Shown here piece by piece: positions 1 through 64,000 of a stretch of DNA of 64,000 nt. The stretch covers positions 1 to 64,000 of the forward strand of contig NZ_QWEK01000021.1 in the NCBI RefSeq assembly GCF_009935845.1. The letters run 5' to 3'. The notes beneath the pieces were generated by a model. That model had not been told where the DNA came from, did no database searches, and saw only the letters and a list, made by a program, of their open reading frames with translations. Within the stretch, counting starts at the first letter, position 1. Each line of letters starts with the position of its first letter. The position numbers and the translations under genes are program-made. The DNA is from Pseudoflavonifractor sp. 524-17 (GTDB lineage Bacteria > Bacillota > Clostridia > Oscillospirales > Oscillospiraceae).

Positions 1-39
1 AACGGCTATCTCATCTCTCTTTCCTCCTGTTTGCTGCCC

Positions 40-435
40 TTATGTATCTTTATGCTTTGCGGCCTGCCAGAACTTTTGCTTGAATTCCGCGTCAAATTCA
101 GATTCAACCCAGGGCAGATCCTCCCGCTTTTTCCCGATGCGGGCCTGCGCCCCGGAGAGGCAGACCTGCGGCGGAAAATCCAAAAGAAAGACGGTATCAC
201 ACGCCCCCAGACGGCGTTCAAGGGTGCGCAGATAGGTTCCGTCGAGGATCCAGCGATCCTGTCTGAGTATGTCATCCAGCTGCCGATCAAATACCTCCTG
301 GGACACGGTGGTCCGATCCGGCCTGTGCCACAGCATGTCCAAATAGTAGAGGGGGAGATGGACCGCGCCGCTCAGACGCCGGGCGAAGGTGCTCTTACCG
401 GCGCCGGGACTGCCAATTACGATTGCCTTTTTCAT
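40..435 (-). CDS. P-loop kinase-like protein (FlaR/adenylate kinase-like), C-terminally short
   Basis: The protein begins MKKAIVIGSPGAGKSTFARRL, a typical Walker A loop near residue 8-15, followed by LPLYYLDMLWHRPD and a WILDGTYLRTL segment seen in the 'topology modulation'/FlaR-like group of small P-loop kinases. The substrate of this group is not firmly known. I chose the ATG at 435 because MKKA fits the family start; an upstream in-frame start at 459 would add eight residues that do not look native. The product is about 131 aa, whereas relatives are nearer 170 aa. The sequence leaves family-like character after FDAEFKQ and stops soon after, so the C-terminal part seems lost or frameshifted. 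Confidence 0.6.
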   Translation of the reverse strand: MKKAIVIGSPGAGKSTFARRLSGAVHLPLYYLDMLWHRPDRTTVSQEVFDRQLDDILRQDRWILDGTYLRTLERRLGACDTVFLLDFPPQVCLSGAQARIGKKREDLPWVESEFDAEFKQKFWQAAKHKDT

Positions 436-619
436 AGGGCCTCCTGTAGTAGGAAACAAATGATATGCTTCAGCCGGCGGACCGTCAGTCCGCCGGGGCG
501 CAAAGCGTGTGTTTCTTTCGAATTAAAAGCAGAATAGCCGCTGTGCGGCCATTCTACCATAACAGGCGAAACCGGTTCAAGACCCGGCAAAAGGGCGCGG
601 GAACTTTGGGGGGCGGCAC

Positions 620-648
620 TTGTAAGCACAGGGGGAAAATGATATAAT
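620..648 (+). promoter_or_regulatory. sigma-A promoter for pyrE
   Basis: TTGTAA (620-625) and a perfect TATAAT (643-648) are separated by 17 bases. Transcription would start near 655, giving a leader of about 190 bases before pyrE. Confidence 0.7.
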
Positions 649-730
649 ATTTCGGCCAAGAACCTGTATTTACAACCGTTGAACGCGGTCCAGCCGGGTC
701 TTTTGCCGCCCAGCCGCGGTAAAAAACTTG

Positions 731-761
731 GAATGCACAGCGCATTCCTGCGCTTTTTTGC
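731..761 (+). terminator. hairpin with T-run in the pyrE leader (attenuator candidate)
   Basis: GGAATGC, a five-base loop and GCATTCC form a stem at about 731-749, followed by TGCGC and a run of six T at about 754-759. It lies inside the transcribed leader, 85 bases before the pyrE start, so it could terminate early transcripts. No PyrR binding-loop consensus was recognised, so the regulator is unknown. Confidence 0.4.
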
Positions 762-845
762 CCTGCGGGACAGCAGAATCCCCCGGTAATCCGGCATTCC
801 CGGTTATGCATACAGGTTCTAAAATTTTGGAGGGGTGGCGGAAAA

Positions 846-1520
846 ATGACTTACAAGGAAGAATTTATTACCTTTATGGTGCGATCTGGGGTGCTGGCCT
901 TTGGGGATTTTACCACGAAATCAGGCCGGAAGACCCCCTATTTTATCAATACGGGAAATTACAGGACCGGCGCCCAGGCGGACCGGCTGGGGGATTATTA
1001 CGCGGCCTGTATCCAGGAAAATCTGCCGGAGGGGATCTCCTGCCTGTTCGGGCCGGCCTATAAGGGAATCCCCCTGGCGGTGTCGGCGGCCTCCGCCCTG
1101 TACCGGAAGCACGGCCGGGATCTGCCTTACTGCTTCAACCGCAAGGAGGTCAAGGACCACGGCGAGGGAGGCTTTCTGGTGGGCTATCAGCCCAAGGACG
1201 GGGATAACGTGGTGATTGTAGAGGACGTGGTTACCGCCGGCACCGCCGTGCGGGAGTCCATCCGGCTCTTTGAACAGGTGGCAAAGGTGAATCTCAAGGC
1301 GCTGATTGTCTCCGTGGACCGGATGGAGCGGGGGACCAGGGAATGCTCTACCCTGGACGAGCTGCGGGAGGACTGCGGCATCGCGGTATACCCCATTGTC
1401 ACCGTCCGGGAGATCATTGCCTTCCTCTACAACCGCCCTGTAGACGGCGTGGTCTACGTGGACGGCGCAATGCGGGCGCGGATGGAGGCCTATCTGGAGG
1501 AATATGGGCCCAAGGCGTAG
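846..1520 (+). CDS. pyrE: orotate phosphoribosyltransferase
   Basis: The 224-residue protein converts orotate and PRPP to orotidine 5'-monophosphate in de novo pyrimidine synthesis in the cytoplasm. The N-terminus has the substrate-binding GDFTTKSGRKTPYF segment. The catalytic flexible loop FNRKEVKDHGEGG lies near residues 96-110, and the PRPP-binding motif VVIVEDVVTAGTAVRES near 121-137. Length fits the family. The ATG at 846 follows GGAGGGG with proper spacing. It stands without other pyr genes in this window and is followed at 51 bases by radC. A hairpin in the leader may provide attenuation. Confidence 0.95.
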   Translation: MTYKEEFITFMVRSGVLAFGDFTTKSGRKTPYFINTGNYRTGAQADRLGDYYAACIQENLPEGISCLFGPAYKGIPLAVSAASALYRKHGRDLPYCFNRKEVKDHGEGGFLVGYQPKDGDNVVIVEDVVTAGTAVRESIRLFEQVAKVNLKALIVSVDRMERGTRECSTLDELREDCGIAVYPIVTVREIIAFLYNRPVDGVVYVDGAMRARMEAYLEEYGPKA

Positions 1521-1571
1521 CGCCGGCGGGGACACCGGCGGCCCCCTTACGGGCGGGAGAGGAGGGATGGT

Positions 1572-2249
1572 ATGGGAATCCACGAAGGCCACCGCCAGCG
1601 GCTGAAAGCGGAATTTCTGGCCCGGCCGGACTCCTTTCCCGACCACAAGGCGCTGGAGCTGCTGCTCTTTTACGCCAACCCCAGAAGCGACACCAACCCG
1701 GTGGCCCATGAGCTGATTGAGCGCTTTGGCAGCCTGTCCGGAGTGCTGGACGCCCCCGAGGAGGAAGTGCAGAAGGTAAAGAGCGTGGGAGAACATGCCG
1801 CCGTGCTGCTGAAATGCGTGAAGGAGATCAGCCGGCGCTATCTGGTGGACCGGAGCAGCTTTGATAATATTATTGACAGCACCGGTACGGCGGTGCGGAA
1901 GCTGCGGCCCTACTTTTTCGGCGCCCGGAACGAGCGGGTGTACCTGCTGTGCATGGACGGCAAACGAAAGATGTTAGGCATCCGCTCTGCGGGCGAGGGC
2001 AGCGTAAACTCTGTGTCCATTACCAACCGGCAGATTGCGGAAAAGGCCCTGGCCCTGAACACAACCAACCTGATTCTGGCCCACAACCACACCAGCGGTC
2101 TGGCTTTTCCATCGCCGGAGGACAAAGCGACCACATTGCGCCTGATGCGGTTTTTAAGTGAGATGGATATTGTGCTGGTGGATCACATTATTCTGACGGA
2201 TGACGACGCTGTGTCCCTGAGAGACAGCGGCTTCTTCAACGGACTTTAG
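1572..2249 (+). CDS. radC: RadC-family JAMM-domain protein
   Basis: The 225-residue protein has an N-terminal helix-hairpin-helix-like part (ALELLLFYANPRSDTNPVAHELIERFGSL) and a C-terminal JAB/MPN domain. The metal-binding JAMM motif is visible as LILAHNHTSGLAFPSPED near residues 167-184, with the two histidines and the aspartate in place. The family was once linked to DNA repair, but its biochemical role is unsettled. It follows pyrE by 51 bases and may be co-transcribed. An AGAGTCTGTTTGAAAA repeat overlaps its stop codon. Confidence 0.9.
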   Translation: MGIHEGHRQRLKAEFLARPDSFPDHKALELLLFYANPRSDTNPVAHELIERFGSLSGVLDAPEEEVQKVKSVGEHAAVLLKCVKEISRRYLVDRSSFDNIIDSTGTAVRKLRPYFFGARNERVYLLCMDGKRKMLGIRSAGEGSVNSVSITNRQIAEKALALNTTNLILAHNHTSGLAFPSPEDKATTLRLMRFLSEMDIVLVDHIILTDDDAVSLRDSGFFNGL

Positions 2250-2270
2250 AGTCTGTTTGAAAATCTGCAA
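2245..2270 (+). repeat. short interspersed repeat, AGAGTCTGTTTGAAAA type
   Basis: The segment starting TTTAGAGTCTGTTTGAAAA overlaps the radC stop codon. It matches, in inverse orientation, 40257-40282 at all but about two of 25 positions. It resembles the core of the AGGCCTTGTTTGA repeats found elsewhere in the window. Confidence 0.6.
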
Positions 2271-2347
2271 AGCACTGCTTATCAACCAATGACAGGGATA
2301 GGAAATACAGAAACGGCGGGGGATACGAGAGAGGAGCGGATAAAACC

Positions 2348-4594
2348 ATGCCGCAGATTTATCAAAAAGAGATCAGGGACAGCGATGGCGGACTCCGCTT
2401 TTCCGGGATGGGCTATGACAAGGACGGCAAGTTTTACCCCCATGGCCAGGGCGTACTCTGGAACGGCGACATTCCCTGTTACTTGGGTACATTTGCGGAC
2501 GGCCTTCCCAGCGGAACGGGGAAGTGGTTCCGCGGAGATGGAACCGTGGAGTACGAAGGGGAGATGGCCCAGGGCAAACGGGAAGGAAACGGAAAGCAGT
2601 TCTACAAGAGCGGCGCGCTGATGTACCTGGGGGAATTCGCGGGTGGAAAATGGCATGGCCGTGGAACAAAGTACCTGGAGAATGGCGCCCGCATTTATTC
2701 AGGGGACTATGTGAAAGGCAGGCCAAACGGAAAAGGGAAGAGGTTCTACGCAAGCGGCGTGCTGGAGTTCGAGGGGGATTTTGCGGACGGCAAGCCCCAC
2801 GGTCAAGGCACAAAATATCGGGAAGACGGGACCATTGTCTATTCAGGAGACCATGTGAAGGGGCTTCCAAACGGAAAAGGGAAGGTCTTCTACAAAAGCG
2901 GCGCGCTGCTGTATGAGGGGGACTTTGCAGACGGGCATTGGGAAGGCCAGGGAACCAAATACCGGGAGGACGGTACCCCAATCTATTCCGGCAGTTATGC
3001 AAACGGCAAACCAAACGGGAAAGGAAAGTACTTCTATGAAAGCGGCGCGCTGCAGTACGAGGGGGATTTTGTAGACGGCTGCTGGGAAGGCCAGGGAATC
3101 AAATACCGGGAGGACGGCGGTCCCATCTATTCCGGCGGTTATGCGGGCAGCAAGGCAAACGGGAAAGGAAAGGGCTTCTACAAAAGCGGCGCGCTGCAGT
3201 ACGAGGGGGATGTTGTAGACGGCCGCTGGGAAGGCCAGGGAAGGGAGTTCTACGAGAGCGGCGCAGTGATGTATCAGGGAAATTATGTAAACAGCAAGCG
3301 GCACGGCCAGGGAAAGGAGTTCTACAAGAGCGGCGCGCTGAAATACCTGGGGGACTTTGTGGACGGCCAACGGGAGGGCAAGGGGACCATATACCGGGAG
3401 GACGGCAGCCGCATCTACACAGGGAGCTTTGTAAATGGAAAAGCCCACGGAATGGGAAAGGATTTTTACAGCAGCGGCAGAGTGATGTACGAGGGCAGCT
3501 ATGTAAACGATATGTGGCAGGGCAAGGGGCGCAGCTATTATGAGAATGGAGCCCTGTGCCATGACGGCTTTTTTGCCGGCGGCAAGTCCGTAGGTCCCCA
3601 GACTATCCCGCCGGAGGACTGGATGGGAGATTCTCCCCAACTCCAACAGACCCAGAAAGCCAGGCCTCACGCGGCCAAAGCGCAGGCCAAAACTCCGCCG
3701 CCCCAGCCCCAGGCGAAGGGGGCGCCCAGTCCCGGCGGGGATGTGGAACAATACCTGGCGGAGCTGGACCGCATGATCGGCCTGGCCGCGGTGAAACGGG
3801 ATGTCCGCTCTCTGGTAAATTTCATCCGGATGCAGAAGGCGCGGGAGGCCCAGAATATGCCGGTCACGCCGGTGTCCTACCATATGGTGTTCACCGGCAA
3901 CCCCGGCACGGGAAAGACCACGGTGGCCCGGCTCATCGGGAAGATTTGCGCCAGTATGGGGGTGACCGCCAAGGCGGACGTGGTGGAGACCGACCGGTCA
4001 GAGCTGGTGGGCAATCATATCGGCGACACGGAGAAAATAACCAAGCGGAAGATTGAGGAGGCCCAGGGGGGAATCCTCTTCATTGACGAGGCCTATGCCC
4101 TGACGCCCAAGGGGGACAGCGGAAACGACTTCGGCCAGCGGGCGGTGGACTGCCTGCTCAAGCGCATGGAGGACGGCCGCAGCGATCTGGTGGTTATCGT
4201 GGCGGGCTATCAGGAGCCGATGAAGTATTTCCTGGAGAGCAACCCCGGTCTGAAATCCCGGTTTAACAACCACATTCATTTTGACAACTACACCCTGTCC
4301 GAGCTGGCCCAGATTTTAGAGTACAACTGCGTCCAAAACGGCTACACCCTCCCGGCGGGGACGTGGGAGCTCTTTGTGACGCTGGCGGGGCAGAAACTGG
4401 AGGATCCCCAGTTCCGCAAAGAATTCTCCAACGGCCGCTATGTGCGCAACGTTTTCGAAAAGCTGGTGAAGGCCATGGGCAACCGGCTTTACGGAGCGGG
4501 GGCGGGGCCTGTTTCCCGGCGGGCGCTGAGCGAGATCCTGCCCTCCGACCTCCAGGCCCTGGTAGACAGCGGCGACTTCGACAGGATCTTTTAG
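2348..4594 (+). CDS. MORN-repeat protein fused to a CbbX/SpoVK-like AAA+ ATPase
   Basis: The 748-residue protein has two parts. Residues about 20-415 are some 17 tandem MORN repeats of about 23 residues each, with patterns such as YEGDFADGKPHGQGTKY. After a proline/glutamine-rich linker (about 420-460) comes an AAA+ domain with Walker A GNPGTGKT (about 515-522), Walker B GILFIDEAYAL (about 573-583) and an arginine-finger segment NPGLKSRFNN (about 630). That domain is most like the CbbX/SpoVK group. MORN repeats are known for membrane or protein contacts; the partner here is unknown. No signal peptide is seen, so it is probably cytoplasmic. A second CbbX-like ATPase begins at 62818. The ATG at 2348 follows AGAGAGGAG. 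Confidence 0.85.
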   Translation: MPQIYQKEIRDSDGGLRFSGMGYDKDGKFYPHGQGVLWNGDIPCYLGTFADGLPSGTGKWFRGDGTVEYEGEMAQGKREGNGKQFYKSGALMYLGEFAGGKWHGRGTKYLENGARIYSGDYVKGRPNGKGKRFYASGVLEFEGDFADGKPHGQGTKYREDGTIVYSGDHVKGLPNGKGKVFYKSGALLYEGDFADGHWEGQGTKYREDGTPIYSGSYANGKPNGKGKYFYESGALQYEGDFVDGCWEGQGIKYREDGGPIYSGGYAGSKANGKGKGFYKSGALQYEGDVVDGRWEGQGREFYESGAVMYQGNYVNSKRHGQGKEFYKSGALKYLGDFVDGQREGKGTIYREDGSRIYTGSFVNGKAHGMGKDFYSSGRVMYEGSYVNDMWQGKGRSYYENGALCHDGFFAGGKSVGPQTIPPEDWMGDSPQLQQTQKARPHAAKAQAKTPPPQPQAKGAPSPGGDVEQYLAELDRMIGLAAVKRDVRSLVNFIRMQKAREAQNMPVTPVSYHMVFTGNPGTGKTTVARLIGKICASMGVTAKADVVETDRSELVGNHIGDTEKITKRKIEEAQGGILFIDEAYALTPKGDSGNDFGQRAVDCLLKRMEDGRSDLVVIVAGYQEPMKYFLESNPGLKSRFNNHIHFDNYTLSELAQILEYNCVQNGYTLPAGTWELFVTLAGQKLEDPQFRKEFSNGRYVRNVFEKLVKAMGNRLYGAGAGPVSRRALSEILPSDLQALVDSGDFDRIF
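2470..3600 (+). repeat. tandem MORN-encoding repeats of about 69 bases
   Basis: The DNA itself is repetitive: phrases such as TACAAAAGCGGCGCGCTG and GGAAGGCCAGGGAA recur at roughly 69- and 138-base spacing. Near-identical neighbours suggest recent internal duplication, and such DNA is prone to copy-number change and misassembly. Confidence 0.7.
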
Positions 4595-4605
4595 CGACAT
4601 AACGC

Positions 4606-4637
4606 AGGGCCGCGGCGGATCTGCCGCGGCCCTTGAC
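4606..4637 (+). terminator. terminator after the MORN-AAA gene
   Basis: GGGCCGCGGC and GCCGCGGCCC form a ten-pair GC stem around a six-base loop, followed by TTGACAGTTT. The T-run is weak, but the position just after the stop at 4594 and before the uvrB promoter fits. Confidence 0.6.
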
Positions 4638-4666
4638 AGTTTGGAGCGCAAATTGTGGTTCTCCAC

Positions 4667-4695
4667 TTGCAATAGAACGTGCGTTCTGATAAAAT
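4667..4695 (+). promoter_or_regulatory. uvrB promoter
   Basis: TTGCAA (4667-4672) and TAAAAT (4690-4695) are spaced by 17 bases. The spacer holds the SOS box listed separately. Confidence 0.75.
4675..4686 (+). promoter_or_regulatory. LexA (SOS) operator of uvrB
   Basis: GAACGTGCGTTC is a perfect palindrome that matches the Gram-positive LexA box core GAACnnnnGTTC. It lies between the -35 and -10 elements, where bound LexA would block RNA polymerase. This predicts induction of uvrB on DNA damage. Confidence 0.85.
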
Positions 4696-4727
4696 AAAAT
4701 TCTACAGCTTGACAGGGGGAGCGCGTA

Positions 4728-6692
4728 ATGCCGGAATTTCAGGTAGTATCCGAATATCAGCCCGCCGGCGACCAGCCGGAGGCCATTGAAGCCCTGGCCC
4801 GGGGGATTGAGCTGGGCTTGCAGGAACAGACGCTGCTGGGGGTCACGGGCTCGGGAAAGACCTTCACCATGGCCAAGACCATTGAGCGCATTCAGCGGCC
4901 CACGCTGGTGCTGGCCCACAACAAGACCTTGGCCGCCCAGCTGTGCGCTGAGTTCCGGGAGTTTTTCCCCCACAACGCGGTGGAATACTTCGTCTCCTAC
5001 TACGACTACTACCAGCCCGAGGCCTATATTCCCCACACGGACACCTTTATTGAAAAGGACTCCTCCGTCAACGAGGAGATCGACCGGCTGCGCCTGTCCG
5101 CCACCTGCGCCCTGCTGGAGCGGCGGGACGTGATTGTGGTGGCCTCCGTGTCCTGCATCTACGGCCTGGGGGAGCCGGTGGATTTCGCCAAGATGATGAT
5201 CTCCCTGCGGGTGGGGGATACGCTGGAGCGGGATGAGCTCCTCAAGCGCCTGGTGGAGATCCGGTATGAGCGCAACGACATTGCCTTCGAGCGGAATATG
5301 TTCCGGGTGCGGGGGGATACGGTGGAGGTCTTTCCCGCCTACTGGAAGGACACCGCCGTCCGGGTGGAGTTCTTTGGGGACGAGATCGACCGCATCAGCG
5401 AGATCAACGTGGTCACCGGCACGCCGGTGCGCAACCTGACCCATATCCCCATCTGGCCCGCCACCCACTACGTCACCCCCAAGGAGAAGATGGACGCCGC
5501 GATTGGAGCGATCTACGCCGAGCTGGAGGAGCGGCTGAAGTACTTTAACGACAATGAAAAGCTGGTGGAGGCCCAGCGGCTGAAGCAGCGGGTGCTCTAC
5601 GACGTGGAGATGATGCAGGAGCTGGGCTACTGCTCCGGCATTGAAAACTACTCCCGGGTGATTGAAAACCGGCCGGTAGGCTCGCCTCCTCACACGCTGC
5701 TGGACTACTTCCCAAAGGATTTCGTCCTCTTTATCGACGAGAGCCACGTTACCCTCCCCCAGGTGCGGGCCATGTACAACGGGGACCGGGCCCGGAAGAC
5801 CACTTTGGTGGACTACGGCTTCCGGCTGCCCTGCGCCTTCGATAACCGCCCATTAAAATTTGAGGAGTTTGAACAGCATCTGAATCAGGTGATCTACGTC
5901 TCCGCCACCCCCGGGGAGTACGAGCGGAGCCGCTCCGGCCAGGTGGTGGAGCAGGTGATCCGGCCCACCGGCCTGCTGGATCCCCGCATTGAAGTCCGAC
6001 CGGTGGAGGGGCAGATCGACGACCTCATCGGGGAGATCAACGACCGCACCGCACGGGAGGAACGGATTCTGGTCACCACCCTGACCAAGAAAATGGCGGA
6101 GGATCTCACCGCCTATCTCACCAACGCCGGCATTAAGGTGCGCTATATGCACCACGACATCGACACCATTGAGCGCATGGAGATCATCCGGGACCTGCGC
6201 CTGGGCGCCTTCGACGTGCTGGTGGGCATCAACCTGCTGCGGGAGGGGCTGGATCTGCCGGAGGTGTCGCTGGTGGCCATTCTGGACGCGGACAAGGAGG
6301 GCTTCCTCCGGTCCGAGACCTCCCTCATCCAGACCATTGGCCGGGCGGCCCGGAACGCCCAGGGGCTTGTGGTGATGTACGCCGACAAGATCACCCCCTC
6401 CATGGAACGGGCCATCGGCGAGACCGAGCGCCGCCGCAAAAAGCAGGACGCCTTCAACCAGGCCCACGGCATCCAGCCTAAAACGGTGATCAAGAGCGTG
6501 CGGGAATCCCTCAAGCTGTCCCAGTCCGCCCAGGAGGACGCGGAGGCCAAGCGGGCCGGCAAGATGACCAAGGCCCAGCGGGAGGAGGCCATCAAGAAGC
6601 TGGAGCGGGAAATGCGGGAGGCCAGCAAGCGCCTGGAATTCGAGTACGCCGCCGTCCTGCGGGACCGGATCATCCAGCTGAGGGGAAAGTGA
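4728..6692 (+). CDS. uvrB: excinuclease ABC subunit B
   Basis: The 654-residue UvrB is the damage-verifying helicase of nucleotide excision repair; UvrA loads it and UvrC binds it for incision. Visible marks are Walker A GVTGSGKT (38-45), the beta-hairpin region [20 protein letters not shown], the DESH box in [12 protein letters not shown], helicase motif [11 protein letters not shown], and the C-terminal UVR domain ([24 protein letters not shown], read in two halves). Length fits the family. The ATG at 4728 follows AGGGGGAGCG. Control by LexA is predicted. uvrA is nearby at 7858, but three small genes lie between. Confidence 0.97.
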
Positions 6693-6708
6693 TCTGGTAC
6701 GCAGCCTT

Positions 6709-6738
6709 AGGCCTTGTTTGATAAATGGCGAAATGCCC
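6709..6738 (+). repeat. interspersed repeat copy A
   Basis: The copy starts AGGCCTTGTTTGATAAATGG and ends near AAATGCCC. The same core occurs at 18826, 23400, and inverted at 14585, 25725 and 30047, always between genes. Confidence 0.75.
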
Positions 6739-6806
6739 AGCTTAACCGTCATGGCGGGGGTATTTTACCGGATATCGCTGACTACAATCAATTAGGAGGA
6801 GGACTT

Positions 6807-7133
6807 ATGGCGAGCAGCGCTGATTTTGTAGCCTATATCTGCGACCAGCTGGAGGGCCTGGGGGCCGTCCGGTCAAGGAAGATGTTCGGGGAGTATATGG
6901 TCTATCTCAACGACAAGCCGGTGCTTATCATCTGCGGCGACCGGGCTATGGTAAAAATGCTCCCCTGTCTGGCGGACCTGCTGAAGGACCGCCCCGCCGC
7001 GCCCCCCTATCAGGGGGCCAAGGACCACTACGTCCTGGATCCGGACGACCGGGAAACCCTCCGGGAGGCGGTCCGCCTGGCCGAGACTGTCACTCCCGTG
7101 CCGAAAAAGCGGGTGAAAAAGGGGAGCGACTGA
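6807..7133 (+). CDS. TfoX N-terminal domain protein
   Basis: This 108-residue protein matches the TfoX N-terminal fold: a DFVAYICDQLEGLGAVRSRKMFG start, the FGEYMVYLNDKPVLIICGD strand region, and PPYQGAKDHYVLDPDD in the second half. TfoX proteins are competence regulators in Gammaproteobacteria, but stand-alone N-terminal domains in Bacillota have no settled role. The ATG at 6807 follows AGGAGGAGGACTT, a very strong ribosome site; an upstream in-frame start at 6714 lies in the repeat and was rejected. The 3' end overlaps the convergent gene ending at 7090. Confidence 0.8.
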   Translation: MASSADFVAYICDQLEGLGAVRSRKMFGEYMVYLNDKPVLIICGDRAMVKMLPCLADLLKDRPAAPPYQGAKDHYVLDPDDRETLREAVRLAETVTPVPKKRVKKGSD

Positions 7134-7401
7134 ACTCTTCCTGAAAGGGTCGCAGCTCCCAGGTGAGGGATAGTCCAAAATCCAACCCCAGATTAAAAAT
7201 GTGGCGGTGCTTTAAGGCGGCAAGATTGCTGGCGCTGTCCAGCAGAAGGAAGGCCATCTCCTGGTATACCCCTGGGGCGGCGTTAAAAAACTCTTCTGCC
7301 TGTTTCAGTTGATTTAAATCTGCCCGTTCCGCGTCGGTAGCGGGAGAGTAAGGGTGTTGCGCATAGATCAAATCAAAGAGCAAGTCTAGACAGTTATCCA
7401 T
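7090..7401 (-). CDS. small hypothetical protein (DUF6809-like?)
   Basis: The 103-residue product is helical and acidic at the N-terminus (MDNCLDLLFDLIYAQHPYSP), with a middle segment EEFFNAAPGVYQEMAFLLLDSASNLAAL and a FNLGLDFGLSLTWEL segment. The layout recalls the DUF6809 group of small clostridial proteins, but I cannot confirm that. A GGAGGAATCGCT ribosome site precedes the ATG at 7401. It is divergent from the XRE regulator at 7482 and shares its operator region, so it may be the regulator's target. Its last 44 bases overlap the end of the TfoX-like gene. Confidence 0.6.
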   Translation of the reverse strand: MDNCLDLLFDLIYAQHPYSPATDAERADLNQLKQAEEFFNAAPGVYQEMAFLLLDSASNLAALKHRHIFNLGLDFGLSLTWELRPFQEEFSRSPFSPAFSARE

Positions 7402-7417
7402 AGCGATTCCTCCTATT

Positions 7418-7468
7418 ACGAGATATAATCTCGTTATAGGAACATTGTAACACGAGATTATATTTCTG
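7418..7468. promoter_or_regulatory. twin operators between divergent genes
   Basis: ACGAGATATAATCTCGT (7418-7434) has perfect seven-base arms. A second, imperfect site ACGAGATTATATTTCTG lies at 7452-7468. Both occupy the 80-base gap between the small gene and the XRE regulator, a layout typical of autoregulated phage-type repressors. The first site contains TATAAT, so binding would mask promoter elements. Confidence 0.65.
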
Positions 7469-7481
7469 TCAAGGGGTGCGA

Positions 7482-7739
7482 ATGATGGAGATAAAGATGC
7501 AGGCGTTTGGCCAGCGGCTGAAAGAATTGCGGAAAGAGAGAGGGATGACCCAGAAAGAGATGTCAGAATTTTTGGGAAAGACCGAGCGGCACTATCAGGA
7601 TATGGAAGGGGGAAAAATCAATGTTCCCGGGTTGACGCTCATAAAATTGGCGGATCATTTTGAGGTCAGCATTGATTATTTGGTTGGACGGGGGGAGAAG
7701 CGGCAGCCATGCCAAGGCAAGGAGGCCATAGAGCCGTAA
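7482..7739 (+). CDS. XRE-family transcriptional regulator
   Basis: The 85-residue protein is almost entirely one HTH domain of the Cro/C1 type: FGQRLKELRKERGMTQKEMSEFLG, then TERHYQDMEGGKINVPGLTLIKLADHF and the usual VSIDYLVGR end. It should bind the palindromes upstream and repress itself and the divergent gene. Starts at GTG 7476, ATG 7482, 7485 and 7497 are all possible; 7482 has the best spacing from AAGGGG. The AT-richer base use of this gene differs from its neighbours and hints at acquisition. Confidence 0.8.
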   Translation: MMEIKMQAFGQRLKELRKERGMTQKEMSEFLGKTERHYQDMEGGKINVPGLTLIKLADHFEVSIDYLVGRGEKRQPCQGKEAIEP

Positions 7740-7857
7740 ATTGTGATTTATAGAAGAAAATCATTCCCTGAACTTTCTCTTGACATTAAAAATTCCTTTG
7801 ATTACCCTATAAAGGCAACGATTTCCCGCCTCGGCGGGGCAGAAGGAGAGCAAGATC

Positions 7858-10686
<2,829 letters not shown>

Positions 10687-10693
10687 AGTTCTT

Positions 10694-10734
10694 CACCGGT
10701 GGCGCGGCGTTTGACAGACGCCGCGCCACCGGTG
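10694..10734. terminator. bidirectional terminator between uvrA and the protease gene
   Basis: A perfect 17-pair stem (10694-10710 with 10718-10734) closes a seven-base loop. It lies between two convergent genes. T-runs are short on both sides, so strength is uncertain. Confidence 0.65.
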
Positions 10735-10759
10735 GAAGTTTCCCCCAAACCTGCCGGTT

Positions 10760-13135
10760 CTAAGGAATCACGGCGGTCCAGTAATGCTGTTGATAGAGGT
10801 CTGTAAAGCGGTAAGTGGCCTGAACGGTTCCCTCTAAGGGGACATTGCTGATGGCTAAGGGCGTGTCAGGAACCGTGAGGGGCTCTCCCAGAAGGTAGCT
10901 GTCCAGATAGCCCCCGTCGTAGCTGTAGTAGTCGCACAGGAACTCCAGGGTATCCCCGGGCTGGAGGGCGGCGCCGCTTTTGGCGATGGTATCGGTCTCC
11001 CCCTCAGTGTAGACGGCGCGGACGCCTGAAACATAGCCGTAGGGGGTGTCGTTGTCAAAGGTGAGCAGCAGCTCCGCCCGCTGTCCGTTGTGCATCACCG
11101 GCACCCGGCCGGTGATGGAGTAGGCCGCCCCATCGTCCACGGTGGCGGTGTGGTAATAGGCTACCGGCTGTCCCTCAATAGCCAGCCAGGTCTTGTCATA
11201 GCTGCCCAGCAGGCCTCCCGTCTCGTCAAATGCGAAGACATTGTCCAGGCCCAGGTCAATATAGCCCGCCCCGTCATCATAAAACACATTCAGCTCCAAG
11301 GACTGGACCAGCGCCCATTGTTCCTCCTCCAGCTGGAGGACCGGCGCCCCGTCCTCACCCGTGCTCCACGCCAGGGCCTGGGGGTCAAAGCGGTGCTCCG
11401 CCAGATATTGGGCGGTCTCCTGGGGCTCCAGGGCCGCGCCGCTCAAAAAGCCGGCATTGGATTGGGTCAGGCCAATCCGGCCAAAATCGCCCCCCAGAAA
11501 GCCGCTGAGCAGCTGGGACACGGCGTCCCCGCCGCCGCTGGAAACCAGCCCCCCCAGATCGCCCAGCAGGGCGGGCAGGGGGGAGGCCGTTCCGCCGGAG
11601 ACCGCCTGTCCGCTGGCTTCCAGGCTGGCGAACTCCTGAATGCAGCGGGTGTAGGACTCGTCCATGCCGATCTGCCGGTAGGCCGCCACCGCCCGGTCCA
11701 CAGTGGATACTTTCTGATAGGGGAAGTAGATGGACAGGCCGTAGGCATTGGTCATATTGGAGGAGGTCCGGTTGTACTTCACCGCCCCCAGCAGCGCCTC
11801 CACCAGAGCGTTTCCCTCCGGACTGTCCAAATTTTGGGCCAGGTGGACCAGATCCACCTGGTCAATTTTGCTGCCCCGGGCAAACTCCCGGGTGCTCCCC
11901 CGGGCGGCGGAGAGAGTATGGTACTCCTTGGCGGCGATCAGGCTGCGGGCGGAGCCGGCGAAGGCGGTCAGGGGGGCGGGAATGGTGGCCTGCGCCTCTG
12001 CCAGGTCGATCACCGACAGAGTGGTGAGCTGGCCGGGGCATTTCTGGGCGCAGGTGTCCACAAAACTGTCCGCGATCTGCCGTCCCAGCTCCAGGGTGGG
12101 CATGGATGGATCCGCCCCGAAAGCGGTGAGCCAGTCGGTATAGTACCAGCCCACCCCAGGCTCGGTCTCCTCCGAGGCGATGAGGTAATCCCCATGCTTC
12201 GCCAGCATCAGGGCGTTTTCTGCCGTGGCCATAAGGCAGGCGTCGAAGCCGATGAAGTCGAAGCGCACCCCTCCATCGGTGAGGGCCTTGTCAATCCCCG
12301 CCAGGCCCATGGAGGCGCTGGAGGCGAACTTCTCGTCGTACCCGTAGCCGCTGACCGAGCCGCCGCCGTGGTCCCAGAAGATGAGCTCATACCGGCTGGC
12401 GGGGTAGTTTTTGGCACAGTAGCGGATAAAGCCGGACAGAGTCGCCGGGTCGGTCATAGGGACGCTGCCTGCGTTTTCCTCCAGGCAGAGGAGGGAGCCC
12501 CCCTTTACCTGCCAGATCTGGTTGACGGCGCTGCTCACCTGGCTGTTCCGCCAGCCCGTGCAGCCGCCGGTGTAGATCAGCACATTGATCTGCGCCCCAA
12601 AGCGGGCGGACAGCATCTCCTGCAAATCGGCGGTGCCCATGCCGCTGCGGGACTCCAGGTCAGTGCCGCACATGTACACCATAATGGTGGCGGTATCTCT
12701 GCCGTTCCCCAGCAGGCGGGTATACTTCTCCCGGGCGGCGGGGTCTACGCTGGTATTCAGCCAGCCGGTATTGGCCTCCCCCTGCCAGCCGCTGGACACG
12801 CTGCCCCCGCCCAGGCCGCCCAGCAGGGCGGTCAGGTTGGCGCCCCCGCCCTGGCCCGTCTGCCCCCCGCCGGGAAGCTGTCCCCCCAGCAGAGCGGTGA
12901 TTCCGCCGCCGCCCCCCAGCAGCAGGACGGCCAGCAGCGCCAGCAGCCGGATTCCGCCGCCGCCCTTCCCGCTGCTCCGGGCGCCGGACCCGGACCGGAC
13001 GGCGCCGCTCCGGCGGTCCTGATAGCCCCCGGCCTCCCCTACCGGGCCGGTGTGAAGGCCCTCTCCCCGTTTAGATACACTCTTTCCCGGACCGGTGACA
13101 TGCTTCTCCCGGCTCCTGGGCCGCTTGTTCTCCAT
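10760..13135 (-). CDS. membrane-anchored clostripain-family (C11) cysteine peptidase
   Basis: The 791-residue protein has a basic, serine/glycine-rich N-terminus, one hydrophobic segment near 63-86 (IRLLALLAVLLLGGGGGITALL), then a clostripain-like domain from about 140. The catalytic pair is visible: histidine in FWDHGGG (about 255) and cysteine in GFDACLMA (about 299). The region TIMVYMCGTDLESRSG is the usual first strand of the family. C11 peptidases cut after arginine or lysine, often after self-activation. The C-terminal 250 residues are beta-rich and unassigned. ATG 13135 is preferred over 13144 because GAGAGG sits nine bases before it. It follows the DUF815-type gene by 48 bases, likely one transcript. 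Confidence 0.85.
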   Translation of the reverse strand: MENKRPRSREKHVTGPGKSVSKRGEGLHTGPVGEAGGYQDRRSGAVRSGSGARSSGKGGGGIRLLALLAVLLLGGGGGITALLGGQLPGGGQTGQGGGANLTALLGGLGGGSVSSGWQGEANTGWLNTSVDPAAREKYTRLLGNGRDTATIMVYMCGTDLESRSGMGTADLQEMLSARFGAQINVLIYTGGCTGWRNSQVSSAVNQIWQVKGGSLLCLEENAGSVPMTDPATLSGFIRYCAKNYPASRYELIFWDHGGGSVSGYGYDEKFASSASMGLAGIDKALTDGGVRFDFIGFDACLMATAENALMLAKHGDYLIASEETEPGVGWYYTDWLTAFGADPSMPTLELGRQIADSFVDTCAQKCPGQLTTLSVIDLAEAQATIPAPLTAFAGSARSLIAAKEYHTLSAARGSTREFARGSKIDQVDLVHLAQNLDSPEGNALVEALLGAVKYNRTSSNMTNAYGLSIYFPYQKVSTVDRAVAAYRQIGMDESYTRCIQEFASLEASGQAVSGGTASPLPALLGDLGGLVSSGGGDAVSQLLSGFLGGDFGRIGLTQSNAGFLSGAALEPQETAQYLAEHRFDPQALAWSTGEDGAPVLQLEEEQWALVQSLELNVFYDDGAGYIDLGLDNVFAFDETGGLLGSYDKTWLAIEGQPVAYYHTATVDDGAAYSITGRVPVMHNGQRAELLLTFDNDTPYGYVSGVRAVYTEGETDTIAKSGAALQPGDTLEFLCDYYSYDGGYLDSYLLGEPLTVPDTPLAISNVPLEGTVQATYRFTDLYQQHYWTAVIP

Positions 13136-13183
13136 AGGTGACATCCTCTCTGTGTGGTATGTTTTGAGCGGTCTCGTCCCGCG

Positions 13184-14383
13184 CTACAGGCGCAGGCTGG
13201 CGATAAACTGCTGGGCGGTGCGGGGGGTGCGGCCTGGGTGGCGCATCTCCCAGGCCAGGGCCTGGGCGCGGAGATCCTGGGCCTCCAGCGTGATCCCATG
13301 CCGCCGGGCCAGGGCGTCCACCATGTCCAGGTATTCTCCCTTGCTCATGGCCAGGTAGGGAATGCGCAGGCCGAACCGCTCGGACAGGGAGGTCTTTTCC
13401 TGGATGGTCTCAGAGGCGTCCACCTCGTCCCCCGCCCGGTCGCTGAAGGTCTGGCGGACCAGGCGGCGGCGGTTGGAGGTGGCGTAGATGGCCACGTTGG
13501 CGGGGCGGCGCTCCAGCCCGCCCTCCAGAATGGTCTTGAGCACCGAATAGGTCCGGTCGTCCTGGTCAAAGGCCAGATCGTCAATAAAAAGGATAAACTT
13601 CCGCCGCCGGCCCGCCAGGGAGCGGATGAGCGCCGGCAAAGAGCCCAGCTCCTCCTTCCGCACCTCAATAAGCCGCAGGTCTTCAAAGCCAGGCAGGCGG
13701 AGCAGGGACTTTACCGCGGCGGATTTGCCTGTGCCGCTGTCCCCGTAGAGCAGGACGTTGTTCACCGCCTTGCCCTCCAGCAAAGCCCGGGTGTTGGCCT
13801 CCACCTGGTCCCGCTGGCGGCGGTAGCCGATCATCTCCTCTGGGGCGTGGCAGTCCGGCTGCTCCACGGGCCACAGCGTGCCTCCCTCCCACAAAAAGGC
13901 GCGGTACCGGGCAAAGCGGCCCGATCCGTTGGCCTGGTAAAACGCCGTGAGGGAATCGAACGAGAAGGGCGCCCCCCGCTCCAGCTGGGGCAGTCCCGCC
14001 AGCGCCGGCCCAAACGCCGGGGGGAGGCAGCCGGCCATCGCCCCAATCAGCGTCTGGCAGTCCGTGTCCGCCAGGGCGGCCAGTACCTCAATGTCCCGCC
14101 GGGCGGCCTGGACCAGCGCGGGATTCTCCCCGCCCCGCTCCACCAGCCGGGCGTAGGGAGACTCCTGATAGCGCAGCGCGTCGTGGAGCCATTCCCCCAG
14201 CCCCCGTTTTTCCGCCGCGCACAGGGCGTAAAACAGCCGGGTATAGCACGCCACCGCCTCTTCCCCCTGGCGGCGGACTACCGCAGCCAGCAGAGACGAC
14301 GCCTCCTTTATCACCGGGTCATCCATCAGATGTCTGTAGGCGGAAATCCCCAGCAGACAGCCCCGCAGCACGTCCAGTTCCAT
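13184..14383 (-). CDS. DUF815-type AAA ATPase
   Basis: This 399-residue protein has a helical N-terminal half without recognised motifs and an ATPase domain from about 190. Walker A is GDSGTGKS (about 210-217) and Walker B FILFIDDLAFD (about 260-270), followed by the sensor-like IYATSNRRRLV. The pattern fits the DUF815 (PF05673) group, whose function is unknown. The ATG at 14383 follows AAAGGAGCTGATTGGTCA. It is the first gene after a strong promoter and is followed by the clostripain gene, so both may act in one process. Confidence 0.85.
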   Translation of the reverse strand: MELDVLRGCLLGISAYRHLMDDPVIKEASSLLAAVVRRQGEEAVACYTRLFYALCAAEKRGLGEWLHDALRYQESPYARLVERGGENPALVQAARRDIEVLAALADTDCQTLIGAMAGCLPPAFGPALAGLPQLERGAPFSFDSLTAFYQANGSGRFARYRAFLWEGGTLWPVEQPDCHAPEEMIGYRRQRDQVEANTRALLEGKAVNNVLLYGDSGTGKSAAVKSLLRLPGFEDLRLIEVRKEELGSLPALIRSLAGRRRKFILFIDDLAFDQDDRTYSVLKTILEGGLERRPANVAIYATSNRRRLVRQTFSDRAGDEVDASETIQEKTSLSERFGLRIPYLAMSKGEYLDMVDALARRHGITLEAQDLRAQALAWEMRHPGRTPRTAQQFIASLRL

Positions 14384-14410
14384 TGACCAATCAGCTCCTT
14401 TACGGGGCTT

Positions 14411-14439
14411 ATTTTAAAAGATTGTCTTTTTTCTGTCAA
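14411..14439 (-). promoter_or_regulatory. promoter of the DUF815/clostripain operon
   Basis: On the minus strand TTGACA (14439-14434) and TAAAAT (14416-14411) are 17 bases apart, about 30 bases before the DUF815 start. Confidence 0.8.
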
Positions 14440-14736
14440 TACAGCAGCCATGGAAAAGGCGGCGCGTCAAAAAACGTAAAATGGGAAGGGTTCGGAGGAA
14501 AGGGCGGCGGGAAGGGGAGCCGTCAGGGTTCCCTTTTGCGTCCGGGAAAGCTGCGCCCAGCCGGGCGAAAAGCCGCTCGCCGCCGGGCGCGGCACCATTG
14601 ATCAAACAAGGCCTGTTTTCTTTCAGCGTCCTTTCCGCTATAATCTATTATAATATTCTGGCAGGACGGCCTTAAAGCGGGGTTCAAATCCGCCCGCATC
14701 CTGCCGGCGGATCTTGTGATAACCGAGGTGAAGACG
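14440..14736. other. intergenic region with repeat copy D and a tRNA-like hairpin leader
   Basis: The gap holds a GC-rich stem-forming stretch (14555-14600), the inverted repeat copy at 14585-14614, two overlapping TATAAT strings (14639-14644 and 14649-14654) and then a leader in which GGCAGGA (about 14661) can pair with TCCTGCC (about 14698) around a GGGTTCAAATCC T-arm-like hairpin. No gene is seen. Confidence 0.5.
14585..14614 (-). repeat. interspersed repeat copy D (inverted)
   Basis: Read on the minus strand it starts AGGCCTTGTTTGATCAATGG, matching copy A at 17 of the first 20 positions or better. It is preceded by CGCCCAGCCGGGCG-like stem sequence similar to that inside the element at 29997. 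Confidence 0.7.
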
Positions 14737-15411
14737 GTGAAAATTCTGGTGGTAGAGGACGAACGGCGTCTGGCCGGCACCCTGCGGGTTCTGCTGGAGT
14801 CCAGGGGCTTTGAGGTGGACGTGGTCTTTGACGGAGAGGCCGGGGCGGACTATGCGGCGCTGGACATCTACGATCTGCTGATTCTGGACGTGATGCTGCC
14901 CAAGCTGGACGGCTTCCAGCTGGCCCAGGCGGTGCGGGCCAGGCACTGCGGAGTAAAAATTTTAATGCTCACCGCCAAATCCGACGTGACGGACCGGATC
15001 GCGGGGCTCAACGCCGGGGCGGACTACTATCTCACAAAACCCTTTGACACCGGGGAGCTGCTGGCCTGTGTCAATGCCCTGCTCCGCCGCCAGGGGGATC
15101 AGGTGGACGCCCTGACCTTCGGCAACACCGCCCTTGACCTTTCCACCGGGATGCTCTGCCGGGGAGAGGAGCACATCCGCCTGTCGGCCCGGGAGTTCGA
15201 CGTGATGCGTTTTCTCATGCAGTCGGGGGGCCGCAACCGCTCCAAGGAGGCGCTGCTCACCAAGGTATGGGGCTATGACTCCAATGCCACGGAGAACCAT
15301 GTGGAGGTCTATGTGGGCTTTCTGCGGAAAAAGCTGGCCGCCATTGGCTCCAATGTGCGCATTGAGGCCATCCGGCGGCTGGGCTACCATCTGGAGGTGG
15401 GGGAACCATGA
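14737..15411 (+). CDS. OmpR-family response regulator
   Basis: The 224-residue protein has a receiver domain (KILVVEDERRL, phosphate-accepting D51 in LLILDVMLPKLDG, and the conserved lysine in YLTKPFDTGEL) and a winged-helix C-terminal domain (LSAREFDVMRFLM ... ENHVEVYVGFLRKKL). It should be phosphorylated by the kinase encoded next. GTG 14737 is chosen over GTG 14716 and 14728 because CCGAGGTG sits at the right distance and KILVVED is the usual start. The stop overlaps the kinase start. Confidence 0.9.
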   Translation: MKILVVEDERRLAGTLRVLLESRGFEVDVVFDGEAGADYAALDIYDLLILDVMLPKLDGFQLAQAVRARHCGVKILMLTAKSDVTDRIAGLNAGADYYLTKPFDTGELLACVNALLRRQGDQVDALTFGNTALDLSTGMLCRGEEHIRLSAREFDVMRFLMQSGGRNRSKEALLTKVWGYDSNATENHVEVYVGFLRKKLAAIGSNVRIEAIRRLGYHLEVGEP

Positions 15412-16622
15412 TCCGGCGGCTTCGCCTTAAATTTGTGTGCATCAATCTGGTCATCGCCACCGCGATGATGACGGCTATCCTCCTCACTGTCTTCCGTTTC
15501 ACGCAGGAGGGCTTCCGCCAGGACAGCTTCAGACTGATGCACACCTTGACCACGCAGCCCATCCGCCCCGGCGGGCCCGCCGCCGGGAGCCATCTGCCCT
15601 ATCTTATTTTGCAGGCCGGGCCGGACGGCCGGTGGTCTGCCGTTGGCAGCGCCGGCTATGATCTCACAGACCAGGACCTTCTCCGCCGGCTGCTGTCCGA
15701 AGTAAACCGCCAAAACGCGTCGGCGGGGGAGCTAAGAGAGGACGCCCTGCGCTATTGGAGGGCAACGGTCCCCGAGGGAGAGCGGATTGTTTTTGTCAAT
15801 ATCTCCGGCGAGCTGCGGACCATGGACAGCCTGCTGCGTACCTGCCTGCTCATCGGCGGGGCGGGATTTTTCGTCTTCCTGCTCCTGAGCGCTCTGCTGG
15901 CCCGGTGGGCGGTAGCGCCGGTGGCGCGGGCCTGGGAGCAGCAGCGGCAGTTTGTCTCCGACGCCTCCCACGAGCTGAAGACCCCCCTCACTGTCATCCT
16001 CACCAATGCCGAACTCCTCCAGGCCCAGGGGGCGGATCGGGACCCCTTTGTGGATAATATCCTCACCACCGCCCAACAAATGCGCCGGCTGGTGGAATCT
16101 CTGCTGGATCTGGCCCGGGTGGGCGGTGGAATTTCCAAAGACCTGTTTGCCCCGGTGGATCTCAGCGCCCTGGTGTCCCGGGCGGTGCTCCCCTTTGAGC
16201 CCCTCTATTTTGAAAAGGGGCTGTCCATTGACGCGGAGATAAAACCCGGCCTGTGGGTGCGGGGCAGCGAGACCCATTTGCGGCAGGCGGCGGATATCCT
16301 ATTGGACAACGGGCAGAAATACGCCCCGCCGGGTGCGGCGGTGTCCCTGCGGCTGTTTCGCGCGGGGCAGCACTGCCGTCTTCAGGTGTCCAACCCCGGT
16401 CCCCCCATCCCGCCCGGGGAGCTGCCCCGCCTCTTTGACCGCTTCTACCGGGCGGACAAGGCCCGGGGCGGGGACGGCGGCTACGGTCTGGGGCTGGCCA
16501 TCGCCCGGGAGATTGTCCAGGCCCACGGCGGGAAGATCTGGGCGGAGAGCGCCTGCGGCGAGAACTCCTTTTTTATCCAGCTCCCCCTGGGCGAGCCGCC
16601 CCGCCTGCCCCTTCGGGGCTGA
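15408..16622 (+). CDS. sensor histidine kinase
   Basis: The 404-residue protein has a membrane segment near 10-28, an extracytoplasmic region to about 140, a second membrane segment near 147-167, then the kinase core. The phosphorylated histidine is H188 in SDASHELKTPLT. ATP-binding marks are LLDNGQKYAPPG (N box), RLFDRFYRAD (F box) and GGYGLGLAIAREIVQAHGG (G box). It overlaps the regulator gene by four bases. The signal sensed is unknown; the sigma/anti-sigma pair that follows might be part of the same stress circuit, which is inference. Confidence 0.9.
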   Translation: MIRRLRLKFVCINLVIATAMMTAILLTVFRFTQEGFRQDSFRLMHTLTTQPIRPGGPAAGSHLPYLILQAGPDGRWSAVGSAGYDLTDQDLLRRLLSEVNRQNASAGELREDALRYWRATVPEGERIVFVNISGELRTMDSLLRTCLLIGGAGFFVFLLLSALLARWAVAPVARAWEQQRQFVSDASHELKTPLTVILTNAELLQAQGADRDPFVDNILTTAQQMRRLVESLLDLARVGGGISKDLFAPVDLSALVSRAVLPFEPLYFEKGLSIDAEIKPGLWVRGSETHLRQAADILLDNGQKYAPPGAAVSLRLFRAGQHCRLQVSNPGPPIPPGELPRLFDRFYRADKARGGDGGYGLGLAIAREIVQAHGGKIWAESACGENSFFIQLPLGEPPRLPLRG

Positions 16623-16689
16623 ATTTTTTCCCGCCGTGTGCAGCAATTTGGGCCGCCGCTGCGTTTATTAGGGTGAAAGGGGGAATTCC

Positions 16690-17157
16690 ATGACAGAACC
16701 CAACCGGTTGGAAGCCCTGGTCAAAGCCCATCAGCACACCCTCTACCGGGCCGCCTGCGCCGTACTTGGGGACGCCCATGAGGCGGAGGACGCGGTTCAG
16801 GACGCCTTCCTGGCCTGGCTGGAGAAGGCGCCCTTCTGTCCCACCGGCGCCCAGGAGCGGGCCTGGCTGCTGCGGGTGACGGTGAACAACTGCAAGAGCC
16901 GGCTGCGCGCCCCCTGGCGGCGGCGGACCGCCCCTCTGCTGGACACCTACCCCGCCGCCGAACCCCAGGAGTACGCCGCCCTGGACGCGGTACTGGCCCT
17001 GCCCCCTAAGGAGCGGGCCACCGTCCACCTGTTCTACTATGAGGGGTATCAGACCGCCGAGATCGCCGCCATTTTGGGGGAGCGGGAGGGCACCGTCCGC
17101 TCCCGGCTGTCCCGCTGCCGGAAAAAGCTGCGGGATATTCTGGATGATACACCGTGA
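16690..17157 (+). CDS. ECF-type RNA polymerase sigma factor
   Basis: The 155-residue protein has region 2 (YRAACAVLGDAHEAEDAVQDAFLAWLE) and region 4 (LDAVLALPPKERATVHLFYYEGYQTAEIAAILGEREGTVRSRLSRCRKKL), joined by a short linker. This is the SigW/SigM-like layout. AGGGGGAATTCC precedes the ATG. The next gene encodes a single-pass membrane protein and starts 11 bases later, the usual layout for a sigma factor and its anti-sigma factor. Confidence 0.9.
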   Translation: MTEPNRLEALVKAHQHTLYRAACAVLGDAHEAEDAVQDAFLAWLEKAPFCPTGAQERAWLLRVTVNNCKSRLRAPWRRRTAPLLDTYPAAEPQEYAALDAVLALPPKERATVHLFYYEGYQTAEIAAILGEREGTVRSRLSRCRKKLRDILDDTP

Positions 17158-17168
17158 AAGGAGTTAAT

Positions 17169-18065
17169 ATGAACTACTACCGTCACTATATGGACCGCCT
17201 CACCCTCCCTGCCCAGGCCCAGGCGGAGCTGCGCTCCGCCCTGGCCGAGGGGAAAAGACCGGCCGCCAGACGGCGGCGGGCCCTCCCCGCGGCGGGGGTG
17301 GCCGTCCTGGCCTGCTGCGCCCTGGCCCTGGGCTGGGGGACGTGGCAGCGCCAGCACTCCGGCGCCGCCCTCCTCCCCGGGAGCACCGCCCACCAGGCCG
17401 CCGACTTCACCTCCGCCTCCCCCCAGGCCACCCCGTCCCAGCGGGTCCATCCCATCTACCAGCCGGAACCCTTTGACCCCGCCGCCCTCACCTTGAAGGT
17501 ACCCAGCTCCCCGGTCTACCTCTACGACCATAACCCCCTGGAGCTGCCCAACGTGGCCGGTGAGTCCTGCATAGTCCAGTGCTACGGCTTTCCCCCGGAG
17601 ACCGCCGAAGCCCCCCTCTCCGCCTCAGACATGCTCTCCCTGTTCGGCTGGGAGGACCCAGCCGATCTCACCCGGCTGTGCTGGGAGAATTTCTCCCTCC
17701 GGGGCAGCAGGAGCTCCTATGAGGGAGAGGTCCTGCTGGCACAGGTGCTGGGCCGCAGAGAGGACAGCAGCGGCGTGTGCGCCTTCTCTCTGGCTCTCTA
17801 TCCGGACAGAGAGCCGCTCATTGACTATTTCTATGACAATGCCGCCCTCTTTGACTTCAACGGCGTCCAGGTCAGTGGATACACGCTGGATCCCGACGGG
17901 GAGTGCGGGTACACCGCCCGTGTCTGGTTCCAGACGGAGGAGGCCGGCGTCCGCTTCACCGTCTCCGCTCCCGACGCCCAGACGGCGGAGCGCCTGTCCT
18001 TTGCCCTGCTCAACCAGCTCACCCAGACCGGCAGCCTCTCCTTCCAGCACCTGTCCGCCCGCTGA
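17169..18065 (+). CDS. putative membrane anti-sigma factor
   Basis: The 298-residue protein has a cytoplasmic N-terminus of about 40 residues (YYRHYMDRLTLPAQAQAELRSAL then a basic stretch), one membrane segment near 41-58 (LPAAGVAVLACCALALGW) and an extracytoplasmic domain of some 230 residues without a recognised family. By position it probably holds the preceding ECF sigma factor inactive. ATG 17169 is preferred over GTG 17154 since AAAGGAG lies just before it. No zinc-type HxxxCxxC motif is seen in the N-terminus. Confidence 0.65.
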   Translation: MNYYRHYMDRLTLPAQAQAELRSALAEGKRPAARRRRALPAAGVAVLACCALALGWGTWQRQHSGAALLPGSTAHQAADFTSASPQATPSQRVHPIYQPEPFDPAALTLKVPSSPVYLYDHNPLELPNVAGESCIVQCYGFPPETAEAPLSASDMLSLFGWEDPADLTRLCWENFSLRGSRSSYEGEVLLAQVLGRREDSSGVCAFSLALYPDREPLIDYFYDNAALFDFNGVQVSGYTLDPDGECGYTARVWFQTEEAGVRFTVSAPDAQTAERLSFALLNQLTQTGSLSFQHLSAR

Positions 18066-18070
18066 ACAGC

Positions 18071-18109
18071 GAAGGCCCCCGGGGCGGTTCAAACTCCCCG
18101 GGGGCCTTC
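18071..18109. terminator. bidirectional terminator
   Basis: GAAGGCCCCCGGGG (18071-18084) pairs perfectly with CCCCGGGGGCCTTC (18096-18109) around an 11-base loop, between the convergent anti-sigma and hpf genes. Confidence 0.65.
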
Positions 18110-18117
18110 GGCGTCAA

Positions 18118-18660
18118 TTATCCTTCGTCTTCAATCAGGCCGTAGCCGCCGTTCTCCCGGCGGTAGACCACGGAGAAAGCCCCGTCGCTGTCCACATTCT
18201 TGAAGGCGAAGAAGGCGTGGTCCACCAGATTCATCTGGAGGATGGCCTCTTCCACCGTCATGGGCTTGATGGGGAATTTCTTGGTGCGCACCACCCGGAA
18301 CTCCTCTTCCTCCCCGTCGGGGACGAAGGAGGATACCTCCTCATCCACAGTGCGGCTGAACGCGTCCTGACGCAGGCGCTTTTCCAGCCGGGCCTTGTTC
18401 TTGCGGATCTGCCGCTCCACAGAGGCCACCGCCGCGTCGATGGTGGCGAACATGTCCGACGTGCTCTCGGCCACACGGATGATCGTGCTGCCGGAGCGGA
18501 CCGTCAGCTCCACGTTATTGCGCCCCTTTTCCACACTAAAGACAATCGCGGCCTCCGCGTCCGACTTGAAATACCGGTCCAGCTTGCCCACCTTTTTCTC
18601 CGCGTAGGTGTGGACTTTATTGGGGAGGTCAACCTTTTTGTCTGTAAATATGAACTTCAT
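18118..18660 (-). CDS. hpf: ribosome hibernation promoting factor, long form
   Basis: The 180-residue protein has the S30AE domain (MKFIFTDKKVDLPNKVHTYAEKK to about residue 100) and the C-terminal dimerisation domain (VRTKKFPIKPMTVEEAILQMNLVDHAFFAFKN). The long form joins two 70S ribosomes into inactive 100S dimers in resting cells. The true start is ATG 18660 after GGAAGGAGCTGAAATCA; a longer in-frame extension upstream has no family likeness. Its own promoter lies at 18755-18783. Confidence 0.93.
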   Translation of the reverse strand: MKFIFTDKKVDLPNKVHTYAEKKVGKLDRYFKSDAEAAIVFSVEKGRNNVELTVRSGSTIIRVAESTSDMFATIDAAVASVERQIRKNKARLEKRLRQDAFSRTVDEEVSSFVPDGEEEEFRVVRTKKFPIKPMTVEEAILQMNLVDHAFFAFKNVDSDGAFSVVYRRENGGYGLIEDEG

Positions 18661-18754
18661 TGATTTCAGCTCCTTCCGCCCCCGCGCGGGGGCATTTGTG
18701 GTTGCCGCGGGACGCACAGCCCGCACTGGGAACCTGCGTAAGGTTCCTGTTAGA

Positions 18755-18783
18755 ATTATACCACATCTCTGGTAAATTTCCAA
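18755..18783 (-). promoter_or_regulatory. hpf promoter
   Basis: On the minus strand TTGGAA (18783-18778) and TATAAT (18760-18755) are 17 bases apart, about 95 bases before hpf. Confidence 0.75.
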
Positions 18784-18825
18784 TGCTAATTTATCTATTT
18801 TTGCTCCCGGCGGAAATCAGCCTCT

Positions 18826-18855
18826 GGGCCTTGTTTGACAAATGGCGGGGTGCGC
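18826..18855 (+). repeat. interspersed repeat copy B
   Basis: The copy starts GGGCCTTGTTTGACAAATGG, followed by a GGGGTGCGC tail. It lies between the divergent hpf and thrS promoters. Confidence 0.75.
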
Positions 18856-18936
18856 CGCAGGTTTCCAATCCGTATCGCTCCCATATCGTTTAAAATCTTC
18901 TGTTTTGAATCTGTAGCCCCGGCAGTCCCGGCGCTC

Positions 18937-18965
18937 TTGACAACCCCGCCGGAACGTGGTATAGT
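18937..18965 (+). promoter_or_regulatory. thrS promoter
   Basis: A perfect TTGACA (18937-18942) and TATAGT (18960-18965) with 17-base spacing precede the T-box leader. Confidence 0.85.
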
Positions 18966-18971
18966 AGCCCC

Positions 18972-19216
18972 GAAATTGAGGCAGTGACGGGGAAGACGCC
19001 CTGTGCAATCCGCCCTTCAGAGAGGAAGCGTCCAGGCTGTGAGCGCTTCCAGGGCCGGGACAGCGCGCCACCACCCCTGAGCCGCCCGGGACATAACCGG
19101 GACGGGGTCCGCCCGTTACAGCGGTCACGAGCGACGGCCATGCCGTAAGCAGGGTGGAACCGTGGGACGCGTCTGCGCCTCACCCCTGAACACACATCAG
19201 GGGTGAGGCGCTTTTT
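18972..19216 (+). ncRNA. T-box riboswitch (threonine)
   Basis: The leader has the T-box sequence AGGGTGGAACCGTGGG at about 19151-19166 and a terminator of 15 pairs (19175-19189 with 19197-19211) followed by five T. Upstream are stem I-like helices (about 18975-19110). Uncharged tRNA binding would favour the antiterminator and turn thrS on. Position before thrS gives the amino acid; ACC triplets occur near 19070, but I could not fix the specifier codon. Confidence 0.9.
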
Positions 19217-19264
19217 GCCTTTGGCAGAAACATCCTCCGCCCCAAATCAAAAGGAGGAAGCGTC

Positions 19265-21025
19265 ATGTCTTCTGAAGAGAACAAGTATACCTTTGAAAAC
19301 CCGGAGTACCGCAAAACCTACTGGCACACCTGCTCCCATATTCTGGCCCAGGCGGTGAAGCGCCTTTACCCCGAGGTCAAGCTGGCCATCGGCCCCTCCA
19401 TTGACGAGGGCTTCTACTATGACCTGGATTCCCCGGTCCCCTTCACCCCGGAGATGATGGAGGAAATTGAGGGGGAGATGCGGAAAATCTGCAAAGAGAA
19501 GCTGCCCCTGGAGCGGTTCGAGCTCCCCCGGGAGGAGGCCGTCAAGTTCATGGAGGAGAAGGGGGAGCCCTTCAAGGTGGAGCTCATCCACGACCTGCCG
19601 GAGGACGCCCATATCTCCTTCTATAAGCAGGGGGAGTTTACCGACCTGTGCGCCGGCCCCCATGTGGACTCCACCGGGCGGATCAAGGGCAACGCCATCA
19701 AGCTCACCGCCTGCAACGCCGCCTATTGGCGGGGGGACTCCAACCGGGAGACCTTGCAGCGTATTTATGGCATTGCCTTCCCCAAGAAGGACGAGCTGGA
19801 CGCCTACCTCCAGCGCATTGAGGAGGCAAAAAAGCGGGACCACCGCAAGCTGGGCAAGGAGCTGGGCCTGTTCATGATGACCGAGGAGGGCCCCGGCTTC
19901 CCCTTCTTCCTCCCCAAGGGCATGGTGCTGAAGAACACCCTGCTGGAGTACTGGCGTGAATGCCACAAGCGGTACGGCTATGTGGAGATTGCCACCCCCA
20001 TCATCCTCAACCAGCAGCTCTGGCACCGCTCCGGCCACTGGGACCACTACAAGGACAACATGTATACCACCGTCATCGACGAGGAAGACTATGCCGTCAA
20101 GCCCATGAACTGCCCCGGCGGTATGCTGGTCTACAAAAACGAGCCCCACTCCTATCGGGATCTCCCCCTGCGCATGGCGGAGCTGGGCCTGGTCCACCGG
20201 CATGAGATGTCGGGCGCCCTCCACGGCCTGTTCCGGGTGCGCTGCTTTACGCAGGATGACGCCCACATCTTCATGACCCGGGAGCAGATGAAGGACGAGA
20301 TCAAAAACGTGGTGAAGCTCTTTGACGAGATGTACTCCACCTTCGGCCTGACCTACCAGATTGAGCTGTCCACCATGCCGGAGGACCACATGGGCGGCGA
20401 GGAGGTGTGGCACTTTGCCGAGAGTACGCTCCAGGCCGCCATGGAGGAAATGGGCAAGGATTTCGTCGTCAACCCCGGCGACGGCGCGTTCTACGGCCCC
20501 AAGCTGGACTTCCACCTCTCCGACAGCCTGGGCCGCACCTGGCAGTGCGGCACCATCCAGCTGGACTTCCAGATGCCGGAGCGTTTCGAGCTGGAGTACG
20601 TGGGCGAGGACGGCGGCAAGCACCGCCCCGTTATGATCCACCGGGCCCTGCTGGGCTCTATTGAGCGGTTCATCGGCGTGATTACCGAGCACTTTGCCGG
20701 CGCCTTCCCCGCCTGGCTCTCCCCGATACAGGTGAAGATCCTCACCGTTACCGACCGTGCCGCCTCTTACGCCGATACCGTGGCCGAGGCTCTGGACGCG
20801 CAGGGCTTCCGTGTGGAGGTGGACCACCGGAACGAGACCATCCGCAAAAAGATCCGGGAGGCCCAGCTGGCCAAGACGCCCTATATGCTGGTTCTCGGCG
20901 ACCGGGATGTGGAGAACAACACCGTCTCCGTCCGCCACCGCACCGGCGAGGATATGGGCGCCATGTCCCTGGATGCCTTTGCCGCCCTGCTGGCCGGTGA
21001 GGTGGAAAAGAAGACCATTAAATAA
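19265..21025 (+). CDS. thrS: threonyl-tRNA synthetase lacking the TGS domain
   Basis: The 586-residue enzyme charges tRNA-Thr. It starts directly at the N2 editing domain (YWHTCSHILAQAVKRLYPEVKLAIGP), so the TGS domain of about 60 residues found in the usual 640-residue form is absent. Editing-site marks HxxxH (HTCSH) and the downstream FTDLCAGPHV are present. The class II core has zinc ligands in KPMNCPGG, LVHRHEMSG and VMIHRALLGS. An anticodon-binding domain ends the protein (VKILTVTDRAASYADTVAEAL onwards). AAAGGAGGAAGCGTC precedes the ATG. Confidence 0.95.
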   Translation: MSSEENKYTFENPEYRKTYWHTCSHILAQAVKRLYPEVKLAIGPSIDEGFYYDLDSPVPFTPEMMEEIEGEMRKICKEKLPLERFELPREEAVKFMEEKGEPFKVELIHDLPEDAHISFYKQGEFTDLCAGPHVDSTGRIKGNAIKLTACNAAYWRGDSNRETLQRIYGIAFPKKDELDAYLQRIEEAKKRDHRKLGKELGLFMMTEEGPGFPFFLPKGMVLKNTLLEYWRECHKRYGYVEIATPIILNQQLWHRSGHWDHYKDNMYTTVIDEEDYAVKPMNCPGGMLVYKNEPHSYRDLPLRMAELGLVHRHEMSGALHGLFRVRCFTQDDAHIFMTREQMKDEIKNVVKLFDEMYSTFGLTYQIELSTMPEDHMGGEEVWHFAESTLQAAMEEMGKDFVVNPGDGAFYGPKLDFHLSDSLGRTWQCGTIQLDFQMPERFELEYVGEDGGKHRPVMIHRALLGSIERFIGVITEHFAGAFPAWLSPIQVKILTVTDRAASYADTVAEALDAQGFRVEVDHRNETIRKKIREAQLAKTPYMLVLGDRDVENNTVSVRHRTGEDMGAMSLDAFAALLAGEVEKKTIK

Positions 21026-21049
21026 CCCCGTTCTGCCGGGAAAAATGGC

Positions 21050-21078
21050 TTGAAAAAGGGCGCTGCCTGTGGTATCAT
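21050..21078 (+). promoter_or_regulatory. secG promoter
   Basis: TTGAAA (21050-21055) and TATCAT (21073-21078) are 17 bases apart, about 85 bases before secG. Confidence 0.7.
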
Positions 21079-21164
21079 GAAAGACACATTTTGAAATGGG
21101 CGGCTTTTTTGCGCCCAAACGGAATTGATTATGGCCCCTCTGGGCGGAAAGGAAAGATGCAACT

Positions 21165-21395
21165 GTGGTGAAGATAATCCTGAGTGTCATCCTTGTTGTG
21201 CTTGCGCTGGCGCTCATTGCAGTGGTCATGCTCCAGTCCGGCAAGAGCGCCGGTCTGTCCGGATCCATCGCCGGCATGGCCGATACCTTTATGGCCAAGA
21301 ACAAGGCCAAGGGCTGGGACGCCAAGCTGGCCCGCTGGACCAAGTGGGTGGCCATCGGCTTCATGCTGCTGGCGCTGGTCCTCTGTCTGGTATAG
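21165..21395 (+). CDS. secG: preprotein translocase subunit SecG
   Basis: The 76-residue protein has two membrane helices (IILSVILVVLALALIAVVMLQ and WVAIGFMLLALVLCLV) joined by a glycine-rich loop GKSAGLSGSIAG, the hallmark of SecG. It is an accessory part of the SecYEG export channel. The start is a GTG at 21165 (or the next GTG at 21168) after GGAAAGGAAAG. A strong terminator follows. Confidence 0.9.
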   Translation: MVKIILSVILVVLALALIAVVMLQSGKSAGLSGSIAGMADTFMAKNKAKGWDAKLARWTKWVAIGFMLLALVLCLV

Positions 21396-21403
21396 CAAAC
21401 GCC

Positions 21404-21441
21404 AAAAAACGGCGCTGCGATAAAACGCAGCGCCGTTTTTT
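21404..21441. terminator. intrinsic terminator, bidirectional
   Basis: AAAAAACGGCGCTGCG (21404-21419) pairs with CGCAGCGCCGTTTTTT (21426-21441). A-runs and T-runs flank the GC stem on both strands, so it can end secG and the convergent gene. Confidence 0.92.
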
Positions 21442-21449
21442 CGATCCAT

Positions 21450-21722
21450 TCAGTCCCGAAAGACCAGGTGGAGCTTTGAGTTTTCGTTGGCTGCCTGGGT
21501 CAGGGCGCCCAGCAGGCGTTTGCCCCAGCTCTCCCGCCGCAGCAGGTCGCCTCCGATGAGGACAACGCCAAGCGCTTCCCCCTGGGCCAGCCGCTCCCGC
21601 AGCGCCTCCAGCCGGGGCTCCTCCCCCTCCGCCAGACCAAAGGTCTGGCACAGGCGGGGCCAGGCCGTCTCCGGCTGGGTGAGCTTCCACGCCTCCAGGT
21701 AGATAACCGGTGGTGCATCCAT
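21450..21722 (-). CDS. small barstar-like protein
   Basis: The 90-residue product starts MDAPPVIYLEAWKL and ends with GKRLLGALTQAANENSKLHLVF. The order strand, helix, a loop where barstars carry NLDAL (here PRLEALRERL), a VVLIGGDLL strand and a helix ending in a strand fits the barstar fold, which inhibits ribonucleases. No partner nuclease is nearby, so the role is uncertain. ATG 21722 is chosen since GGGGGG lies ten bases before it. It comes 17 bases after the udp stop and is probably co-transcribed. Confidence 0.5.
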   Translation of the reverse strand: MDAPPVIYLEAWKLTQPETAWPRLCQTFGLAEGEEPRLEALRERLAQGEALGVVLIGGDLLRRESWGKRLLGALTQAANENSKLHLVFRD

Positions 21723-21739
21723 AAAATCTTCGCCCCCCA

Positions 21740-22504
21740 CTACGCCCGGTCGGCCTGGATGAGCAGCTTGAGGGCCTCAACGCCCACCTCAATGGCGGCG
21801 GACAGGTCATGGCTTTCGTCCTGGTCCAGGCCGGCGGCCTCCCGTTCCTGATTCCAGATGACGTGGAAGCAGGAGCCGCAGCGTACCCCCAGGGCGGCGG
21901 CACAGCAGAACAGAGCGGCGGATTCCATCTCCGAGGCCAGCACTCCCAGGCGCTTCCACGCCTCCCACTTGTGGAGCAGCTCATAGGACACCGGCATCCG
22001 GGCCGGGTCGTGCTGGCCGTAGAAGGAGTCTTTGCACTGCACCACGCCGGCGTGCCAAGGCTTGCCCAGATGTTTGGCCGCGGCCACCAGCGCCTCCTGC
22101 ACCTGGTAGTCGGAGACAGCGGGGAACTCAATGGGGGCATACTCCCGGCTGGCCCCCTCCATGCGGATGGCGCCGGTGGCGATCACAACGTCGTCGCTCT
22201 TTACCTTTAAGTTGATACCGCCGCAGGTACCTACCCGCACAAAGGTGTCCGCGCCGATTTTGTGCAGCTCCTCCATGGCGATGACCGCCGACGGCCCGCC
22301 GATTCCGGTGGAGCAGACGCTTACCTTCTCTCCCAGCAGCGTTCCGGTGTAGGTGGTGTACTCCCGGTTGGACTGCACCTTTACCGGATTGTCAAAATAG
22401 GCGGCAATCTTCTCACACCGCCCCGGGTCCCCAGGCAGAATGCAGTAACGGCCCACATCTCCCTGGCCGCACTTGATATGAAATTGGAGTTCATGTTCAT
22501 GCAT
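21740..22504 (-). CDS. udp: uridine phosphorylase
   Basis: The 254-residue protein cleaves uridine to uracil and ribose 1-phosphate. Family marks are [17 protein letters not shown] near the N-terminus, [24 protein letters not shown], the EFPAVSDY segment, QCKDSFYGQ and the EMESAALF substrate loop. These follow Escherichia coli Udp closely, closer than DeoD. GAGGTGAGTTATCC precedes the ATG at 22504. The promoter is at 22595-22623, and a barstar-like gene follows. Confidence 0.88.
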
Positions 22505-22594
22505 GGATAACTCACCTCATCTTCTGATATGGCCCGAAAACGGGCCGTCCGGGCCAGTTATGCCGCCGTGGAAAACCGGGCCGGATTTATCCAT

Positions 22595-22623
22595 AGTATA
22601 AACGTTTTCTCTCCCATAGGCAA
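22595..22623 (-). promoter_or_regulatory. udp promoter
   Basis: On the minus strand TTGCCT (22623-22618) and TATACT (22600-22595) are 17 bases apart. Confidence 0.7.
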
Positions 22624-22681
22624 GTATATTTGTACAAAATGCAGAGGCCGCTTCTCGAAGGGTTCCCAAGCCGGAACGCTC

Positions 22682-23110
22682 CTATTTTGTCCAGGCCATA
22701 ATAAACTCTCTTTCACCGGTGCTGTCATCAATCTGTTCAGACTGAATCATAAACTGCTCTCTTTGATAAAACCGCACCGCCTGCGTGTTCTTCTGATAAA
22801 CGCTCAGCTCCATGCCGGTCTTGAACTGCTTTGCATAATTTAATAATTGCGCTCCGATCCCCCTTGATTGAGCGGCCTCTTTTACAAAAATTCCTGCAAT
22901 ATAGCTGCCTGTTAATCCGATAAAACCATCAATTTCATCGGAATTGTCATTTTCAAATACATAAATTTCCGCCTGGGGCAGCTGGTCTTTAACGGCCGGG
23001 AAATGACCGGCCCAATATTCCTCTGGAATAAAACAGTGGGCCTTCACATTGGTGTCATACCATATCTGCATCACTGCGGTTAAATCCTGTTCTTTCATCG
23101 CTCTTATCAT
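22682..23110 (-). CDS. GNAT-family N-acetyltransferase
   Basis: The 142-residue protein starts MIRAMKEQDLTAVMQIW, the usual first strand and helix, and has the acetyl-CoA loop QSRGIGAQLLNYAK followed by LSVYQKNTQAVRFYQREQFM. The layout resembles YjaB/YitH-type acetyltransferases with unknown substrates. ATG 23110 follows AGGAGATCATACA. It is AT-richer than its neighbours. The zinc-protein gene lies 24 bases upstream and may share its transcript. Confidence 0.85.
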   Translation of the reverse strand: MIRAMKEQDLTAVMQIWYDTNVKAHCFIPEEYWAGHFPAVKDQLPQAEIYVFENDNSDEIDGFIGLTGSYIAGIFVKEAAQSRGIGAQLLNYAKQFKTGMELSVYQKNTQAVRFYQREQFMIQSEQIDDSTGEREFIMAWTK

Positions 23111-23134
23111 TGTATGATCTCCTGTAAACTGCAA

Positions 23135-23356
23135 TTATCCGATACCGGAAGAATAGTCAATAATTACTTTGCGGCAATCTCTGCATAGCCATGCTTCAAC
23201 AGATGTGCCTTTCACCAATGACCCTTTCGATAAACGTACTGCACGTTCAGGTACATCAGAGCAGTTTATCAAGGGCTTTCTTTTCCGCCAGTTCAGCACG
23301 TGAGAGCTTTGAATTGTGCCTGGCTGCATATCCTTGTGACAATAAGGACACTTCAT
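23135..23356 (-). CDS. DUF6487-like zinc-binding protein
   Basis: The 73-residue protein has CPYC near the N-terminus and CRDC near the C-terminus (WLCRDCRKVIIDYSSG), forming a likely four-cysteine zinc site around a beta-rich core. This matches the PF20097 (DUF6487) pattern common in Clostridia, of unknown role. ATG 23356 follows AAGGAGAACACAT; the in-frame upstream extension runs into the repeat and was rejected. Confidence 0.75.
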   Translation of the reverse strand: MKCPYCHKDMQPGTIQSSHVLNWRKRKPLINCSDVPERAVRLSKGSLVKGTSVEAWLCRDCRKVIIDYSSGIG

Positions 23357-23399
23357 ATGTGTTCTCCTTATAGATTTTGATTTGCCGGACTGGCTGTTT

Positions 23400-23563
23400 A
23401 GGCCTTGTTTGAAAAATGGCAATATGCTCAGCGGCGGGATATTTTTTCGTCAGACAAAGCCGATTTGACGCAGGAATACTGGATGTATTTCAAGGAAAAT
23501 CGGCAAAGTATGGCGGAAAAAGAGCTGCCGTTTGGGCGTGTTGACAATTTTCAAACAGGCCCT
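23400..23563. repeat. MITE-like element with inverted ends (repeat copy C)
   Basis: The left end AGGCCTTGTTTGAAAAATGG (23400-23419) is answered by an inverted right end at about 23541-23563, which reads AGGGCCTGTTTGAAAATTGT on the minus strand. The 164-base element contains AAAAGAGCTGCCGTTTGGGCG, similar to inner parts of the elements at 29997 and 47797. No coding sequence is convincing. Confidence 0.6.
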
Positions 23564-23645
23564 AGCCTCAGCCTGGCTTTTGGTGAAATTGCCGGTGGTC
23601 AAAGCGATCGACACGAGAGGGGAAAGGGTCTTTCGTTGGCGCGCC

Positions 23646-23674
23646 TTGCATTGGGACAGTCCATATGGTAGAAT
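23646..23674 (+). promoter_or_regulatory. promoter of the PH-like gene
   Basis: TTGCAT (23646-23651) and TAGAAT (23669-23674) are 17 bases apart, 40 bases before the start at 23714. Confidence 0.65.
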
Positions 23675-23713
23675 CAAAACCGTCCATTTTTATTTTATGG
23701 AGGTGGCTTGACG

Positions 23714-24169
23714 ATGGCCGGTATTTTTGACGAAGGCAACATGAGGCAGGTTCTTGGGCGCTGTCTTCCAGAGGGAGAGACGCTCTGCGCAGGGATACAC
23801 GGAATCACCCTTCAGGTGAACAAGAAAAAGACGTCCTATTTTGACGTGTATATAAGCGTTACGGAGCACTACCTCATCGTTGCCGAGTGTGAGGAGCGCA
23901 AATACTTAAATGAGTTCTACCGCGTCCCAGATCTGAGAAAGACCGTGGCTCAGGACATCGGTACCTGCTTCCCTCTGGAGGAAATTCAGAGCTGCGTGAT
24001 TAAAAACGCTTTTATGGGTGCGGTCAACTGCTCGATCACCCTGAAAGACGGCAGCTTTCTCAAGCTCCAGCTGCCGAAGCGGGGCGGCCTGGGGGGCGGT
24101 ATGCCGCACCACACAGAGTACCGGGAAAAAATCATCGCCCGCCTGAGCGGCTTAAACTGCGCACACTGA
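23714..24169 (+). CDS. hypothetical protein, PH-like beta-rich fold suspected
   Basis: The 151-residue protein is rich in alternating strands (YFDVYISVTEHYLIVAECEE, CSITLKDGSFLKLQLPKR) and ends in a helix (EYREKIIARLSGL), which recalls bacterial PH-like domains. I do not recognise a family. There is no signal peptide or membrane segment. ATG 23714 and TTG 23708 are both possible after ATGGAGG; 23714 has the better spacing. It is a single-gene unit with its own promoter. Confidence 0.6.
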   Translation: MAGIFDEGNMRQVLGRCLPEGETLCAGIHGITLQVNKKKTSYFDVYISVTEHYLIVAECEERKYLNEFYRVPDLRKTVAQDIGTCFPLEEIQSCVIKNAFMGAVNCSITLKDGSFLKLQLPKRGGLGGGMPHHTEYREKIIARLSGLNCAH

Positions 24170-24596
24170 CACGGCGGGTGGATTCCATACGGCCTGCCGC
24201 CAAAAAATTGACGGGTCCAACGCGGCTTGTTTCGTCTCCCTTTGCAAAAATATACAGCCGGGCAGTTATCTGTACTGGATAACTGCCCAATCAACTGGAC
24301 GCTGCCTGCTTTCACAGGTCCAGATTTCCGTGTTAAATGATATCATAGGTATATGTATTGTTCAACGCCTTGTTGCTGTAAGGCCGCCGGACCTTTATCC
24401 AGCAGCACCGCTCAGGAGGAGCAGGGATGCGGAAACAAAGGGCTTGACATCGGGCGGCATAGGGGGTATGATAAAGGGCGTCTAAAGGGCAGTAATGCTC
24501 TGTCTATGAAAAGGCACTTTTTTTATGGCGGGATACTTTAACGCCTAAAAGTGATAAAGTGCCGTCCCAAATGTACTTCACTTTGGAGGAATGGAA
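24170..24596. other. intergenic region before the ABC importer
   Basis: The 427-base gap holds a hairpin GGGCAGTTATC/GATAACTGCCC (24260-24288) without a T-run, the promoter at 24444-24472, and in the leader a possible long-range pairing of GGCACTTT (24513) with AAAGTGCC (24557). No gene or known riboswitch class was recognised. Confidence 0.5.
24444..24472 (+). promoter_or_regulatory. ABC importer promoter
   Basis: TTGACA (24444-24449) and TATGAT (24467-24472) with 17-base spacing start a leader of about 120 bases. Confidence 0.85.
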
Positions 24597-25610
24597 ATGA
24601 AAAAGCTGTCCAAGTTTGCCGCCGGCTGTCTCAGCGCGGCCATGTTCCTGTCTCTGTCCGCCTGCTCCGGCGGTCAGGCTGCCCCGCCCAGCGGCGGCGG
24701 GGACGCCCCCAGTCAGGCCCCCTCTGAGGACGCCTCCTACACGGTAGGCATCTGCCAGCTGGCCCCCCACCCCGCGCTGGACGCCGCTACGGAGGGCTTT
24801 AAGGCCGCCCTTACAGACGCGTTTGGGGATCGGGTCACCATTGACGAGAAAAATGCCGCCGGGGACTCCCCTACCTGCGCCACGATTGTTAACGGATTTG
24901 TGTCCGCCGATGTGGATCTGATTCTGGCCAACGCCACCTCCGCCCTCCAGGCCGCCGCTTCCGCCACCGGCGACATTCCGGTGCTGGGCACCGCAGTCAC
25001 CGAGTACGGCGTGGCCCTGGGCATTGACAACTTCGGGGGCACTGTGGGCACCAACGTGTCCGGCACCTCCGACCTGGCCCCCCTGGACCAGCAGGCCGCC
25101 ATGATTCAGGAGTGGTGCCCCGAGGCCAAGACTGTGGGGCTGATCTACTGCTCCGCCGAGGCCAACAGCCAGTATCAGGTGGACACAGTCCAGGCCAGCC
25201 TGCAGGCCCTGGGCTACACCTGCACCCAGTACCCCTTCACGGATACCAACGACATGGCCTCCATTGTCCAGAACGCCGCCGATAACAATGACGTGATCTA
25301 TGTCCCCACAGACAACACCGTGGCCACCAACGCCGGCATCGTGGACAACATCTGCCGGGGCAAGGTTCCCGTCTTCGCCGGGGAGGAGGGCATCTGCGCC
25401 GGCTGCGGTGTGGCCACCCTGTCTATCAGTTACTATGACCTGGGCTACACCACCGGCCAGATGGCGGTAAAAATTCTCACCGGCGAGGCCAACGTGGCCG
25501 AGATGCCTATTGAGTACGCCCCCCAGTTTACCAAGAAGTACAACGAGGCCACCTGTACCGCCCTGGGCCTGACCCCGCCCGATGGCTATGAGGCCATTGT
25601 CGTGGAATAA
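24597..25610 (+). CDS. ABC transporter substrate-binding lipoprotein
   Basis: The 337-residue protein has a lipoprotein signal (KKLSKFAAGCLSAAMFLSLSAC, cysteine near 23) and a mature domain like PF04392 (ABC_sub_bind): YTVGICQLAPHPALDAATEGF, the ATSALQAAAS region and VGLIYCSAEANSQYQV. Such proteins bind aromatic amino acids or related ligands in TrpXYZ-like systems, but ligand choice cannot be read here. ATG 24597 is preferred to 24591 since GGAGG sits seven bases before it. Permease and ATPase genes follow after a hairpin that could lower their expression. Confidence 0.88.
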   Translation: MKKLSKFAAGCLSAAMFLSLSACSGGQAAPPSGGGDAPSQAPSEDASYTVGICQLAPHPALDAATEGFKAALTDAFGDRVTIDEKNAAGDSPTCATIVNGFVSADVDLILANATSALQAAASATGDIPVLGTAVTEYGVALGIDNFGGTVGTNVSGTSDLAPLDQQAAMIQEWCPEAKTVGLIYCSAEANSQYQVDTVQASLQALGYTCTQYPFTDTNDMASIVQNAADNNDVIYVPTDNTVATNAGIVDNICRGKVPVFAGEEGICAGCGVATLSISYYDLGYTTGQMAVKILTGEANVAEMPIEYAPQFTKKYNEATCTALGLTPPDGYEAIVVE

Positions 25611-25636
25611 ACCATAGGTTGTTCCATCAAAACTGT

Positions 25637-25680
25637 CAGAAAACAGCGGGAGAAGGCCTTCCTTTTCCCGCTGTTTTCTG
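25637..25680 (+). terminator. terminator-like hairpin between binding protein and permease
   Basis: CAGAAAACAGCGGGA (25637-25651) pairs with TCCCGCTGTTTTCTG (25666-25680). Its position inside an ABC operon suggests partial termination, giving more binding protein than permease. Confidence 0.7.
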
Positions 25681-25691
25681 GCAGTTTAATT

Positions 25692-25754
25692 AGGCTTTGT
25701 CCTGGCACAGGATTTCTGGCCGCCGGGTATTGTGCCATGTGTCAGACAAGGCCT
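25692..25754. repeat. short element with inverted ends (repeat copy E)
   Basis: The right end (25725-25754) reads AGGCCTTGTCTGACACATGG on the minus strand. The left end, TAGGCTTTGTCCTGGCACAG at 25691-25710, is an imperfect inverse of it. The 63-base element sits between the binding-protein and permease genes. Confidence 0.6.
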
Positions 25755-25787
25755 GAGAACCTGTATTTAAAGGAGCTGAGGCGTTTT

Positions 25788-26738
25788 ATGGTAGATTTCA
25801 TCAATGCCCTGCCGGGGGCCGTCTCCCAGGGACTGATCTGGGGCATTCTGGCCGCCGGTGTGTATATCACCTATAAAATACTGGATATCGCCGATCTGAC
25901 GGTGGACGGCTCGTTCTGCACCGGCGGGGCGGCCTTTGTGGTGCTCTTCGCCGGGGGCGCCAACCTGTGGGCAGCGCTGCTGGCCGCCGCGCTGGCAGGC
26001 ATGGCGGCGGGATTTGCCACCGGCATCCTCCACACTGTCTGCGGGATCCCCGCCATTCTGGCGGGGATCCTCACCCAGCTTGGCCTGTACTCTGTGAATA
26101 TGGCCATTATGGGCATGAAGGCCACGGTGGCCATTAACGTCACGAACCCCGACGTGCTGGACCAGCTGCTGGTCTCCCTGCGCTTTGTCCAGGATGTGGC
26201 CAAGGGCGCCCGCCCTCTCTGGCGGCACCCCATCTTTGTGGTGGGCCTCTTTACCGCCGCTATCATCGCCCTGCTCTACTGGTTCTTCGGCCGGGAGCTG
26301 GGCGCCGCGCTCCGGGCCACCGGGGCCAACCCCAACATGGCCCGGGCCCAGGGAATCAACACCGATTTCTGCAAGGTGCTGGGCCTGATGATCTCCAACG
26401 GCCTGGTGGCCCTGTCCGGGGGGCTGCTGGTGCAGTACAACAGCGCCTGTGAGATCCAAATGGGCCGGGGGGCCATTGTCATCGGCCTGGCCGCCGTCAT
26501 CATTGGACAGGTAATTTTTGGAAAAATATTCCGCAACTTTGCCCTGAAGCTTTTATCCGTGGTGCTGGGCGCCATTCTCTACTATATCGTCATCCAGGCG
26601 GTGCTGGCGATGGGGCTCAACCCCAATTATCTGAAGCTGCTCTCCGCGTTGGTAGTGGCCGTCTTCCTGTCCGTGCCCTACTGGAAGGGCAAGTACTTCT
26701 CCAAGCCCGTGAAAAGGGAGGGCGCAAAACATGCTTGA
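25788..26738 (+). CDS. ABC transporter permease
   Basis: The 316-residue protein has about eight to nine membrane segments, including ALPGAVSQGLIWGILAAGVYITY at the start and repeated alanine/glycine-rich helices, and the BPD_transp_2-like segment RATGANPNMARAQGINTDFCK that contacts the ATPase. It belongs to the permease group that goes with PF04392 binding proteins. ATG 25788 follows AAAGGAGCTGAGG; upstream codons in frame fall in the repeat. It overlaps the ATPase gene by eight bases. Confidence 0.9.
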   Translation: MVDFINALPGAVSQGLIWGILAAGVYITYKILDIADLTVDGSFCTGGAAFVVLFAGGANLWAALLAAALAGMAAGFATGILHTVCGIPAILAGILTQLGLYSVNMAIMGMKATVAINVTNPDVLDQLLVSLRFVQDVAKGARPLWRHPIFVVGLFTAAIIALLYWFFGRELGAALRATGANPNMARAQGINTDFCKVLGLMISNGLVALSGGLLVQYNSACEIQMGRGAIVIGLAAVIIGQVIFGKIFRNFALKLLSVVLGAILYYIVIQAVLAMGLNPNYLKLLSALVVAVFLSVPYWKGKYFSKPVKREGAKHA

Positions 26739-27525
26739 GATTAAGGGAATCTACAAAACCTTCAACCCCGGAACAGTCAACGAGAAGCGGGCCCTGAACG
26801 GCCTGTCCCTCAACCTGAACGACGGGGACTTTGTCACCGTTATCGGCGGCAACGGCGCGGGAAAGTCCACGCTGCTCAACGCCGTGGCGGGGGTGTGGCC
26901 GGTGGATGAGGGCAGCATCCTCATCGACGGGGCCAACGTGGCCCGTCTGGCGGAGCACAAGCGGGCCAAATACATTGGCCGGGTTTTTCAGGACCCCATG
27001 ATGGGTACCGCCGCCACCATGCAGATTGAGGAAAACCTGGCCCTGGCCGCCCGCCGGGGACAGCGCCGGGGGCTGAAAAGCGGTATCGCCAAGGCGGAGC
27101 GGGAGCGCTACCGGGAGATTTTGAAGACGCTGGACCTGGGGCTGGAGGACCGGCTTACCAGCAAGGTGGGCCTGCTCTCCGGCGGACAGCGGCAGGCACT
27201 CACCCTGCTTATGGCCACCCTGCGCAAGCCCAAGCTCCTCCTGCTGGACGAGCACACCGCCGCCCTGGATCCCAAGACCGCCGCCAAGGTGCTGGACACC
27301 ACCGAGAAGATTGTCACCCGGGACAGCCTGACCACCCTGATGATCACCCACAATATGAAGGACGCCATTGCCCACGGCAACCGGCTGATCATGATGTATG
27401 ACGGCCGCATTGTGCTGGATATCTCCGGGCAGGAGAAAAAAGCGCTCACTGTGGAGCACCTGCTGGAGCAGTTCTCCAGGGCCAGCGGCGCCGAATTCGC
27501 CAGCGACCGGGCGCTGCTGTCGTGA
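26731..27525 (+). CDS. ABC transporter ATP-binding protein
   Basis: The 264-residue ATPase has Walker A GGNGAGKST (near 38-46), the signature LLSGGQRQALTLLMA, Walker B KLLLLDEHTAALD and the H-loop MMITHNMKDAI. It powers the importer formed with the two genes before it. The start overlaps the permease stop, a sign of translational coupling. Confidence 0.93.
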   Translation: MLEIKGIYKTFNPGTVNEKRALNGLSLNLNDGDFVTVIGGNGAGKSTLLNAVAGVWPVDEGSILIDGANVARLAEHKRAKYIGRVFQDPMMGTAATMQIEENLALAARRGQRRGLKSGIAKAERERYREILKTLDLGLEDRLTSKVGLLSGGQRQALTLLMATLRKPKLLLLDEHTAALDPKTAAKVLDTTEKIVTRDSLTTLMITHNMKDAIAHGNRLIMMYDGRIVLDISGQEKKALTVEHLLEQFSRASGAEFASDRALLS

Positions 27526-27671
27526 GTGATCGCCTGTGCCAACCGGGGAGGGCTGCAGAGCCGTATGCCGGAGCTGGCAGGCAGAACATCTCAGAACAGC
27601 CTCTTGAAAACCTGTTTTGACCAGACCGAGCGCGGTGTTCAGACCTTCAAATTCAACTATCCTTCCCTGGC

Positions 27672-27712
27672 AATTCGCCCTCCCTCCGCCACAGGCGGAG
27701 GGAGGGCGAATT
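27672..27712. terminator. long perfect hairpin between convergent genes
   Basis: A 19-pair perfect stem (27672-27690 with 27694-27712) with a three-base loop lies between the ABC ATPase and leuA. The right side runs into TTGTGCCGTCTGTCAGAAA, which resembles the right end of the interspersed repeats (ATTGTGCCGTTTATCAGACA at 30049). It may be a worn repeat now used as a bidirectional terminator. Confidence 0.6.
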
Positions 27713-27755
27713 GTGCCGTCTGTCAGAAATTTTGAGCGCCTCAAGCTACGCCCCA

Positions 27756-29453
27756 TTACTCCCCGCTGTGGGTGGCGTTATACCAGCGGTTCACCGCAGA
27801 GAGGATTCCCTTCAGGGGGGCCAGGTTGATGTTGTGGCTCATTCCCACGCCGAACCAATCCCGGCGGTTCTGGTCCTGAAGGTGGATATAGGCCACCGCC
27901 TGGGAGTCAGAGCCCCGCTTAATGGCGTGCTCTTTGTAGTCCACAAAGGTGAAGCGGTCCATTTTCTGGCCGTGGATGGCGTTGAAGAAGGCGTCGATGG
28001 GGCCGTTGCCGGACCCCTGGACCTGGAAGACGGTATCCTTATGCCGCAGGGTGCCGGCGAAGGTGACGTGGGAGTGCCCCCCCTCGTCGGTGAACTCGGC
28101 AAAGGAGTGGCGCACCAGCTGATAGGGGGCGGTGGCGTCGATGTAGTTGTCGTGAAAAAGCTCATAGACCCGCTGCGGCTGAAGCTCGGTGCCCACCCGG
28201 TCGGTCTCCACCTGGACGATGTGGCCGAATTCCGGGTGCATGGACTTGGGCAGCTCGAAGCCGAAGGAGTGCTGCATGACGAAGGCGGCGCCCCCCTTGC
28301 CGGACTGGCTGTTGATGCGGATAATGGGCTCGTACTGGCGGCCCACGTCGGCAGGGTCAATGGGGAGGTAGGGGATCTCCCACTTGTCCGAGCCGCTGTC
28401 AGCCATGTACTGGGTCCCCTTGTTGATGGCGTCCTGGTGGGAGCCGGAGAAGGCGGTGAACACCAGAGAGCCGGCATAGGGCTGCCGCTCTCCCACCTTC
28501 ATCTTGGTACACCGCTCGTACATCTCCCGGATGTCGTTGATGTGGGAGAGGTCCAGCTGGGGGTCCACCCCTTGGGTGTGCATGTTCAGGGCCAAAGTGA
28601 CGATGTCTACATTGCCGGTGCGCTCGCCGTTGCCGAAAAGGGTGGCCTCAATCCGCTCCGCCCCGGCCAGCAGGCCCATTTCCGCAGTGGCCACGCCGCA
28701 GCCCCGGTCATTGTGGGGGTGCAGGGAGATGATGGCGCAGTCCCGGCCAGGCAGCTTTTCAATAAAATACTCGATCTCGTCGGCGAAGTAGTTGGGCATA
28801 CAGTTTTCCACCGTGGTGGGGAGATTGAGGATGACTTTTTTCTCCGGCGTGGCGTGGAGGTTGTCCAGCACCGCCTGGCAGATCTCCACCGCGTAGTCCA
28901 TTTCCGTGCCCATAAAGGATTCGGGGGAGTACTCAAAGCGCAGGTCCATGCCGCCAGCGATGACGGGCTGGGACAGCTCATAGATGAGCTTGGCCGCGTC
29001 CACGGCGATCTTGGTGATGCCCTCCCGATCCATGTGGAAGACCACCTTGCGCTGGAGGGCGGAGGTGGAGTTGTAGAAGTGAAGGATAACGTGCTTGGCC
29101 CCCTGAATGGCCTCAAAGGTGCGCTGAATCAGGTGGGGCCGGGCCTGGACCAGCACCTGGATGGTCACGTCATCTGGGATATGCCCCCCGTCGATGAGCT
29201 CACGGCAGATCTCAAACTCGGTCTCCGAGGCGGAAGGGAAGCCAATCTCAATTTCCTTCACCCCGATATCCACCAGAGTGTGGAAATACTCCAGCTTTTC
29301 CCGCAGATTCATGGGGTCCACCAGCGCCTGGTTGCCGTCGCGCAGGTCCACGGAGCACCAGATGGGAGCGGCCTTGATCTCCTGGTCCGGCCACCGCCGG
29401 CTGGGGCGCTTGAGGGGGACAAAGGGAATGTACTTTTCAAAGGATTTGCTCAT
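27756..29453 (-). CDS. leuA: 2-isopropylmalate synthase (LeuA type 2)
   Basis: The 565-residue enzyme joins acetyl-CoA and 2-oxoisovalerate in the first step of leucine synthesis. Marks are the metal/substrate start SVDLRDGNQALVDPM, SLHPHNDRGCGVATAEMG with the metal-binding histidines, and TLFGNGERTGNVDIVTLALNM. The length and the KYIPFVPLKRPSRRWP start fit the alpha-IPMS type 2 form. The C-terminal third is the leucine-sensing LeuA dimer domain. CAGGAGGAACTGATTT precedes the ATG at 29453. A T-box leader controls it. No other leu genes are in this window. Confidence 0.95.
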   Translation of the reverse strand: MSKSFEKYIPFVPLKRPSRRWPDQEIKAAPIWCSVDLRDGNQALVDPMNLREKLEYFHTLVDIGVKEIEIGFPSASETEFEICRELIDGGHIPDDVTIQVLVQARPHLIQRTFEAIQGAKHVILHFYNSTSALQRKVVFHMDREGITKIAVDAAKLIYELSQPVIAGGMDLRFEYSPESFMGTEMDYAVEICQAVLDNLHATPEKKVILNLPTTVENCMPNYFADEIEYFIEKLPGRDCAIISLHPHNDRGCGVATAEMGLLAGAERIEATLFGNGERTGNVDIVTLALNMHTQGVDPQLDLSHINDIREMYERCTKMKVGERQPYAGSLVFTAFSGSHQDAINKGTQYMADSGSDKWEIPYLPIDPADVGRQYEPIIRINSQSGKGGAAFVMQHSFGFELPKSMHPEFGHIVQVETDRVGTELQPQRVYELFHDNYIDATAPYQLVRHSFAEFTDEGGHSHVTFAGTLRHKDTVFQVQGSGNGPIDAFFNAIHGQKMDRFTFVDYKEHAIKRGSDSQAVAYIHLQDQNRRDWFGVGMSHNINLAPLKGILSAVNRWYNATHSGE

Positions 29454-29486
29454 AAATCAGTTCCTCCTGTCGGTTTTAGGCCACGG

Positions 29487-29755
29487 AAAAAGCCCCTGAC
29501 CTATCCAAAATTAGGTCAGGGGCGTAATTACAAATACGCGGTACCACCCTGGTTCCGTCCGCCGTCGCCGGGGGACGCTCACGGCCTCCAACAAGGCCCT
29601 GGCCAATAACGAGGCCATCCGGCCTGCCCTAAATTCCCGTTCAGGCAGGCGGCTCCGGGACCAGTATCCACAGGGGACCCACGCGCCGGTTCGCACCAAA
29701 CCACCGGTTCTCTGAGCGGAGCAGCCCTGTCTTCTTCCCATCATCGCTGTTATTG
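29487..29755 (-). ncRNA. T-box riboswitch (leucine)
   Basis: On the minus strand the T-box sequence AGGGTGGTACCGCGT lies at 29550-29536, followed by a 12-pair terminator stem (29523-29512 with 29503-29492) and five T. A stem I-like region begins near 29755. A CTG triplet at 29664-29662, within GATACTGGT, is a candidate leucine specifier codon. Uncharged tRNA-Leu would open leuA. Confidence 0.92.
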
Positions 29756-29760
29756 CGATG

Positions 29761-29790
29761 ATTATACAGAAAACCCAGGTCCTTTGTCAA
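29761..29790 (-). promoter_or_regulatory. leuA promoter
   Basis: On the minus strand TTGACA (29790-29785) and TATAAT (29766-29761) are 18 bases apart. Both boxes are perfect. Confidence 0.88.
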
Positions 29791-29919
29791 GTCCATTTTC
29801 CCCCGGAACAGGCGGACGCGCCGTTTTTCTGCGGAGTATTGCGTCTTCTCCCGCAGGGGAGCGGCCCGGCCTGCCGCCCCACTTTTTTTTGAAAGGGAAT
29901 GTTCAACGTCCTTCTGTTG

Positions 29920-29928
29920 TGCTACAAT
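29920..29928 (+). promoter_or_regulatory. extended -10 promoter for the SWIM operon
   Basis: TGCTACAAT matches the TGnTATAAT extended -10 form. The same string occurs at 47782-47790 before the NfeD gene. A weak TGTTCA lies 17 bases upstream of TACAAT. Confidence 0.45.
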
Positions 29929-29996
29929 TTGGGAGAACGCAGCCACGCAGAAATCAGTCCGGTTTATGGGACTGCTTCTTCGCTATACTACTGATA

Positions 29997-30075
29997 TCTT
30001 GTTTGAAATGTGTCCAAACGCCCAGGGGGCGGCGCTTTTTCCGCCGGGGATTGTGCCGTTTATCAGACAAGGTCT
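29997..30075. repeat. short element with inverted ends (repeat copy F)
   Basis: The left end is TCTTGTTTGAAATGTGTCC (29997-30015). The right end (30047-30075) reads AGACCTTGTCTGATAAACGG on the minus strand. Between them GGCGGCGC/TTTTTCCGCC can form a stem. It lies in the leader of the SWIM operon. Confidence 0.65.
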
Positions 30076-30102
30076 AAAAAGCACCAAGGAGGGCAATTTG
30101 TT

Positions 30103-31554
30103 ATGGAATGGAAGGAAGATGTTATCCGCGCACTGGCGCCCAACGCCTCTGCGGTGGAGAACGGCCGCAAGCTGTCCCGAAAGGGGAGCTTTTTCAACCA
30201 CTGCCAGAGTGAGCAGGGGGACTGCTTCTGGGCCGACTGCGCCGGCAGCGGCAAGAACCCCTATCAGGTGTCCATCGACCTGACAGACCCCCAGTCGCCG
30301 GTGTGCCGGTGCTCCTGCCCCAGCCGGCAGTTCCCCTGCAAGCACGCGCTGGGCCTGATGTTCGAGCTGGAGGCAGGGAAAGAGTTCCCCGTAGGGGAGC
30401 TGCCCCAGTCCCTGGCGGACAAGCGGGCCAAGCAGGCGGCCAAGGCCGCGAAAAAGGCCGCCGGAGCCGATCCCGCCGCCCCCGCCAAGCCCAAGAAGGT
30501 CAACGCCGCCGCCCGCACCAAGAAGCTGAAAAAGCAGCTGGAGGGCCTGGATATGGCAGAGCGGATGGTAAACGACCTTCTGACCGGCGGGCTGGGCACG
30601 CTGGCGGGCGTGTCGGCAAAGTCCTATGAAAAGCTGGCGAAGGATCTGGGCAGCTTTTACCTCAACGGGCCCCAGCTGTCCTTCTCCCGCATCGCCCTGG
30701 CAGTGAGCGCCATTCAGAAGGAGCCGGACAAGGCGGAGCAGTGCTATGAACAGGCGCTGCGGGAGCTCATTGCCCTCCACTCCACCATTCAAAAGGGCCG
30801 GGTCTTTTTGAGCGAAAAGCTGGAGCAGGGTCAGTTCTCCCAGGAGGACAATGTGCTCTTCGAGGCCCTAGGCGGCGTGTGGAAGCTGGAGGAGCTGGGC
30901 GCCGCCGGCGCCTGTAAGGAGGCGGCCAGCGTGGTGCAGCTGTCCTTTGACGTGTCCTACGATCCCGCCCGGCGGGAGTACATCGACCGGGGCTTCTGGG
31001 CCGACCTGGACAGCGGCGAGGTCTATCAGACGTTGAATTACCGGCCTGTCAAGGCCCTGAAATACGTGAAGGAGGAGGACAGTAATTTCTCCGTCCTCAC
31101 CGTTCCCCAGCTCTACCGCTATCCCGGGGAGCTCAACCGCCGGGCGAGGTGGGAGAGCGCCATGCCCCACGACCTCACCCCCGGCCATCTGGCCCAGCTG
31201 CGGGAGAAAGCCCAGCCCGGGGTGGCCGCGGCGGTGAAGGCGGTGAAGAACCAGATTAAGAACACCCTGTCCCCCAAATACGCCGGCGTGCTGATCCCCT
31301 ACGCCCGCATCGGCGCGGTGGACGGGGAAGCCGTGCTGGAGGACCCCGCTGGCCAGCGCATTGTCCTGATGGACCAGCCCGAGGCGGGAGAGGACCACCG
31401 GTGCGTACACCGCCTGGCCCTCCTGCCCGACGGCGGAATGCTGGAGGACGGCGTGGTCTTCGGCGTGATGTTTTACGACGCGGTCCAACGGACCCTGTGC
31501 CTGCACCCCTACAGTCTTATCACCGGAACTCAGATCGTCCGGCTTCAGTATTGA
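30103..31554 (+). CDS. SWIM zinc-finger protein
   Basis: The 483-residue protein has a SWIM motif CxCx(n)CxH at about residues 67-81 (VCRCSCPSRQFPCKH), a zinc fold used for nucleic-acid or protein binding. An alanine/lysine-rich linker (about 105-150) follows, then a long region without recognised domains, helical in the middle and beta-rich toward the end. CAAGGAGGG precedes the ATG at 30103; the longer in-frame ORF upstream lies in the repeat element. It is the first gene of the five-gene set and ends 26 bases before the next. Confidence 0.85.
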   Translation: MEWKEDVIRALAPNASAVENGRKLSRKGSFFNHCQSEQGDCFWADCAGSGKNPYQVSIDLTDPQSPVCRCSCPSRQFPCKHALGLMFELEAGKEFPVGELPQSLADKRAKQAAKAAKKAAGADPAAPAKPKKVNAAARTKKLKKQLEGLDMAERMVNDLLTGGLGTLAGVSAKSYEKLAKDLGSFYLNGPQLSFSRIALAVSAIQKEPDKAEQCYEQALRELIALHSTIQKGRVFLSEKLEQGQFSQEDNVLFEALGGVWKLEELGAAGACKEAASVVQLSFDVSYDPARREYIDRGFWADLDSGEVYQTLNYRPVKALKYVKEEDSNFSVLTVPQLYRYPGELNRRARWESAMPHDLTPGHLAQLREKAQPGVAAAVKAVKNQIKNTLSPKYAGVLIPYARIGAVDGEAVLEDPAGQRIVLMDQPEAGEDHRCVHRLALLPDGGMLEDGVVFGVMFYDAVQRTLCLHPYSLITGTQIVRLQY

Positions 31555-31580
31555 CCACGGAAACGGAGGAAGACGCCATT

Positions 31581-33539
31581 ATGGAACTGCAAAGCCTGTA
31601 TGAGCTAAAGGAACGGCTGGAGCGCGCCGCCGTGGCGGGCGCCGGCCTGCTGGACGAGGATTTCCGCCTCAAGCGGGCGGCGGAGGGGCTGGAGCCCCTG
31701 GCCAAGGCCAGTCCGGTCTTTGGTAAGATCAAAGCCGGGGCGGAAAGCCTGCTGGCCGCCCCCAGAGAGGAGCGTCCGGGGAAGTTGCTGGCCCTGCTGG
31801 CCCTGGTGGACGCGGTGGCCTACACCCAGGGGACGGTTGGGAAGGCCGGCGATCTGCTCCCCCTGGACTGTGGGGGAAGCGGGGTGTACCGCCCCCTGAG
31901 CCGGGGGGCCCTCTCCCCCTTGCTCACCGCCCTCACCACCACCGGCAGCGGGCGGATGGAGATCGTCCAGTCCGCCTGGGAGAATCACCCGGAGTATTTT
32001 GAGGACTTCCGGGTGCTCCCCGCCCTGGTGGCCGGGCTGGGAGACAGCTATGGGGAGCTGGCCGCGCTGAACGGGGAAATCCTCAAAAAGCTGGGCGGCG
32101 CCCCCCTGCCGCTGTTAAAGCGGGACTTTGATCCCGCCGGGAAAAAGGAGATGGCCCGCCGGGTGGAGGTCATCGCCGCCGTCCAGGGCCCGCAGGCCAC
32201 CCCCTGGCTGCGGGAGATTCTCCCCCAGGCCAAGAAGGAGGTCCGCGGGGCGGTGATCACCGCCCTGGGGGACGACCAGGACAACGCCGCCCTGCTGCTG
32301 GAGCTGGCCAAGACGGAGCGGGGGGCCAACCGGGACGCCGCCCTCCAGGCCCTGGCCCTTCAGGAGGGGGCGGAGGTCCGCTCCTTCTGGGAGGAGGAGC
32401 TGGCCAAGAACAGCCAGTCGGTGAAGTTCCTTCAGCCCGCCCGCTCGGACTGGTCTGTCGACCTGATCACCGCCGGACTGCGCCAGCGGCTGGAGACGCT
32501 CCTCACCAGGGAGGGGCCCGCCAGTCTGGCGGAGAGCCAGGACATTACCGCCTGGTGCTGGGCCATCGGCCAAAAAGACTCCCCCGTGATGCTGGACTTT
32601 TGGCGGTGGGTGGATGAGCATATCGAGGCCATCGACCGCATTGAGGACGAAAAGGGCCGCTCCCCCTTCCTGGGGGTGAGGCTGACGGACCACCTGCGGG
32701 ACATTTTGCTCAAAACCGGACCGGGCCCCCTGCGGGACTTCTGCCAAACCCTCTGGGAGAACCGTCCCGCTATGACCCGCTATCTGATCCTTTCCTTCCT
32801 GGCCGCCCTGCTCTCCCGCCCGGCGGCGGAGGTGTACGACCGCTTCTCCCCCTATCTGCTCACCAAAAAGCCCCTTTTGGACGCCGGCCCCAAGCGGGCC
32901 ATCCACGACGTCCTCCTGCGGGCCTTTACCTGGGTGACCTGGCGCAAGGACCAAAAGAGCTACTGGGTGAAGGAGGACGACCGCCCCTTCTACAACTGGG
33001 ACAACGTCTGGGATTACATCACCGGCCAGCCCACCGCCGAGCCCCTGGACCCCCGGTGGATCCCCCGGCTGATTCAGGCTGTCTGGAAGGAGATCCCCGG
33101 CCAGTATATGCCCTTCGGCAGCGGGGACCCCGTGGGCCGCTTCGACCTGGCACTGGCGAGCCTGATTGACCACGAGAATGAGGAAATGCGCTCTGCCGCC
33201 GGGACCTATCTCAGAGGGGCCATGCTGTCCTCCGGAAACGCCTATGTCTACGGCCGCTTTTTGGTGGACCTGGGGGAGAGCCCCAGAGGTGTGCTGGGAA
33301 GATCCCTGCGCAAGAAATCCGGGCGGCACTATCTCTACCGGATGTGGGAGCTGCTCTTTGCGGCCGCCGCCCGCTTCCCCGCCCAGGAGGTGGCGGAGCT
33401 GATGGAGGAGATCGACCCCGCCCTGGCTTTCCGTAAGAACGACCTGCCCCTGGCGGAAAAGGTCATCCCCTGGACCATCCAACAGCTCCGGGAGGGCAAG
33501 CCCTTCCCGGTGTGGGCCGAGTGGTGGAGTATGCGGTAG
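31581..33539 (+). CDS. HEAT-repeat-like protein (DUF5691-like?)
   Basis: The 652-residue protein is strongly helical. The stretch around residues 170-310 (REILPQAKKEVRGAVITALGDD, ALLLELAKTERGANRDAALQALA) shows HEAT-like helical pairs, which usually form a scaffold. No catalytic motif, signal peptide or membrane segment is seen. By its position between a SWIM protein and a MoxR ATPase it probably corresponds to the DUF5691-type partner seen in similar clusters of other phyla; this is recalled context, not a search result. ATG 31581 follows CGGAGGAAGACGCCATT; a longer frame open from 31401 overlaps the previous gene. Confidence 0.75.
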   Translation: MELQSLYELKERLERAAVAGAGLLDEDFRLKRAAEGLEPLAKASPVFGKIKAGAESLLAAPREERPGKLLALLALVDAVAYTQGTVGKAGDLLPLDCGGSGVYRPLSRGALSPLLTALTTTGSGRMEIVQSAWENHPEYFEDFRVLPALVAGLGDSYGELAALNGEILKKLGGAPLPLLKRDFDPAGKKEMARRVEVIAAVQGPQATPWLREILPQAKKEVRGAVITALGDDQDNAALLLELAKTERGANRDAALQALALQEGAEVRSFWEEELAKNSQSVKFLQPARSDWSVDLITAGLRQRLETLLTREGPASLAESQDITAWCWAIGQKDSPVMLDFWRWVDEHIEAIDRIEDEKGRSPFLGVRLTDHLRDILLKTGPGPLRDFCQTLWENRPAMTRYLILSFLAALLSRPAAEVYDRFSPYLLTKKPLLDAGPKRAIHDVLLRAFTWVTWRKDQKSYWVKEDDRPFYNWDNVWDYITGQPTAEPLDPRWIPRLIQAVWKEIPGQYMPFGSGDPVGRFDLALASLIDHENEEMRSAAGTYLRGAMLSSGNAYVYGRFLVDLGESPRGVLGRSLRKKSGRHYLYRMWELLFAAAARFPAQEVAELMEEIDPALAFRKNDLPLAEKVIPWTIQQLREGKPFPVWAEWWSMR

Positions 33540-33638
33540 ATCGCGGTAAATCAGCCTGTGGAAAAAGCCCCGCAGCGTTCGCGCCCGCAGGGGCGGACAA
33601 CATGCAATCTCTGGCAGTCTGAAATGGAGGAACTTAAT

Positions 33639-34730
33639 ATGTCTGATAAAAACGTACAGCGCCTCCCGGCGGAGGAGCTCTATCAAAAGGAACTGGACGC
33701 GCTGATCGCCGCGGAGACGGATCCCGTCCCCACCGGTTGGAAGATGTCCCCCCGCTCGGTGCTCACCTACGTCACCGGAAATACCACCGTCAAGGGGGTT
33801 CCCATCACCCCCAAGTACATGGGCAGCCGCCGGCTGGTGGAGATTGCCATTGCCACATTGGTCACGGACCGGGCGCTGCTGCTCATCGGGGAGCCAGGCA
33901 CCGCCAAGAGCTGGCTGTCCGAGCACCTGTCCGCCGCCGTCAACGCCGACTCCACCAAGGTGGTCCAGGGCACCGCCGGCACCACCGAGGAGCAGATCCG
34001 CTACTCCTGGAACTATGCCATGCTCATCGCCAAGGGCCCCTGTCCCGAGGCTATGGTGAAAAGCCCCATCTACCGGGCCATGGAGAGCGGCACCGTGGCC
34101 CGGGTGGAGGAGATCTCACGCTGCGCCAGCGAGGTACAGGACGCCCTGATCTCCATCCTGTCGGAAAAGCGCATCTCCGTGCCGGAGCTGGGCATTGAGC
34201 TCCCCGCCCGGAAGGGCTTTTCCGTCATCGCAACCGCCAACAGCCGGGACAAGGGGGTCAACGAGATGTCCGCCGCCCTCAAGCGCCGGTTCAATATTGT
34301 CGTACTCCCCACCCCGCCGGACATTCAGACCGAGCTGGACATTGTAAAAACCCGGGTGGAGCAGCTCTCCGCCGGGCTGGACCTCAACGCCCGCCAGCCA
34401 GACGCCGGCACCGTGGAGCAGGTGGTCACCATCTTCCGGGAGCTGCGCAGCGGCGCCACTTTGGACGGCAAGCAGAAGCTGAAGACCACCACCGGCGTGC
34501 TGTCCACCGCCGAGGCCATCTCCCTGCTGGCCAACTCCATGGCCCTGGCCGGCAGCTTCGGAGACGGCGCGGTCTCCCCCCAGGACCTGGCCGCCGGCCT
34601 CCAGGGCGCGGTGGTCAAGGAGGAGGACAAAGACAAGATTGTCTGGAAGGAGTACCTGGAAAACGTGATGAAGAAGCGGGGCAGCGCCTGGCTCCCCCTC
34701 TACCGGGCCTGCCGGGAGCTGAATTCCTGA
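33639..34730 (+). CDS. MoxR-family AAA+ ATPase
   Basis: The 363-residue protein has Walker A GEPGTAKSW (about 84-92), a Walker B region VARVEEISRC (about 153-162) in which the usual aspartate is glutamate, the sensor SVIATANSRD, and the arginine-finger-like LKRRFNIVVLPTPPD. MoxR ATPases act as chaperones that remodel VWA-protein complexes or metal enzymes. ATG 33639 follows ATGGAGGAACTTAAT. The stop overlaps the next start by one base, and a VWA protein closes the operon. Confidence 0.92.
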   Translation: MSDKNVQRLPAEELYQKELDALIAAETDPVPTGWKMSPRSVLTYVTGNTTVKGVPITPKYMGSRRLVEIAIATLVTDRALLLIGEPGTAKSWLSEHLSAAVNADSTKVVQGTAGTTEEQIRYSWNYAMLIAKGPCPEAMVKSPIYRAMESGTVARVEEISRCASEVQDALISILSEKRISVPELGIELPARKGFSVIATANSRDKGVNEMSAALKRRFNIVVLPTPPDIQTELDIVKTRVEQLSAGLDLNARQPDAGTVEQVVTIFRELRSGATLDGKQKLKTTTGVLSTAEAISLLANSMALAGSFGDGAVSPQDLAAGLQGAVVKEEDKDKIVWKEYLENVMKKRGSAWLPLYRACRELNS

Positions 34731-37027
34731 TGGGCGGGCCGGTGCTGTTCGGGGTGCGCCACCTGTCCCCGGCGGCGGCGTACCACCTGCGGCGGGCGCT
34801 GGATGAGGCCAATCCGGCCCTGGTGCTGGTGGAGGGCCCCAGCGATCTCTCCGAGGAGCTGCACTGGTTCTGCCACCCACAGACCAAGCTCCCCGCCGCC
34901 ATTCTGGCCTACACGCAGGACAGTCCTGTGCGCACCATTCTCTACCCCTTCGCGGAGTACTCCCCAGAATATCAGGCCATCCTCTGGGCCCACGAGCACG
35001 GGGTGCCCTGCCGGTTTATGGATCTGCCCTCCTCCGTCTTCCTGGCCTTGGGGCCGGACTGGGCCGCGCCCAAAGAGGACGGCGAAGACAAAGACGCCCC
35101 GCCGGAGGAGGCACCCAGCCCGGATATTCCCACCACCGAGTGGGTCTACCGCCGGCTGGAGACCGTCACCGGGGAGGACCACGACGCCTTCTGGGAGCGG
35201 CGGTTTGAGCAGCTGGACACCCCCGGGGCCTACCGGGACGCAGCCAACACCTTCGGTCGGGAGCTGCGCCGCCTGGCCCAGGATTCCCCCCGCCGCACCG
35301 CGGAAAACCAGGTGCGGGAGGCGTACATGAAACGTACCATTCAAAAGGCGGTGGAGACCGGCGTTCCGGCGGAGCGGATCTTCTGCGTCTGCGGCGCGTT
35401 CCACGTGGAGGGATTGGAGCAGATTGCCCCCATGACCGACGAGGAGCAGAACGCCCTTCCCCGGGCGGTGAGCCACGCCACGCTGATGCCCTACTCCTAC
35501 TACCGCCTGTCCACCCGGGCGGGCTACGGCGCGGGAAACCAGGCCCCAGCCTATTTTGAGCTGCTGTGGGAGGCCCTGCACCGGAGCGGGCCGGGGGAGG
35601 CGGCCTATCTCTACCTCACCGCCCTGGCCGCGGCCCACCGGGGAGCGGGCAACCTCACCTCCTCTGCGGAGGTGATTGAGGCGGTGCGGCTGGCCCACAC
35701 CCTGGCCGGCCTGCGGGGGAGCAAGTACCCCTGCCGGGCGGATCTGCGGGACGCGGCGGTGGCCTGTATGGGCCACGGGCACTTTTCCGAGCTGGCCGCC
35801 GCCGCCGCGCAGGTGGAGATCGGCACGAAGATCGGCGCCCTCCCTGACGGGGTGAGCCGCACCTCCATCCAGGCTGACTTCTACCGCCAGCTGAAGGATT
35901 TAAAGCTGGAGCCCTACCGCACGGCCCAGGCCAAACCCTTGGATCTGGACCTGAGAGAAAAGCTCACCGTCAAATCGGAGGCCGCCGCCTTTCTGGATCT
36001 CAACCGCTCCCTCTTTCTCCACCGGCTGCGGGTGCTGGGGGTGCGCTTCGCCGTGCCGGTCCAGCGGCGGCAGGAGAAGGCCAGCTGGGGAGAGTACTGG
36101 ACCCTTCAGTGGACCCCGGAGGCGGAGATCGAGATCGTGGAGTCCGCCCTGCTGGGAGACACAGTGGAGGGGGCCGCTTCCTTCGCCCTGCGGGAGCGGG
36201 CGGAGGCCAGCACCTCCATGGAACAGGCCGCTTCCCTCTTTGGGGACGCCTTTTTGTGCGGTATGCCCGCGGCCGCCGGCTATATTCTCTCCATCCTCCA
36301 GCGCCTGAGCGTGGATGCGGCGGCAGTCAGCGACATTGCAGGCACCGCCGCGCAGCTGTCTTTGGTGATCCGGTACGGGGACCTCCGCCGGTTTGACGCC
36401 GCTCCCCTCATCCCCCTGCTCAGCCAGCTCTATCTCCGGGCCTGCCTTACGTTAGAGGACGCCTGTATCTGCGACAACAGCGCCGCTGACGGCGTCATGA
36501 AGACCATGGACAGCCTCAACGCCGTCCAGCTCAACCACGACTTTCTGGACGAGACCTTGTGGCTGTCGCTGCTCAGCCGCATCTCTGACCGGGATGATCT
36601 GAACACCTGCTGCTCCGGCTTTGCCATGGCCACGCTGCTGGAGCGGGGCAAGGCGGAGGACGCCCTGCTGGAGCGGGAGGTGGCCCGGCGGCTCTCCCCC
36701 GGCATCCCGGCGGACCTGGGGTGCGGGTGGTTTGAGGGACTGGCCCGGAAAAACCGTCCCGCCCTCATCACCCGCCTGTCCCTGTGGCGGGAGCTCAGCG
36801 GCTATCTGGACCAGCTGGACGACGATGCCTTCAAGCGGGCGCTGGTCTTTCTCCGCCGGGCCTTCTGCGAGTTCACCGCCGGCGAGAAAGCGGACATCGC
36901 GGAGAATCTGGGGGAGATCTGGGGGCTTAACGCCCAGCAGACCGCCGACGCCCTCCTCCGCAAGACCACGCAGGAGGAGCAGGCGCTGCTGGCGGATCTG
37001 GACGAATTCGACTTTGACGGCATTTAG
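34730..37027 (+). CDS. DUF5682-type protein with two GxxH motifs
   Basis: The 765-residue protein opens with PVLFGVRHLSPAAAYHLRRAL and VLVEGPSD, the form of the DUF5682 group. Two GxxH motifs are visible: GVRH at 8-11 and GAFH at 222-225 (FCVCGAFHVEGLEQI), with E35 in the strand after the first helix. This spacing and context recall the TIKI/TraB/ChaN/EreA hydrolase-like superfamily, so a metal-dependent hydrolase is my inference. The C-terminal 400 residues are helical and unassigned. It overlaps the MoxR stop and lies 13 bases before the VWA gene. Confidence 0.8.
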   Translation: MGGPVLFGVRHLSPAAAYHLRRALDEANPALVLVEGPSDLSEELHWFCHPQTKLPAAILAYTQDSPVRTILYPFAEYSPEYQAILWAHEHGVPCRFMDLPSSVFLALGPDWAAPKEDGEDKDAPPEEAPSPDIPTTEWVYRRLETVTGEDHDAFWERRFEQLDTPGAYRDAANTFGRELRRLAQDSPRRTAENQVREAYMKRTIQKAVETGVPAERIFCVCGAFHVEGLEQIAPMTDEEQNALPRAVSHATLMPYSYYRLSTRAGYGAGNQAPAYFELLWEALHRSGPGEAAYLYLTALAAAHRGAGNLTSSAEVIEAVRLAHTLAGLRGSKYPCRADLRDAAVACMGHGHFSELAAAAAQVEIGTKIGALPDGVSRTSIQADFYRQLKDLKLEPYRTAQAKPLDLDLREKLTVKSEAAAFLDLNRSLFLHRLRVLGVRFAVPVQRRQEKASWGEYWTLQWTPEAEIEIVESALLGDTVEGAASFALRERAEASTSMEQAASLFGDAFLCGMPAAAGYILSILQRLSVDAAAVSDIAGTAAQLSLVIRYGDLRRFDAAPLIPLLSQLYLRACLTLEDACICDNSAADGVMKTMDSLNAVQLNHDFLDETLWLSLLSRISDRDDLNTCCSGFAMATLLERGKAEDALLEREVARRLSPGIPADLGCGWFEGLARKNRPALITRLSLWRELSGYLDQLDDDAFKRALVFLRRAFCEFTAGEKADIAENLGEIWGLNAQQTADALLRKTTQEEQALLADLDEFDFDGI

Positions 37028-37040
37028 GGGGGAGGACATC

Positions 37041-38213
37041 ATGACAGAGGAAGCACGCATCAAGCGCTGGCGGCTCATCCTGGGGCAGGAGAGCGAGGAC
37101 CGGTTCTCCCAGATGGGCGGCGGTCTCGCCCTCTCCCCGGACGAGCTGGCTATGGACAGCGCCCTTGCCGCCATCTACGGCGGGGACGGCGACCTGGGGA
37201 GCGGCGGCCGGGGCGCGGGCCGCGGCCCCTCCTCCCCCAAGCTGGCCAAGTGGCTGGGGGATCTGCGCCGCCTCTTCGACCAGGAGATTGTAGCGGTGGT
37301 GCAGAACGACGCGGTGGAGCGCCGGGGGCTGAAGCAGCTGCTGCTGGAGCCGGAGCTGCTGGAAAATCTGGAGCCGGATTTAAATCTGGCCTCCACCCTA
37401 CTGGCCCTCAAGGACCAGATTCCCAAGCACTCCAAAGAGTCCGCCCGGGCCTTTATCGCCAAAATCGTGGCCGACATCAACAAGCTGCTGGACAGCGACA
37501 TCCGCCGGGCGGTGACCGCCGCCCTCAACAAGCGGGCCCACTCCCCGCTGCCCAGCGCCGCGGCCATTGACTACAAGTGGACCATCTCCCGCAATCTGAA
37601 GCACTACAGCCCCCAGCTCAAGGCCATCGTGCCGGAGCGGGTGTACTTTTACGACCGCTCCAGCCGCACCAACCGGTGGCACGTGATTCTGGATATCGAC
37701 CAGAGCGGCTCCATGGGGGAGTCCATCATTTACTCCTCCATCATGGCCTGTATTTTGGCCAGCATGAGCGCGGTGCGCACCAACGTGGTGGCCTTTGACA
37801 CCCAGATTATGGATCTCACCCAGCTGTGCCAGGACCCGGTGGATCTCCTCTTCGGCTTTCAGATGGGGGGCGGCACCGACATCGCCAAATCCATCGCCTA
37901 CTGCCAGGAGTTCGTAGAGACCCCGTCCAAAACCCTCTTCTTCCTCATCTCCGACCTGGAGGAGGGGGGCAACCGGGCGGGCCTGCTCCGGCGGCTGGAG
38001 GAGCTGAAGGACGCCGGCGTCACCGTCATCACTTTGCTGGCCATCGCCGACGGCGGACGGCCCTGCTACGATGAAACCACTGCCCAGCGCATCGCCGCCA
38101 TGGGCATCCCCTGCTTCGCCTGCACACCGGAAAAGCTGCCCCTTTTGCTGGAACGGGCGTTGAAAGGCCAGGAGTTGATGTCTCTGGCCAAGGAGTTCCA
38201 GCGGAAAAAATAG
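37041..38213 (+). CDS. VWA-domain protein
   Basis: The 390-residue protein has a helical N-terminal half with a glycine-rich loop (GGDGDLGSGGRGAGRG) and a C-terminal von Willebrand A domain. The metal-ion site is visible as DIDQSGSMGES (DxSxS near 219-223) and GGGTDI (near 276-281), with ISDLEEGG further on. VWA proteins paired with MoxR ATPases form metal-dependent contacts with client proteins. GGGGGGAGGACATC precedes the ATG at 37041. It is the last gene of the set; a terminator follows at 38286. Confidence 0.9.
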   Translation: MTEEARIKRWRLILGQESEDRFSQMGGGLALSPDELAMDSALAAIYGGDGDLGSGGRGAGRGPSSPKLAKWLGDLRRLFDQEIVAVVQNDAVERRGLKQLLLEPELLENLEPDLNLASTLLALKDQIPKHSKESARAFIAKIVADINKLLDSDIRRAVTAALNKRAHSPLPSAAAIDYKWTISRNLKHYSPQLKAIVPERVYFYDRSSRTNRWHVILDIDQSGSMGESIIYSSIMACILASMSAVRTNVVAFDTQIMDLTQLCQDPVDLLFGFQMGGGTDIAKSIAYCQEFVETPSKTLFFLISDLEEGGNRAGLLRRLEELKDAGVTVITLLAIADGGRPCYDETTAQRIAAMGIPCFACTPEKLPLLLERALKGQELMSLAKEFQRKK

Positions 38214-38285
38214 CGGAGGGTTCCAAAGGGGGGGGGCGGCTGAAACTGGTTGATTGTAATGTACATCTGAACGAATAGGAAAAGA

Positions 38286-38340
38286 AACAGCCGTCTGCGG
38301 CTGTTGGATATCCTCCAACAGCTATAGACGGCTGTTTTCA
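38286..38340 (+). terminator. terminator of the SWIM-MoxR-VWA operon
   Basis: AACAGCCGTCT (38286-38296) pairs with AGACGGCTGTT (38326-38336), enclosing an inner hairpin GCTGTTGGA/TCCAACAGC, and is followed by TTTTC. It ends the operon 72 bases after the VWA stop. Confidence 0.75.
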
Positions 38341-38487
38341 CATTTTGAAGTTTGTAGGAAATACTTGAGGGAGTATTGCATTGCCATCAGCGAAGGTCGG
38401 GTGTATTGGCTGATGAAACAGATGAAATTGCCCCAAATGAGTACTGTTAAGCCGCCCAAAACGGCGGTAAGCAGAGATGGACAATAG
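38341..38487. other. AT-rich stretch with possible transposase debris
   Basis: Base use drops in GC here and no intact reading frame with a ribosome site is seen. It may be the decayed C-terminal part of the IS3-type transposase next to it. Confidence 0.35.
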
Positions 38488-38724
38488 TCAATGAAGTGGA
38501 CAAGCAGAGTTGTGGAAGAAATCAAATTCAGCTTGGTTTGGGGTCAGGCCGTGATTATGGGAGTGGGGTCTGAGCGTATCCCGCAGGGTGTCAATGGCCA
38601 GAAAACGGTCGCTCCTGCTCCCAACCAGGCAGGCGATGACCTTTCTGGCATAGAGGTCCAGAATAGCACAGACGCAGCGGAATCTTCCGCCAGCCTTTAC
38701 ACAGGTAAAGTCGCAGACCCGCAC
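38488..38724 (-). pseudogene. IS3-family transposase fragment (OrfB integrase core)
   Basis: The minus-strand frame reads DFTCVKAGGRFRCVCAILDL then YARKVIACLVGSRSDRFLAI, the start of the DDE integrase core of IS3/IS150-like OrfB (the first catalytic aspartate lies in DFT). The rest of the protein is missing and the frame drifts after TLRDTLR. No start, ends or partner ORF remain. Confidence 0.75.
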
Positions 38725-38743
38725 CAGATGGGGTGCTTTCTGG

Positions 38744-39079
38744 TCAAACCTCGGCCATGTAAACCAGGTAGGGCTTGCTTTCTGCGCGTTTCTTATCCAT
38801 GAACCGGCAGACCGGGTTGTCCTGGGGCATGGTTTTCAACAAACAGTCCATCACCAGGAACAACACCTTACGCAGTTCCGGCGGACCACTCTTGGAAGTA
38901 CGAACGCTTTGGGCTTCGTGGGTGCCGGACTGATTGGAGCCCGGATCCACACCAGCGAAGGAAGTGATAGACCCTCTGTGGACAAACCGGGTCACATCCC
39001 TAATGTCCGCCATGAGTTGGGGACCAAGGGAATCTCCCGCCCCGCGCATTTCCATGACAACAGGGTACTGAGGTACCAT
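38744..39079 (-). pseudogene. IS110-family transposase fragment (C-terminal part)
   Basis: The minus-strand frame reads LGPQLMADIRDVTRFVHRGS then FAGVDPGSNQSGTHEAQSVRTSKSG and DKKRAESKPYLVYMAEV. This is the Transposase_20 domain at the C-terminus of IS110/IS116 recombinases. The N-terminal DEDD part is missing, so the copy is dead. Confidence 0.82.
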
Positions 39080-39105
39080 ACCGCAGCACCTGCGTTGAAG
39101 TCAAT

Positions 39106-39135
39106 TTGACAATACCCCAATGATGATGATAAAAT
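39106..39135 (+). promoter_or_regulatory. promoter of the Stealth gene
   Basis: TTGACA (39106-39111) and TAAAAT (39130-39135) are 18 bases apart in an AT-rich stretch, about 57 bases before the start. Confidence 0.65.
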
Positions 39136-39191
39136 AATTCATAAAATTTTGCTGATGCAGTTAGACATCATGGGATTAGGGTGTGGGAAAG

Positions 39192-40196
39192 ATGGACTGT
39201 CAGATTGATTTTGTAGTAACATGGGTGAACGGACAGGATCCAAAGTGGCAGAGACAAAAAGCGAACTATTCTCCCGGCACTGATATGGACGACAACATAT
39301 GCCGTTATCGGGAGTGGGAGCTATTCTACTACTGGTTTCGGGGCGTGGAGCGGTTTGCTCCCTGGGTGCGCACAGTCCATCTTGTCACTGAGGGCCATCT
39401 CCCTGATTGGCTGGACACCTCCTGTGAGAAGCTTCGTATTGTAACCCATGAGGATATCATCCCCGAGCAGTATCTGCCTATCTTCAATTCCAATGCCATT
39501 GAAATGTGGCTTCATAAGATTGAGGGTCTTTCCGAACATTTTGTCTATTTTAATGACGATATGTTCCTGATGCGTCCAACCAGGCCGGAGGATTTTTTCT
39601 ATCATGGGAAGCCCTGCGATATGCTTGCGTTCCAGCCAGTTATTGCAAATCCCAAAGCCCCTGTCATGTCCCATCTGTATTTGAACAATATTCTTGTTTT
39701 ATGTAAGTATTTTAATAAGAGAGAGAATGTGCGGCGGCATCTTCGAAACTATTTCCATATTGGAATGCCGCCGTTATATTTCTTCTACAACCTGATTGAG
39801 CTGGCGTTCCCCCACTACACCGGACTGTATACAGTCCATGGCCCCTCGCCGTTCTGCAAGGCGACATTTGAGGAACTCTGGCGCCTGGAGCGGCCTGTTT
39901 TGGAGCGGTGCTCCGCTAACCGGTTTCGCAGTGAGACAGATGTTACACAGTATCTCTTTCGGGAATGGCAAAAACTTGCAGGAAATTTCTGCCCGCGCAA
40001 TATCAAAAAGCTCTGTGGCTATTATGAAATTGGAAGGGACAGCACCGCGCTGCTTCAGGCAATCAGGCATCCAAAGAAAAAAATCCTGTGTCTGAATGAT
40101 GTTTTGAGTGACAGCACGGATGTGGAACGTCTGAAAATAGAGCTCTATCATGGGTTTGAGTCAATTCTTTCGGAGAAGTCGATTTACGAGAAATAA
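39192..40196 (+). CDS. Stealth-family sugar-phosphate transferase
   Basis: The 334-residue protein carries the Stealth conserved regions: CR1 IDFVVTWVNGQDPKW at the N-terminus, CR2 YREWELFYYWFRGVERFAPWVRTVHLVTEGHLPDWL, FNSNAIEMWLHKIEGLSEHFVYFNDDMFLMRP, CR3 around FHIGMPPLYF, and CR4 near YLFREWQ. These enzymes transfer hexose-1-phosphate onto glycan chains in capsule or exopolysaccharide synthesis. The gene is AT-richer than the housekeeping genes and sits alone beside dead insertion sequences, so transfer is likely. ATG 39192 is preferred; GTG 39183 is possible. Confidence 0.9.
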   Translation: MDCQIDFVVTWVNGQDPKWQRQKANYSPGTDMDDNICRYREWELFYYWFRGVERFAPWVRTVHLVTEGHLPDWLDTSCEKLRIVTHEDIIPEQYLPIFNSNAIEMWLHKIEGLSEHFVYFNDDMFLMRPTRPEDFFYHGKPCDMLAFQPVIANPKAPVMSHLYLNNILVLCKYFNKRENVRRHLRNYFHIGMPPLYFFYNLIELAFPHYTGLYTVHGPSPFCKATFEELWRLERPVLERCSANRFRSETDVTQYLFREWQKLAGNFCPRNIKKLCGYYEIGRDSTALLQAIRHPKKKILCLNDVLSDSTDVERLKIELYHGFESILSEKSIYEK

Positions 40197-40256
40197 GAAA
40201 TCTACATACATAATTTAGAGATATTTTCATAAAAATGGTGAAAGACGAGCGGGCGT

Positions 40257-40282
40257 TTTGCTGGTTTTCAAACAGACTCTAA
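40257..40282 (-). repeat. short interspersed repeat, AGAGTCTGTTTGAAAA type (inverted)
   Basis: On the minus strand it reads TTAGAGTCTGTTTGAAAACC, matching the copy at 2245-2270. Together they suggest the two ends of an element type that has been scattered. Confidence 0.6.
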
Positions 40283-40348
40283 GAAATGTTAAATTTTGGG
40301 AGGACGGCGGAGAGCTGTGCTAAGAGACATAAATCTAAAAATAAAAAA

Positions 40349-40393
40349 GCGAATGGTCTTGCAACATTTGAAAAATGCTGCAAGACCATTCGC
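40349..40393 (-). terminator. terminator of tRNA-Leu
   Basis: GCGAATGGTCTTGCA (minus 40393-40379) pairs perfectly with TGCAAGACCATTCGC (40363-40349), followed on the minus strand by six T and an AT-rich tail. Confidence 0.9.
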
Positions 40394-40395
40394 TA

Positions 40396-40479
40396 TGGTG
40401 CGGATGACGGGACTTGAACCCGTACGTCATGGACACACGCACCTCAAACGTGCCTGTCTACCAGTTCCAGCACATCCGC
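40396..40479 (-). tRNA. tRNA-Leu (anticodon GAG)
   Basis: The minus strand folds as a class II tRNA: acceptor GCGGATG/CATCCGC, the D-arm with AACTGGTAGACAGG, anticodon stem CACGT/GCGTG around loop TTGAGGT (anticodon GAG), a variable arm GTCCATGAC, the T-arm CGGGTTCAAGTCCCG, discriminator A and an encoded CCA (40398-40396). It reads CTC and CTT leucine codons. Confidence 0.95.
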
Positions 40480-40516
40480 ATACATCCCCAGGCTTGACCT
40501 GAAAGCTACTTTACAT

Positions 40517-40545
40517 AGTATAGCTGCCCTCAGGGAATTTGTCAA
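40517..40545 (-). promoter_or_regulatory. tRNA-Leu promoter
   Basis: On the minus strand TTGACA (40545-40540) and TATACT (40522-40517) are 17 bases apart, about 38 bases before the tRNA. Confidence 0.85.
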
Positions 40546-40590
40546 CTATTTTTGCAAAAATTTATGTAAAAATGGAGAGGGGAGCGATGC

Positions 40591-41208
40591 TCACAACCCG
40601 TCCACATGGCTCTTGATGCGCTGGATAATCATATCCAGGGCCACCACATTGTGCCCGCCTTCCGGCACAATAATATCGGCCCGGCGTTTGGAGGGCTCTA
40701 CAAACTGCTCGTGCATCGGCTTTACGGTGGTCAGGTATTGGGAGACTACCGAGTCTAGGGAGCGGCCCCGCTCTTTTACATCCCGGAGAATGCGGCGGAG
40801 AATGCGCACGTCGGCGTCGGTATCCACAAAGATTTTAATGTCCATCAGATCCCGCAGGGTCTGATTTTCAAAGATCAGAATTCCCTCAATAAGGACTACT
40901 TTTGTGGGGTGGACCTCTACGGTGGCCGTTCCCCGGTTATGGATGGTGTAGTCATAGGTAGGGGACTGGATGGTCTCCCCCTGCCGGAGGGCCTGAATAT
41001 CCCGAATCAGCAGATCGGTGTCAAAGGCGTCCGGGTGGTCGTAATTGAGACGGCACCGCTGCTCATAAGGCATATCATCGTGCTGCTTGTAGTAGTTGTC
41101 GTGGTAGAGGACGCTCACATGCTCGCCGAACTGCTCTTTGAGCCGGAGGGTGAGGGTGGTCTTGCCAGAACCAGTTCCGCCTGCAATGCCGATGATCATA
41201 ATGTCCAT
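40591..41208 (-). CDS. udk: uridine kinase
   Basis: The 205-residue enzyme phosphorylates uridine and cytidine in pyrimidine salvage. It starts MDIMIIGIAGGTGSGKTT with Walker A at 10-17, then VLYHDNYYKQHDDMPYEQR (substrate site), NYDHPDAFDTDLL, and VLIEGILIFENQTLRDLMD. Length and order fit Udk. ATG 41208 follows GGGGCGGCTGAT; an in-frame upstream ORF extension contains the promoter and was rejected. Together with udp and pyrE the window holds both synthesis and salvage of uridine nucleotides. Confidence 0.95.
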   Translation of the reverse strand: MDIMIIGIAGGTGSGKTTLTLRLKEQFGEHVSVLYHDNYYKQHDDMPYEQRCRLNYDHPDAFDTDLLIRDIQALRQGETIQSPTYDYTIHNRGTATVEVHPTKVVLIEGILIFENQTLRDLMDIKIFVDTDADVRILRRILRDVKERGRSLDSVVSQYLTTVKPMHEQFVEPSKRRADIIVPEGGHNVVALDMIIQRIKSHVDGL

Positions 41209-41239
41209 ATCAGCCGCCCCTTTTCTGTCTCTTTTTGTC

Positions 41240-41268
41240 AGTATAGCACACGGCGGACAAAGCTGCAA
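41240..41268 (-). promoter_or_regulatory. udk promoter
   Basis: On the minus strand TTGCAG (41268-41263) and TGCTATACT (extended -10, TATACT at 41245-41240) are 17 bases apart. It overlaps the -end of the exonuclease gene region upstream only slightly. Confidence 0.65.
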
Positions 41269-41278
41269 CTGGAATCTG

Positions 41279-42013
41279 TCACTCCTCCTGTTTCTGCCGG
41301 GTCAGGAATTTTTGCAGCTGGGCCACTGCCTCTCCCCCCAGGGTGAAGCCGTGCTCCTGGCTAGGGCGCATGGCGTCCATAACAATTTTGGCCTGCTGCT
41401 CCAGCCGTCCCTCCTTGACCAGAATGAGCAGGGAGGCGGAGTTTTCCGCGTCCTGAACGGCTCGGTGGGCCTCCCCCACAAAGCGGTACTCTGCCGCCCC
41501 CAGGGCGTTTTGCAGAGAGAGGGGATTGCTCCGGGACAGTCCGATGAGCCGGGTGTACACCGCCTGGAAATCGATCCAGCGCTGGTTGAGCTGGGACGGC
41601 AGTTCCGCCTCCTTGAGCCAGCTCTCATCGTAGAGCTGGTACTGGTCGCTGCGGCTCCAGGAGTAGAGCCGGATGCGCCCTGGGCCGATCCACCGGGCAA
41701 AGTCCTCCATGGCCTGGGCAAAAGAAGGGGCCTGGGCCACATCGGCGTCAGTTATGCCGGTAAGCTGGGTAATCCTGCTGTGAATGGGGCCGTACTCCGG
41801 CCTGACAAACTGGGAGTAACGGTCAACCAGATGGTAGTCCTGGTCCAGCTTTACCGCGCCGACCTCTACAATCTCGCTGCGGGCCAGCTGGCGGGCCTGG
41901 GTGAATTCTCTTGGGATGGGGTTCATCTCAAAATCCAAAAAAATATGTGTGTCGTAAATAGCGGGCCACTCCCTCTCTTTGATGTCTCTGAAGCAATATT
42001 CCTTCCTTATCAT
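41279..42013 (-). CDS. DEDD-type 3'-5' exonuclease (RNase T/DnaQ fold)
   Basis: The protein (up to 244 residues) has an exonuclease fold: HIFLDFEMNPIP (the DxE of motif I), a central DFARWIGPGRIRLYSWSRSDQYQL segment, and HRAVQDAENSASLL (motif III, HxxxxD). This layout resembles the KapD/sporulation-inhibitor-like exonucleases. The listed ATG at 42013 overlaps a good -10 box (TATGAT 42014-42009), so the true start may lie downstream, perhaps a rare ATT before YDTHIFLDFE after GAGAGGGAG. The start is therefore uncertain; the end is firm. Confidence 0.8.
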   Translation of the reverse strand: MIRKEYCFRDIKEREWPAIYDTHIFLDFEMNPIPREFTQARQLARSEIVEVGAVKLDQDYHLVDRYSQFVRPEYGPIHSRITQLTGITDADVAQAPSFAQAMEDFARWIGPGRIRLYSWSRSDQYQLYDESWLKEAELPSQLNQRWIDFQAVYTRLIGLSRSNPLSLQNALGAAEYRFVGEAHRAVQDAENSASLLILVKEGRLEQQAKIVMDAMRPSQEHGFTLGGEAVAQLQKFLTRQKQEE

Positions 42014-42036
42014 ATAACAGAAAAATTTTTTGACAA
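42009..42036 (-). promoter_or_regulatory. promoter of the exonuclease gene
   Basis: On the minus strand TTGTCA (42036-42031) and TATGAT (42014-42009) are 16 bases apart. The -10 overlaps the first in-frame ATG, which argues against that start codon. Confidence 0.6.
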
Positions 42037-42127
42037 GCCCCTTTTTTCGCAGCCGGCGCGGACAGAAAAGGACCGGCACCCACCAAGTGAGTGCCGGTCC
42101 TTTGCGCCTGGGCTGAAAGTATGACTC

Positions 42128-43765
<1,638 letters not shown>

Positions 43766-43831
43766 TTACCTCCATAATGAATCGGTTAAAAATAAAAGTC
43801 AGATGGGTGTGCCGTACCGGCGGTCAGATTC

Positions 43832-44116
43832 TTACTCCACAATCGCCATAATGTCGTTCTGGCGGACGATGGTGTACTCCTCGCCGTCCAGGGTGACCTG
43901 CTTGCCGGAGAAGCGGCTGGTAATGACCTTCTGGCCGGGCTTCACGGTCATGACCACTTCCTTGCCGTCCACCATGCCGCCGGGGCCCACTTCGATGACC
44001 TCGGCCACCTCGGGCTTCTCCTTGGCGGAGCCGGTGAGGATCAGGCCGCTCTTGGTGGTCTCCTCCACCTCTACCATCTTCAGGACCACATGGTCGGCCA
44101 GGGGTTTGAGTTTCAT
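43832..44116 (-). CDS. groS: co-chaperonin GroES
   Basis: The 94-residue protein is the lid of the GroEL chamber. It starts MKLKPLADHVVLKMVEVEETTKSGLIL, with the mobile loop TTKSGLILTG, and contains EVGPGGMVDG (roof loop) and YTIVRQNDIMAIVE at the end. ATG 44116 follows AAGGAGGAACTCGTT; an in-frame extension to 44173 is upstream of the ribosome site. CIRCE lies 51 bases upstream. Confidence 0.97.
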   Translation of the reverse strand: MKLKPLADHVVLKMVEVEETTKSGLILTGSAKEKPEVAEVIEVGPGGMVDGKEVVMTVKPGQKVITSRFSGKQVTLDGEEYTIVRQNDIMAIVE

Positions 44117-44160
44117 AACGAGTTCCTCCTTATATGTTGAGTTTCTTCTAAAACCAGTTA

Positions 44161-44199
44161 AGCGTGTTAGCACTCGTTTTGCCTGAGTGCTAACACGCT
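44161..44199 (-). promoter_or_regulatory. CIRCE operator (HrcA site) of groESL
   Basis: TTAGCACTC (44167-44175), nine bases, GAGTGCTAA (44185-44193) is a perfect CIRCE element; the symmetry extends to 15-base arms (44161-44199). HrcA bound here represses groESL until heat shock. Confidence 0.97.
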
Positions 44200-44203
44200 T
44201 ATT

Positions 44204-44232
44204 ATAATAACCGCAGTTGGGGAAATATGCAA
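44204..44232 (-). promoter_or_regulatory. groESL promoter
   Basis: On the minus strand TTGCAT (44232-44227) and TATTAT (44209-44204) are 17 bases apart, just before CIRCE. Confidence 0.75.
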
Positions 44233-44235
44233 GCC

Positions 44236-45177
44236 CTAATTTTTTAAATTTCTGTGAATTGTCGCAGAACTGTTCCAGGAGGCGCCCTTGGGAAAGAAGA
44301 AGTTCACCTTTTTCTCAGACAGGGCGATGGTCAGCGTTCTGCCGTCCAGCCGCTCTCCGTCCACGTTTACCGGGGAGATCTCGCCGCATTCCACCACCAT
44401 GGACCTGCCCCGGCGGATGGTGACCAGATCCGGCATCTGGCTGGACGCCCCGGCGGCGTAGCGCTTCACCAGCCGGGCCACAGTGAGGCGTGAGACCCCC
44501 TTCACCAGCAGAAATTCCAGCTCGCCGTCGTCGGGAACGGCGGTGGGAGAGGGGTTGAAGCCGCCGCCGTAGTACCGCCCGTTGCAGGCGCACAGCAGCG
44601 TAAAACGGCCCGAAAACCGTTCCGTTCCGATTGTAATCTCATAGGGCCGGTGGATGCCGGCGATGAGGTTTTTCACCAGCGAGAGCTGATAGGCCATAGA
44701 GCCGCTGACCATGGGGTGGCGCTTAAACTCCGCCATACCCAGGCCGATCCGGGCATCAAAGCCCACAGAGCAGATGTTCAGGGCCAGACGGCCGCTGCAG
44801 TCGATGAGGTCGGCGGGGGCCTGCCGGGCGTCCAGCAGCTCGCTCAGGCTGTAAAAGCGGGGGGCGTCCGGCCCGAAGAGGCGGAGAAAGTCGTTGCCGG
44901 AGCCGCAGGGATACTGGGTCACGGCGGCGTTTTCATAGCCGGCGGCGCCGTTGACCGCCTCATTCAGAGTGCCGTCGCCGCCGCAGGCGTAGATGCGCAC
45001 GTCGTCCCCGGTGCAGGCGGCCTCCTGGGCCAGCTGGGCGGCATGGCCGGGGTGGTGGGTGACCTGGGCTTCCCAGTGCAGGCCCAGGCCGGACAGCTGG
45101 TCGGAGATCTTCTGTACCAGCTCATGGCTGCGGTCGTAGGAGCCGGCGGTGGGGTTGACAAGGAAGAGATGCCTCAC
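44236..45177 (-). CDS. diacylglycerol/lipid kinase (DgkB/YegS family)
   Basis: The 313-residue protein begins with the kinase fold VRHLFLVNPTAGS and has the nucleotide motif ACGGDGTLNEAVNG at 65-78, then PCGSGNDFLRLFG and NICSVGFDARIG. The C-terminal beta-sandwich carries VNVDGERLDGRTL. Such enzymes phosphorylate diacylglycerol or related lipids and recycle them. The start is GTG 45177 after GAGAGGATGGAGCACT; the longer frame to 45300 overlaps the preceding gene and lacks a ribosome site. It is 116 bases downstream of the SLH gene. Confidence 0.88.
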   Translation of the reverse strand: MRHLFLVNPTAGSYDRSHELVQKISDQLSGLGLHWEAQVTHHPGHAAQLAQEAACTGDDVRIYACGGDGTLNEAVNGAAGYENAAVTQYPCGSGNDFLRLFGPDAPRFYSLSELLDARQAPADLIDCSGRLALNICSVGFDARIGLGMAEFKRHPMVSGSMAYQLSLVKNLIAGIHRPYEITIGTERFSGRFTLLCACNGRYYGGGFNPSPTAVPDDGELEFLLVKGVSRLTVARLVKRYAAGASSQMPDLVTIRRGRSMVVECGEISPVNVDGERLDGRTLTIALSEKKVNFFFPKGASWNSSATIHRNLKN

Positions 45178-45293
45178 AGTGCTCCATCCTCTCTGAGTCC
45201 CGCGGCCAGGGCGCGGCACTCTAAAAAATTGGGGATGCACACGCCCAGCCGCCAGAAGCGGCCTTATTTTTGGCAGTGTAAGGGCTGTGTCTG

Positions 45294-46436
45294 CTACCAT
45301 AGGGACAGACGCTGCTCCGCCCGGGCCATACGGGCCGCCATGGCGGCTGCCTCCGCCCGGGTGAGGGTGGCCTTAGGGCGGAAGGTGTAGCTGGCGTCGC
45401 TGCCGGCGATGATGCCCTTGGCGTATAGGGCGTAGATGGCGTCGGCGGCATAGTCTCCGGCCTTCACATCGGGGACGGCGGCTTTCACCCGCCCCATGTC
45501 GTTGATGACGGGGATGGAGCGGCCCAGAGAGGTGGCGGAGAAGATTTTGGCCATCTCCGCCCGGGTGACAGGCCGGTCATACCGGGTAAACTCGCCGTTT
45601 CGGATGATGCCGCTGGCGATACAGTAATCCACAGAGGAGCGGTACCATACACTGCCGGTGACCGGCTGGTTGTGGAAGGAGTCCCCCCGGTGGCGGCTCT
45701 CCATACAGGCGGCCAGACGCAGTGCCTCGGCCACAGTGAGGGTGTTGTGGGGCTGAAAGCGGTTGTTTCCCGTGCCCTCCATCAGCTCCAGATTGTAGGC
45801 CAGATCCACCCACAGGTCGAACCAGTCCCGGGCGGTGACGTCGGAGAAATCAGGAAGCAGCCCCCGGCGCAGGGGAAAGCGGGCGGAGGGCACCTGCCGC
45901 TCCAGCATGAGCTGAGTGATCTGGTACAGAGGGACCACGGTGCGGCTCTGGCCCTGGGCCAGCACCAGGGTGTCCACACCCCCCAGCTGGACCAGGGAGG
46001 CGGAGTCGTAGATAAAGTCATAAAAAATCTGGGTGGACTGCCCGTTTTTGGAGAAGGGGAGGAGGCTGACCACGCCATACCTGGTGCCCTTCTGGGCGAT
46101 ATACAGCCCGGCGTTGATGTGGATCAGGGTGTCATATTCGGGCTGGAGGAGATACTTGCCGTCCTGGCGGATGACCCCCAGCTTTCCCCCCAGGCGCACC
46201 TGCCCCAGCCCCAGGGTAAAGTCCAGCACGTCGGTGTACTGGATGGGGATGACAATGTCGCCGTTTACATTGGCGTAGCCGAAGGAGCCGTCGGGCCCCT
46301 GGGCCTTGGCCAGCCCCTCCTGATAGCCCCAGATGGTCACGCCTGGGGGCGCTGCGGCGGCGGAGACGGCCAGCAGGGCCGCCAACAGCAGGGCGGCGGT
46401 ACCAATTCGGACAAAATATTTCCTGACACCAGCCAT
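45294..46436 (-). CDS. exported protein with WG repeats and SLH domains
   Basis: The 380-residue protein has a signal peptide (KYFVRIGTAALLLAALLAVSAAAA), WG-type beta repeats (GYANVNGDIVIPIQYTDVLDF, GKLGVIRQDGKYLLQPEYDTL) and at least two SLH motifs in the C-terminal half (NRFQPHNTLTVAEALRLAA, DYAADAIYALYAKGIIAG, TFRPKATLTRAEAAAMAAR). SLH domains hold proteins to cell-wall polymers. GGAAAGGAGTCACT precedes ATG 46436; the longer frame upstream overlaps the methyltransferase end only in theory. Confidence 0.85.
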   Translation of the reverse strand: MAGVRKYFVRIGTAALLLAALLAVSAAAAPPGVTIWGYQEGLAKAQGPDGSFGYANVNGDIVIPIQYTDVLDFTLGLGQVRLGGKLGVIRQDGKYLLQPEYDTLIHINAGLYIAQKGTRYGVVSLLPFSKNGQSTQIFYDFIYDSASLVQLGGVDTLVLAQGQSRTVVPLYQITQLMLERQVPSARFPLRRGLLPDFSDVTARDWFDLWVDLAYNLELMEGTGNNRFQPHNTLTVAEALRLAACMESRHRGDSFHNQPVTGSVWYRSSVDYCIASGIIRNGEFTRYDRPVTRAEMAKIFSATSLGRSIPVINDMGRVKAAVPDVKAGDYAADAIYALYAKGIIAGSDASYTFRPKATLTRAEAAAMAARMARAEQRLSLW

Positions 46437-46465
46437 AGTGACTCCTTTCCGCTGTTTTCTGTTTC

Positions 46466-47611
46466 TCAAATGGGGCCGGCCTGCTTGCGGCGCGGGCCGC
46501 CGTACTGAAAGAGGTCGCACTTGATCATGCCGTTGTACAGCTTGCGGCGCTTGACGGCGGTGCGGCCGAAGGCACGCTCAAACTCCGTGTGGGAGGAGAG
46601 CACAGACACCCGCCACCCCTCCGGCAGGCGGCGCGCCGCCTGGCCAAAAGAGCGGTAGAGGGTCTCGGCCTGCTGCTTTTCCAAAATACGCTCCCCATAG
46701 GGGGGATTGGTGACCAGACGGCCATAGGGCTCGCTGTGGCAGAAGCGGGCGGCATCCGCCGTCTCAAAGCGGATTAAATCCTCCACATCGGCCTTGACTG
46801 CGTTGTTTTGGGCGATTTCCACAGCGGCGGGATCGATGTCCCCGCCCCAGATCTCATATTGGCCGTCAAACTCCCCGTCCATGGCTTCGTCCGCCGCCGC
46901 CATCCACAGATCGGCGGGGAGCCACTCCCACCGCTGCGCGGCAAAAGAGCGGTTCAGCCCCGGGGCGCGGTTTTTGGCGATGAGGGCGGCCTCAATGGCA
47001 ATGGTGCCGGAGCCGCAGAAGGGGTCGCAGAAGGGGTCCCGACCCTGGTAGCGGGACAGGAGCACCATGGCGGCGGCCAGGGTCTCCCGCAGGGGGGCGG
47101 CCACCCCTACGGCCCGGTATCCCCGCTTGTGCAGGCCGGGACCGGAGGTATCCAGCGTCACCGTCACCTGGTCCTTGAGAATGGAGAACTGAATCTGATA
47201 GAGCGCGCCGTCCTCCGGCAGCCGCTGCAGCCCGTACTTCTGTCCCAGCCGGGCGGCGGCCGCCTTTTTGATGATGGACTGGCAGGCGGGAACCGAGTGA
47301 AGGGCGGAGTTGAGGGAATAGCCCTTTACGGGAAAGGCGCCGTTTTGGGGGACAAAATCCTCCCAGGGCAGGGCGCGGACCTGTTCAAACAGGGCGTCAA
47401 AGGTGTGGGCGTAAAATTGACCCAGCACCAGCAGCACCCGTTCCCCCGTGCGCAGGTTCAGGTTGACCCGGGGAAGATCGGCGGGGGCGGCGGCGCAGAA
47501 AACCCGGCCATTCTCCGCCCGGACGTCGTTCAGGGCGAGGCGGCGCAGTTCCTCCGCCGCCAACCCCTCCAGGCCGAACAAAACAGGAATGGCAAGGAGC
47601 AGATTTGACAT
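46466..47611 (-). CDS. THUMP-domain RNA N2-guanine methyltransferase (RlmL/YpsC-like)
   Basis: The 381-residue protein has an N-terminal THUMP/ferredoxin-like part (LLAIPVLFGLEGLAAEELRRL) and a class I SAM methyltransferase domain with DPFCGSGTIAIEAALIA (SAM site), WGGDIDPAAVEIAQNN and the catalytic VTNPPYGERI. Relatives methylate 23S rRNA guanine (RlmL N-terminal half, Bacillus YpsC). ATG 47611 follows TTGGAGTATCAGTAT; upstream in-frame codons lie within the promoter region. Confidence 0.9.
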   Translation of the reverse strand: MSNLLLAIPVLFGLEGLAAEELRRLALNDVRAENGRVFCAAAPADLPRVNLNLRTGERVLLVLGQFYAHTFDALFEQVRALPWEDFVPQNGAFPVKGYSLNSALHSVPACQSIIKKAAAARLGQKYGLQRLPEDGALYQIQFSILKDQVTVTLDTSGPGLHKRGYRAVGVAAPLRETLAAAMVLLSRYQGRDPFCDPFCGSGTIAIEAALIAKNRAPGLNRSFAAQRWEWLPADLWMAAADEAMDGEFDGQYEIWGGDIDPAAVEIAQNNAVKADVEDLIRFETADAARFCHSEPYGRLVTNPPYGERILEKQQAETLYRSFGQAARRLPEGWRVSVLSSHTEFERAFGRTAVKRRKLYNGMIKCDLFQYGGPRRKQAGPI

Positions 47612-47660
47612 ATACTGATACTCCAATCGCTCTTCAATTATTATTTGCGAGATCCGTTTT

Positions 47661-47689
47661 AGTATATCGGATTTTGTAGAAATAGGCAA
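47661..47689 (-). promoter_or_regulatory. promoter of the RNA methyltransferase gene
   Basis: On the minus strand TTGCCT (47689-47684) and TATACT (47666-47661) are 17 bases apart, 50 bases before the start. Confidence 0.75.
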
Positions 47690-47781
47690 ACCATATTTTG
47701 TGGACGCCGCCATAAAAAACGGATTCTTTAGATGAAATTGGCGCTTTCCCAGGGAATGCACTGGATTTTTTGGGACGACTA

Positions 47782-47790
47782 TGCTACAAT
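47782..47790 (+). promoter_or_regulatory. extended -10 promoter of nfeD/SPFH genes
   Basis: TGCTACAAT matches the extended -10 form, with no strong -35. It lies about 95 bases before the NfeD gene. Confidence 0.45.
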
Positions 47791-47796
47791 AACACC

Positions 47797-47850
47797 AGAG
47801 TCTGTTGGAAACAGATCCAAACGCACCAAAGGCGGTTCTTTTTCCGCTTG
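47797..47850 (+). repeat. partial interspersed repeat
   Basis: AGAGTCTGTTGGAAACAGAT followed by CCAAACGC and TTCTTTTTCCGC resembles the left half of the element at 29997 (TGTCCAAACGCCC, CTTTTTCCGCC). The right end is not evident. Confidence 0.45.
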
Positions 47851-47883
47851 CCGCAAATATAAAATTTTAGGAGGGAACGTGCC

Positions 47884-48345
47884 ATGCTGCCGTGGAGTAT
47901 TGTCTGGTTTGCCGGGATTGTGGTCTTTGTGGCGGTGGAAGCCGCTACCGCGGGACTGGTGTCCATCTGGTTTGCCGCCGGTGCCCTGTGCGCCATGCTC
48001 ACCGCGCTGGCGACGGATAATTTCTGGACGCAGATGGCGGTATTTCTGGCGGTATCTGCCCTGTGCCTGGCCGCGCTGCGGCCCCTGTGCCAGCGGATGC
48101 TGGGCCGGCGGGGCCGGCAGCCCACCAACGCCGATCAGGTCATTGGAATGGAGGCGGTGGTTACCCAGGCCGTTGACAATCTGGCGGCCCAGGGGGCGGT
48201 GCAGGTGAAAGGGATGACCTGGACCGCCCGCAGCGAGGACGGCGCCCCCATCCCCGCGGGGGAGCGGGTGAAGGTCCTGCGCATTGAGGGCGTCAAGCTG
48301 TTTGTCGCGCCGGTTCAGGTGCCGGCGGCAAAATCACCATTTTAA
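47884..48345 (+). CDS. NfeD-like membrane protein
   Basis: The 153-residue protein has three hydrophobic helices (IVWFAGIVVFVAVEAATAGLV, IWFAAGALCAMLTALA, QMAVFLAVSALCLAAL) and a C-terminal OB-fold domain (GMEAVVTQAVDNLAAQGAVQVKGMTWTARSEDG). Short NfeD proteins pair with SPFH proteins, encoded next, to form membrane scaffold complexes. AGGAGGGAACGTGCC precedes the ATG. The gap to the SPFH gene is 26 bases, so one operon. Confidence 0.9.
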   Translation: MLPWSIVWFAGIVVFVAVEAATAGLVSIWFAAGALCAMLTALATDNFWTQMAVFLAVSALCLAALRPLCQRMLGRRGRQPTNADQVIGMEAVVTQAVDNLAAQGAVQVKGMTWTARSEDGAPIPAGERVKVLRIEGVKLFVAPVQVPAAKSPF

Positions 48346-48371
48346 AAATTTGAGAAAAGGGGGAGTCAATC

Positions 48372-49304
48372 ATGCCAGTCATGCCCATTGTGTTCAGCGC
48401 CTTAGGCGTTCTGATCCTGCTGATTCTGGTATTGAATGTAAAATTTGTCCAGCAGTCCAAAGCCTATGTGATTGTCCGTCTGGGCGTATTCCACACCGTA
48501 TGGAATGAGGGGCCCCACTTTAAAATCCCGTTTATTGAGCGGGTGGTCAAGGTGGTCTCTCTGAAGGAGCAGGTGGTGGATTTCGCCCCCCAGCCGGTGA
48601 TCACCAAGGACAACGTAACCATGCAGATTGACACGGTCATCTATTTCCAGATCACCGATCCCAAGCTGTACACCTACGGGGTAGAGCACCCCATGAGCGC
48701 CATTGAGAACCTGACCGCCACCACCCTGCGCAATATGATCGGCGATCTGGAGCTGGATCAGTCGCTCACCAGCCGGGACCACATCAACACCCAGATGCGT
48801 GCCATCCTGGACGAGGCCACCGACCCCTGGGGCATCAAGGTCAACCGGGTGGAGCTGAAAAACATCATCCCGCCCCGGGACATCCAGGAGTCCATGGAGA
48901 AGCAGATGCGGGCCGAGCGGGAGCGGCGGGAGGCCATCCTCCAGGCCCAGGGCCAGAAGGAGTCTCAGATCCTGGTGGCCGAGGGTGAGAAGCAGGCCGC
49001 CATTCTCCGGGCGGACGCCGCCAAGCAGGCCGCCATTCTGGAGGCCGAGGGTCAGGCGGAGGCCATTCTTAAGGTACAGCAGGCCCTGGCGGACGCCATC
49101 AAGCTGCTCAACGAGGCCAATCCCAACGACCAGGTAGTGAAGATCAAGGCGCTGGAGGCATTCCAGGCCGCCGCCGACGGAAAAGCAACCAAGATTATCA
49201 TCCCCAGCGAGATTCAGGGGCTGGCGGGCCTGTGCGCCAGTGCCAAAGGCGTCTTTGACAGCGTCCGTCCCGAGGAGCCTTCCAAAACGGCAAAACGTTC
49301 GTAA
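48372..49304 (+). CDS. SPFH/band-7 domain protein (QmcA-like)
   Basis: The 310-residue protein has an N-terminal membrane helix (MPIVFSALGVLILLILVLNVKF), the SPFH domain (QQSKAYVIVRLGVFHTVWNEG to RVELKNIIPPRDIQESM) and an alanine/glutamate-rich coiled coil (REAILQAQGQKESQILVAEGEKQAAIL). Such proteins form large membrane rings linked to quality control and lipid domains. The ATG at 48372 follows AAAGGGGGAGTCAATC. A terminator hairpin follows at 49316. Confidence 0.93.
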   Translation: MPVMPIVFSALGVLILLILVLNVKFVQQSKAYVIVRLGVFHTVWNEGPHFKIPFIERVVKVVSLKEQVVDFAPQPVITKDNVTMQIDTVIYFQITDPKLYTYGVEHPMSAIENLTATTLRNMIGDLELDQSLTSRDHINTQMRAILDEATDPWGIKVNRVELKNIIPPRDIQESMEKQMRAERERREAILQAQGQKESQILVAEGEKQAAILRADAAKQAAILEAEGQAEAILKVQQALADAIKLLNEANPNDQVVKIKALEAFQAAADGKATKIIIPSEIQGLAGLCASAKGVFDSVRPEEPSKTAKRS

Positions 49305-49315
49305 GCGTATATCTG

Positions 49316-49348
49316 CAAGCCGCGCCGCGGGTTTCGGGGCGCGGCTTG
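49316..49348 (+). terminator. terminator after the SPFH gene
   Basis: CAAGCCGCGCC (49316-49326) pairs with GGCGCGGCTTG (49338-49348), followed by TTGTGT. The T-run is short. Confidence 0.6.
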
Positions 49349-49384
49349 TTGTGTAACAAGTCAGACAGAAGAGGTGGAGGCTGG

Positions 49385-51499
49385 ATGAGACAGGGGAGAA
49401 GGACCGGGAGCTGGCTATACCGGCTGTGGTGCGCCGGGGCCGGGGGACTGATGGGGCTGTTTGCGGCCCTGCGGCTGAAAGCCTTTCTGTTCCAGGCCCG
49501 GGGACTGGCCGTGCCTTTGGGCGTGCTGCTCTGTCTGATCCCCCTGCTGGCCCTGGCGGGGGCGGCGCTGGCCCCGGCGGTGCAGAAGCATCTGGCCCGG
49601 TACGCCTTTGGGGGCTCCCGGTGGACCTGGGCGGTGTACGCTTTGTGCGTTTTGTCCTCCCTGCGGCTGCGGGGGCTGACCCTGGACTGGGCCCTGGAGG
49701 GGGGCGGGGTGGCGGTCAAGCCTGTGATGGCCTGGGCGGCGGTCACAGGGGGCGGCATTCTGCTGGGGGTGTTTGTCCTCCACGCCGCCTGCGCTCTGTG
49801 GGAGTGCCGCCGGGGGGCGGCCGGCTGGCTGCGGGGGCTCACCCCAAGGGACGGGCTGACGGTGCTGCTTCTATGGCTTGGAATAAACCTGCTGGTCTTT
49901 GCCTATGCCAAAGGGAGCCGCACGGTGTACAGCTGGGACGCCGCCATCTACTGGCGCAGCACCTACACCCTGGCGGAGACCTTCCGGGATCAGGGCCCGG
50001 CGGCGGCGCTGGCCTCAGTGTACCAGTCCATCTTTACCAGCGACTACAACTACACCATCGGCCTTTTGTGCGTCCCCTTCGCCCTGCTCTCCGGCCCCTC
50101 CCGGCTGGTGTACCTCATGTCAATTGGGAATTTCTGCCTCTTCCCACTGCTGGTTCTGATGTGGGGGTACGCCAGGAGCCTGCGCCCCCGAAGGGTGTGG
50201 CTGGCGCTGGCCGGGATGCTGGCCCTGCCCTCCCTCTTTTACACCTCAGTCACCGGATTTGTGGACGTCGCCGGGGCGGGGGTGGCCCTGGCGGCGCTGC
50301 TGCTGTGGCTGAAAGAGCCGGGGAAGGGCCGTTTCTCCCGCTTTTTGCTGGTGGGGCTGCTGGCGGCGCTGGCGGTGGTGCTGCGGCGGTGGTATGCCTT
50401 TTACGCCCTGGCTTTCCTGCTGTGTCTGGCGGTGGACTGCGCCGCCTTCCGCCGCTCCCCGGCCCCGGTGCTGGGCTATCTGTGCGGCTTTGCCTTTCCT
50501 CTGCTCTTTTTCCTCCAGACCTTTGTGTCAAAACGCCTTCTGGCCAACTATGGGGCCATGTACGCCGCCTATGACCTGGGGGTGGACATCGACCTGCGCC
50601 TGCTGGCCCGCTATTATGGGATTGTGCTGCTGCTGGCCGCCTGTACCATAGGAATCTGGCTGTGCCTGCGCCCCGGGGACCGGGCCAAGGGGGTCTTCCT
50701 CCTGCTGGAGCCCCTGGTGTGCTTCTGGCTCTTCACAAGGGTGCAGACCCACGGACAGCAGCATCTGCTCCTCTACGTCCCCGCCCTGGCCTGCCTGCTG
50801 ATCACCGGCTTTGACCGGCTGGCGGATCGGGGGAAGCTGGGCCGGGGCGCGGCGGCCGCGATGGTGCTGCCGGTGGTTTTAAGCCCCGCCCTGCCCCGGG
50901 TGCAGTCGGGGAATATTTTGGACTACTCCCCCCTCAGTCCCTTCCCCACCTTTTCCTACGCCCCGCCCCGGCAGCCGGGCGCTATGGATCTGGTGGCTCT
51001 GGTGCGGCGGCTGGACCAGTTTGGGGCGCAGGGAAAGCGGGTGGGCCTGCTGTCCTCCTCCTTCCGGCTCAATCTCAGCGCCCTGGTCAATGCGGAGGAC
51101 TCCCTGAACCTGGACCGGGTGTCTGAGGTGGATCGGGATTATCTGATTAACCTGCCTGCGGTGGACCAGCGGGATGGCTTTGGCAGCGCGCTGTATGCCT
51201 GCGATATTCTGGCGGTGGCCGATCCCATCCAGCTCCACCTTGGGGAGGAAAACCAGCAGGTGGTGTGGGCCCCCGCCCGCTGCCTGCTGGAGGGAGAGGC
51301 CATCGCCGGGGCCTACCGGCGGCTGGACGAGACCTTCCCGCTGGAGCACGATGGCATCACGGTCTATTTTTTCGAGAAGGTGCGCCAGCCCACCCATGGG
51401 GAGATGTCCGCCCTGGCGGACCTCATTCACCAGACCCACCCGGACATGGTGGTGCCTACCTGGCCGGAGACGCCAGGAAATGGGATTGGGGTATCATGA
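49385..51499 (+). CDS. polytopic membrane protein, GT-C glycosyltransferase-like
   Basis: The 704-residue protein has about eleven to thirteen membrane helices, then a soluble C-terminal domain from about 530. The loop SRTVYSWDAAIYWRSTYTLAE (about 180-200) has an acidic residue after a tryptophan in the first large outside loop, as in GT-C enzymes such as PMT/ArnT that use lipid-linked sugars. I infer a role in transferring sugars to wall polymers or proteins, but no family was firmly recognised. GAGGTGGAGGCTGG precedes the ATG at 49385. It has its own unit after a hairpin. Confidence 0.65.
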   Translation: MRQGRRTGSWLYRLWCAGAGGLMGLFAALRLKAFLFQARGLAVPLGVLLCLIPLLALAGAALAPAVQKHLARYAFGGSRWTWAVYALCVLSSLRLRGLTLDWALEGGGVAVKPVMAWAAVTGGGILLGVFVLHAACALWECRRGAAGWLRGLTPRDGLTVLLLWLGINLLVFAYAKGSRTVYSWDAAIYWRSTYTLAETFRDQGPAAALASVYQSIFTSDYNYTIGLLCVPFALLSGPSRLVYLMSIGNFCLFPLLVLMWGYARSLRPRRVWLALAGMLALPSLFYTSVTGFVDVAGAGVALAALLLWLKEPGKGRFSRFLLVGLLAALAVVLRRWYAFYALAFLLCLAVDCAAFRRSPAPVLGYLCGFAFPLLFFLQTFVSKRLLANYGAMYAAYDLGVDIDLRLLARYYGIVLLLAACTIGIWLCLRPGDRAKGVFLLLEPLVCFWLFTRVQTHGQQHLLLYVPALACLLITGFDRLADRGKLGRGAAAAMVLPVVLSPALPRVQSGNILDYSPLSPFPTFSYAPPRQPGAMDLVALVRRLDQFGAQGKRVGLLSSSFRLNLSALVNAEDSLNLDRVSEVDRDYLINLPAVDQRDGFGSALYACDILAVADPIQLHLGEENQQVVWAPARCLLEGEAIAGAYRRLDETFPLEHDGITVYFFEKVRQPTHGEMSALADLIHQTHPDMVVPTWPETPGNGIGVS

Positions 51500-51531
51500 A
51501 AGAAACGTGACGCGACAGGAGGGGATGCACC

Positions 51532-52122
51532 GTGTCCAAACATATCAGTCCGTATGAGGTATATGCAAAATGTATTCTGGAAGCGCTGTATGGCGGCCGG
51601 TATGGGACGCTGCTTCTGCGGGACAGGCCGGACCTCCAGACAGCGGACGGGGCATCCGGCATTGAGGTCACGTCTGTGAATGGCGAGATCTTTGAGCGCC
51701 TTGTGACAGAGATTGCCATGAGCAAGCCCTATCAGGCGCCGTCGGACCGCGTTCTTGACCTGTGCGCGAAGTGCGGCATTGAATATCATTTGTGGCAGAC
51801 CTTTGTAATTCACCCCCTCCCCGCCGCCGGTTTTACCGAACCCTTCCGCAAAAAATTACAGAAGCTGAACGCCGGATATGCCTTTCTGGGGCGCTATGAT
51901 CTGTTCCTCTACTCTGACCGGCACACGCTGGCGGACTACGAAATGGAGCCGCTGCTGGAGGCCTTATGCGATGAAAACAGAGCGCCGATCTCGTACCACT
52001 ACGTCTACATTGACGCCGACAGAAAGCTGGCGTGCTTTGATTTGGCGCATGGCAGCTTTGAGGTCCAGTCAACCAGAGGACTGCGGGAAAAATTGATGAC
52101 TGGCATATTTACTGGAAAATAA
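51532..52122 (+). CDS. hypothetical protein with PD-(D/E)XK-like signature
   Basis: The 196-residue protein starts with a helix (YEVYAKCILEALYGGRYGTLLL) followed by RDRPDLQTADGASGIEVTSVNG. The D-(x)n-ExT arrangement DLQ...GIEVT recalls the active site of PD-(D/E)XK nucleases, although the lysine is replaced by threonine. Later parts (DRVLDLCAKCGIEYHLWQTF, FLGRYDLFLYSD) fit no family I know. The start is GTG 51532 after AGGAGGGGATGCACC. It is AT-richer than its neighbours and stands alone. Confidence 0.55.
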   Translation: MSKHISPYEVYAKCILEALYGGRYGTLLLRDRPDLQTADGASGIEVTSVNGEIFERLVTEIAMSKPYQAPSDRVLDLCAKCGIEYHLWQTFVIHPLPAAGFTEPFRKKLQKLNAGYAFLGRYDLFLYSDRHTLADYEMEPLLEALCDENRAPISYHYVYIDADRKLACFDLAHGSFEVQSTRGLREKLMTGIFTGK

Positions 52123-52473
52123 GGAAATGGTCCATCCAGCGGGAACCTTGGACCACGTGGAGAGAGCGCCGGGTGAGGTGGCCTTTCGTGTCCTGCTTCC
52201 AGTGTACCTGAATGATAACGGAATCTGAAGAGGGTGCATATGCCAGTGACGGCGATTCGTTCCACGGCGGGACCTCAAAACGTCTATTCACGGCCTCTGG
52301 GTCCAATCGCCGTACAGGGAAGGGCGATCCCGTCTGGGCGGCCCTTCCCTGAGCGGAGCATCATCCATGCCCGGTTGGCGGTCTGCTTCGCCGGCCGGCT
52401 CCCGGACAGGGCCAGCCGCACCTTGCACACGCGGTTTCACCGCCGCTGATGAACGGTGAAAGGAGAGAGTTCC
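52123..52473. other. 351-base intergenic region before recQ
   Basis: It holds a hairpin CAGGGAAGGGC/GCCCTTCCCTG (52315-52325 with 52341-52351) with no T-run. A short open frame (52234-52449) has no family likeness and no ribosome site. A structured RNA cannot be excluded, but no known class was recognised. Confidence 0.4.
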
Positions 52474-54297
52474 ATGTCCTACAAAATGGACCTTCTGAAC
52501 GCTTATTTCGGCTACGACGGCTTTCTTCCCGGGCAGGAGCGGGCTGTGGACGCCCTTCTGGATGGGCGGGATGTGCTGTCCATCATGCCCACCGGGGCGG
52601 GAAAATCCCTGTGCTTCCAGCTCCCCGCGCTGATGCTGCCTGGCGTGGCGCTGGTCATCTCCCCTCTTATCTCACTGATGAAGGACCAGGTGCGCAGCCT
52701 GATCCAGGCGGGGGTTCCCGCGGCCTATCTCAACCGCTCCCTTACGGAGCGGCAGTTTGACCTGGCTCTGGAGCGGGCCTGGCAGGGCCGGTACAAGATT
52801 ATCTACGTGGCCCCGGAACGGCTGGAGAGTCCCCGCTTTCTCCGCTTCGCCCGTCACACACAGCTCTCTCTGGTGGCGGTGGACGAGGCGCACTGCGTCT
52901 CCCAGTGGGGGACCGACTTCCGCCCCAGCTACCTCAAAATTCCAGCCTTTCTGGACACCCTCCCCCAGCGGCCCCCGCTGGGGGCCTTTACCGCCACCGC
53001 CACGCCGGAGGTGCGGGAGGATATCCTCCAAAAGCTCCAGTTGGACCAGCCGGTGCTTACCACCACCGGCTTTGACCGGAAAAACCTCTACTTTGAGGTC
53101 CGCCACCCCCAGAGCAAAAAGGCGGAGCTGCTCTCTATCCTCCGCCGCCGTCCCACAGACAGCGGCATCGTCTACTGCTCCACCCGGAAGGCGGTGGAGG
53201 AGGTGTGCGCCTATCTTCAGGCCCAAGATATCTCCGCCACCCGCTATCACGCCGGCCTGTCCGCAGAGGAACGGCAGTGCAATCAGGAGGCATTTGCCCA
53301 GGATACCGCTCTCGTCATGGTGGCCACCAACGCTTTCGGCATGGGGATTGACAAGTCCAACGTGCGCTATGTGGTCCACTACAACATGCCCCTGGACCTG
53401 GAGGGCTACTACCAGGAGGCGGGCCGGGGCGGGCGGGACGGCGGCAGCGCCGACTGTATCCTCCTCTACAGCGGCAAGGACGTGATCACCGGCCGCTTCC
53501 TCATCGAACAGGGGGAGAGCCCTGAGGGAGTGGATGAGAAGACCGTTGCCGCCCTGCGCCAGCGCCAGTTTGAGCGTCTTAAAATCATGGCCGCCTATTC
53601 CACCACCACCGGCTGCCTGCGCCGTTTTATTCTCCACTATTTCGGCGAAGATCTCCCCGCCGACTGCGGCAGCTGCTCCAACTGCAAGGCGGGCTGGGAG
53701 GAGGTGGACATCACCCGGGCGGCCCGGGCCATTTTGGACGCTGTGGACGAGTGCAGCGGCCGCTTCGGCGCCAGTACCATCGCCGACCTCCTCTGCGGCA
53801 AGGAGAGCGACCGGGTGCTCCGCTGGAGCCTGGATCGGAAGCGGACCTTCGGCTGTCTTTCCGGCCAGCCCGTCCGGGAGGTGCGCGAGCAGATTCGCCT
53901 TTTGGTGGAGGAGCGGTACCTTGTCTCCAGCCAGGGGGACTACCCGGTCCTCTCCCTCGGCCCCCGGGCCAAAGAGGCGGTCTCCGGCGGACAGGTGACC
54001 ATGCGCCGCCGGATTGCCCCGTCCCGCCCCGCCGCCGCAGGCAGACAGGTCCCCTCCGGCGCGCCGTTGGACGAGGCCCTCTTCCAGCGGCTGCGGGAGC
54101 TGCGCGCCCAGCTGGCCAGGCAGAAGAGCCTGCCCGCCTATGTTATCTTCACCGACCGCACCCTGCGGGAGATGGCCGCTCAAAAGCCCGCTACCTTGGC
54201 AGAGATGGCCCATATCTCCGGCGTAGGCAGCCGGAAGCTGGACCAGTACGGCCAGGACTTCCTCCAAATCATCCAACTGTCTTCCCGTCCCAGCTGA
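52474..54297 (+). CDS. recQ: ATP-dependent DNA helicase RecQ
   Basis: The 607-residue helicase unwinds DNA 3'-5' in recombination and fork repair. Motifs are MPTGAGKSLCFQLPAL (Walker A), VAVDEAHCVSQWGTDFRPSY (DEAH box with RecQ aromatic loop), TATATPEVREDI, TNAFGMGIDKSNVRYVVHY and QEAGRGGRDG (motif VI). The zinc site CLRRF...CGSCSNC is followed by the RQC winged helix, and an HRDC domain ends the protein (LFQRLRELRAQLARQ to ISGVGSRKLDQYG). ATG 52474 follows AAAGGAGAGAGTTCC. Confidence 0.95.
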   Translation: MSYKMDLLNAYFGYDGFLPGQERAVDALLDGRDVLSIMPTGAGKSLCFQLPALMLPGVALVISPLISLMKDQVRSLIQAGVPAAYLNRSLTERQFDLALERAWQGRYKIIYVAPERLESPRFLRFARHTQLSLVAVDEAHCVSQWGTDFRPSYLKIPAFLDTLPQRPPLGAFTATATPEVREDILQKLQLDQPVLTTTGFDRKNLYFEVRHPQSKKAELLSILRRRPTDSGIVYCSTRKAVEEVCAYLQAQDISATRYHAGLSAEERQCNQEAFAQDTALVMVATNAFGMGIDKSNVRYVVHYNMPLDLEGYYQEAGRGGRDGGSADCILLYSGKDVITGRFLIEQGESPEGVDEKTVAALRQRQFERLKIMAAYSTTTGCLRRFILHYFGEDLPADCGSCSNCKAGWEEVDITRAARAILDAVDECSGRFGASTIADLLCGKESDRVLRWSLDRKRTFGCLSGQPVREVREQIRLLVEERYLVSSQGDYPVLSLGPRAKEAVSGGQVTMRRRIAPSRPAAAGRQVPSGAPLDEALFQRLRELRAQLARQKSLPAYVIFTDRTLREMAAQKPATLAEMAHISGVGSRKLDQYGQDFLQIIQLSSRPS

Positions 54298-54801
54298 TCA
54301 CCCAGTCCTATAACCCGCTGTATTATCTTCTGTTTTGACAGAGCGCCGCATGTTGTTCCCCATTTTTATCCATTTCTATGTTCCAATATTCCGTCGCCAT
54401 TTCCCCAGCTTTTCCCGGATTTTTTGCTTTTTTCTGTCTTGCGGTTGGGCTGTGCGAAACCCGCGAAAATTCGCGTTTAATTTACATAATTTTTATGCTG
54501 CGCTTTATCTACAAAGCGTTATCAACATTCTCCACCACTTTTTCCACACCCACTTTTCCCAATCTGTACAGCGGTTTTTCAACTTATCCACCTGTTTTTC
54601 CACAGGCGCTGAACGGCAGTTTACCCTATCGCGCCTCCCTGGTTTTTGTATACATAATTCTGACTTCTTTCCCCTGCTTTCCAGGCGGCTCCCATCTTTC
54701 CGTCAAAAGGAACTGGCTTTGCAGACTGAATCACCTCTTTTTGTTCGAAATCACCAACACAGTCTGGAAGCGGTGAAGCGGCAGGCGCTGTAATCGGGCG
54801 G
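54298..54801. other. AT-rich non-coding region with a row of DnaA-box-like sites
   Basis: About 500 bases after recQ are T-rich on the plus strand and clearly lower in GC. Open frames through it encode phenylalanine/histidine-rich strings without family likeness or ribosome sites, so I treat it as non-coding. Six sites near TTATCCACA lie in one orientation between 54366 and 54604. Confidence 0.55.
54366..54604 (+). other. DnaA-box-like cluster (origin-like or DnaA-binding locus)
   Basis: Sites at 54505-54513 (TTATCTACA), 54519-54527 (TTATCAACA), 54540-54548 (TTTTCCACA), 54584-54592 (TTATCCACC) and 54596-54604 (TTTTCCACA) each match TTATCCACA at eight of nine bases; 54366-54374 (TTATCCATT) matches at seven. 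An AT-rich stretch precedes them (54465-54500). No dnaA or dnaN is in the window. Confidence 0.5.
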
Positions 54802-54830
54802 TTGACAGTGCCCCATCTATTTGATATACT
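54802..54830 (+). promoter_or_regulatory. ribU promoter
   Basis: TTGACA (54802-54807) and TATACT (54825-54830) with 17-base spacing precede the FMN riboswitch. Confidence 0.85.
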
Positions 54831-54855
54831 GTCTCACACAACTGAATCGTAAAAT

Positions 54856-54966
54856 GTCTTCAGGGCAGGGTGAAATTCCCGATCGGCGGTAAAGTCCGCG
54901 CGTGCGAAAGCACTGATTTGGTGCAACTCCAAAACCGACAGTATAGTCTGGATTAGAAGAAGGTGT
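54856..54966 (+). ncRNA. FMN riboswitch (RFN element)
   Basis: The conserved blocks are present: TCAGGGCAGGGTGAAATTCC, CGATCGGCGGTAAAGTCCGCG, GATTTGGTGCAACTCC and AACCGACAGTATAGTCTGGA. FMN binding should promote the terminator at 55067-55108 and switch off ribU. Confidence 0.96.
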
Positions 54967-55066
54967 GTTGAAACAGTCGGGAATCTCCCTGGTTTTTTGC
55001 ACTTTTTTCTGTCAATTCTCCAAGCCGCTCTGTTGACATGTTCAATACACCGATACCGAAATCAGC

Positions 55067-55108
55067 AGCCCCTGAACGGCGTTTTTGCGCGTTCAGGGGC
55101 TCTTTTTT
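55067..55108 (+). terminator. riboswitch-controlled terminator before ribU
   Basis: AGCCCCTGAACG (55067-55078) pairs with CGTTCAGGGGCT (55090-55101), followed by CTTTTTT. It ends 14 bases before the ribU start. Confidence 0.88.
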
Positions 55109-55121
55109 GGGAGGTTTTTTT

Positions 55122-55769
55122 ATGAACAGCAATGTGAGAAAGATGACAACCACAGGTATGCTCTGCGCCCTTGCCTATGCGGCGGCCACAGTGGGACGGG
55201 TCCCGCTGGTCCTCTTTTTGAAGTACGACCCCAAGGACATCGTAATCGCCCTGAGCGGTTTCCTGCTGGGGCCGCTTACCGCCCTCACCGTCGCGCTGGC
55301 AGCTTCCTTCGCGGAATTCATCACCGTCAGTGAGACCGGCGTCTGGGGGCTTCTGATGAACGTCATCTCAAGCTGTTCCTTCGCGTGTACCGCCTCGCTG
55401 TTCTATCAGAGACGGCGGACGCTGCCGGGCGCCGCCCTTGGCCTGCTGTGTGGATGGGGGTGCATGGTTGCGGTAATGCTGCTGTGGAACTATCTGATTA
55501 CGCCTATCTACATGGGTTATCCAAGGCAGGCCGTCGCGGAGCTGCTGCTGCCGGTATTCCTTCCCTTTAACCTGGTCAAAGGGGGGCTGAACGCGGCGTT
55601 CACCGCGCTGCTGTACCGGCCCGCCGTCACCGCGCTGAGGCGCTCCCATTTAATACAGGCGAAGCCAGCGGACGGGACGTCCCGGCAGACAACCGGCATT
55701 TTGCTGGTATCGCTGCTGATCCTTACGGCGTGCGTACTGCTTGCGCTCACCCTTTTGGGCGTGCGCTAA
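55122..55769 (+). CDS. ribU: riboflavin ECF transporter S component
   Basis: The 215-residue protein has six hydrophobic segments and RibU-like features: an N-terminal basic start MNSNVRKMTTTGMLCALAYAA, LKYDPKDIVIALSGFLLGPL (typical of RibU), and FNLVKGGLNAAFTALLY. It binds riboflavin in the membrane and works with a shared EcfAAT module encoded elsewhere. TTGGGAGGTTTTTTT precedes the ATG at 55122. The FMN riboswitch confirms the vitamin. The 3' end overlaps the convergent XRE gene by four bases. Confidence 0.95.
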   Translation: MNSNVRKMTTTGMLCALAYAAATVGRVPLVLFLKYDPKDIVIALSGFLLGPLTALTVALAASFAEFITVSETGVWGLLMNVISSCSFACTASLFYQRRRTLPGAALGLLCGWGCMVAVMLLWNYLITPIYMGYPRQAVAELLLPVFLPFNLVKGGLNAAFTALLYRPAVTALRRSHLIQAKPADGTSRQTTGILLVSLLILTACVLLALTLLGVR

Positions 55770-56218
55770 CGGGCTCGCGCCCGCCACAGCTGGGCCAGAA
55801 TGTCCTTGAGTACCAGAAAGGCGTCCAGCTCCGAATAGGCGTATTCTGTCTTTAACCGCTCCAGCATGGCGTCCAGCTGGTCGGCGTAGGGCTGGGTATC
55901 CACCTGGTTTTGGTAGGTGAGCAAGATAGGGTATTTCTTTCCCCAGGCCTGGTTCCAGTCAATTTTCCGCTCCAACTCCCCGCTGGTGCGCTGGATGGCC
56001 TCCTCCACCTCTTTTACATCCAGATCGAAGCGGATAAGCTCGTCCAGGGACAGGTGGTAGAGCAGCGCCAGCCTTTTGGACTGGCGGATGTCGGGGAGGG
56101 TTTCGCCCGTCTCCCACTTGGAGATGGTCTGCCGGCTTACGCCCAGCTTTTCGGCCACCGCCTCCTGGGAGAGCCCGCACTTCTTCCTGGCTTGAAACAA
56201 ACTGCTTCCTAAATTCAT
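55766..56218 (-). CDS. XRE-family transcriptional regulator
   Basis: The 150-residue protein has an N-terminal HTH (LFQARKKCGLSQEAVAEKLGVSRQTISKWETGETLPD) and an acidic helical C-terminal region of about 85 residues that likely mediates dimer formation or sensing. The target genes are not evident. GGAAAGGAGAAGACGCT precedes the ATG at 56218. Its stop overlaps the ribU end. Confidence 0.88.
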   Translation of the reverse strand: MNLGSSLFQARKKCGLSQEAVAEKLGVSRQTISKWETGETLPDIRQSKRLALLYHLSLDELIRFDLDVKEVEEAIQRTSGELERKIDWNQAWGKKYPILLTYQNQVDTQPYADQLDAMLERLKTEYAYSELDAFLVLKDILAQLWRARAR

Positions 56219-56333
56219 AGCGTCTTCTCCTTTCCTGCCCGCGGCGTTTCTTCGGACTGTCTAATCATAAGGCATGGCGGGGAGAAAATCCACCTACGCT
56301 TCCTTGCAGTTTCGCGCCCAATGTTAACACAGC

Positions 56334-56370
56334 AGCAGACAGCGGTCCCCGGCGGGGACCGCTGTCTGCT
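56334..56370. terminator. strong hairpin after the hydrolase gene
   Basis: A perfect 17-pair stem (56334-56350 with 56354-56370) with a three-base loop lies directly after the hydrolase stop on the minus strand. There is no clear T-run. Confidence 0.6.
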
Positions 56371-56373
56371 CGG

Positions 56374-58395
56374 TTATCGGGCCAGGAAGAGGCTGAGCTG
56401 AGTCAGGGCCTGGGCGCCCTCGGCACGGGTGGCCTGGGCGGAGGTGTCCAGCCGGCCGCCGTTCTTGCCGGAGAAGATCCCGTTGGAAACGGCCCACAGC
56501 GCGTCCTGAGAGGCACTGGCTCCGTCCTGGAAGCCGCCTGGCGCCGCCGGGGCCGCCCCAGTCTTGCCCTTGCAGGCGGCGCAGGCGCGGATGGCCTTGG
56601 CCAGCTCTTCCCGGGTGACAGCGGCGGAGCCGGTGGGGATGCCGTTGGCCTGGGTCCAGGCGTCAAAGCCCTCTGCGGGGGAGCCGGCCCGGACATACAG
56701 GGCCTGAGCCAGATCCCCGGCGGTCAGGGGGGCGCTGGGGGAGAAGGCGCCGTTGGCGTTCATCATGCCGTTGTCCAGCACGTGGCGGACCGCCCCGGCA
56801 TACCAACTATCGGAGGGCACGTCAGCGGCCAGGGGCAGGGGATTGACATTGAGGGAGCCGTCGCTGTTCCGGCTGAACTGCCGGAAGAAGGCCCACATGC
56901 GCTGGGCGGAGTCGGGATAGGCGCTGTGGCCCATCTCGGACACGGAGGTGAGGATGGTGTAGACATTGCCGTCCCCGCTCTTCAGCTCGTGGACGGTCAT
57001 GACGGCCTCGTCATCGCTGCGGGCGGGCCGGGGGCAGTAGGTATAGGTCTTGTCGGTCTCCATACCGTAGTATTTGCCCAAGCTCTCGTCATAGACGCCA
57101 TTGTATTCAAAGCCGTTTGCCTTGGCCAGCTGCTGGATGATGGCAATGGCCGCCTCGCTGTTCATGGGGAAGAGATCATAGAACTCCTTCTCGCCGGCAA
57201 CAAAGAAGGTGGGGATGGTCTGGCTGGGATCGGGGAGGGTAACGGCGTTCTTGCCCATACCGGGGATGCCTTCTGTGGGAGCGATGGCGGCAAACCGGTC
57301 GGGGCGCTCAAAGCCCAGCGTCCAGGACTTCATGCCCCCCATGGAGTAGCCGGTGGCGTAGACCCGGCTGGCGTCCACCGCCCGCTGGTCGATCATAAAG
57401 TCCACCAGTTCCAGAATCTCATCGGTATCCACCAGATTATGGGCGTTGATGGCCACCACAATAAAATTCTCCTGGTCCGCCACAATGGGCCAGTTGGTGA
57501 GCTGGACGTATCCCTCCGGGTGCTGGTTGGAGCCATGGGAAACCAGGACCAGGGGGTATTTCGCCGTCTTGCTGTTCACATCCACGCCCTTGGGGATGTA
57601 CTGATAGTACTCCATGGTATTGCCCTTGGAGGTGGTAAAGGTCTCAATGCTCTCCCGGATGCCGTAGTCGGAGTAGACATAGTACTTGTCCAGATAGGTC
57701 ACGCCGTCCATCATGCTGATGCGGTTGATCCGGCGCATGTCCTGCCAGGCGCTCAGGTTATCCGAGCGGTCAAATTGATCCGCGTAGTGATAGGCCGCGC
57801 TGAAGCCGTCCACCACATTGTTCCACTGCTGGACCCAGTAGGTGGAATCGGGGGTATCCAGGTAGGTTTTGACAAACGCCTGAGCGCTGCCCTCGGCGAA
57901 GGTGTAGGAGCGGAACCGGCCGGCGTACATGATGCCGTCCTCGGTGACGCCGGCGTCATAGGTCCCCGCCTGCTCCAGGGTGTAGGTATAGTCGTCGGTC
58001 ACATTGGTGGCCAGGGCCTGCATGACGGCGTAGTCCTCCTCCGTCCAGGAGGCGCCGTTAGAGGGGCTGACAAAGACGATGTGTCCGCTCTCCTCCTGGG
58101 CCATCTGGTCAAAGCCGCCCCGGGTCAGGGCGTCCGCCGCGGTCTCAGCGGTCCAGACGCCGTCCCCCAGAACAAAGATCACCGGCGTACTGTTCCCCCG
58201 GAATTTGAAGTCCTCCGGGGTGTAGCGGAAGTAGGTGGCCTGCTTGTCCGGCGGCGTCGCTGCGTCCTTGACCACCGGATAGGCGATCTGGGCCTCCGCC
58301 ACCGCCGGGCCGGCGGCGTGTTCCTCCGCCAGGGCCGCCGTGGTCAGGGACGCGGTGAGGGCCAGGCTTAACAAAATTGGAACTGCTCGTTTCAT
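56374..58395 (-). CDS. secreted alpha/beta hydrolase with SLH-like C-terminal region
   Basis: The 673-residue protein has a signal peptide (KRAVPILLSLALTASLTTAALA). The region about 250-530 is an esterase-like alpha/beta hydrolase: YPLVLVSHGSNQHPEG, the nucleophile elbow GYSMGGMKSW (serine near 349) and a possible catalytic histidine in SEMGHSAYPDSAQRMW. The C-terminal 140 residues look like worn SLH repeats (DSWYAGAVRHVLDNGMMNANG, PLTAGDLAQALYVRAG). The substrate is unknown; polymer or peptide-side ester cleavage at the wall is inference. The Crp-like gene just upstream may regulate it. Confidence 0.82.
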   Translation of the reverse strand: MKRAVPILLSLALTASLTTAALAEEHAAGPAVAEAQIAYPVVKDAATPPDKQATYFRYTPEDFKFRGNSTPVIFVLGDGVWTAETAADALTRGGFDQMAQEESGHIVFVSPSNGASWTEEDYAVMQALATNVTDDYTYTLEQAGTYDAGVTEDGIMYAGRFRSYTFAEGSAQAFVKTYLDTPDSTYWVQQWNNVVDGFSAAYHYADQFDRSDNLSAWQDMRRINRISMMDGVTYLDKYYVYSDYGIRESIETFTTSKGNTMEYYQYIPKGVDVNSKTAKYPLVLVSHGSNQHPEGYVQLTNWPIVADQENFIVVAINAHNLVDTDEILELVDFMIDQRAVDASRVYATGYSMGGMKSWTLGFERPDRFAAIAPTEGIPGMGKNAVTLPDPSQTIPTFFVAGEKEFYDLFPMNSEAAIAIIQQLAKANGFEYNGVYDESLGKYYGMETDKTYTYCPRPARSDDEAVMTVHELKSGDGNVYTILTSVSEMGHSAYPDSAQRMWAFFRQFSRNSDGSLNVNPLPLAADVPSDSWYAGAVRHVLDNGMMNANGAFSPSAPLTAGDLAQALYVRAGSPAEGFDAWTQANGIPTGSAAVTREELAKAIRACAACKGKTGAAPAAPGGFQDGASASQDALWAVSNGIFSGKNGGRLDTSAQATRAEGAQALTQLSLFLAR

Positions 58396-58482
58396 GCTGC
58401 TGCCTCCTCTTGAATGTGATGATATGATTCAGCGGGAAACGGCCTCCCCGCGGAAGCATCGGTTTTTCATTGGTATGGCTTC

Positions 58483-59178
58483 TTACTCCTGGGGTTCCCA
58501 GCGGGCAGCGAGGGCCTTGTACTGGGCGAGAGAAATATGAATTTTTCCGTGCAGCGTCACCAGACCGGCCTCTTCCAGCTGCTTGAGATAGCGGTCCACG
58601 GTGCGGGTGCTGATGCCCAGATTACTGGCGATGGCGGGCCGGGTGTACCGCACCACAACATCCTGCCCCGGGATAGGGGGATGGGCGCCGCAGTAGAGGA
58701 TCAGGTAGCGGCCTACTTTTTCCAGCCCGGAGGAGAAGGCGGACAGCCCCTTAGTCTCCACCAGACGGCAGCTCTTTTTGGCGAAGAGAGCTGCCATTTC
58801 CCACAGGAGCCGGTTATTTTGCCGCAGCTCCCGGCGGAACTCCTCCACGGTGCAGTAGAGCAGTACGCTGTCGGTGGCAGCCCGGACATTCATGCTGTAC
58901 CGCTCCTCTCCTGCCAGCAGTTCCAGATCTGATATCCCGGTGGGGGCGGTCATCACCAGCCAGGTGGAACAGGCGCCCTCCTCCGCCTCGTAAAAGGCGT
59001 GCAGCTCCCCGCTGAGCAAAAGGTAGGCCAACGCTACCGGTTCCCCGCGGGAGACGAGCCGGGTTCCGGCTTTTATCTCCAGCAGCCGGGAGACCTCCAG
59101 TATCCGATCCGGGATGTGGGCCAGCAGCGCGCGGGCCTGGGCGTTTCCTTTCTCCAATGCGGTTTTCCGTGTCACCAT
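58483..59178 (-). CDS. Crp/Fnr-family transcriptional regulator
   Basis: The 231-residue protein has a cyclic-nucleotide-binding-type beta barrel (EVSRLLEIKAGTRLVSRGEPVALAYLLLSGELHAFYE) and a C-terminal winged helix (VVVRYTRPAIASNLGISTRTVDRYLKQLEEAGLVTL). No cysteine cluster for an iron-sulphur centre is seen at the N-terminus, so it resembles the YeiL-type rather than Fnr. TAGGAGGCCGCCGCG precedes the ATG region. It is 87 bases upstream of the hydrolase gene in the same direction. Confidence 0.88.
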   Translation of the reverse strand: MVTRKTALEKGNAQARALLAHIPDRILEVSRLLEIKAGTRLVSRGEPVALAYLLLSGELHAFYEAEEGACSTWLVMTAPTGISDLELLAGEERYSMNVRAATDSVLLYCTVEEFRRELRQNNRLLWEMAALFAKKSCRLVETKGLSAFSSGLEKVGRYLILYCGAHPPIPGQDVVVRYTRPAIASNLGISTRTVDRYLKQLEEAGLVTLHGKIHISLAQYKALAARWEPQE

Positions 59179-59311
59179 CGCGGCGGCCTCCTAAAACAAA
59201 AATTTTTAAACTGCTGTAAAAATCTTCGTTTTCTTAATGATAGCAGAGATAATTCTCCAAGTAAAACGACAGTTGTCTTGTTTTGAGAAATTATTTTGGC
59301 ATAAGCAACAT

Positions 59312-59352
59312 AAAACCACCGCCTTCCAGACGGAAAGCGGTGGTTTTTACCA
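59312..59352 (-). terminator. argS terminator
   Basis: AAAACCACCGC and GCGGTGGTTTT form an 11-pair stem at 59312-59347 with A/T runs on both sides, just after the argS stop on the minus strand. Confidence 0.8.
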
Positions 59353-59363
59353 GAGAACGCCGG

Positions 59364-61121
59364 TTACATTTTCTCCGGGGCGGTGACGCCGATGAGATTC
59401 AGGCAATTGGCGACGACGGCCCGGACGGTATCCGCCAGCTTAAGCCGGGCGGACAGGACCGCTTCCGCCTCCCCCCGGATATAGCAGGCGTCGTAGAACC
59501 GGTGGAAATCGGCAGCCAGGGCCAGCACATACCGGTTGACCAGCGAGGGATCGAAGTCCCGCGCGGCCAGACGGATCTCCTCCGGCAGGCGGGCCAGGTT
59601 TTTGATGAGGGCCTTCTCCTGGGGGGTGGTGAAGACGGCGGCGTCGATTTTGTCCGCCGCGGGTACGGCGGCGCCCTCCTCTGCCAGACGGGCGATCAAC
59701 GTACAGATCCGGGCGTGGGCGTACTGGATGTAGTACACCGGATTTTCGCTGTCCTCCCGCACGGCCAGATCCAGGTCGAAGTCCACCGGGCTGGAGGAGG
59801 AGCGGGAGTTAAAGAAGAAGCGGGCGGCGTCCACGCTCACCTCGTCCAGCAGGTCGTGCAGGGCGATGGCCTTGCCGGAGCGCTTGGACATGCGCACCGG
59901 CCTGCCGTCCTGAAGGAGATTGACCAGCTGCATGAGCACAATCACCAGCCGGTGGGAGCCGTCCAGCTCCAGCCCGTCCAAAGCGGCCTGGAGCCGGGCC
60001 ACGTGGCCGTGGTGGTCCGCCCCCCAGATGTTGACCGCCAGGTCAAACCCCCGGCGGTCCAGCTTGTCCCGGTGGTAGGCGATGTCCGCGGCGAAATAGG
60101 TATAAAATCCGTTGGCCCGGCGGAGCACGTCATCCTTCAGGTCCAGCTTGTCCACCTGCTCCCGGCTCTTGCCCTCGGCCAGATATTTTTTCTTTAAAAG
60201 CTCCGTGGTGTTCAGCCACAGGGCCCCGTCCTTCTCATAGGTCCAGCCCTTTTGAGCCAGCAGCCCCACCGTCTCAGCCACATAGCCGCTGTTGTGGAGG
60301 GAGGACTCAAAGAACCACTGGTCGTACTCGATGCCATACTTTTTCAGATCTGCTTTCATCTTGGGGATGTTTCGCTCCAGGCCGTATTCCGCCATAGCGG
60401 TGAGCCAGGCGGCCTCCGAAGGCTCCGCCCCGGGGAAGGTCTCCCCGGCCTTGTCCAGAAAGCCCTGGGCAAGCTCCCTGATGTCGTCCCCATGGTAGCC
60501 GTCCTCAGGGAAGGGGTAGTTTTCCTCCCCCAGGGTGAGCTGCATACACCGGGCGTAGATGGACCGGGCGAATTTGTCGATCTGGTTGCCGGCGTCGTTG
60601 ACGTAGAACTCCCGCCACACGTCATAGCCGTCTCGGGCCAGGACGCTGGCCAGGGCGTCCCCCAACACGCCGCCCCGGGCGTTGCCCATGTGCATGGGGC
60701 CGGTGGGGTTGGCGGAGACGAACTCCACCATCACCTTTTTGCCGGCGCCCTCGTTCCCCTGGCCGTAGGCGGGTCCAGCGGCCTCAATGCCTGCCAGCAC
60801 GTCGCCGTACCACTTGCTGCCCAGGAAGAAGTTGAGAAAACCAGGGCCGGCGATCTCCGCCCGGTCAAAATAGCTCCCCTTCAGGTCCAGGCGGTCCAAA
60901 ATGGCCTGGGCCACCGTCCGGGGGGGCAGCTTCATGGCCTTGGCCCCCGCCATGGCGAAGGAGGAGGCGTAGTCCCCGTTTTTTACCTCCTTTGGGATCT
61001 CCACATTGGCTTTCACCGCCGCCCCGGCGGGGAGGACGCCGTCCGAGACGGCCTTCTCATAAGCGGCCTGGGTAAGGGCGGATACCTGCTCCCGGGCGGC
61101 CTGGATCATATTATTGGACAT
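59364..61121 (-). CDS. argS: arginyl-tRNA synthetase
   Basis: The 585-residue class I synthetase charges tRNA-Arg. It has the N-terminal Add1 domain, the HIGH-type motif NPTGPMHMGNARGGVLGD, the KMSKS-type motif VRMSKRSGKAIAL, and the DALR anticodon-binding domain at the end (YAHARICTLIARL to LNLIGVTAPEKM). Length fits. ATG 61121 follows AGAGAGGAAGACAGCT; the in-frame extension to 61196 overlaps the upstream gene. It follows the DUF1934 gene by 25 bases, so they are probably one transcript. Confidence 0.96.
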   Translation of the reverse strand: MSNNMIQAAREQVSALTQAAYEKAVSDGVLPAGAAVKANVEIPKEVKNGDYASSFAMAGAKAMKLPPRTVAQAILDRLDLKGSYFDRAEIAGPGFLNFFLGSKWYGDVLAGIEAAGPAYGQGNEGAGKKVMVEFVSANPTGPMHMGNARGGVLGDALASVLARDGYDVWREFYVNDAGNQIDKFARSIYARCMQLTLGEENYPFPEDGYHGDDIRELAQGFLDKAGETFPGAEPSEAAWLTAMAEYGLERNIPKMKADLKKYGIEYDQWFFESSLHNSGYVAETVGLLAQKGWTYEKDGALWLNTTELLKKKYLAEGKSREQVDKLDLKDDVLRRANGFYTYFAADIAYHRDKLDRRGFDLAVNIWGADHHGHVARLQAALDGLELDGSHRLVIVLMQLVNLLQDGRPVRMSKRSGKAIALHDLLDEVSVDAARFFFNSRSSSSPVDFDLDLAVREDSENPVYYIQYAHARICTLIARLAEEGAAVPAADKIDAAVFTTPQEKALIKNLARLPEEIRLAARDFDPSLVNRYVLALAADFHRFYDACYIRGEAEAVLSARLKLADTVRAVVANCLNLIGVTAPEKM

Positions 61122-61146
61122 AGCTGTCTTCCTCTCTCTATTCATG

Positions 61147-61599
61147 TCAAAGGGCGGGGCCGGAGCTGCGCCTGGCCTCCCGCACGTTGATTTCAAAGGT
61201 ATTCATGCCGGCCACGGCGTGGTCCAGCTCGATATCATAGGCGATGCGGATGTTGCCGCCGGTGGCGCCGATGTCGGCAAACATCTCCCGGGTGTTCACC
61301 CCCACAGACAGCGCCCCATAGGGGGTGTTGTACATGGACAGATGGCGGCGGCCCTTCTCAAAGACCATCTGGGAGTTGAACTCCCCCAGACGCATCAGCG
61401 TAATCCGATCCTTTTCAATATGGAAGGTGGTCAGGGTGCCATCCAGACCGGTGACCTCGCTCTCCTGGTAGCTGAGGGTAAAGCCGGCGTCTCCGTCCTC
61501 CAGCAGCGTCCCCTCCGTCACCAATTCGATCACATCGTCTTCCTGACTGTCCCGGGACTGCGTCCCCTTAATTGAGATGATCACATTTTGTTCACTCAT
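61147..61599 (-). CDS. DUF1934 beta-barrel protein
   Basis: The 150-residue protein starts MSEQNVIISIKGTQSRD and keeps the calycin-like pattern of DUF1934 (Bacillus YwiB type): IELVTEGTLLEDGDAGFTLSYQESEVTGLDGT, then ITLMRLGEFNSQMVFEKGRRH and NIRIAYDIELDH. The role is unknown, but it is often found next to argS, as here. ATG 61599 follows CTGGAGAGC. Confidence 0.9.
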   Translation of the reverse strand: MSEQNVIISIKGTQSRDSQEDDVIELVTEGTLLEDGDAGFTLSYQESEVTGLDGTLTTFHIEKDRITLMRLGEFNSQMVFEKGRRHLSMYNTPYGALSVGVNTREMFADIGATGGNIRIAYDIELDHAVAGMNTFEINVREARRSSGPAL

Positions 61600-61730
61600 G
61601 CTCTCCAGGCCCTTGTCCTTCATTATAATATTCACATTCAGGCAGTGCATATCTTTTCTATGCCAGCCGGAATGTGTGCATTATTATACAAAAAGAAACC
61701 GGCACTGTAAAGGGCATACAGAGGGCAAAT

Positions 61731-62537
61731 TTAGCCAATTTCCACCTGCTGGACCTCGCCGGTTACGTCTTCCCGCAAAAAGAGGGAGGCCAGGCGGGAA
61801 AAGTCCGCCGCATCGTCGCTGACGAAGTACCGGTGGGTCCCCTGGGGACGTTTTGCCATGGCGTCCTGCTTTTGAAGCTGGACGGCGGCGGCGCGGGCCC
61901 CCTCCGCCCCGGCGCTGATAAGGGTGATCTCCGGCCCCATGAAAGCGCCGATGACCTCCTCCAAAAGGGGGTAGTGGGTGCAGCCCAGCACCAGCGTGTC
62001 CACACCCAGGGCCTTCAGGGGGGATAAGTACTCCGCCGCCACGGTTTCAATCACCGGATCCCCGGGGTGGAAGCGCCCGTTTTCCACCAGCGGGACAAAG
62101 AGGGGGCAGGCCTGGGGGAAGACCGCCGCGCCGGGGTTGGCCGCGGCCACCGAGCGCTCGTAGGCGCCGCTGCGGATGGTGGCCTGAGTGCCAATGAGGC
62201 CGATCTTGCCGCTGCGGGTGGCCAGAGCCGCCGCCCGGGCCGCCGGCTCCACTACTCCCAGCACCGGAATGGGATTCTCCGCCGCCAGCAGGTCCAGCGC
62301 CGTGGTGGACACCGTGCCGCAGGCGATGACAATCCCTTTCAGATCAAAGGTGCGCAGAAAAGCCACGTCCTGCCGGGCGTACTTGATGATAGTCTCCCGG
62401 GAGCGGCTGCCGTAGGGGACCCGCCCGGTGTCTCCGAAATAAATGATGTCCTCCTGGGGCAGCAGGCGCTTGAGCTCCCGCACGGTGGTCAGCCCCCCCA
62501 GCCCTGAGTCAAACACGCCAATGGCTCTCTGGTCCAA
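61731..62537 (-). CDS. murI: glutamate racemase
   Basis: The 268-residue enzyme makes D-glutamate for peptidoglycan. It has AIGVFDSGLGGLTTVREL, IIYFGDTGRVPYGSRS, and both catalytic cysteines: C73 in IACGTVSTT and a second near 184 in LGCTHYPLL. The first site is usually ACNTAS; here the asparagine is glycine. The likely start is TTG 62537, since GGAGGAGAGG lies just before it; a TTG at 62552 would put this ribosome site inside the gene. Confidence 0.92.
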   Translation of the reverse strand: MDQRAIGVFDSGLGGLTTVRELKRLLPQEDIIYFGDTGRVPYGSRSRETIIKYARQDVAFLRTFDLKGIVIACGTVSTTALDLLAAENPIPVLGVVEPAARAAALATRSGKIGLIGTQATIRSGAYERSVAAANPGAAVFPQACPLFVPLVENGRFHPGDPVIETVAAEYLSPLKALGVDTLVLGCTHYPLLEEVIGAFMGPEITLISAGAEGARAAAVQLQKQDAMAKRPQGTHRYFVSDDAADFSRLASLFLREDVTGEVQQVEIG

Positions 62538-62586
62538 ATTCCTCTCCTCCAAACAGCAAAACTGCCGTTTTCAAACGGCTTACCCT

Positions 62587-62615
62587 ATCATATGCGAAAA
62601 GCAGGCCCCTGGCAA
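62587..62615 (-). promoter_or_regulatory. murI promoter
   Basis: On the minus strand TTGCCA (62615-62610) and TATGAT (62592-62587) are 17 bases apart. A short palindrome GCCGTTTTCAAACGGC lies in the leader at about 62563-62578. Confidence 0.7.
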
Positions 62616-62735
62616 GGGGCTTTTTGAAAAAACGGCCTCCCGGCGGCGGTTCTTTTTGCGGGGGCAGGGAGGCCGGGCCCGCGTTTTCCCCTGGGAACCG
62701 GCAAAAAAGAGGCGGCGGTAATTTCCGGCTTTGCC

Positions 62736-62764
62736 TTGCGAAAGGATGTGCTTTTCGGTATAAT
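62736..62764 (+). promoter_or_regulatory. promoter of the terminal AAA+ gene
   Basis: TTGCGA (62736-62741) and TATAAT (62759-62764) are 17 bases apart, 54 bases before the start. Confidence 0.75.
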
Positions 62765-62817
62765 CAGGAAAGAGTTGCTCCCCGCCGGACAGGGGCGGGG
62801 AAGATGGGAGACAGGAC

Positions 62818-64000
62818 ATGAGAGAAGCCATGACCGCGGCGGCGGTGCATAAGCAGTATAACGACAGCGTAATGGCATTTCAGCGGCAGATTGCCGACGC
62901 CGGGCTGCGGGTGAAGTTCAGCCAGGAGGCAGACATCTTTTTCCGGGCCTGCGCCCTGGGGGTGTGGGGCCGGGACGGAGGCGCCCTCACCCCCAGGCAC
63001 GTGGAGTACTACAACGCCGTATACAGCCGCGGCAATCCGGTGCCCTCTATCTTATTCTGGGAGCTGTCCACTGCGGTGGGGGAGTATCCGGGCTTTCAGC
63101 CGCCGTCGTTTTTCAACCGGATGCGGGCCTGCGACAAGGTGAGCGGCACCAGCCTGGCCCGGAAGTTTACCGATCTGACCACCCTGATGATTCTGCTCTT
63201 TGGGGCGGTGGACGGCCAGGTGAGCGAGGCGGAGGCCGCCTTTGCCCGGCACTGCGCGGACGAGCTTGGGAGCCTGTGCGCCAAGGATGGCCTGACGGCA
63301 GGCAGTCCGCCCCTGAACCCGTCGGAGTTTATCACCAGGCGGCCGGCGCCGGAGACCCCCTCCGGCGCAGCCCAGGCCCAGGCGGAGGCCGCCCCGGCCA
63401 AGGAGGAGGACCCGGCCCCCGCCCCCACGGTGGCCGAGCTGCTGGCCGAGCTGGACAGCCTGTGCGGCCTGGACAGGGTAAAGGCGGACGTAAAGAGCCT
63501 CATCAATCTGATTAAAGTGCGCAGGCTCCGGGAGAGCCACGGCCTGCCGGTGCCTCCCATGTCCCTCCACCTGGTGTTTATGGGCAATCCCGGCACAGGC
63601 AAGACCACGGTGGCCCGGCTGCTGGCCAAGATCTACCATACCATCGGCGTGCTGTCCAAAGGGCAGCTGGTGGAGGTAGACCGCTCCGGACTGGTGGCGG
63701 GCTTTGTGGGGCAGACCGCCATTAAGACCGGAGAGGCCGTCGAAAAGGCCTTGGGCGGGGTGCTGTTCATCGACGAGGCCTACGCCCTGGCCAACCAGGA
63801 GAATGCCAACGACTTCGGCCGGGAGGCGATTGAGGTCCTGCTGAAAAGCATGGAGGATCACCGGGATGACCTGATTGTCATTGCGGCGGGGTATACCGAG
63901 CTCATGGGCCAGTTTATCCACGCCAACCCGGGACTGGAGAGCCGGTTCAACAAATATTTCTACTTTGACGACTACAACAGGGATCAGCTGATGGAGATCT
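62818..64000 (+). CDS. CbbX/SpoVK-like AAA+ protein with helical N-terminal domain (partial)
   Basis: The gene runs off the window after 394 codons. Residues 1-160 are helical and resemble a TerB-like module (FTDLTTLMILLFGAVDGQVSEAEAAF, with acidic residues where TerB binds metal). After an alanine/proline/glutamate linker (about 175-215) comes an AAA+ domain with Walker A GNPGTGKT (about 256-263), Walker B VLFIDEAYAL (about 314-323) and the arginine-finger segment NPGLESRFNKYF. This domain is closely like that of the MORN fusion at 2348. GATGGGAGACAGGAC precedes the ATG. Confidence 0.85.
   Translation, partial: MREAMTAAAVHKQYNDSVMAFQRQIADAGLRVKFSQEADIFFRACALGVWGRDGGALTPRHVEYYNAVYSRGNPVPSILFWELSTAVGEYPGFQPPSFFNRMRACDKVSGTSLARKFTDLTTLMILLFGAVDGQVSEAEAAFARHCADELGSLCAKDGLTAGSPPLNPSEFITRRPAPETPSGAAQAQAEAAPAKEEDPAPAPTVAELLAELDSLCGLDRVKADVKSLINLIKVRRLRESHGLPVPPMSLHLVFMGNPGTGKTTVARLLAKIYHTIGVLSKGQLVEVDRSGLVAGFVGQTAIKTGEAVEKALGGVLFIDEAYALANQENANDFGREAIEVLLKSMEDHRDDLIVIAAGYTELMGQFIHANPGLESRFNKYFYFDDYNRDQLMEI

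What the first reader, a model, noticed from the sequence alone, without database searches (positions are those of the whole stretch)
30103..38213. Five-gene SWIM / HEAT / MoxR / GxxH / VWA operon
Seen: five genes in one direction with gaps of 26, 99, -1 and 13 bases and a terminator after the last. They encode a SWIM zinc-finger protein, a HEAT-like scaffold, a MoxR AAA+ ATPase, a DUF5682-type protein with two GxxH motifs and a VWA protein with an intact metal site. Known: MoxR and VWA proteins form chaperone-like pairs, and related multi-gene MoxR-VWA sets have been proposed as conflict or stress systems. Inference: the SWIM protein recognises a nucleic acid or protein, MoxR/VWA remodels a complex, and the GxxH protein is an effector enzyme. 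I know of no experimental description of this exact set.
Basis: partly seen in the sequence, partly recalled or inferred. Interest (0 to 1): 0.85.

Follow-up and report, generated by a model that had tools for sequence, protein, structure and literature searches.

The report
Five-gene MoxR-VWA operon with TraB-like hydrolase
A five-gene operon, related to an uncharacterised gene cluster present in nearly every E. coli, encodes a predicted ATP-driven protein-remodelling machine built around a probable peptide-cutting enzyme of the TraB/TIKI type, plus two probable targeting proteins; its job in the cell has not been tested.

Summary
The set is real and conserved. Of 62 related loci with room around the MoxR gene, 58 hold all five genes in one place; three of the other four genomes hold the missing members elsewhere. 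It is not unknown: MoxR, DUF5682 and VWA are homologues of E. coli YehL, YehM and YehP, followed there by a SWIM protein (YehQ). yehM-like DNA is in 5284 of 5426 complete E. coli genomes.

New here: the N-terminal domain of DUF5682 belongs to the TraB/TIKI superfamily (two GxxH motifs, a conserved Glu, a profile match, a fold match to a solved TraB protein). That predicts a hydrolase, most likely a peptidase. The SWIM protein has two OB-like barrels (moderate support). The HEAT protein evolves fastest; elsewhere DUF5691 stands in its place or a DUF4132 gene accompanies the cluster.

Best reading: a YehL-type MoxR/VWA machine that gates a TraB-type hydrolase, with the SWIM/OB and HEAT proteins as targeting adaptors. 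A phage-defence role is not supported, nor excluded. No functional study was found in the searched library.

The parts
30103..31554 (+). SWIM protein, 483 aa: SWIM module ~1-116, helical bundle ~131-246, two OB-like barrels ~263-357 and ~358-477
   Evidence: the four Cys/His zinc ligands in 66 of 66 rows
30262..30363 (+). SWIM zinc finger (residues 54-87; C70, C72, C79, H81)
   Evidence: PF04434, 30.8 bits
30889..31533 (+). two OB-like barrels (residues 263-477)
   Evidence: AlphaFold2 mean pLDDT 90.5; 1jmc RPA70 Z 6.0, rmsd 4.7, 171 aligned; 6oe9 p204 HIN Z 6.3, rmsd 5.5, 182 aligned: moderate
31581..33539 (+). HEAT-repeat protein, 652 aa, fast-evolving; no detectable sequence match to DUF5691 or to YehI (DUF4132)
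   Evidence: PF13646; helical repeat proteins in PDB by profile
33639..34730 (+). MoxR AAA+ ATPase, YehL type, 363 aa
   Evidence: PF07728; 39% identical to E. coli YehL
33888..33911 (+). Walker A, residues 84-91 (GEPGTAKS)
   Evidence: G84 and P86-S91 identical in 89 of 89 rows; position 85 not counted
34730..37027 (+). DUF5682 protein, 765 aa: TraB/TIKI-like N-domain and a largely helical remainder
   Evidence: PF18934, 508 bits; model pLDDT 88.3, pTM 0.78
34730..35494 (+). TraB/TIKI-superfamily domain (residues ~1-255)
34751..34762 (+). first GxxH motif (G8-H11); H11 in 82 of 82 rows, G8 in 81 of 82
35393..35404 (+). second GxxH motif (G222-H225); both in 82 of 82 rows
37041..38213 (+). VWA (CoxE-like) protein, 390 aa
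   Evidence: PF05762; 33% identical to E. coli YehP
37698..37712 (+). metal site DxSxS (D220-S224), completed by T279 and D305
   Evidence: 72 of 72 rows
38284..38338 (+). terminator-like hairpin after the operon
   Evidence: listed by the pattern scan on the - strand only

Best explanation
A YehL-type MoxR/VWA machine that controls a hydrolase. Proposed working: MoxR forms an ATPase ring; the VWA protein sits on it and grips a client peptide through its metal site; the ring's ATP cycle pulls on VWA and so opens the client or the hydrolase. The DUF5682 protein carries a TraB/TIKI active site (two GxxH histidines, E35, R196/E197) and cuts or processes the client, most likely at a peptide bond; its C-terminal half is largely helical and may be the docking face. 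The SWIM protein (zinc finger, helical bundle, two OB-like barrels) and the HEAT protein choose the client. Shown here by computation: the gene set, its co-retention, the domain assignments, conservation of the catalytic positions, the fusions. Inferred from studied MoxR/VWA pairs (NorQ/NorD): ring, VWA docking, ATP-driven remodelling. Inferred only: that DUF5682 is an active peptidase, that it is gated by MoxR/VWA, and that SWIM and HEAT are adaptors. The client is unknown.
For: Linkage: of 80 kept loci, 62 had >=4.5 kb before and >=4 kb after MoxR; 56 of 62 have SWIM-HEAT-MoxR-DUF5682-VWA, 2 of 62 HEAT-SWIM-MoxR-DUF5682-VWA (any profile hit at E<=1e-3 counts, and the HEAT hit is a short ORF in L048 and L098). 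Co-retention when unlinked: of the other 4, both Rhodopirellula genomes keep SWIM and HEAT at other places, and the L023 genome keeps SWIM-HEAT on one contig and VWA on another. Full-length SWIM of this type (>600 bits) in 3 of 398 phylum genomes, all three with DUF5682. Enzyme: hhalign of the DUF5682 N-domain with 13 bacterial TraB proteins 96.4% (8 far members alone 94.8, 43 near ones 94.5; 30 column shuffles at most 0.4, reversed 0.2; four unrelated families at most 0.5); top VIA-align row 7w5z_E, Z 10.3, rmsd 4.6, 188 aligned, over residues 1-238, named 'TraB family protein' in PDB. R10, H11, E35, D98, R196, E197, H225 in 82 of 82 rows. Fusions: DUF5682-VWA in one ORF in Streptomyces and Paenibacillus 32O-W; SWIM-DUF5691 in Hymenobacter HDW8 (annotation; SWIM motif seen by eye). 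NorQ/NorD model: passages of PMC9976466, abstract of PMC13036017.
Against: No activity has been measured. TraB/TIKI-fold proteins include non-peptidases and inactive members. Foldseek alone gave DUF5682 no match at E<=0.001, and DUF5682 scored only 11.5-11.7% with the GumN-type half of PF01963, 1.3-1.6 with ChaN (2 sequences) and 0.1 with Ere (1 sequence). The OB-like assignment rests on Z of about 6-7. The studied MoxR/VWA pairs that I read of mature or activate a client enzyme rather than gate a protease. Of 8 phylum genomes with DUF5682 over the cut-off, 5 have no full-length SWIM of this type: four with a divergent DUF5682 and one with its locus on a short contig. Paenibacillus 32O-W has the trio without SWIM or HEAT, so these adaptors are not strictly required. 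The 80 loci are the best matches to this MoxR, so the linkage count describes close relatives.
Confidence: 0.45

Rival explanations
1. Enzyme-maturation chaperone: as NorQ/NorD, CoxD/CoxE and CbbQ/CbbO, the MoxR/VWA pair remodels a separate client enzyme (metal or cofactor insertion), and the TraB-like protein acts as binding or processing subunit rather than effector.
For: VWA is CoxE-like; studied MoxR/VWA pairs serve metalloenzyme maturation or enzyme activation (PMC9976466 passages; PMC12657314 passages). In both Rhodopirellula genomes the unlinked SWIM gene follows genes for MoaA and MoaE of molybdenum-cofactor synthesis. The E. coli cluster lies beside a gene called molR in the deletion list of PMC10652928. 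Present in almost all E. coli, as a housekeeping system would be.
Against: No client enzyme gene stands out among the neighbour clusters of 80 loci, judged by eye; MoaA/MoaE found at no other locus searched. Invariant TraB catalytic positions (82 of 82) suggest catalysis rather than scaffolding.
Confidence: 0.27
2. Conflict or anti-phage system: SWIM/OB senses foreign nucleic acid, MoxR/VWA sets a threshold, the TraB-like hydrolase is the effector.
For: Patchy in its own phylum (8 of 398 genomes over the cut-off) and among relatives (10 of 99; 4 of 10 in the genus, own genome included); members from other phyla nest among Bacillota in a quick tree; HEAT is the least conserved (mean identity 0.26 against 0.74 for MoxR) and in tandem copies in 5 of 80 loci; 36 records of the plasmid collection hold DUF5682, though 9 of them are over 2 Mb and may be chromosomes. 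MoxR-vWA conflict systems exist (PMC7159879, passages and section 8).
Against: In 5284 of 5426 E. coli genomes, nearly always on the chromosome, one place per genome at the median; none of the 25 largest neighbour clusters looks like a defence gene by eye (neighbours were not scanned against PADLOC); gene content hardly varies; best PADLOC hit E 4e-4 over the SWIM region only. Solenoid proteins can drift fast without an arms race.
Confidence: 0.2
3. Five genes that merely travel together, without a joint function.
For: Occasional splitting of the set and occasional insertion of unrelated genes.
Against: 58 of 62 linked, three of the other four genomes keep the missing members unlinked, two kinds of fusion.
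Confidence: 0.03

Closest known systems
E. coli yehL-yehM-yehP-yehQ cluster (K-12 MG1655)
   Same: MoxR (39% identity), DUF5682 (26% over 542 aligned columns) and VWA (33%) in the same order; a SWIM protein adjacent
   Different: SWIM gene last, not first, and no blastp (E<=1) or phmmer hit of the window's SWIM protein to YehQ; a DUF4132 protein (YehI) upstream, no HEAT homologue found among the five E. coli proteins compared
SWIM-DUF5691-AAA-DUF5682-VWA sets in Rhizobium, Deinococcus, Hymenobacter and Methylosinus plasmid records (a VWA gene is listed in three of the five records, L015, L016, L145)
   Same: same order; the SWIM profiles align at 99.7% probability over 219 columns
   Different: DUF5691 in place of the HEAT protein, with no profile similarity between the two (3 DUF5691 sequences); an extra small gene between AAA and DUF5682 in L014, L015 and L145
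TraB/PrgY/GumN family (PF01963), TIKI superfamily
   Same: N-domain fold, two GxxH motifs, conserved Glu and Arg-acid pair
   Different: a further ~500 residues, largely helical, without profile similarity to TraB (1.8%); encoded beside a MoxR gene
NorQ/NorD and CoxD/CoxE MoxR-VWA chaperone pairs
   Same: AAA_5 ATPase with a CoxE-like VWA partner with intact metal site
   Different: three further subunits, one a predicted hydrolase; no evident client enzyme gene alongside
MoxR-vWA ternary conflict systems (Kaur et al. 2020, PMC7159879)
   Same: MoxR-vWA pair plus further subunits
   Different: none of their third components among the Pfam hits (whether Pfam holds a VMAP model was not checked); no effector domain on the VWA protein in Pfam; the bpMoxR hit (25.8 bits) is below the cut-off of 27

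Membership tests
MoxR AAA+ ATPase, YehL subfamily | AAA_5 domain with Walker A and Walker B | tested here: met
   128.3 bits; G84, P86-S91, E157, E158, N201, R216, R217 identical in 89 of 89 rows
MoxR AAA+ ATPase, YehL subfamily | close relative of YehL | tested here: met
   39% identity over 363 columns, E 3e-83; not compared with RavA or the other MoxR subfamilies
MoxR AAA+ ATPase, YehL subfamily | helix-2 insert | not tested
   MoxR was not modelled
CoxE-like VWA protein | VWA domain with complete metal site DxSxS-T-D | tested here: met
   154.4 bits; five positions 72 of 72
TraB/TIKI superfamily | two GxxH motifs and a conserved Glu in the second strand | tested here: met
TraB/TIKI superfamily | profile similarity to a known member | tested here: met
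   hhalign 93.5-96.4% with TraB, controls at most 0.5%; low with the GumN-type set (11.5-11.7), ChaN (1.3-1.6; 2 sequences) and Ere (0.1; 1 sequence)
TraB/TIKI superfamily | shared fold | tested here: met
   7w5z_E Z 10.3, rmsd 4.6, 188 aligned, a TraB family protein; next row Z 8.6
TraB/TIKI superfamily | hydrolase activity | not testable with these tools
   needs an assay
SWIM zinc-finger protein | CxC...CxH | tested here: met
   PF04434; 66 of 66 rows; ZSWIM8 9rwz_N Z 10.9, rmsd 3.9, 109 aligned over residues 1-116
tandem OB-fold nucleic-acid-binding protein | two OB barrels as in RPA70 or HIN domains | tested here: inconclusive
   1jmc Z 6.0, rmsd 4.7, 171 aligned; 6oe9 Z 6.3, rmsd 5.5, 182 aligned; Foldseek best E 4.7e-4
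DUF5691 protein (HEAT slot) | PF18944 or profile match | tested here: not met
   no PF18944 hit listed at E<=1; hhalign 0.5% (only 3 DUF5691 sequences)
MoxR-vWA ternary conflict system (Kaur et al.) | VMAP, iSTAND, FtsH or beta-propeller third component | tested here: inconclusive
   none among the Pfam hits of the five proteins, but whether Pfam holds a VMAP model was not checked; no neighbour family in more than 10 of 80 loci
known anti-phage system | match to PADLOC models | tested here: inconclusive
   only weak partial hits; a library holds only described systems

The most novel reading that the evidence does not exclude
A nucleic-acid-triggered, ATP-gated protease: the SWIM/tandem-OB protein binds single-stranded or damaged nucleic acid (or the proteins on it), the HEAT protein selects the client, and the MoxR ring acting through VWA releases a TraB/TIKI peptidase onto it. 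It would be a new class of regulated proteolysis, unlike Clp, Lon or FtsH: the ring would not thread substrate into a chamber but would work a separate enzyme. A relative would be encoded in nearly every E. coli and unrecognised.
Probability: 0.18. Interest if true: 0.85.

Novelty: new variant of a known kind. Interest (0 to 1): 0.6.

Why it matters
YehL is one of the named MoxR subfamilies and, with RavA, one of two MoxR proteins encoded in E. coli K-12 (PMC3893208, passages); no function for it was found in the searched library. Placing its partner DUF5682/YehM in the TraB/TIKI superfamily gives a concrete, testable activity and exact residues to mutate, in a model organism where nearly every strain carries the genes. 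It also breaks the problem into a core (MoxR, DUF5682, VWA) and parts that vary between lineages (HEAT, DUF5691 or DUF4132, with SWIM).

Tried and rejected
Foldseek with the whole DUF5682 model gave no match at E<=0.001 and was dominated by helical solenoids; in the VIA-align second look only the top row of 50 lies within the N-domain. The C-terminal half was not folded alone, so nothing is claimed about its fold beyond 'largely helical'. Sequence searches of PDB with DUF5682, SWIM and VWA profiles gave nothing of value; MoxR matched midasin and NorQ.

HEAT = DUF5691 or DUF4132: not supported by profile comparison (the DUF5691 side held 3 sequences and the DUF4132 side 1, so weak tests).

A recurrent sixth gene: the largest neighbour cluster spans 10 of 80 loci (ABC transporters at scattered positions; naming by eye; ORFs of 90 aa or more that do not overlap the core). 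Genes inside the set are one-offs: an RtcB and an ankyrin protein in L057, a PEBP-family protein in L054, a PIN-domain protein in L051.

Molybdenum link: MoaA and MoaE genes precede SWIM in two Rhodopirellula genomes, but phmmer found them at no other locus searched nor in the window; kept only under a rival.

Phage link: the single phage-collection hit, MT835988, is an 'UNVERIFIED' faecal scaffold without annotation; not used.

Tree: FastTree on 69 concatenated rows. Three rows have long branches, and the branch that places Treponema is not starred, so nesting of Treponema and Desulfovibrio is suggestive of transfer, not proof. Rows dropped: loci without near-full MoxR, DUF5682 and VWA, and L087 (fused).

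TraB controls: of the PF01963 loci, L109 (wrong frame picked) and L126 (stop inside) were left out; of the weaker PF05139 and PF04187 loci, L129, L132 and L133.

Literature: DUF5682 or DUF5691 in 0 papers; 'SWIM zinc finger' with MoxR and operon in 0; two or more of yehL, yehP, yehQ, molR as whole words in 1 paper, the DGF-298 genome list; broader searches. The library holds open-licence PMC papers only; Snider and Houry 2006 and other subscription papers were not seen. PMC8939145 was read in passages and not used.
Full report
WHAT IS THERE. Pfam names are SWIM, HEAT_2, AAA_5, DUF5682 and VWA_CoxE, each over its curated cut-off. The strand after the last stop folds into a 55-base hairpin at 38284-38338 (-39.8 kcal/mol; 200 shuffles mean -15.1); the pattern scan lists a terminator-like site there on the - strand only. 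The same scan shows no sigma-70-like promoter just before the SWIM gene on the + strand; the perfect promoter-like site nearby (29790-29761) is on the other strand, ahead of a T-box (29515-29753) and a leuA-like gene (27756-29453). The genome holds one DUF5682 and one CoxE-like VWA gene.

IT IS A KNOWN, UNSTUDIED CLUSTER. E. coli K-12 has yehL (MoxR), yehM (DUF5682), yehP (VWA) and yehQ (SWIM) in a row, with the DUF4132 gene yehI and the small yehK upstream. BLASTP identities are 39% (YehL), 26% over the best 542 columns (YehM) and 33% (YehP); the window's SWIM protein gave no hit to YehQ with blastp or phmmer, and the HEAT protein no phmmer hit to YehI (blastp: one 55-column stretch at E 0.01). 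yehM-like DNA is in 5284 of 5426 complete E. coli genomes (5166 with at least 80% of the gene), yehQ-like DNA in 5300. The genome-reduced strain DGF-298 lacks yehI to yehQ (passage of PMC10652928), and a ~7 kb stretch with yehM and yehL is absent from two Shigella sonnei lineages (passage of PMC12795559), so the cluster can be lost. In a sample of the window's own phylum the family is rare: 11 of 398 genomes at E<=0.001, 8 over the cut-off; among 99 near relatives 10, and in the genus 4 of 10, the window's genome included.

THE SET HOLDS TOGETHER. They are mostly Bacillota with a few Bacteroidota, Spirochaetota, Planctomycetota, Verrucomicrobiota, Desulfovibrio and Gastranaerophilales records. 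Of 80, 62 had at least 4.5 kb before and 4 kb after MoxR; 56 of 62 show SWIM-HEAT-MoxR-DUF5682-VWA, 2 HEAT-SWIM-MoxR-DUF5682-VWA, 3 only MoxR-DUF5682-VWA, and 1 only MoxR-DUF5682 (any profile hit at E<=1e-3 counts; in L048 and L098 the HEAT hit is a short ORF). Those four were followed into the whole genome. Both Rhodopirellula genomes carry full-length SWIM and a HEAT protein (337-341 bits), each at another place; in the L023 genome SWIM and HEAT lie together on another contig and VWA on a third. Only Paenibacillus 32O-W has no SWIM match and no HEAT match above 20 bits. So 61 of 62 genomes hold a match to all five. Two genomes outside the 62 (short contigs) agree: the L092 genome has MoxR, SWIM, HEAT and VWA on four contigs (its DUF5682 was not searched for), and the L095 genome has MoxR-DUF5682, SWIM-HEAT and VWA on three. 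In the phylum sample, full-length SWIM of this type (over 600 bits) occurs in 3 of 398 genomes, all three with DUF5682; 16 others gave only partial or weak SWIM matches. The reverse does not hold: of the 8 genomes with DUF5682 over the cut-off, 5 have no full-length SWIM of this type; four of these carry a divergent DUF5682 and one has its locus on a short contig. Two kinds of fusion suggest contacts: DUF5682 with VWA in Streptomyces (L017) and Paenibacillus 32O-W, and SWIM with DUF5691 in Hymenobacter HDW8 (SWIM motif seen by eye). The same region is split into more ORFs in H. radiodurans, so that last fusion rests on one record.

VARIANT SLOTS. Where the window has the HEAT protein, plasmid records of Rhizobium, Deinococcus, Methylosinus and Hymenobacter have DUF5691. 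E. coli, Iodobacter, Sinorhizobium, Agrobacterium vitis and Streptomyces records have DUF4132 genes in or beside the cluster, not always at the same position. No profile similarity joins HEAT to DUF5691 or to YehI (small comparison sets). Among 53 loci with five near-full genes, mean pairwise identity is 0.74 MoxR, 0.61 VWA, 0.52 DUF5682, 0.44 SWIM and 0.26 HEAT; HEAT is in tandem copies in 5 of 80 loci, leaving out L028, whose second hit is a 31-bit fragment. This fits a client-selecting part, but solenoids can also drift fast without such a role.

THE ENZYME. The AlphaFold2 model of DUF5682 (mean pLDDT 88.3, pTM 0.78) has an alpha/beta N-domain and a largely helical rest. Foldseek found nothing at E<=0.001. 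The VIA-align second look puts 7w5z_E first (Z 10.3, rmsd 4.6, 188 aligned, model residues 1-238), above solenoid rows at Z 8.6 and lower. A profile of bacterial TraB proteins finds that same chain in PDB, named 'TraB family protein' (E 1.5e-8); a TraB-family subunit of the ciliate complex IV is mentioned in a passage of PMC10060162. Independently, hhalign of the DUF5682 N-domain with 13 TraB proteins gives 96.4% (far members alone 94.8, near ones alone 94.5; whole protein 93.5), against at most 0.4 in 30 column shuffles, 0.2 reversed and at most 0.5 for four unrelated families. TraB against GumN, a pair inside PF01963, scores 95.9. The direct scores of DUF5682 with the GumN, ChaN and Ere sets were low: 11.5-11.7, 1.3-1.6 and 0.1, the last two sets holding 2 and 1 sequences. 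The alignment pairs GVRH with GTAH, E35 with the TraB Glu, R196-E197 with Arg-Asp, and GAFH with GAAH. R10, H11, E35, D98, R196, E197 and H225 are the same in 82 of 82 rows, E. coli, Streptomyces, Rhizobium and Deinococcus included (near-full rows only, duplicates dropped). In a studied TIKI-fold endopeptidase each of 2 His and 2 Glu is needed for cutting, and Ere enzymes share a His-Glu pair (passages of PMC6254334). This predicts a hydrolase; that it is a peptidase is an inference.

THE ADAPTORS. The SWIM protein model (pLDDT 90.5, pTM 0.72) shows a SWIM module like that of ZSWIM8 (Z 10.9, rmsd 3.9, 109 aligned), a helical bundle, and two OB-like barrels that align with RPA70 and HIN domains at Z of about 6 over 160-180 residues. 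That Z level can mean only a common arrangement, so nucleic-acid binding is a hypothesis. The HEAT protein matches designed and a few natural helical repeat proteins in PDB by profile.

MECHANISM. In NorQ/NorD the VWA domain plugs the MoxR ring, its metal site is essential for the client enzyme's activity but not for ring binding, and ATP drives remodelling (passages of PMC9976466; abstract of PMC13036017). The catalytic and metal positions tested are intact here. The simplest extension is that the same engine works on, or through, a TraB-type hydrolase, with SWIM and HEAT choosing the client. I give this 0.45. A maturation chaperone (0.27) and a conflict system (0.20) remain open. The conflict reading is weakened by E. 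coli-wide presence, near-constant gene content and the lack of evident defence neighbours (by eye); it is helped by the patchy spread in Bacillota and by members of other phyla nesting among them.

NOVELTY. In the searched library no paper names DUF5682 or DUF5691, and two or more of the yeh names appear only in the DGF-298 list by whole-word search; subscription papers were not seen. The YehL subfamily of MoxR is named in print (passages of PMC3893208, and PMC11432383).

Noticed in passing
window 29515-29753 (-), 27756-29453 (-): T-box leader (99 bits) with a perfect sigma-70-like promoter site at 29790-29761 ahead of a 2-isopropylmalate synthase gene.
   Followed up: partly
window 54852-54968 (+): FMN riboswitch, 104.2 bits.
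   Followed up: no
window 39183-40196 (+): Stealth family protein (CR1 and CR2 over cut-off, CR3 just below it), with a promoter-like site at 39106-39135 upstream.
   Followed up: no
L170:3094-6415 and L171:3653-7001 (Rhodopirellula): The unlinked SWIM gene follows moaA and moaE genes of molybdenum-cofactor synthesis in both genomes (Pfam on L170, phmmer for L171); no such neighbour at any other locus searched.
   Followed up: partly
L057:3499-6839: RtcB, ankyrin and a third gene inserted between DUF5682 and VWA in one Clostridia MAG.
   Followed up: partly
L051:3737-4486: A PIN-domain gene behind a small gene (toxin-antitoxin-like, by eye) between DUF5682 and VWA.
   Followed up: partly
L064:8972-9808, L065:8887-9819: A conserved gene of about 280-310 aa stands directly before MoxR in both Rhodopirellula genomes; no Pfam match for the L064 copy, the only one scanned.
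   Followed up: partly
L019 (MT835988): A record labelled bacteriophage, 'UNVERIFIED' and unannotated, carries MoxR-DUF5682-VWA; it may be a bacterial scaffold.
   Followed up: no
L007-L010 (unnamed Bacillota genomes): A second, divergent DUF5682 type (22-23% identical to the window's in the three of four aligned) with its own MoxR and VWA in the same phylum.
   Followed up: partly
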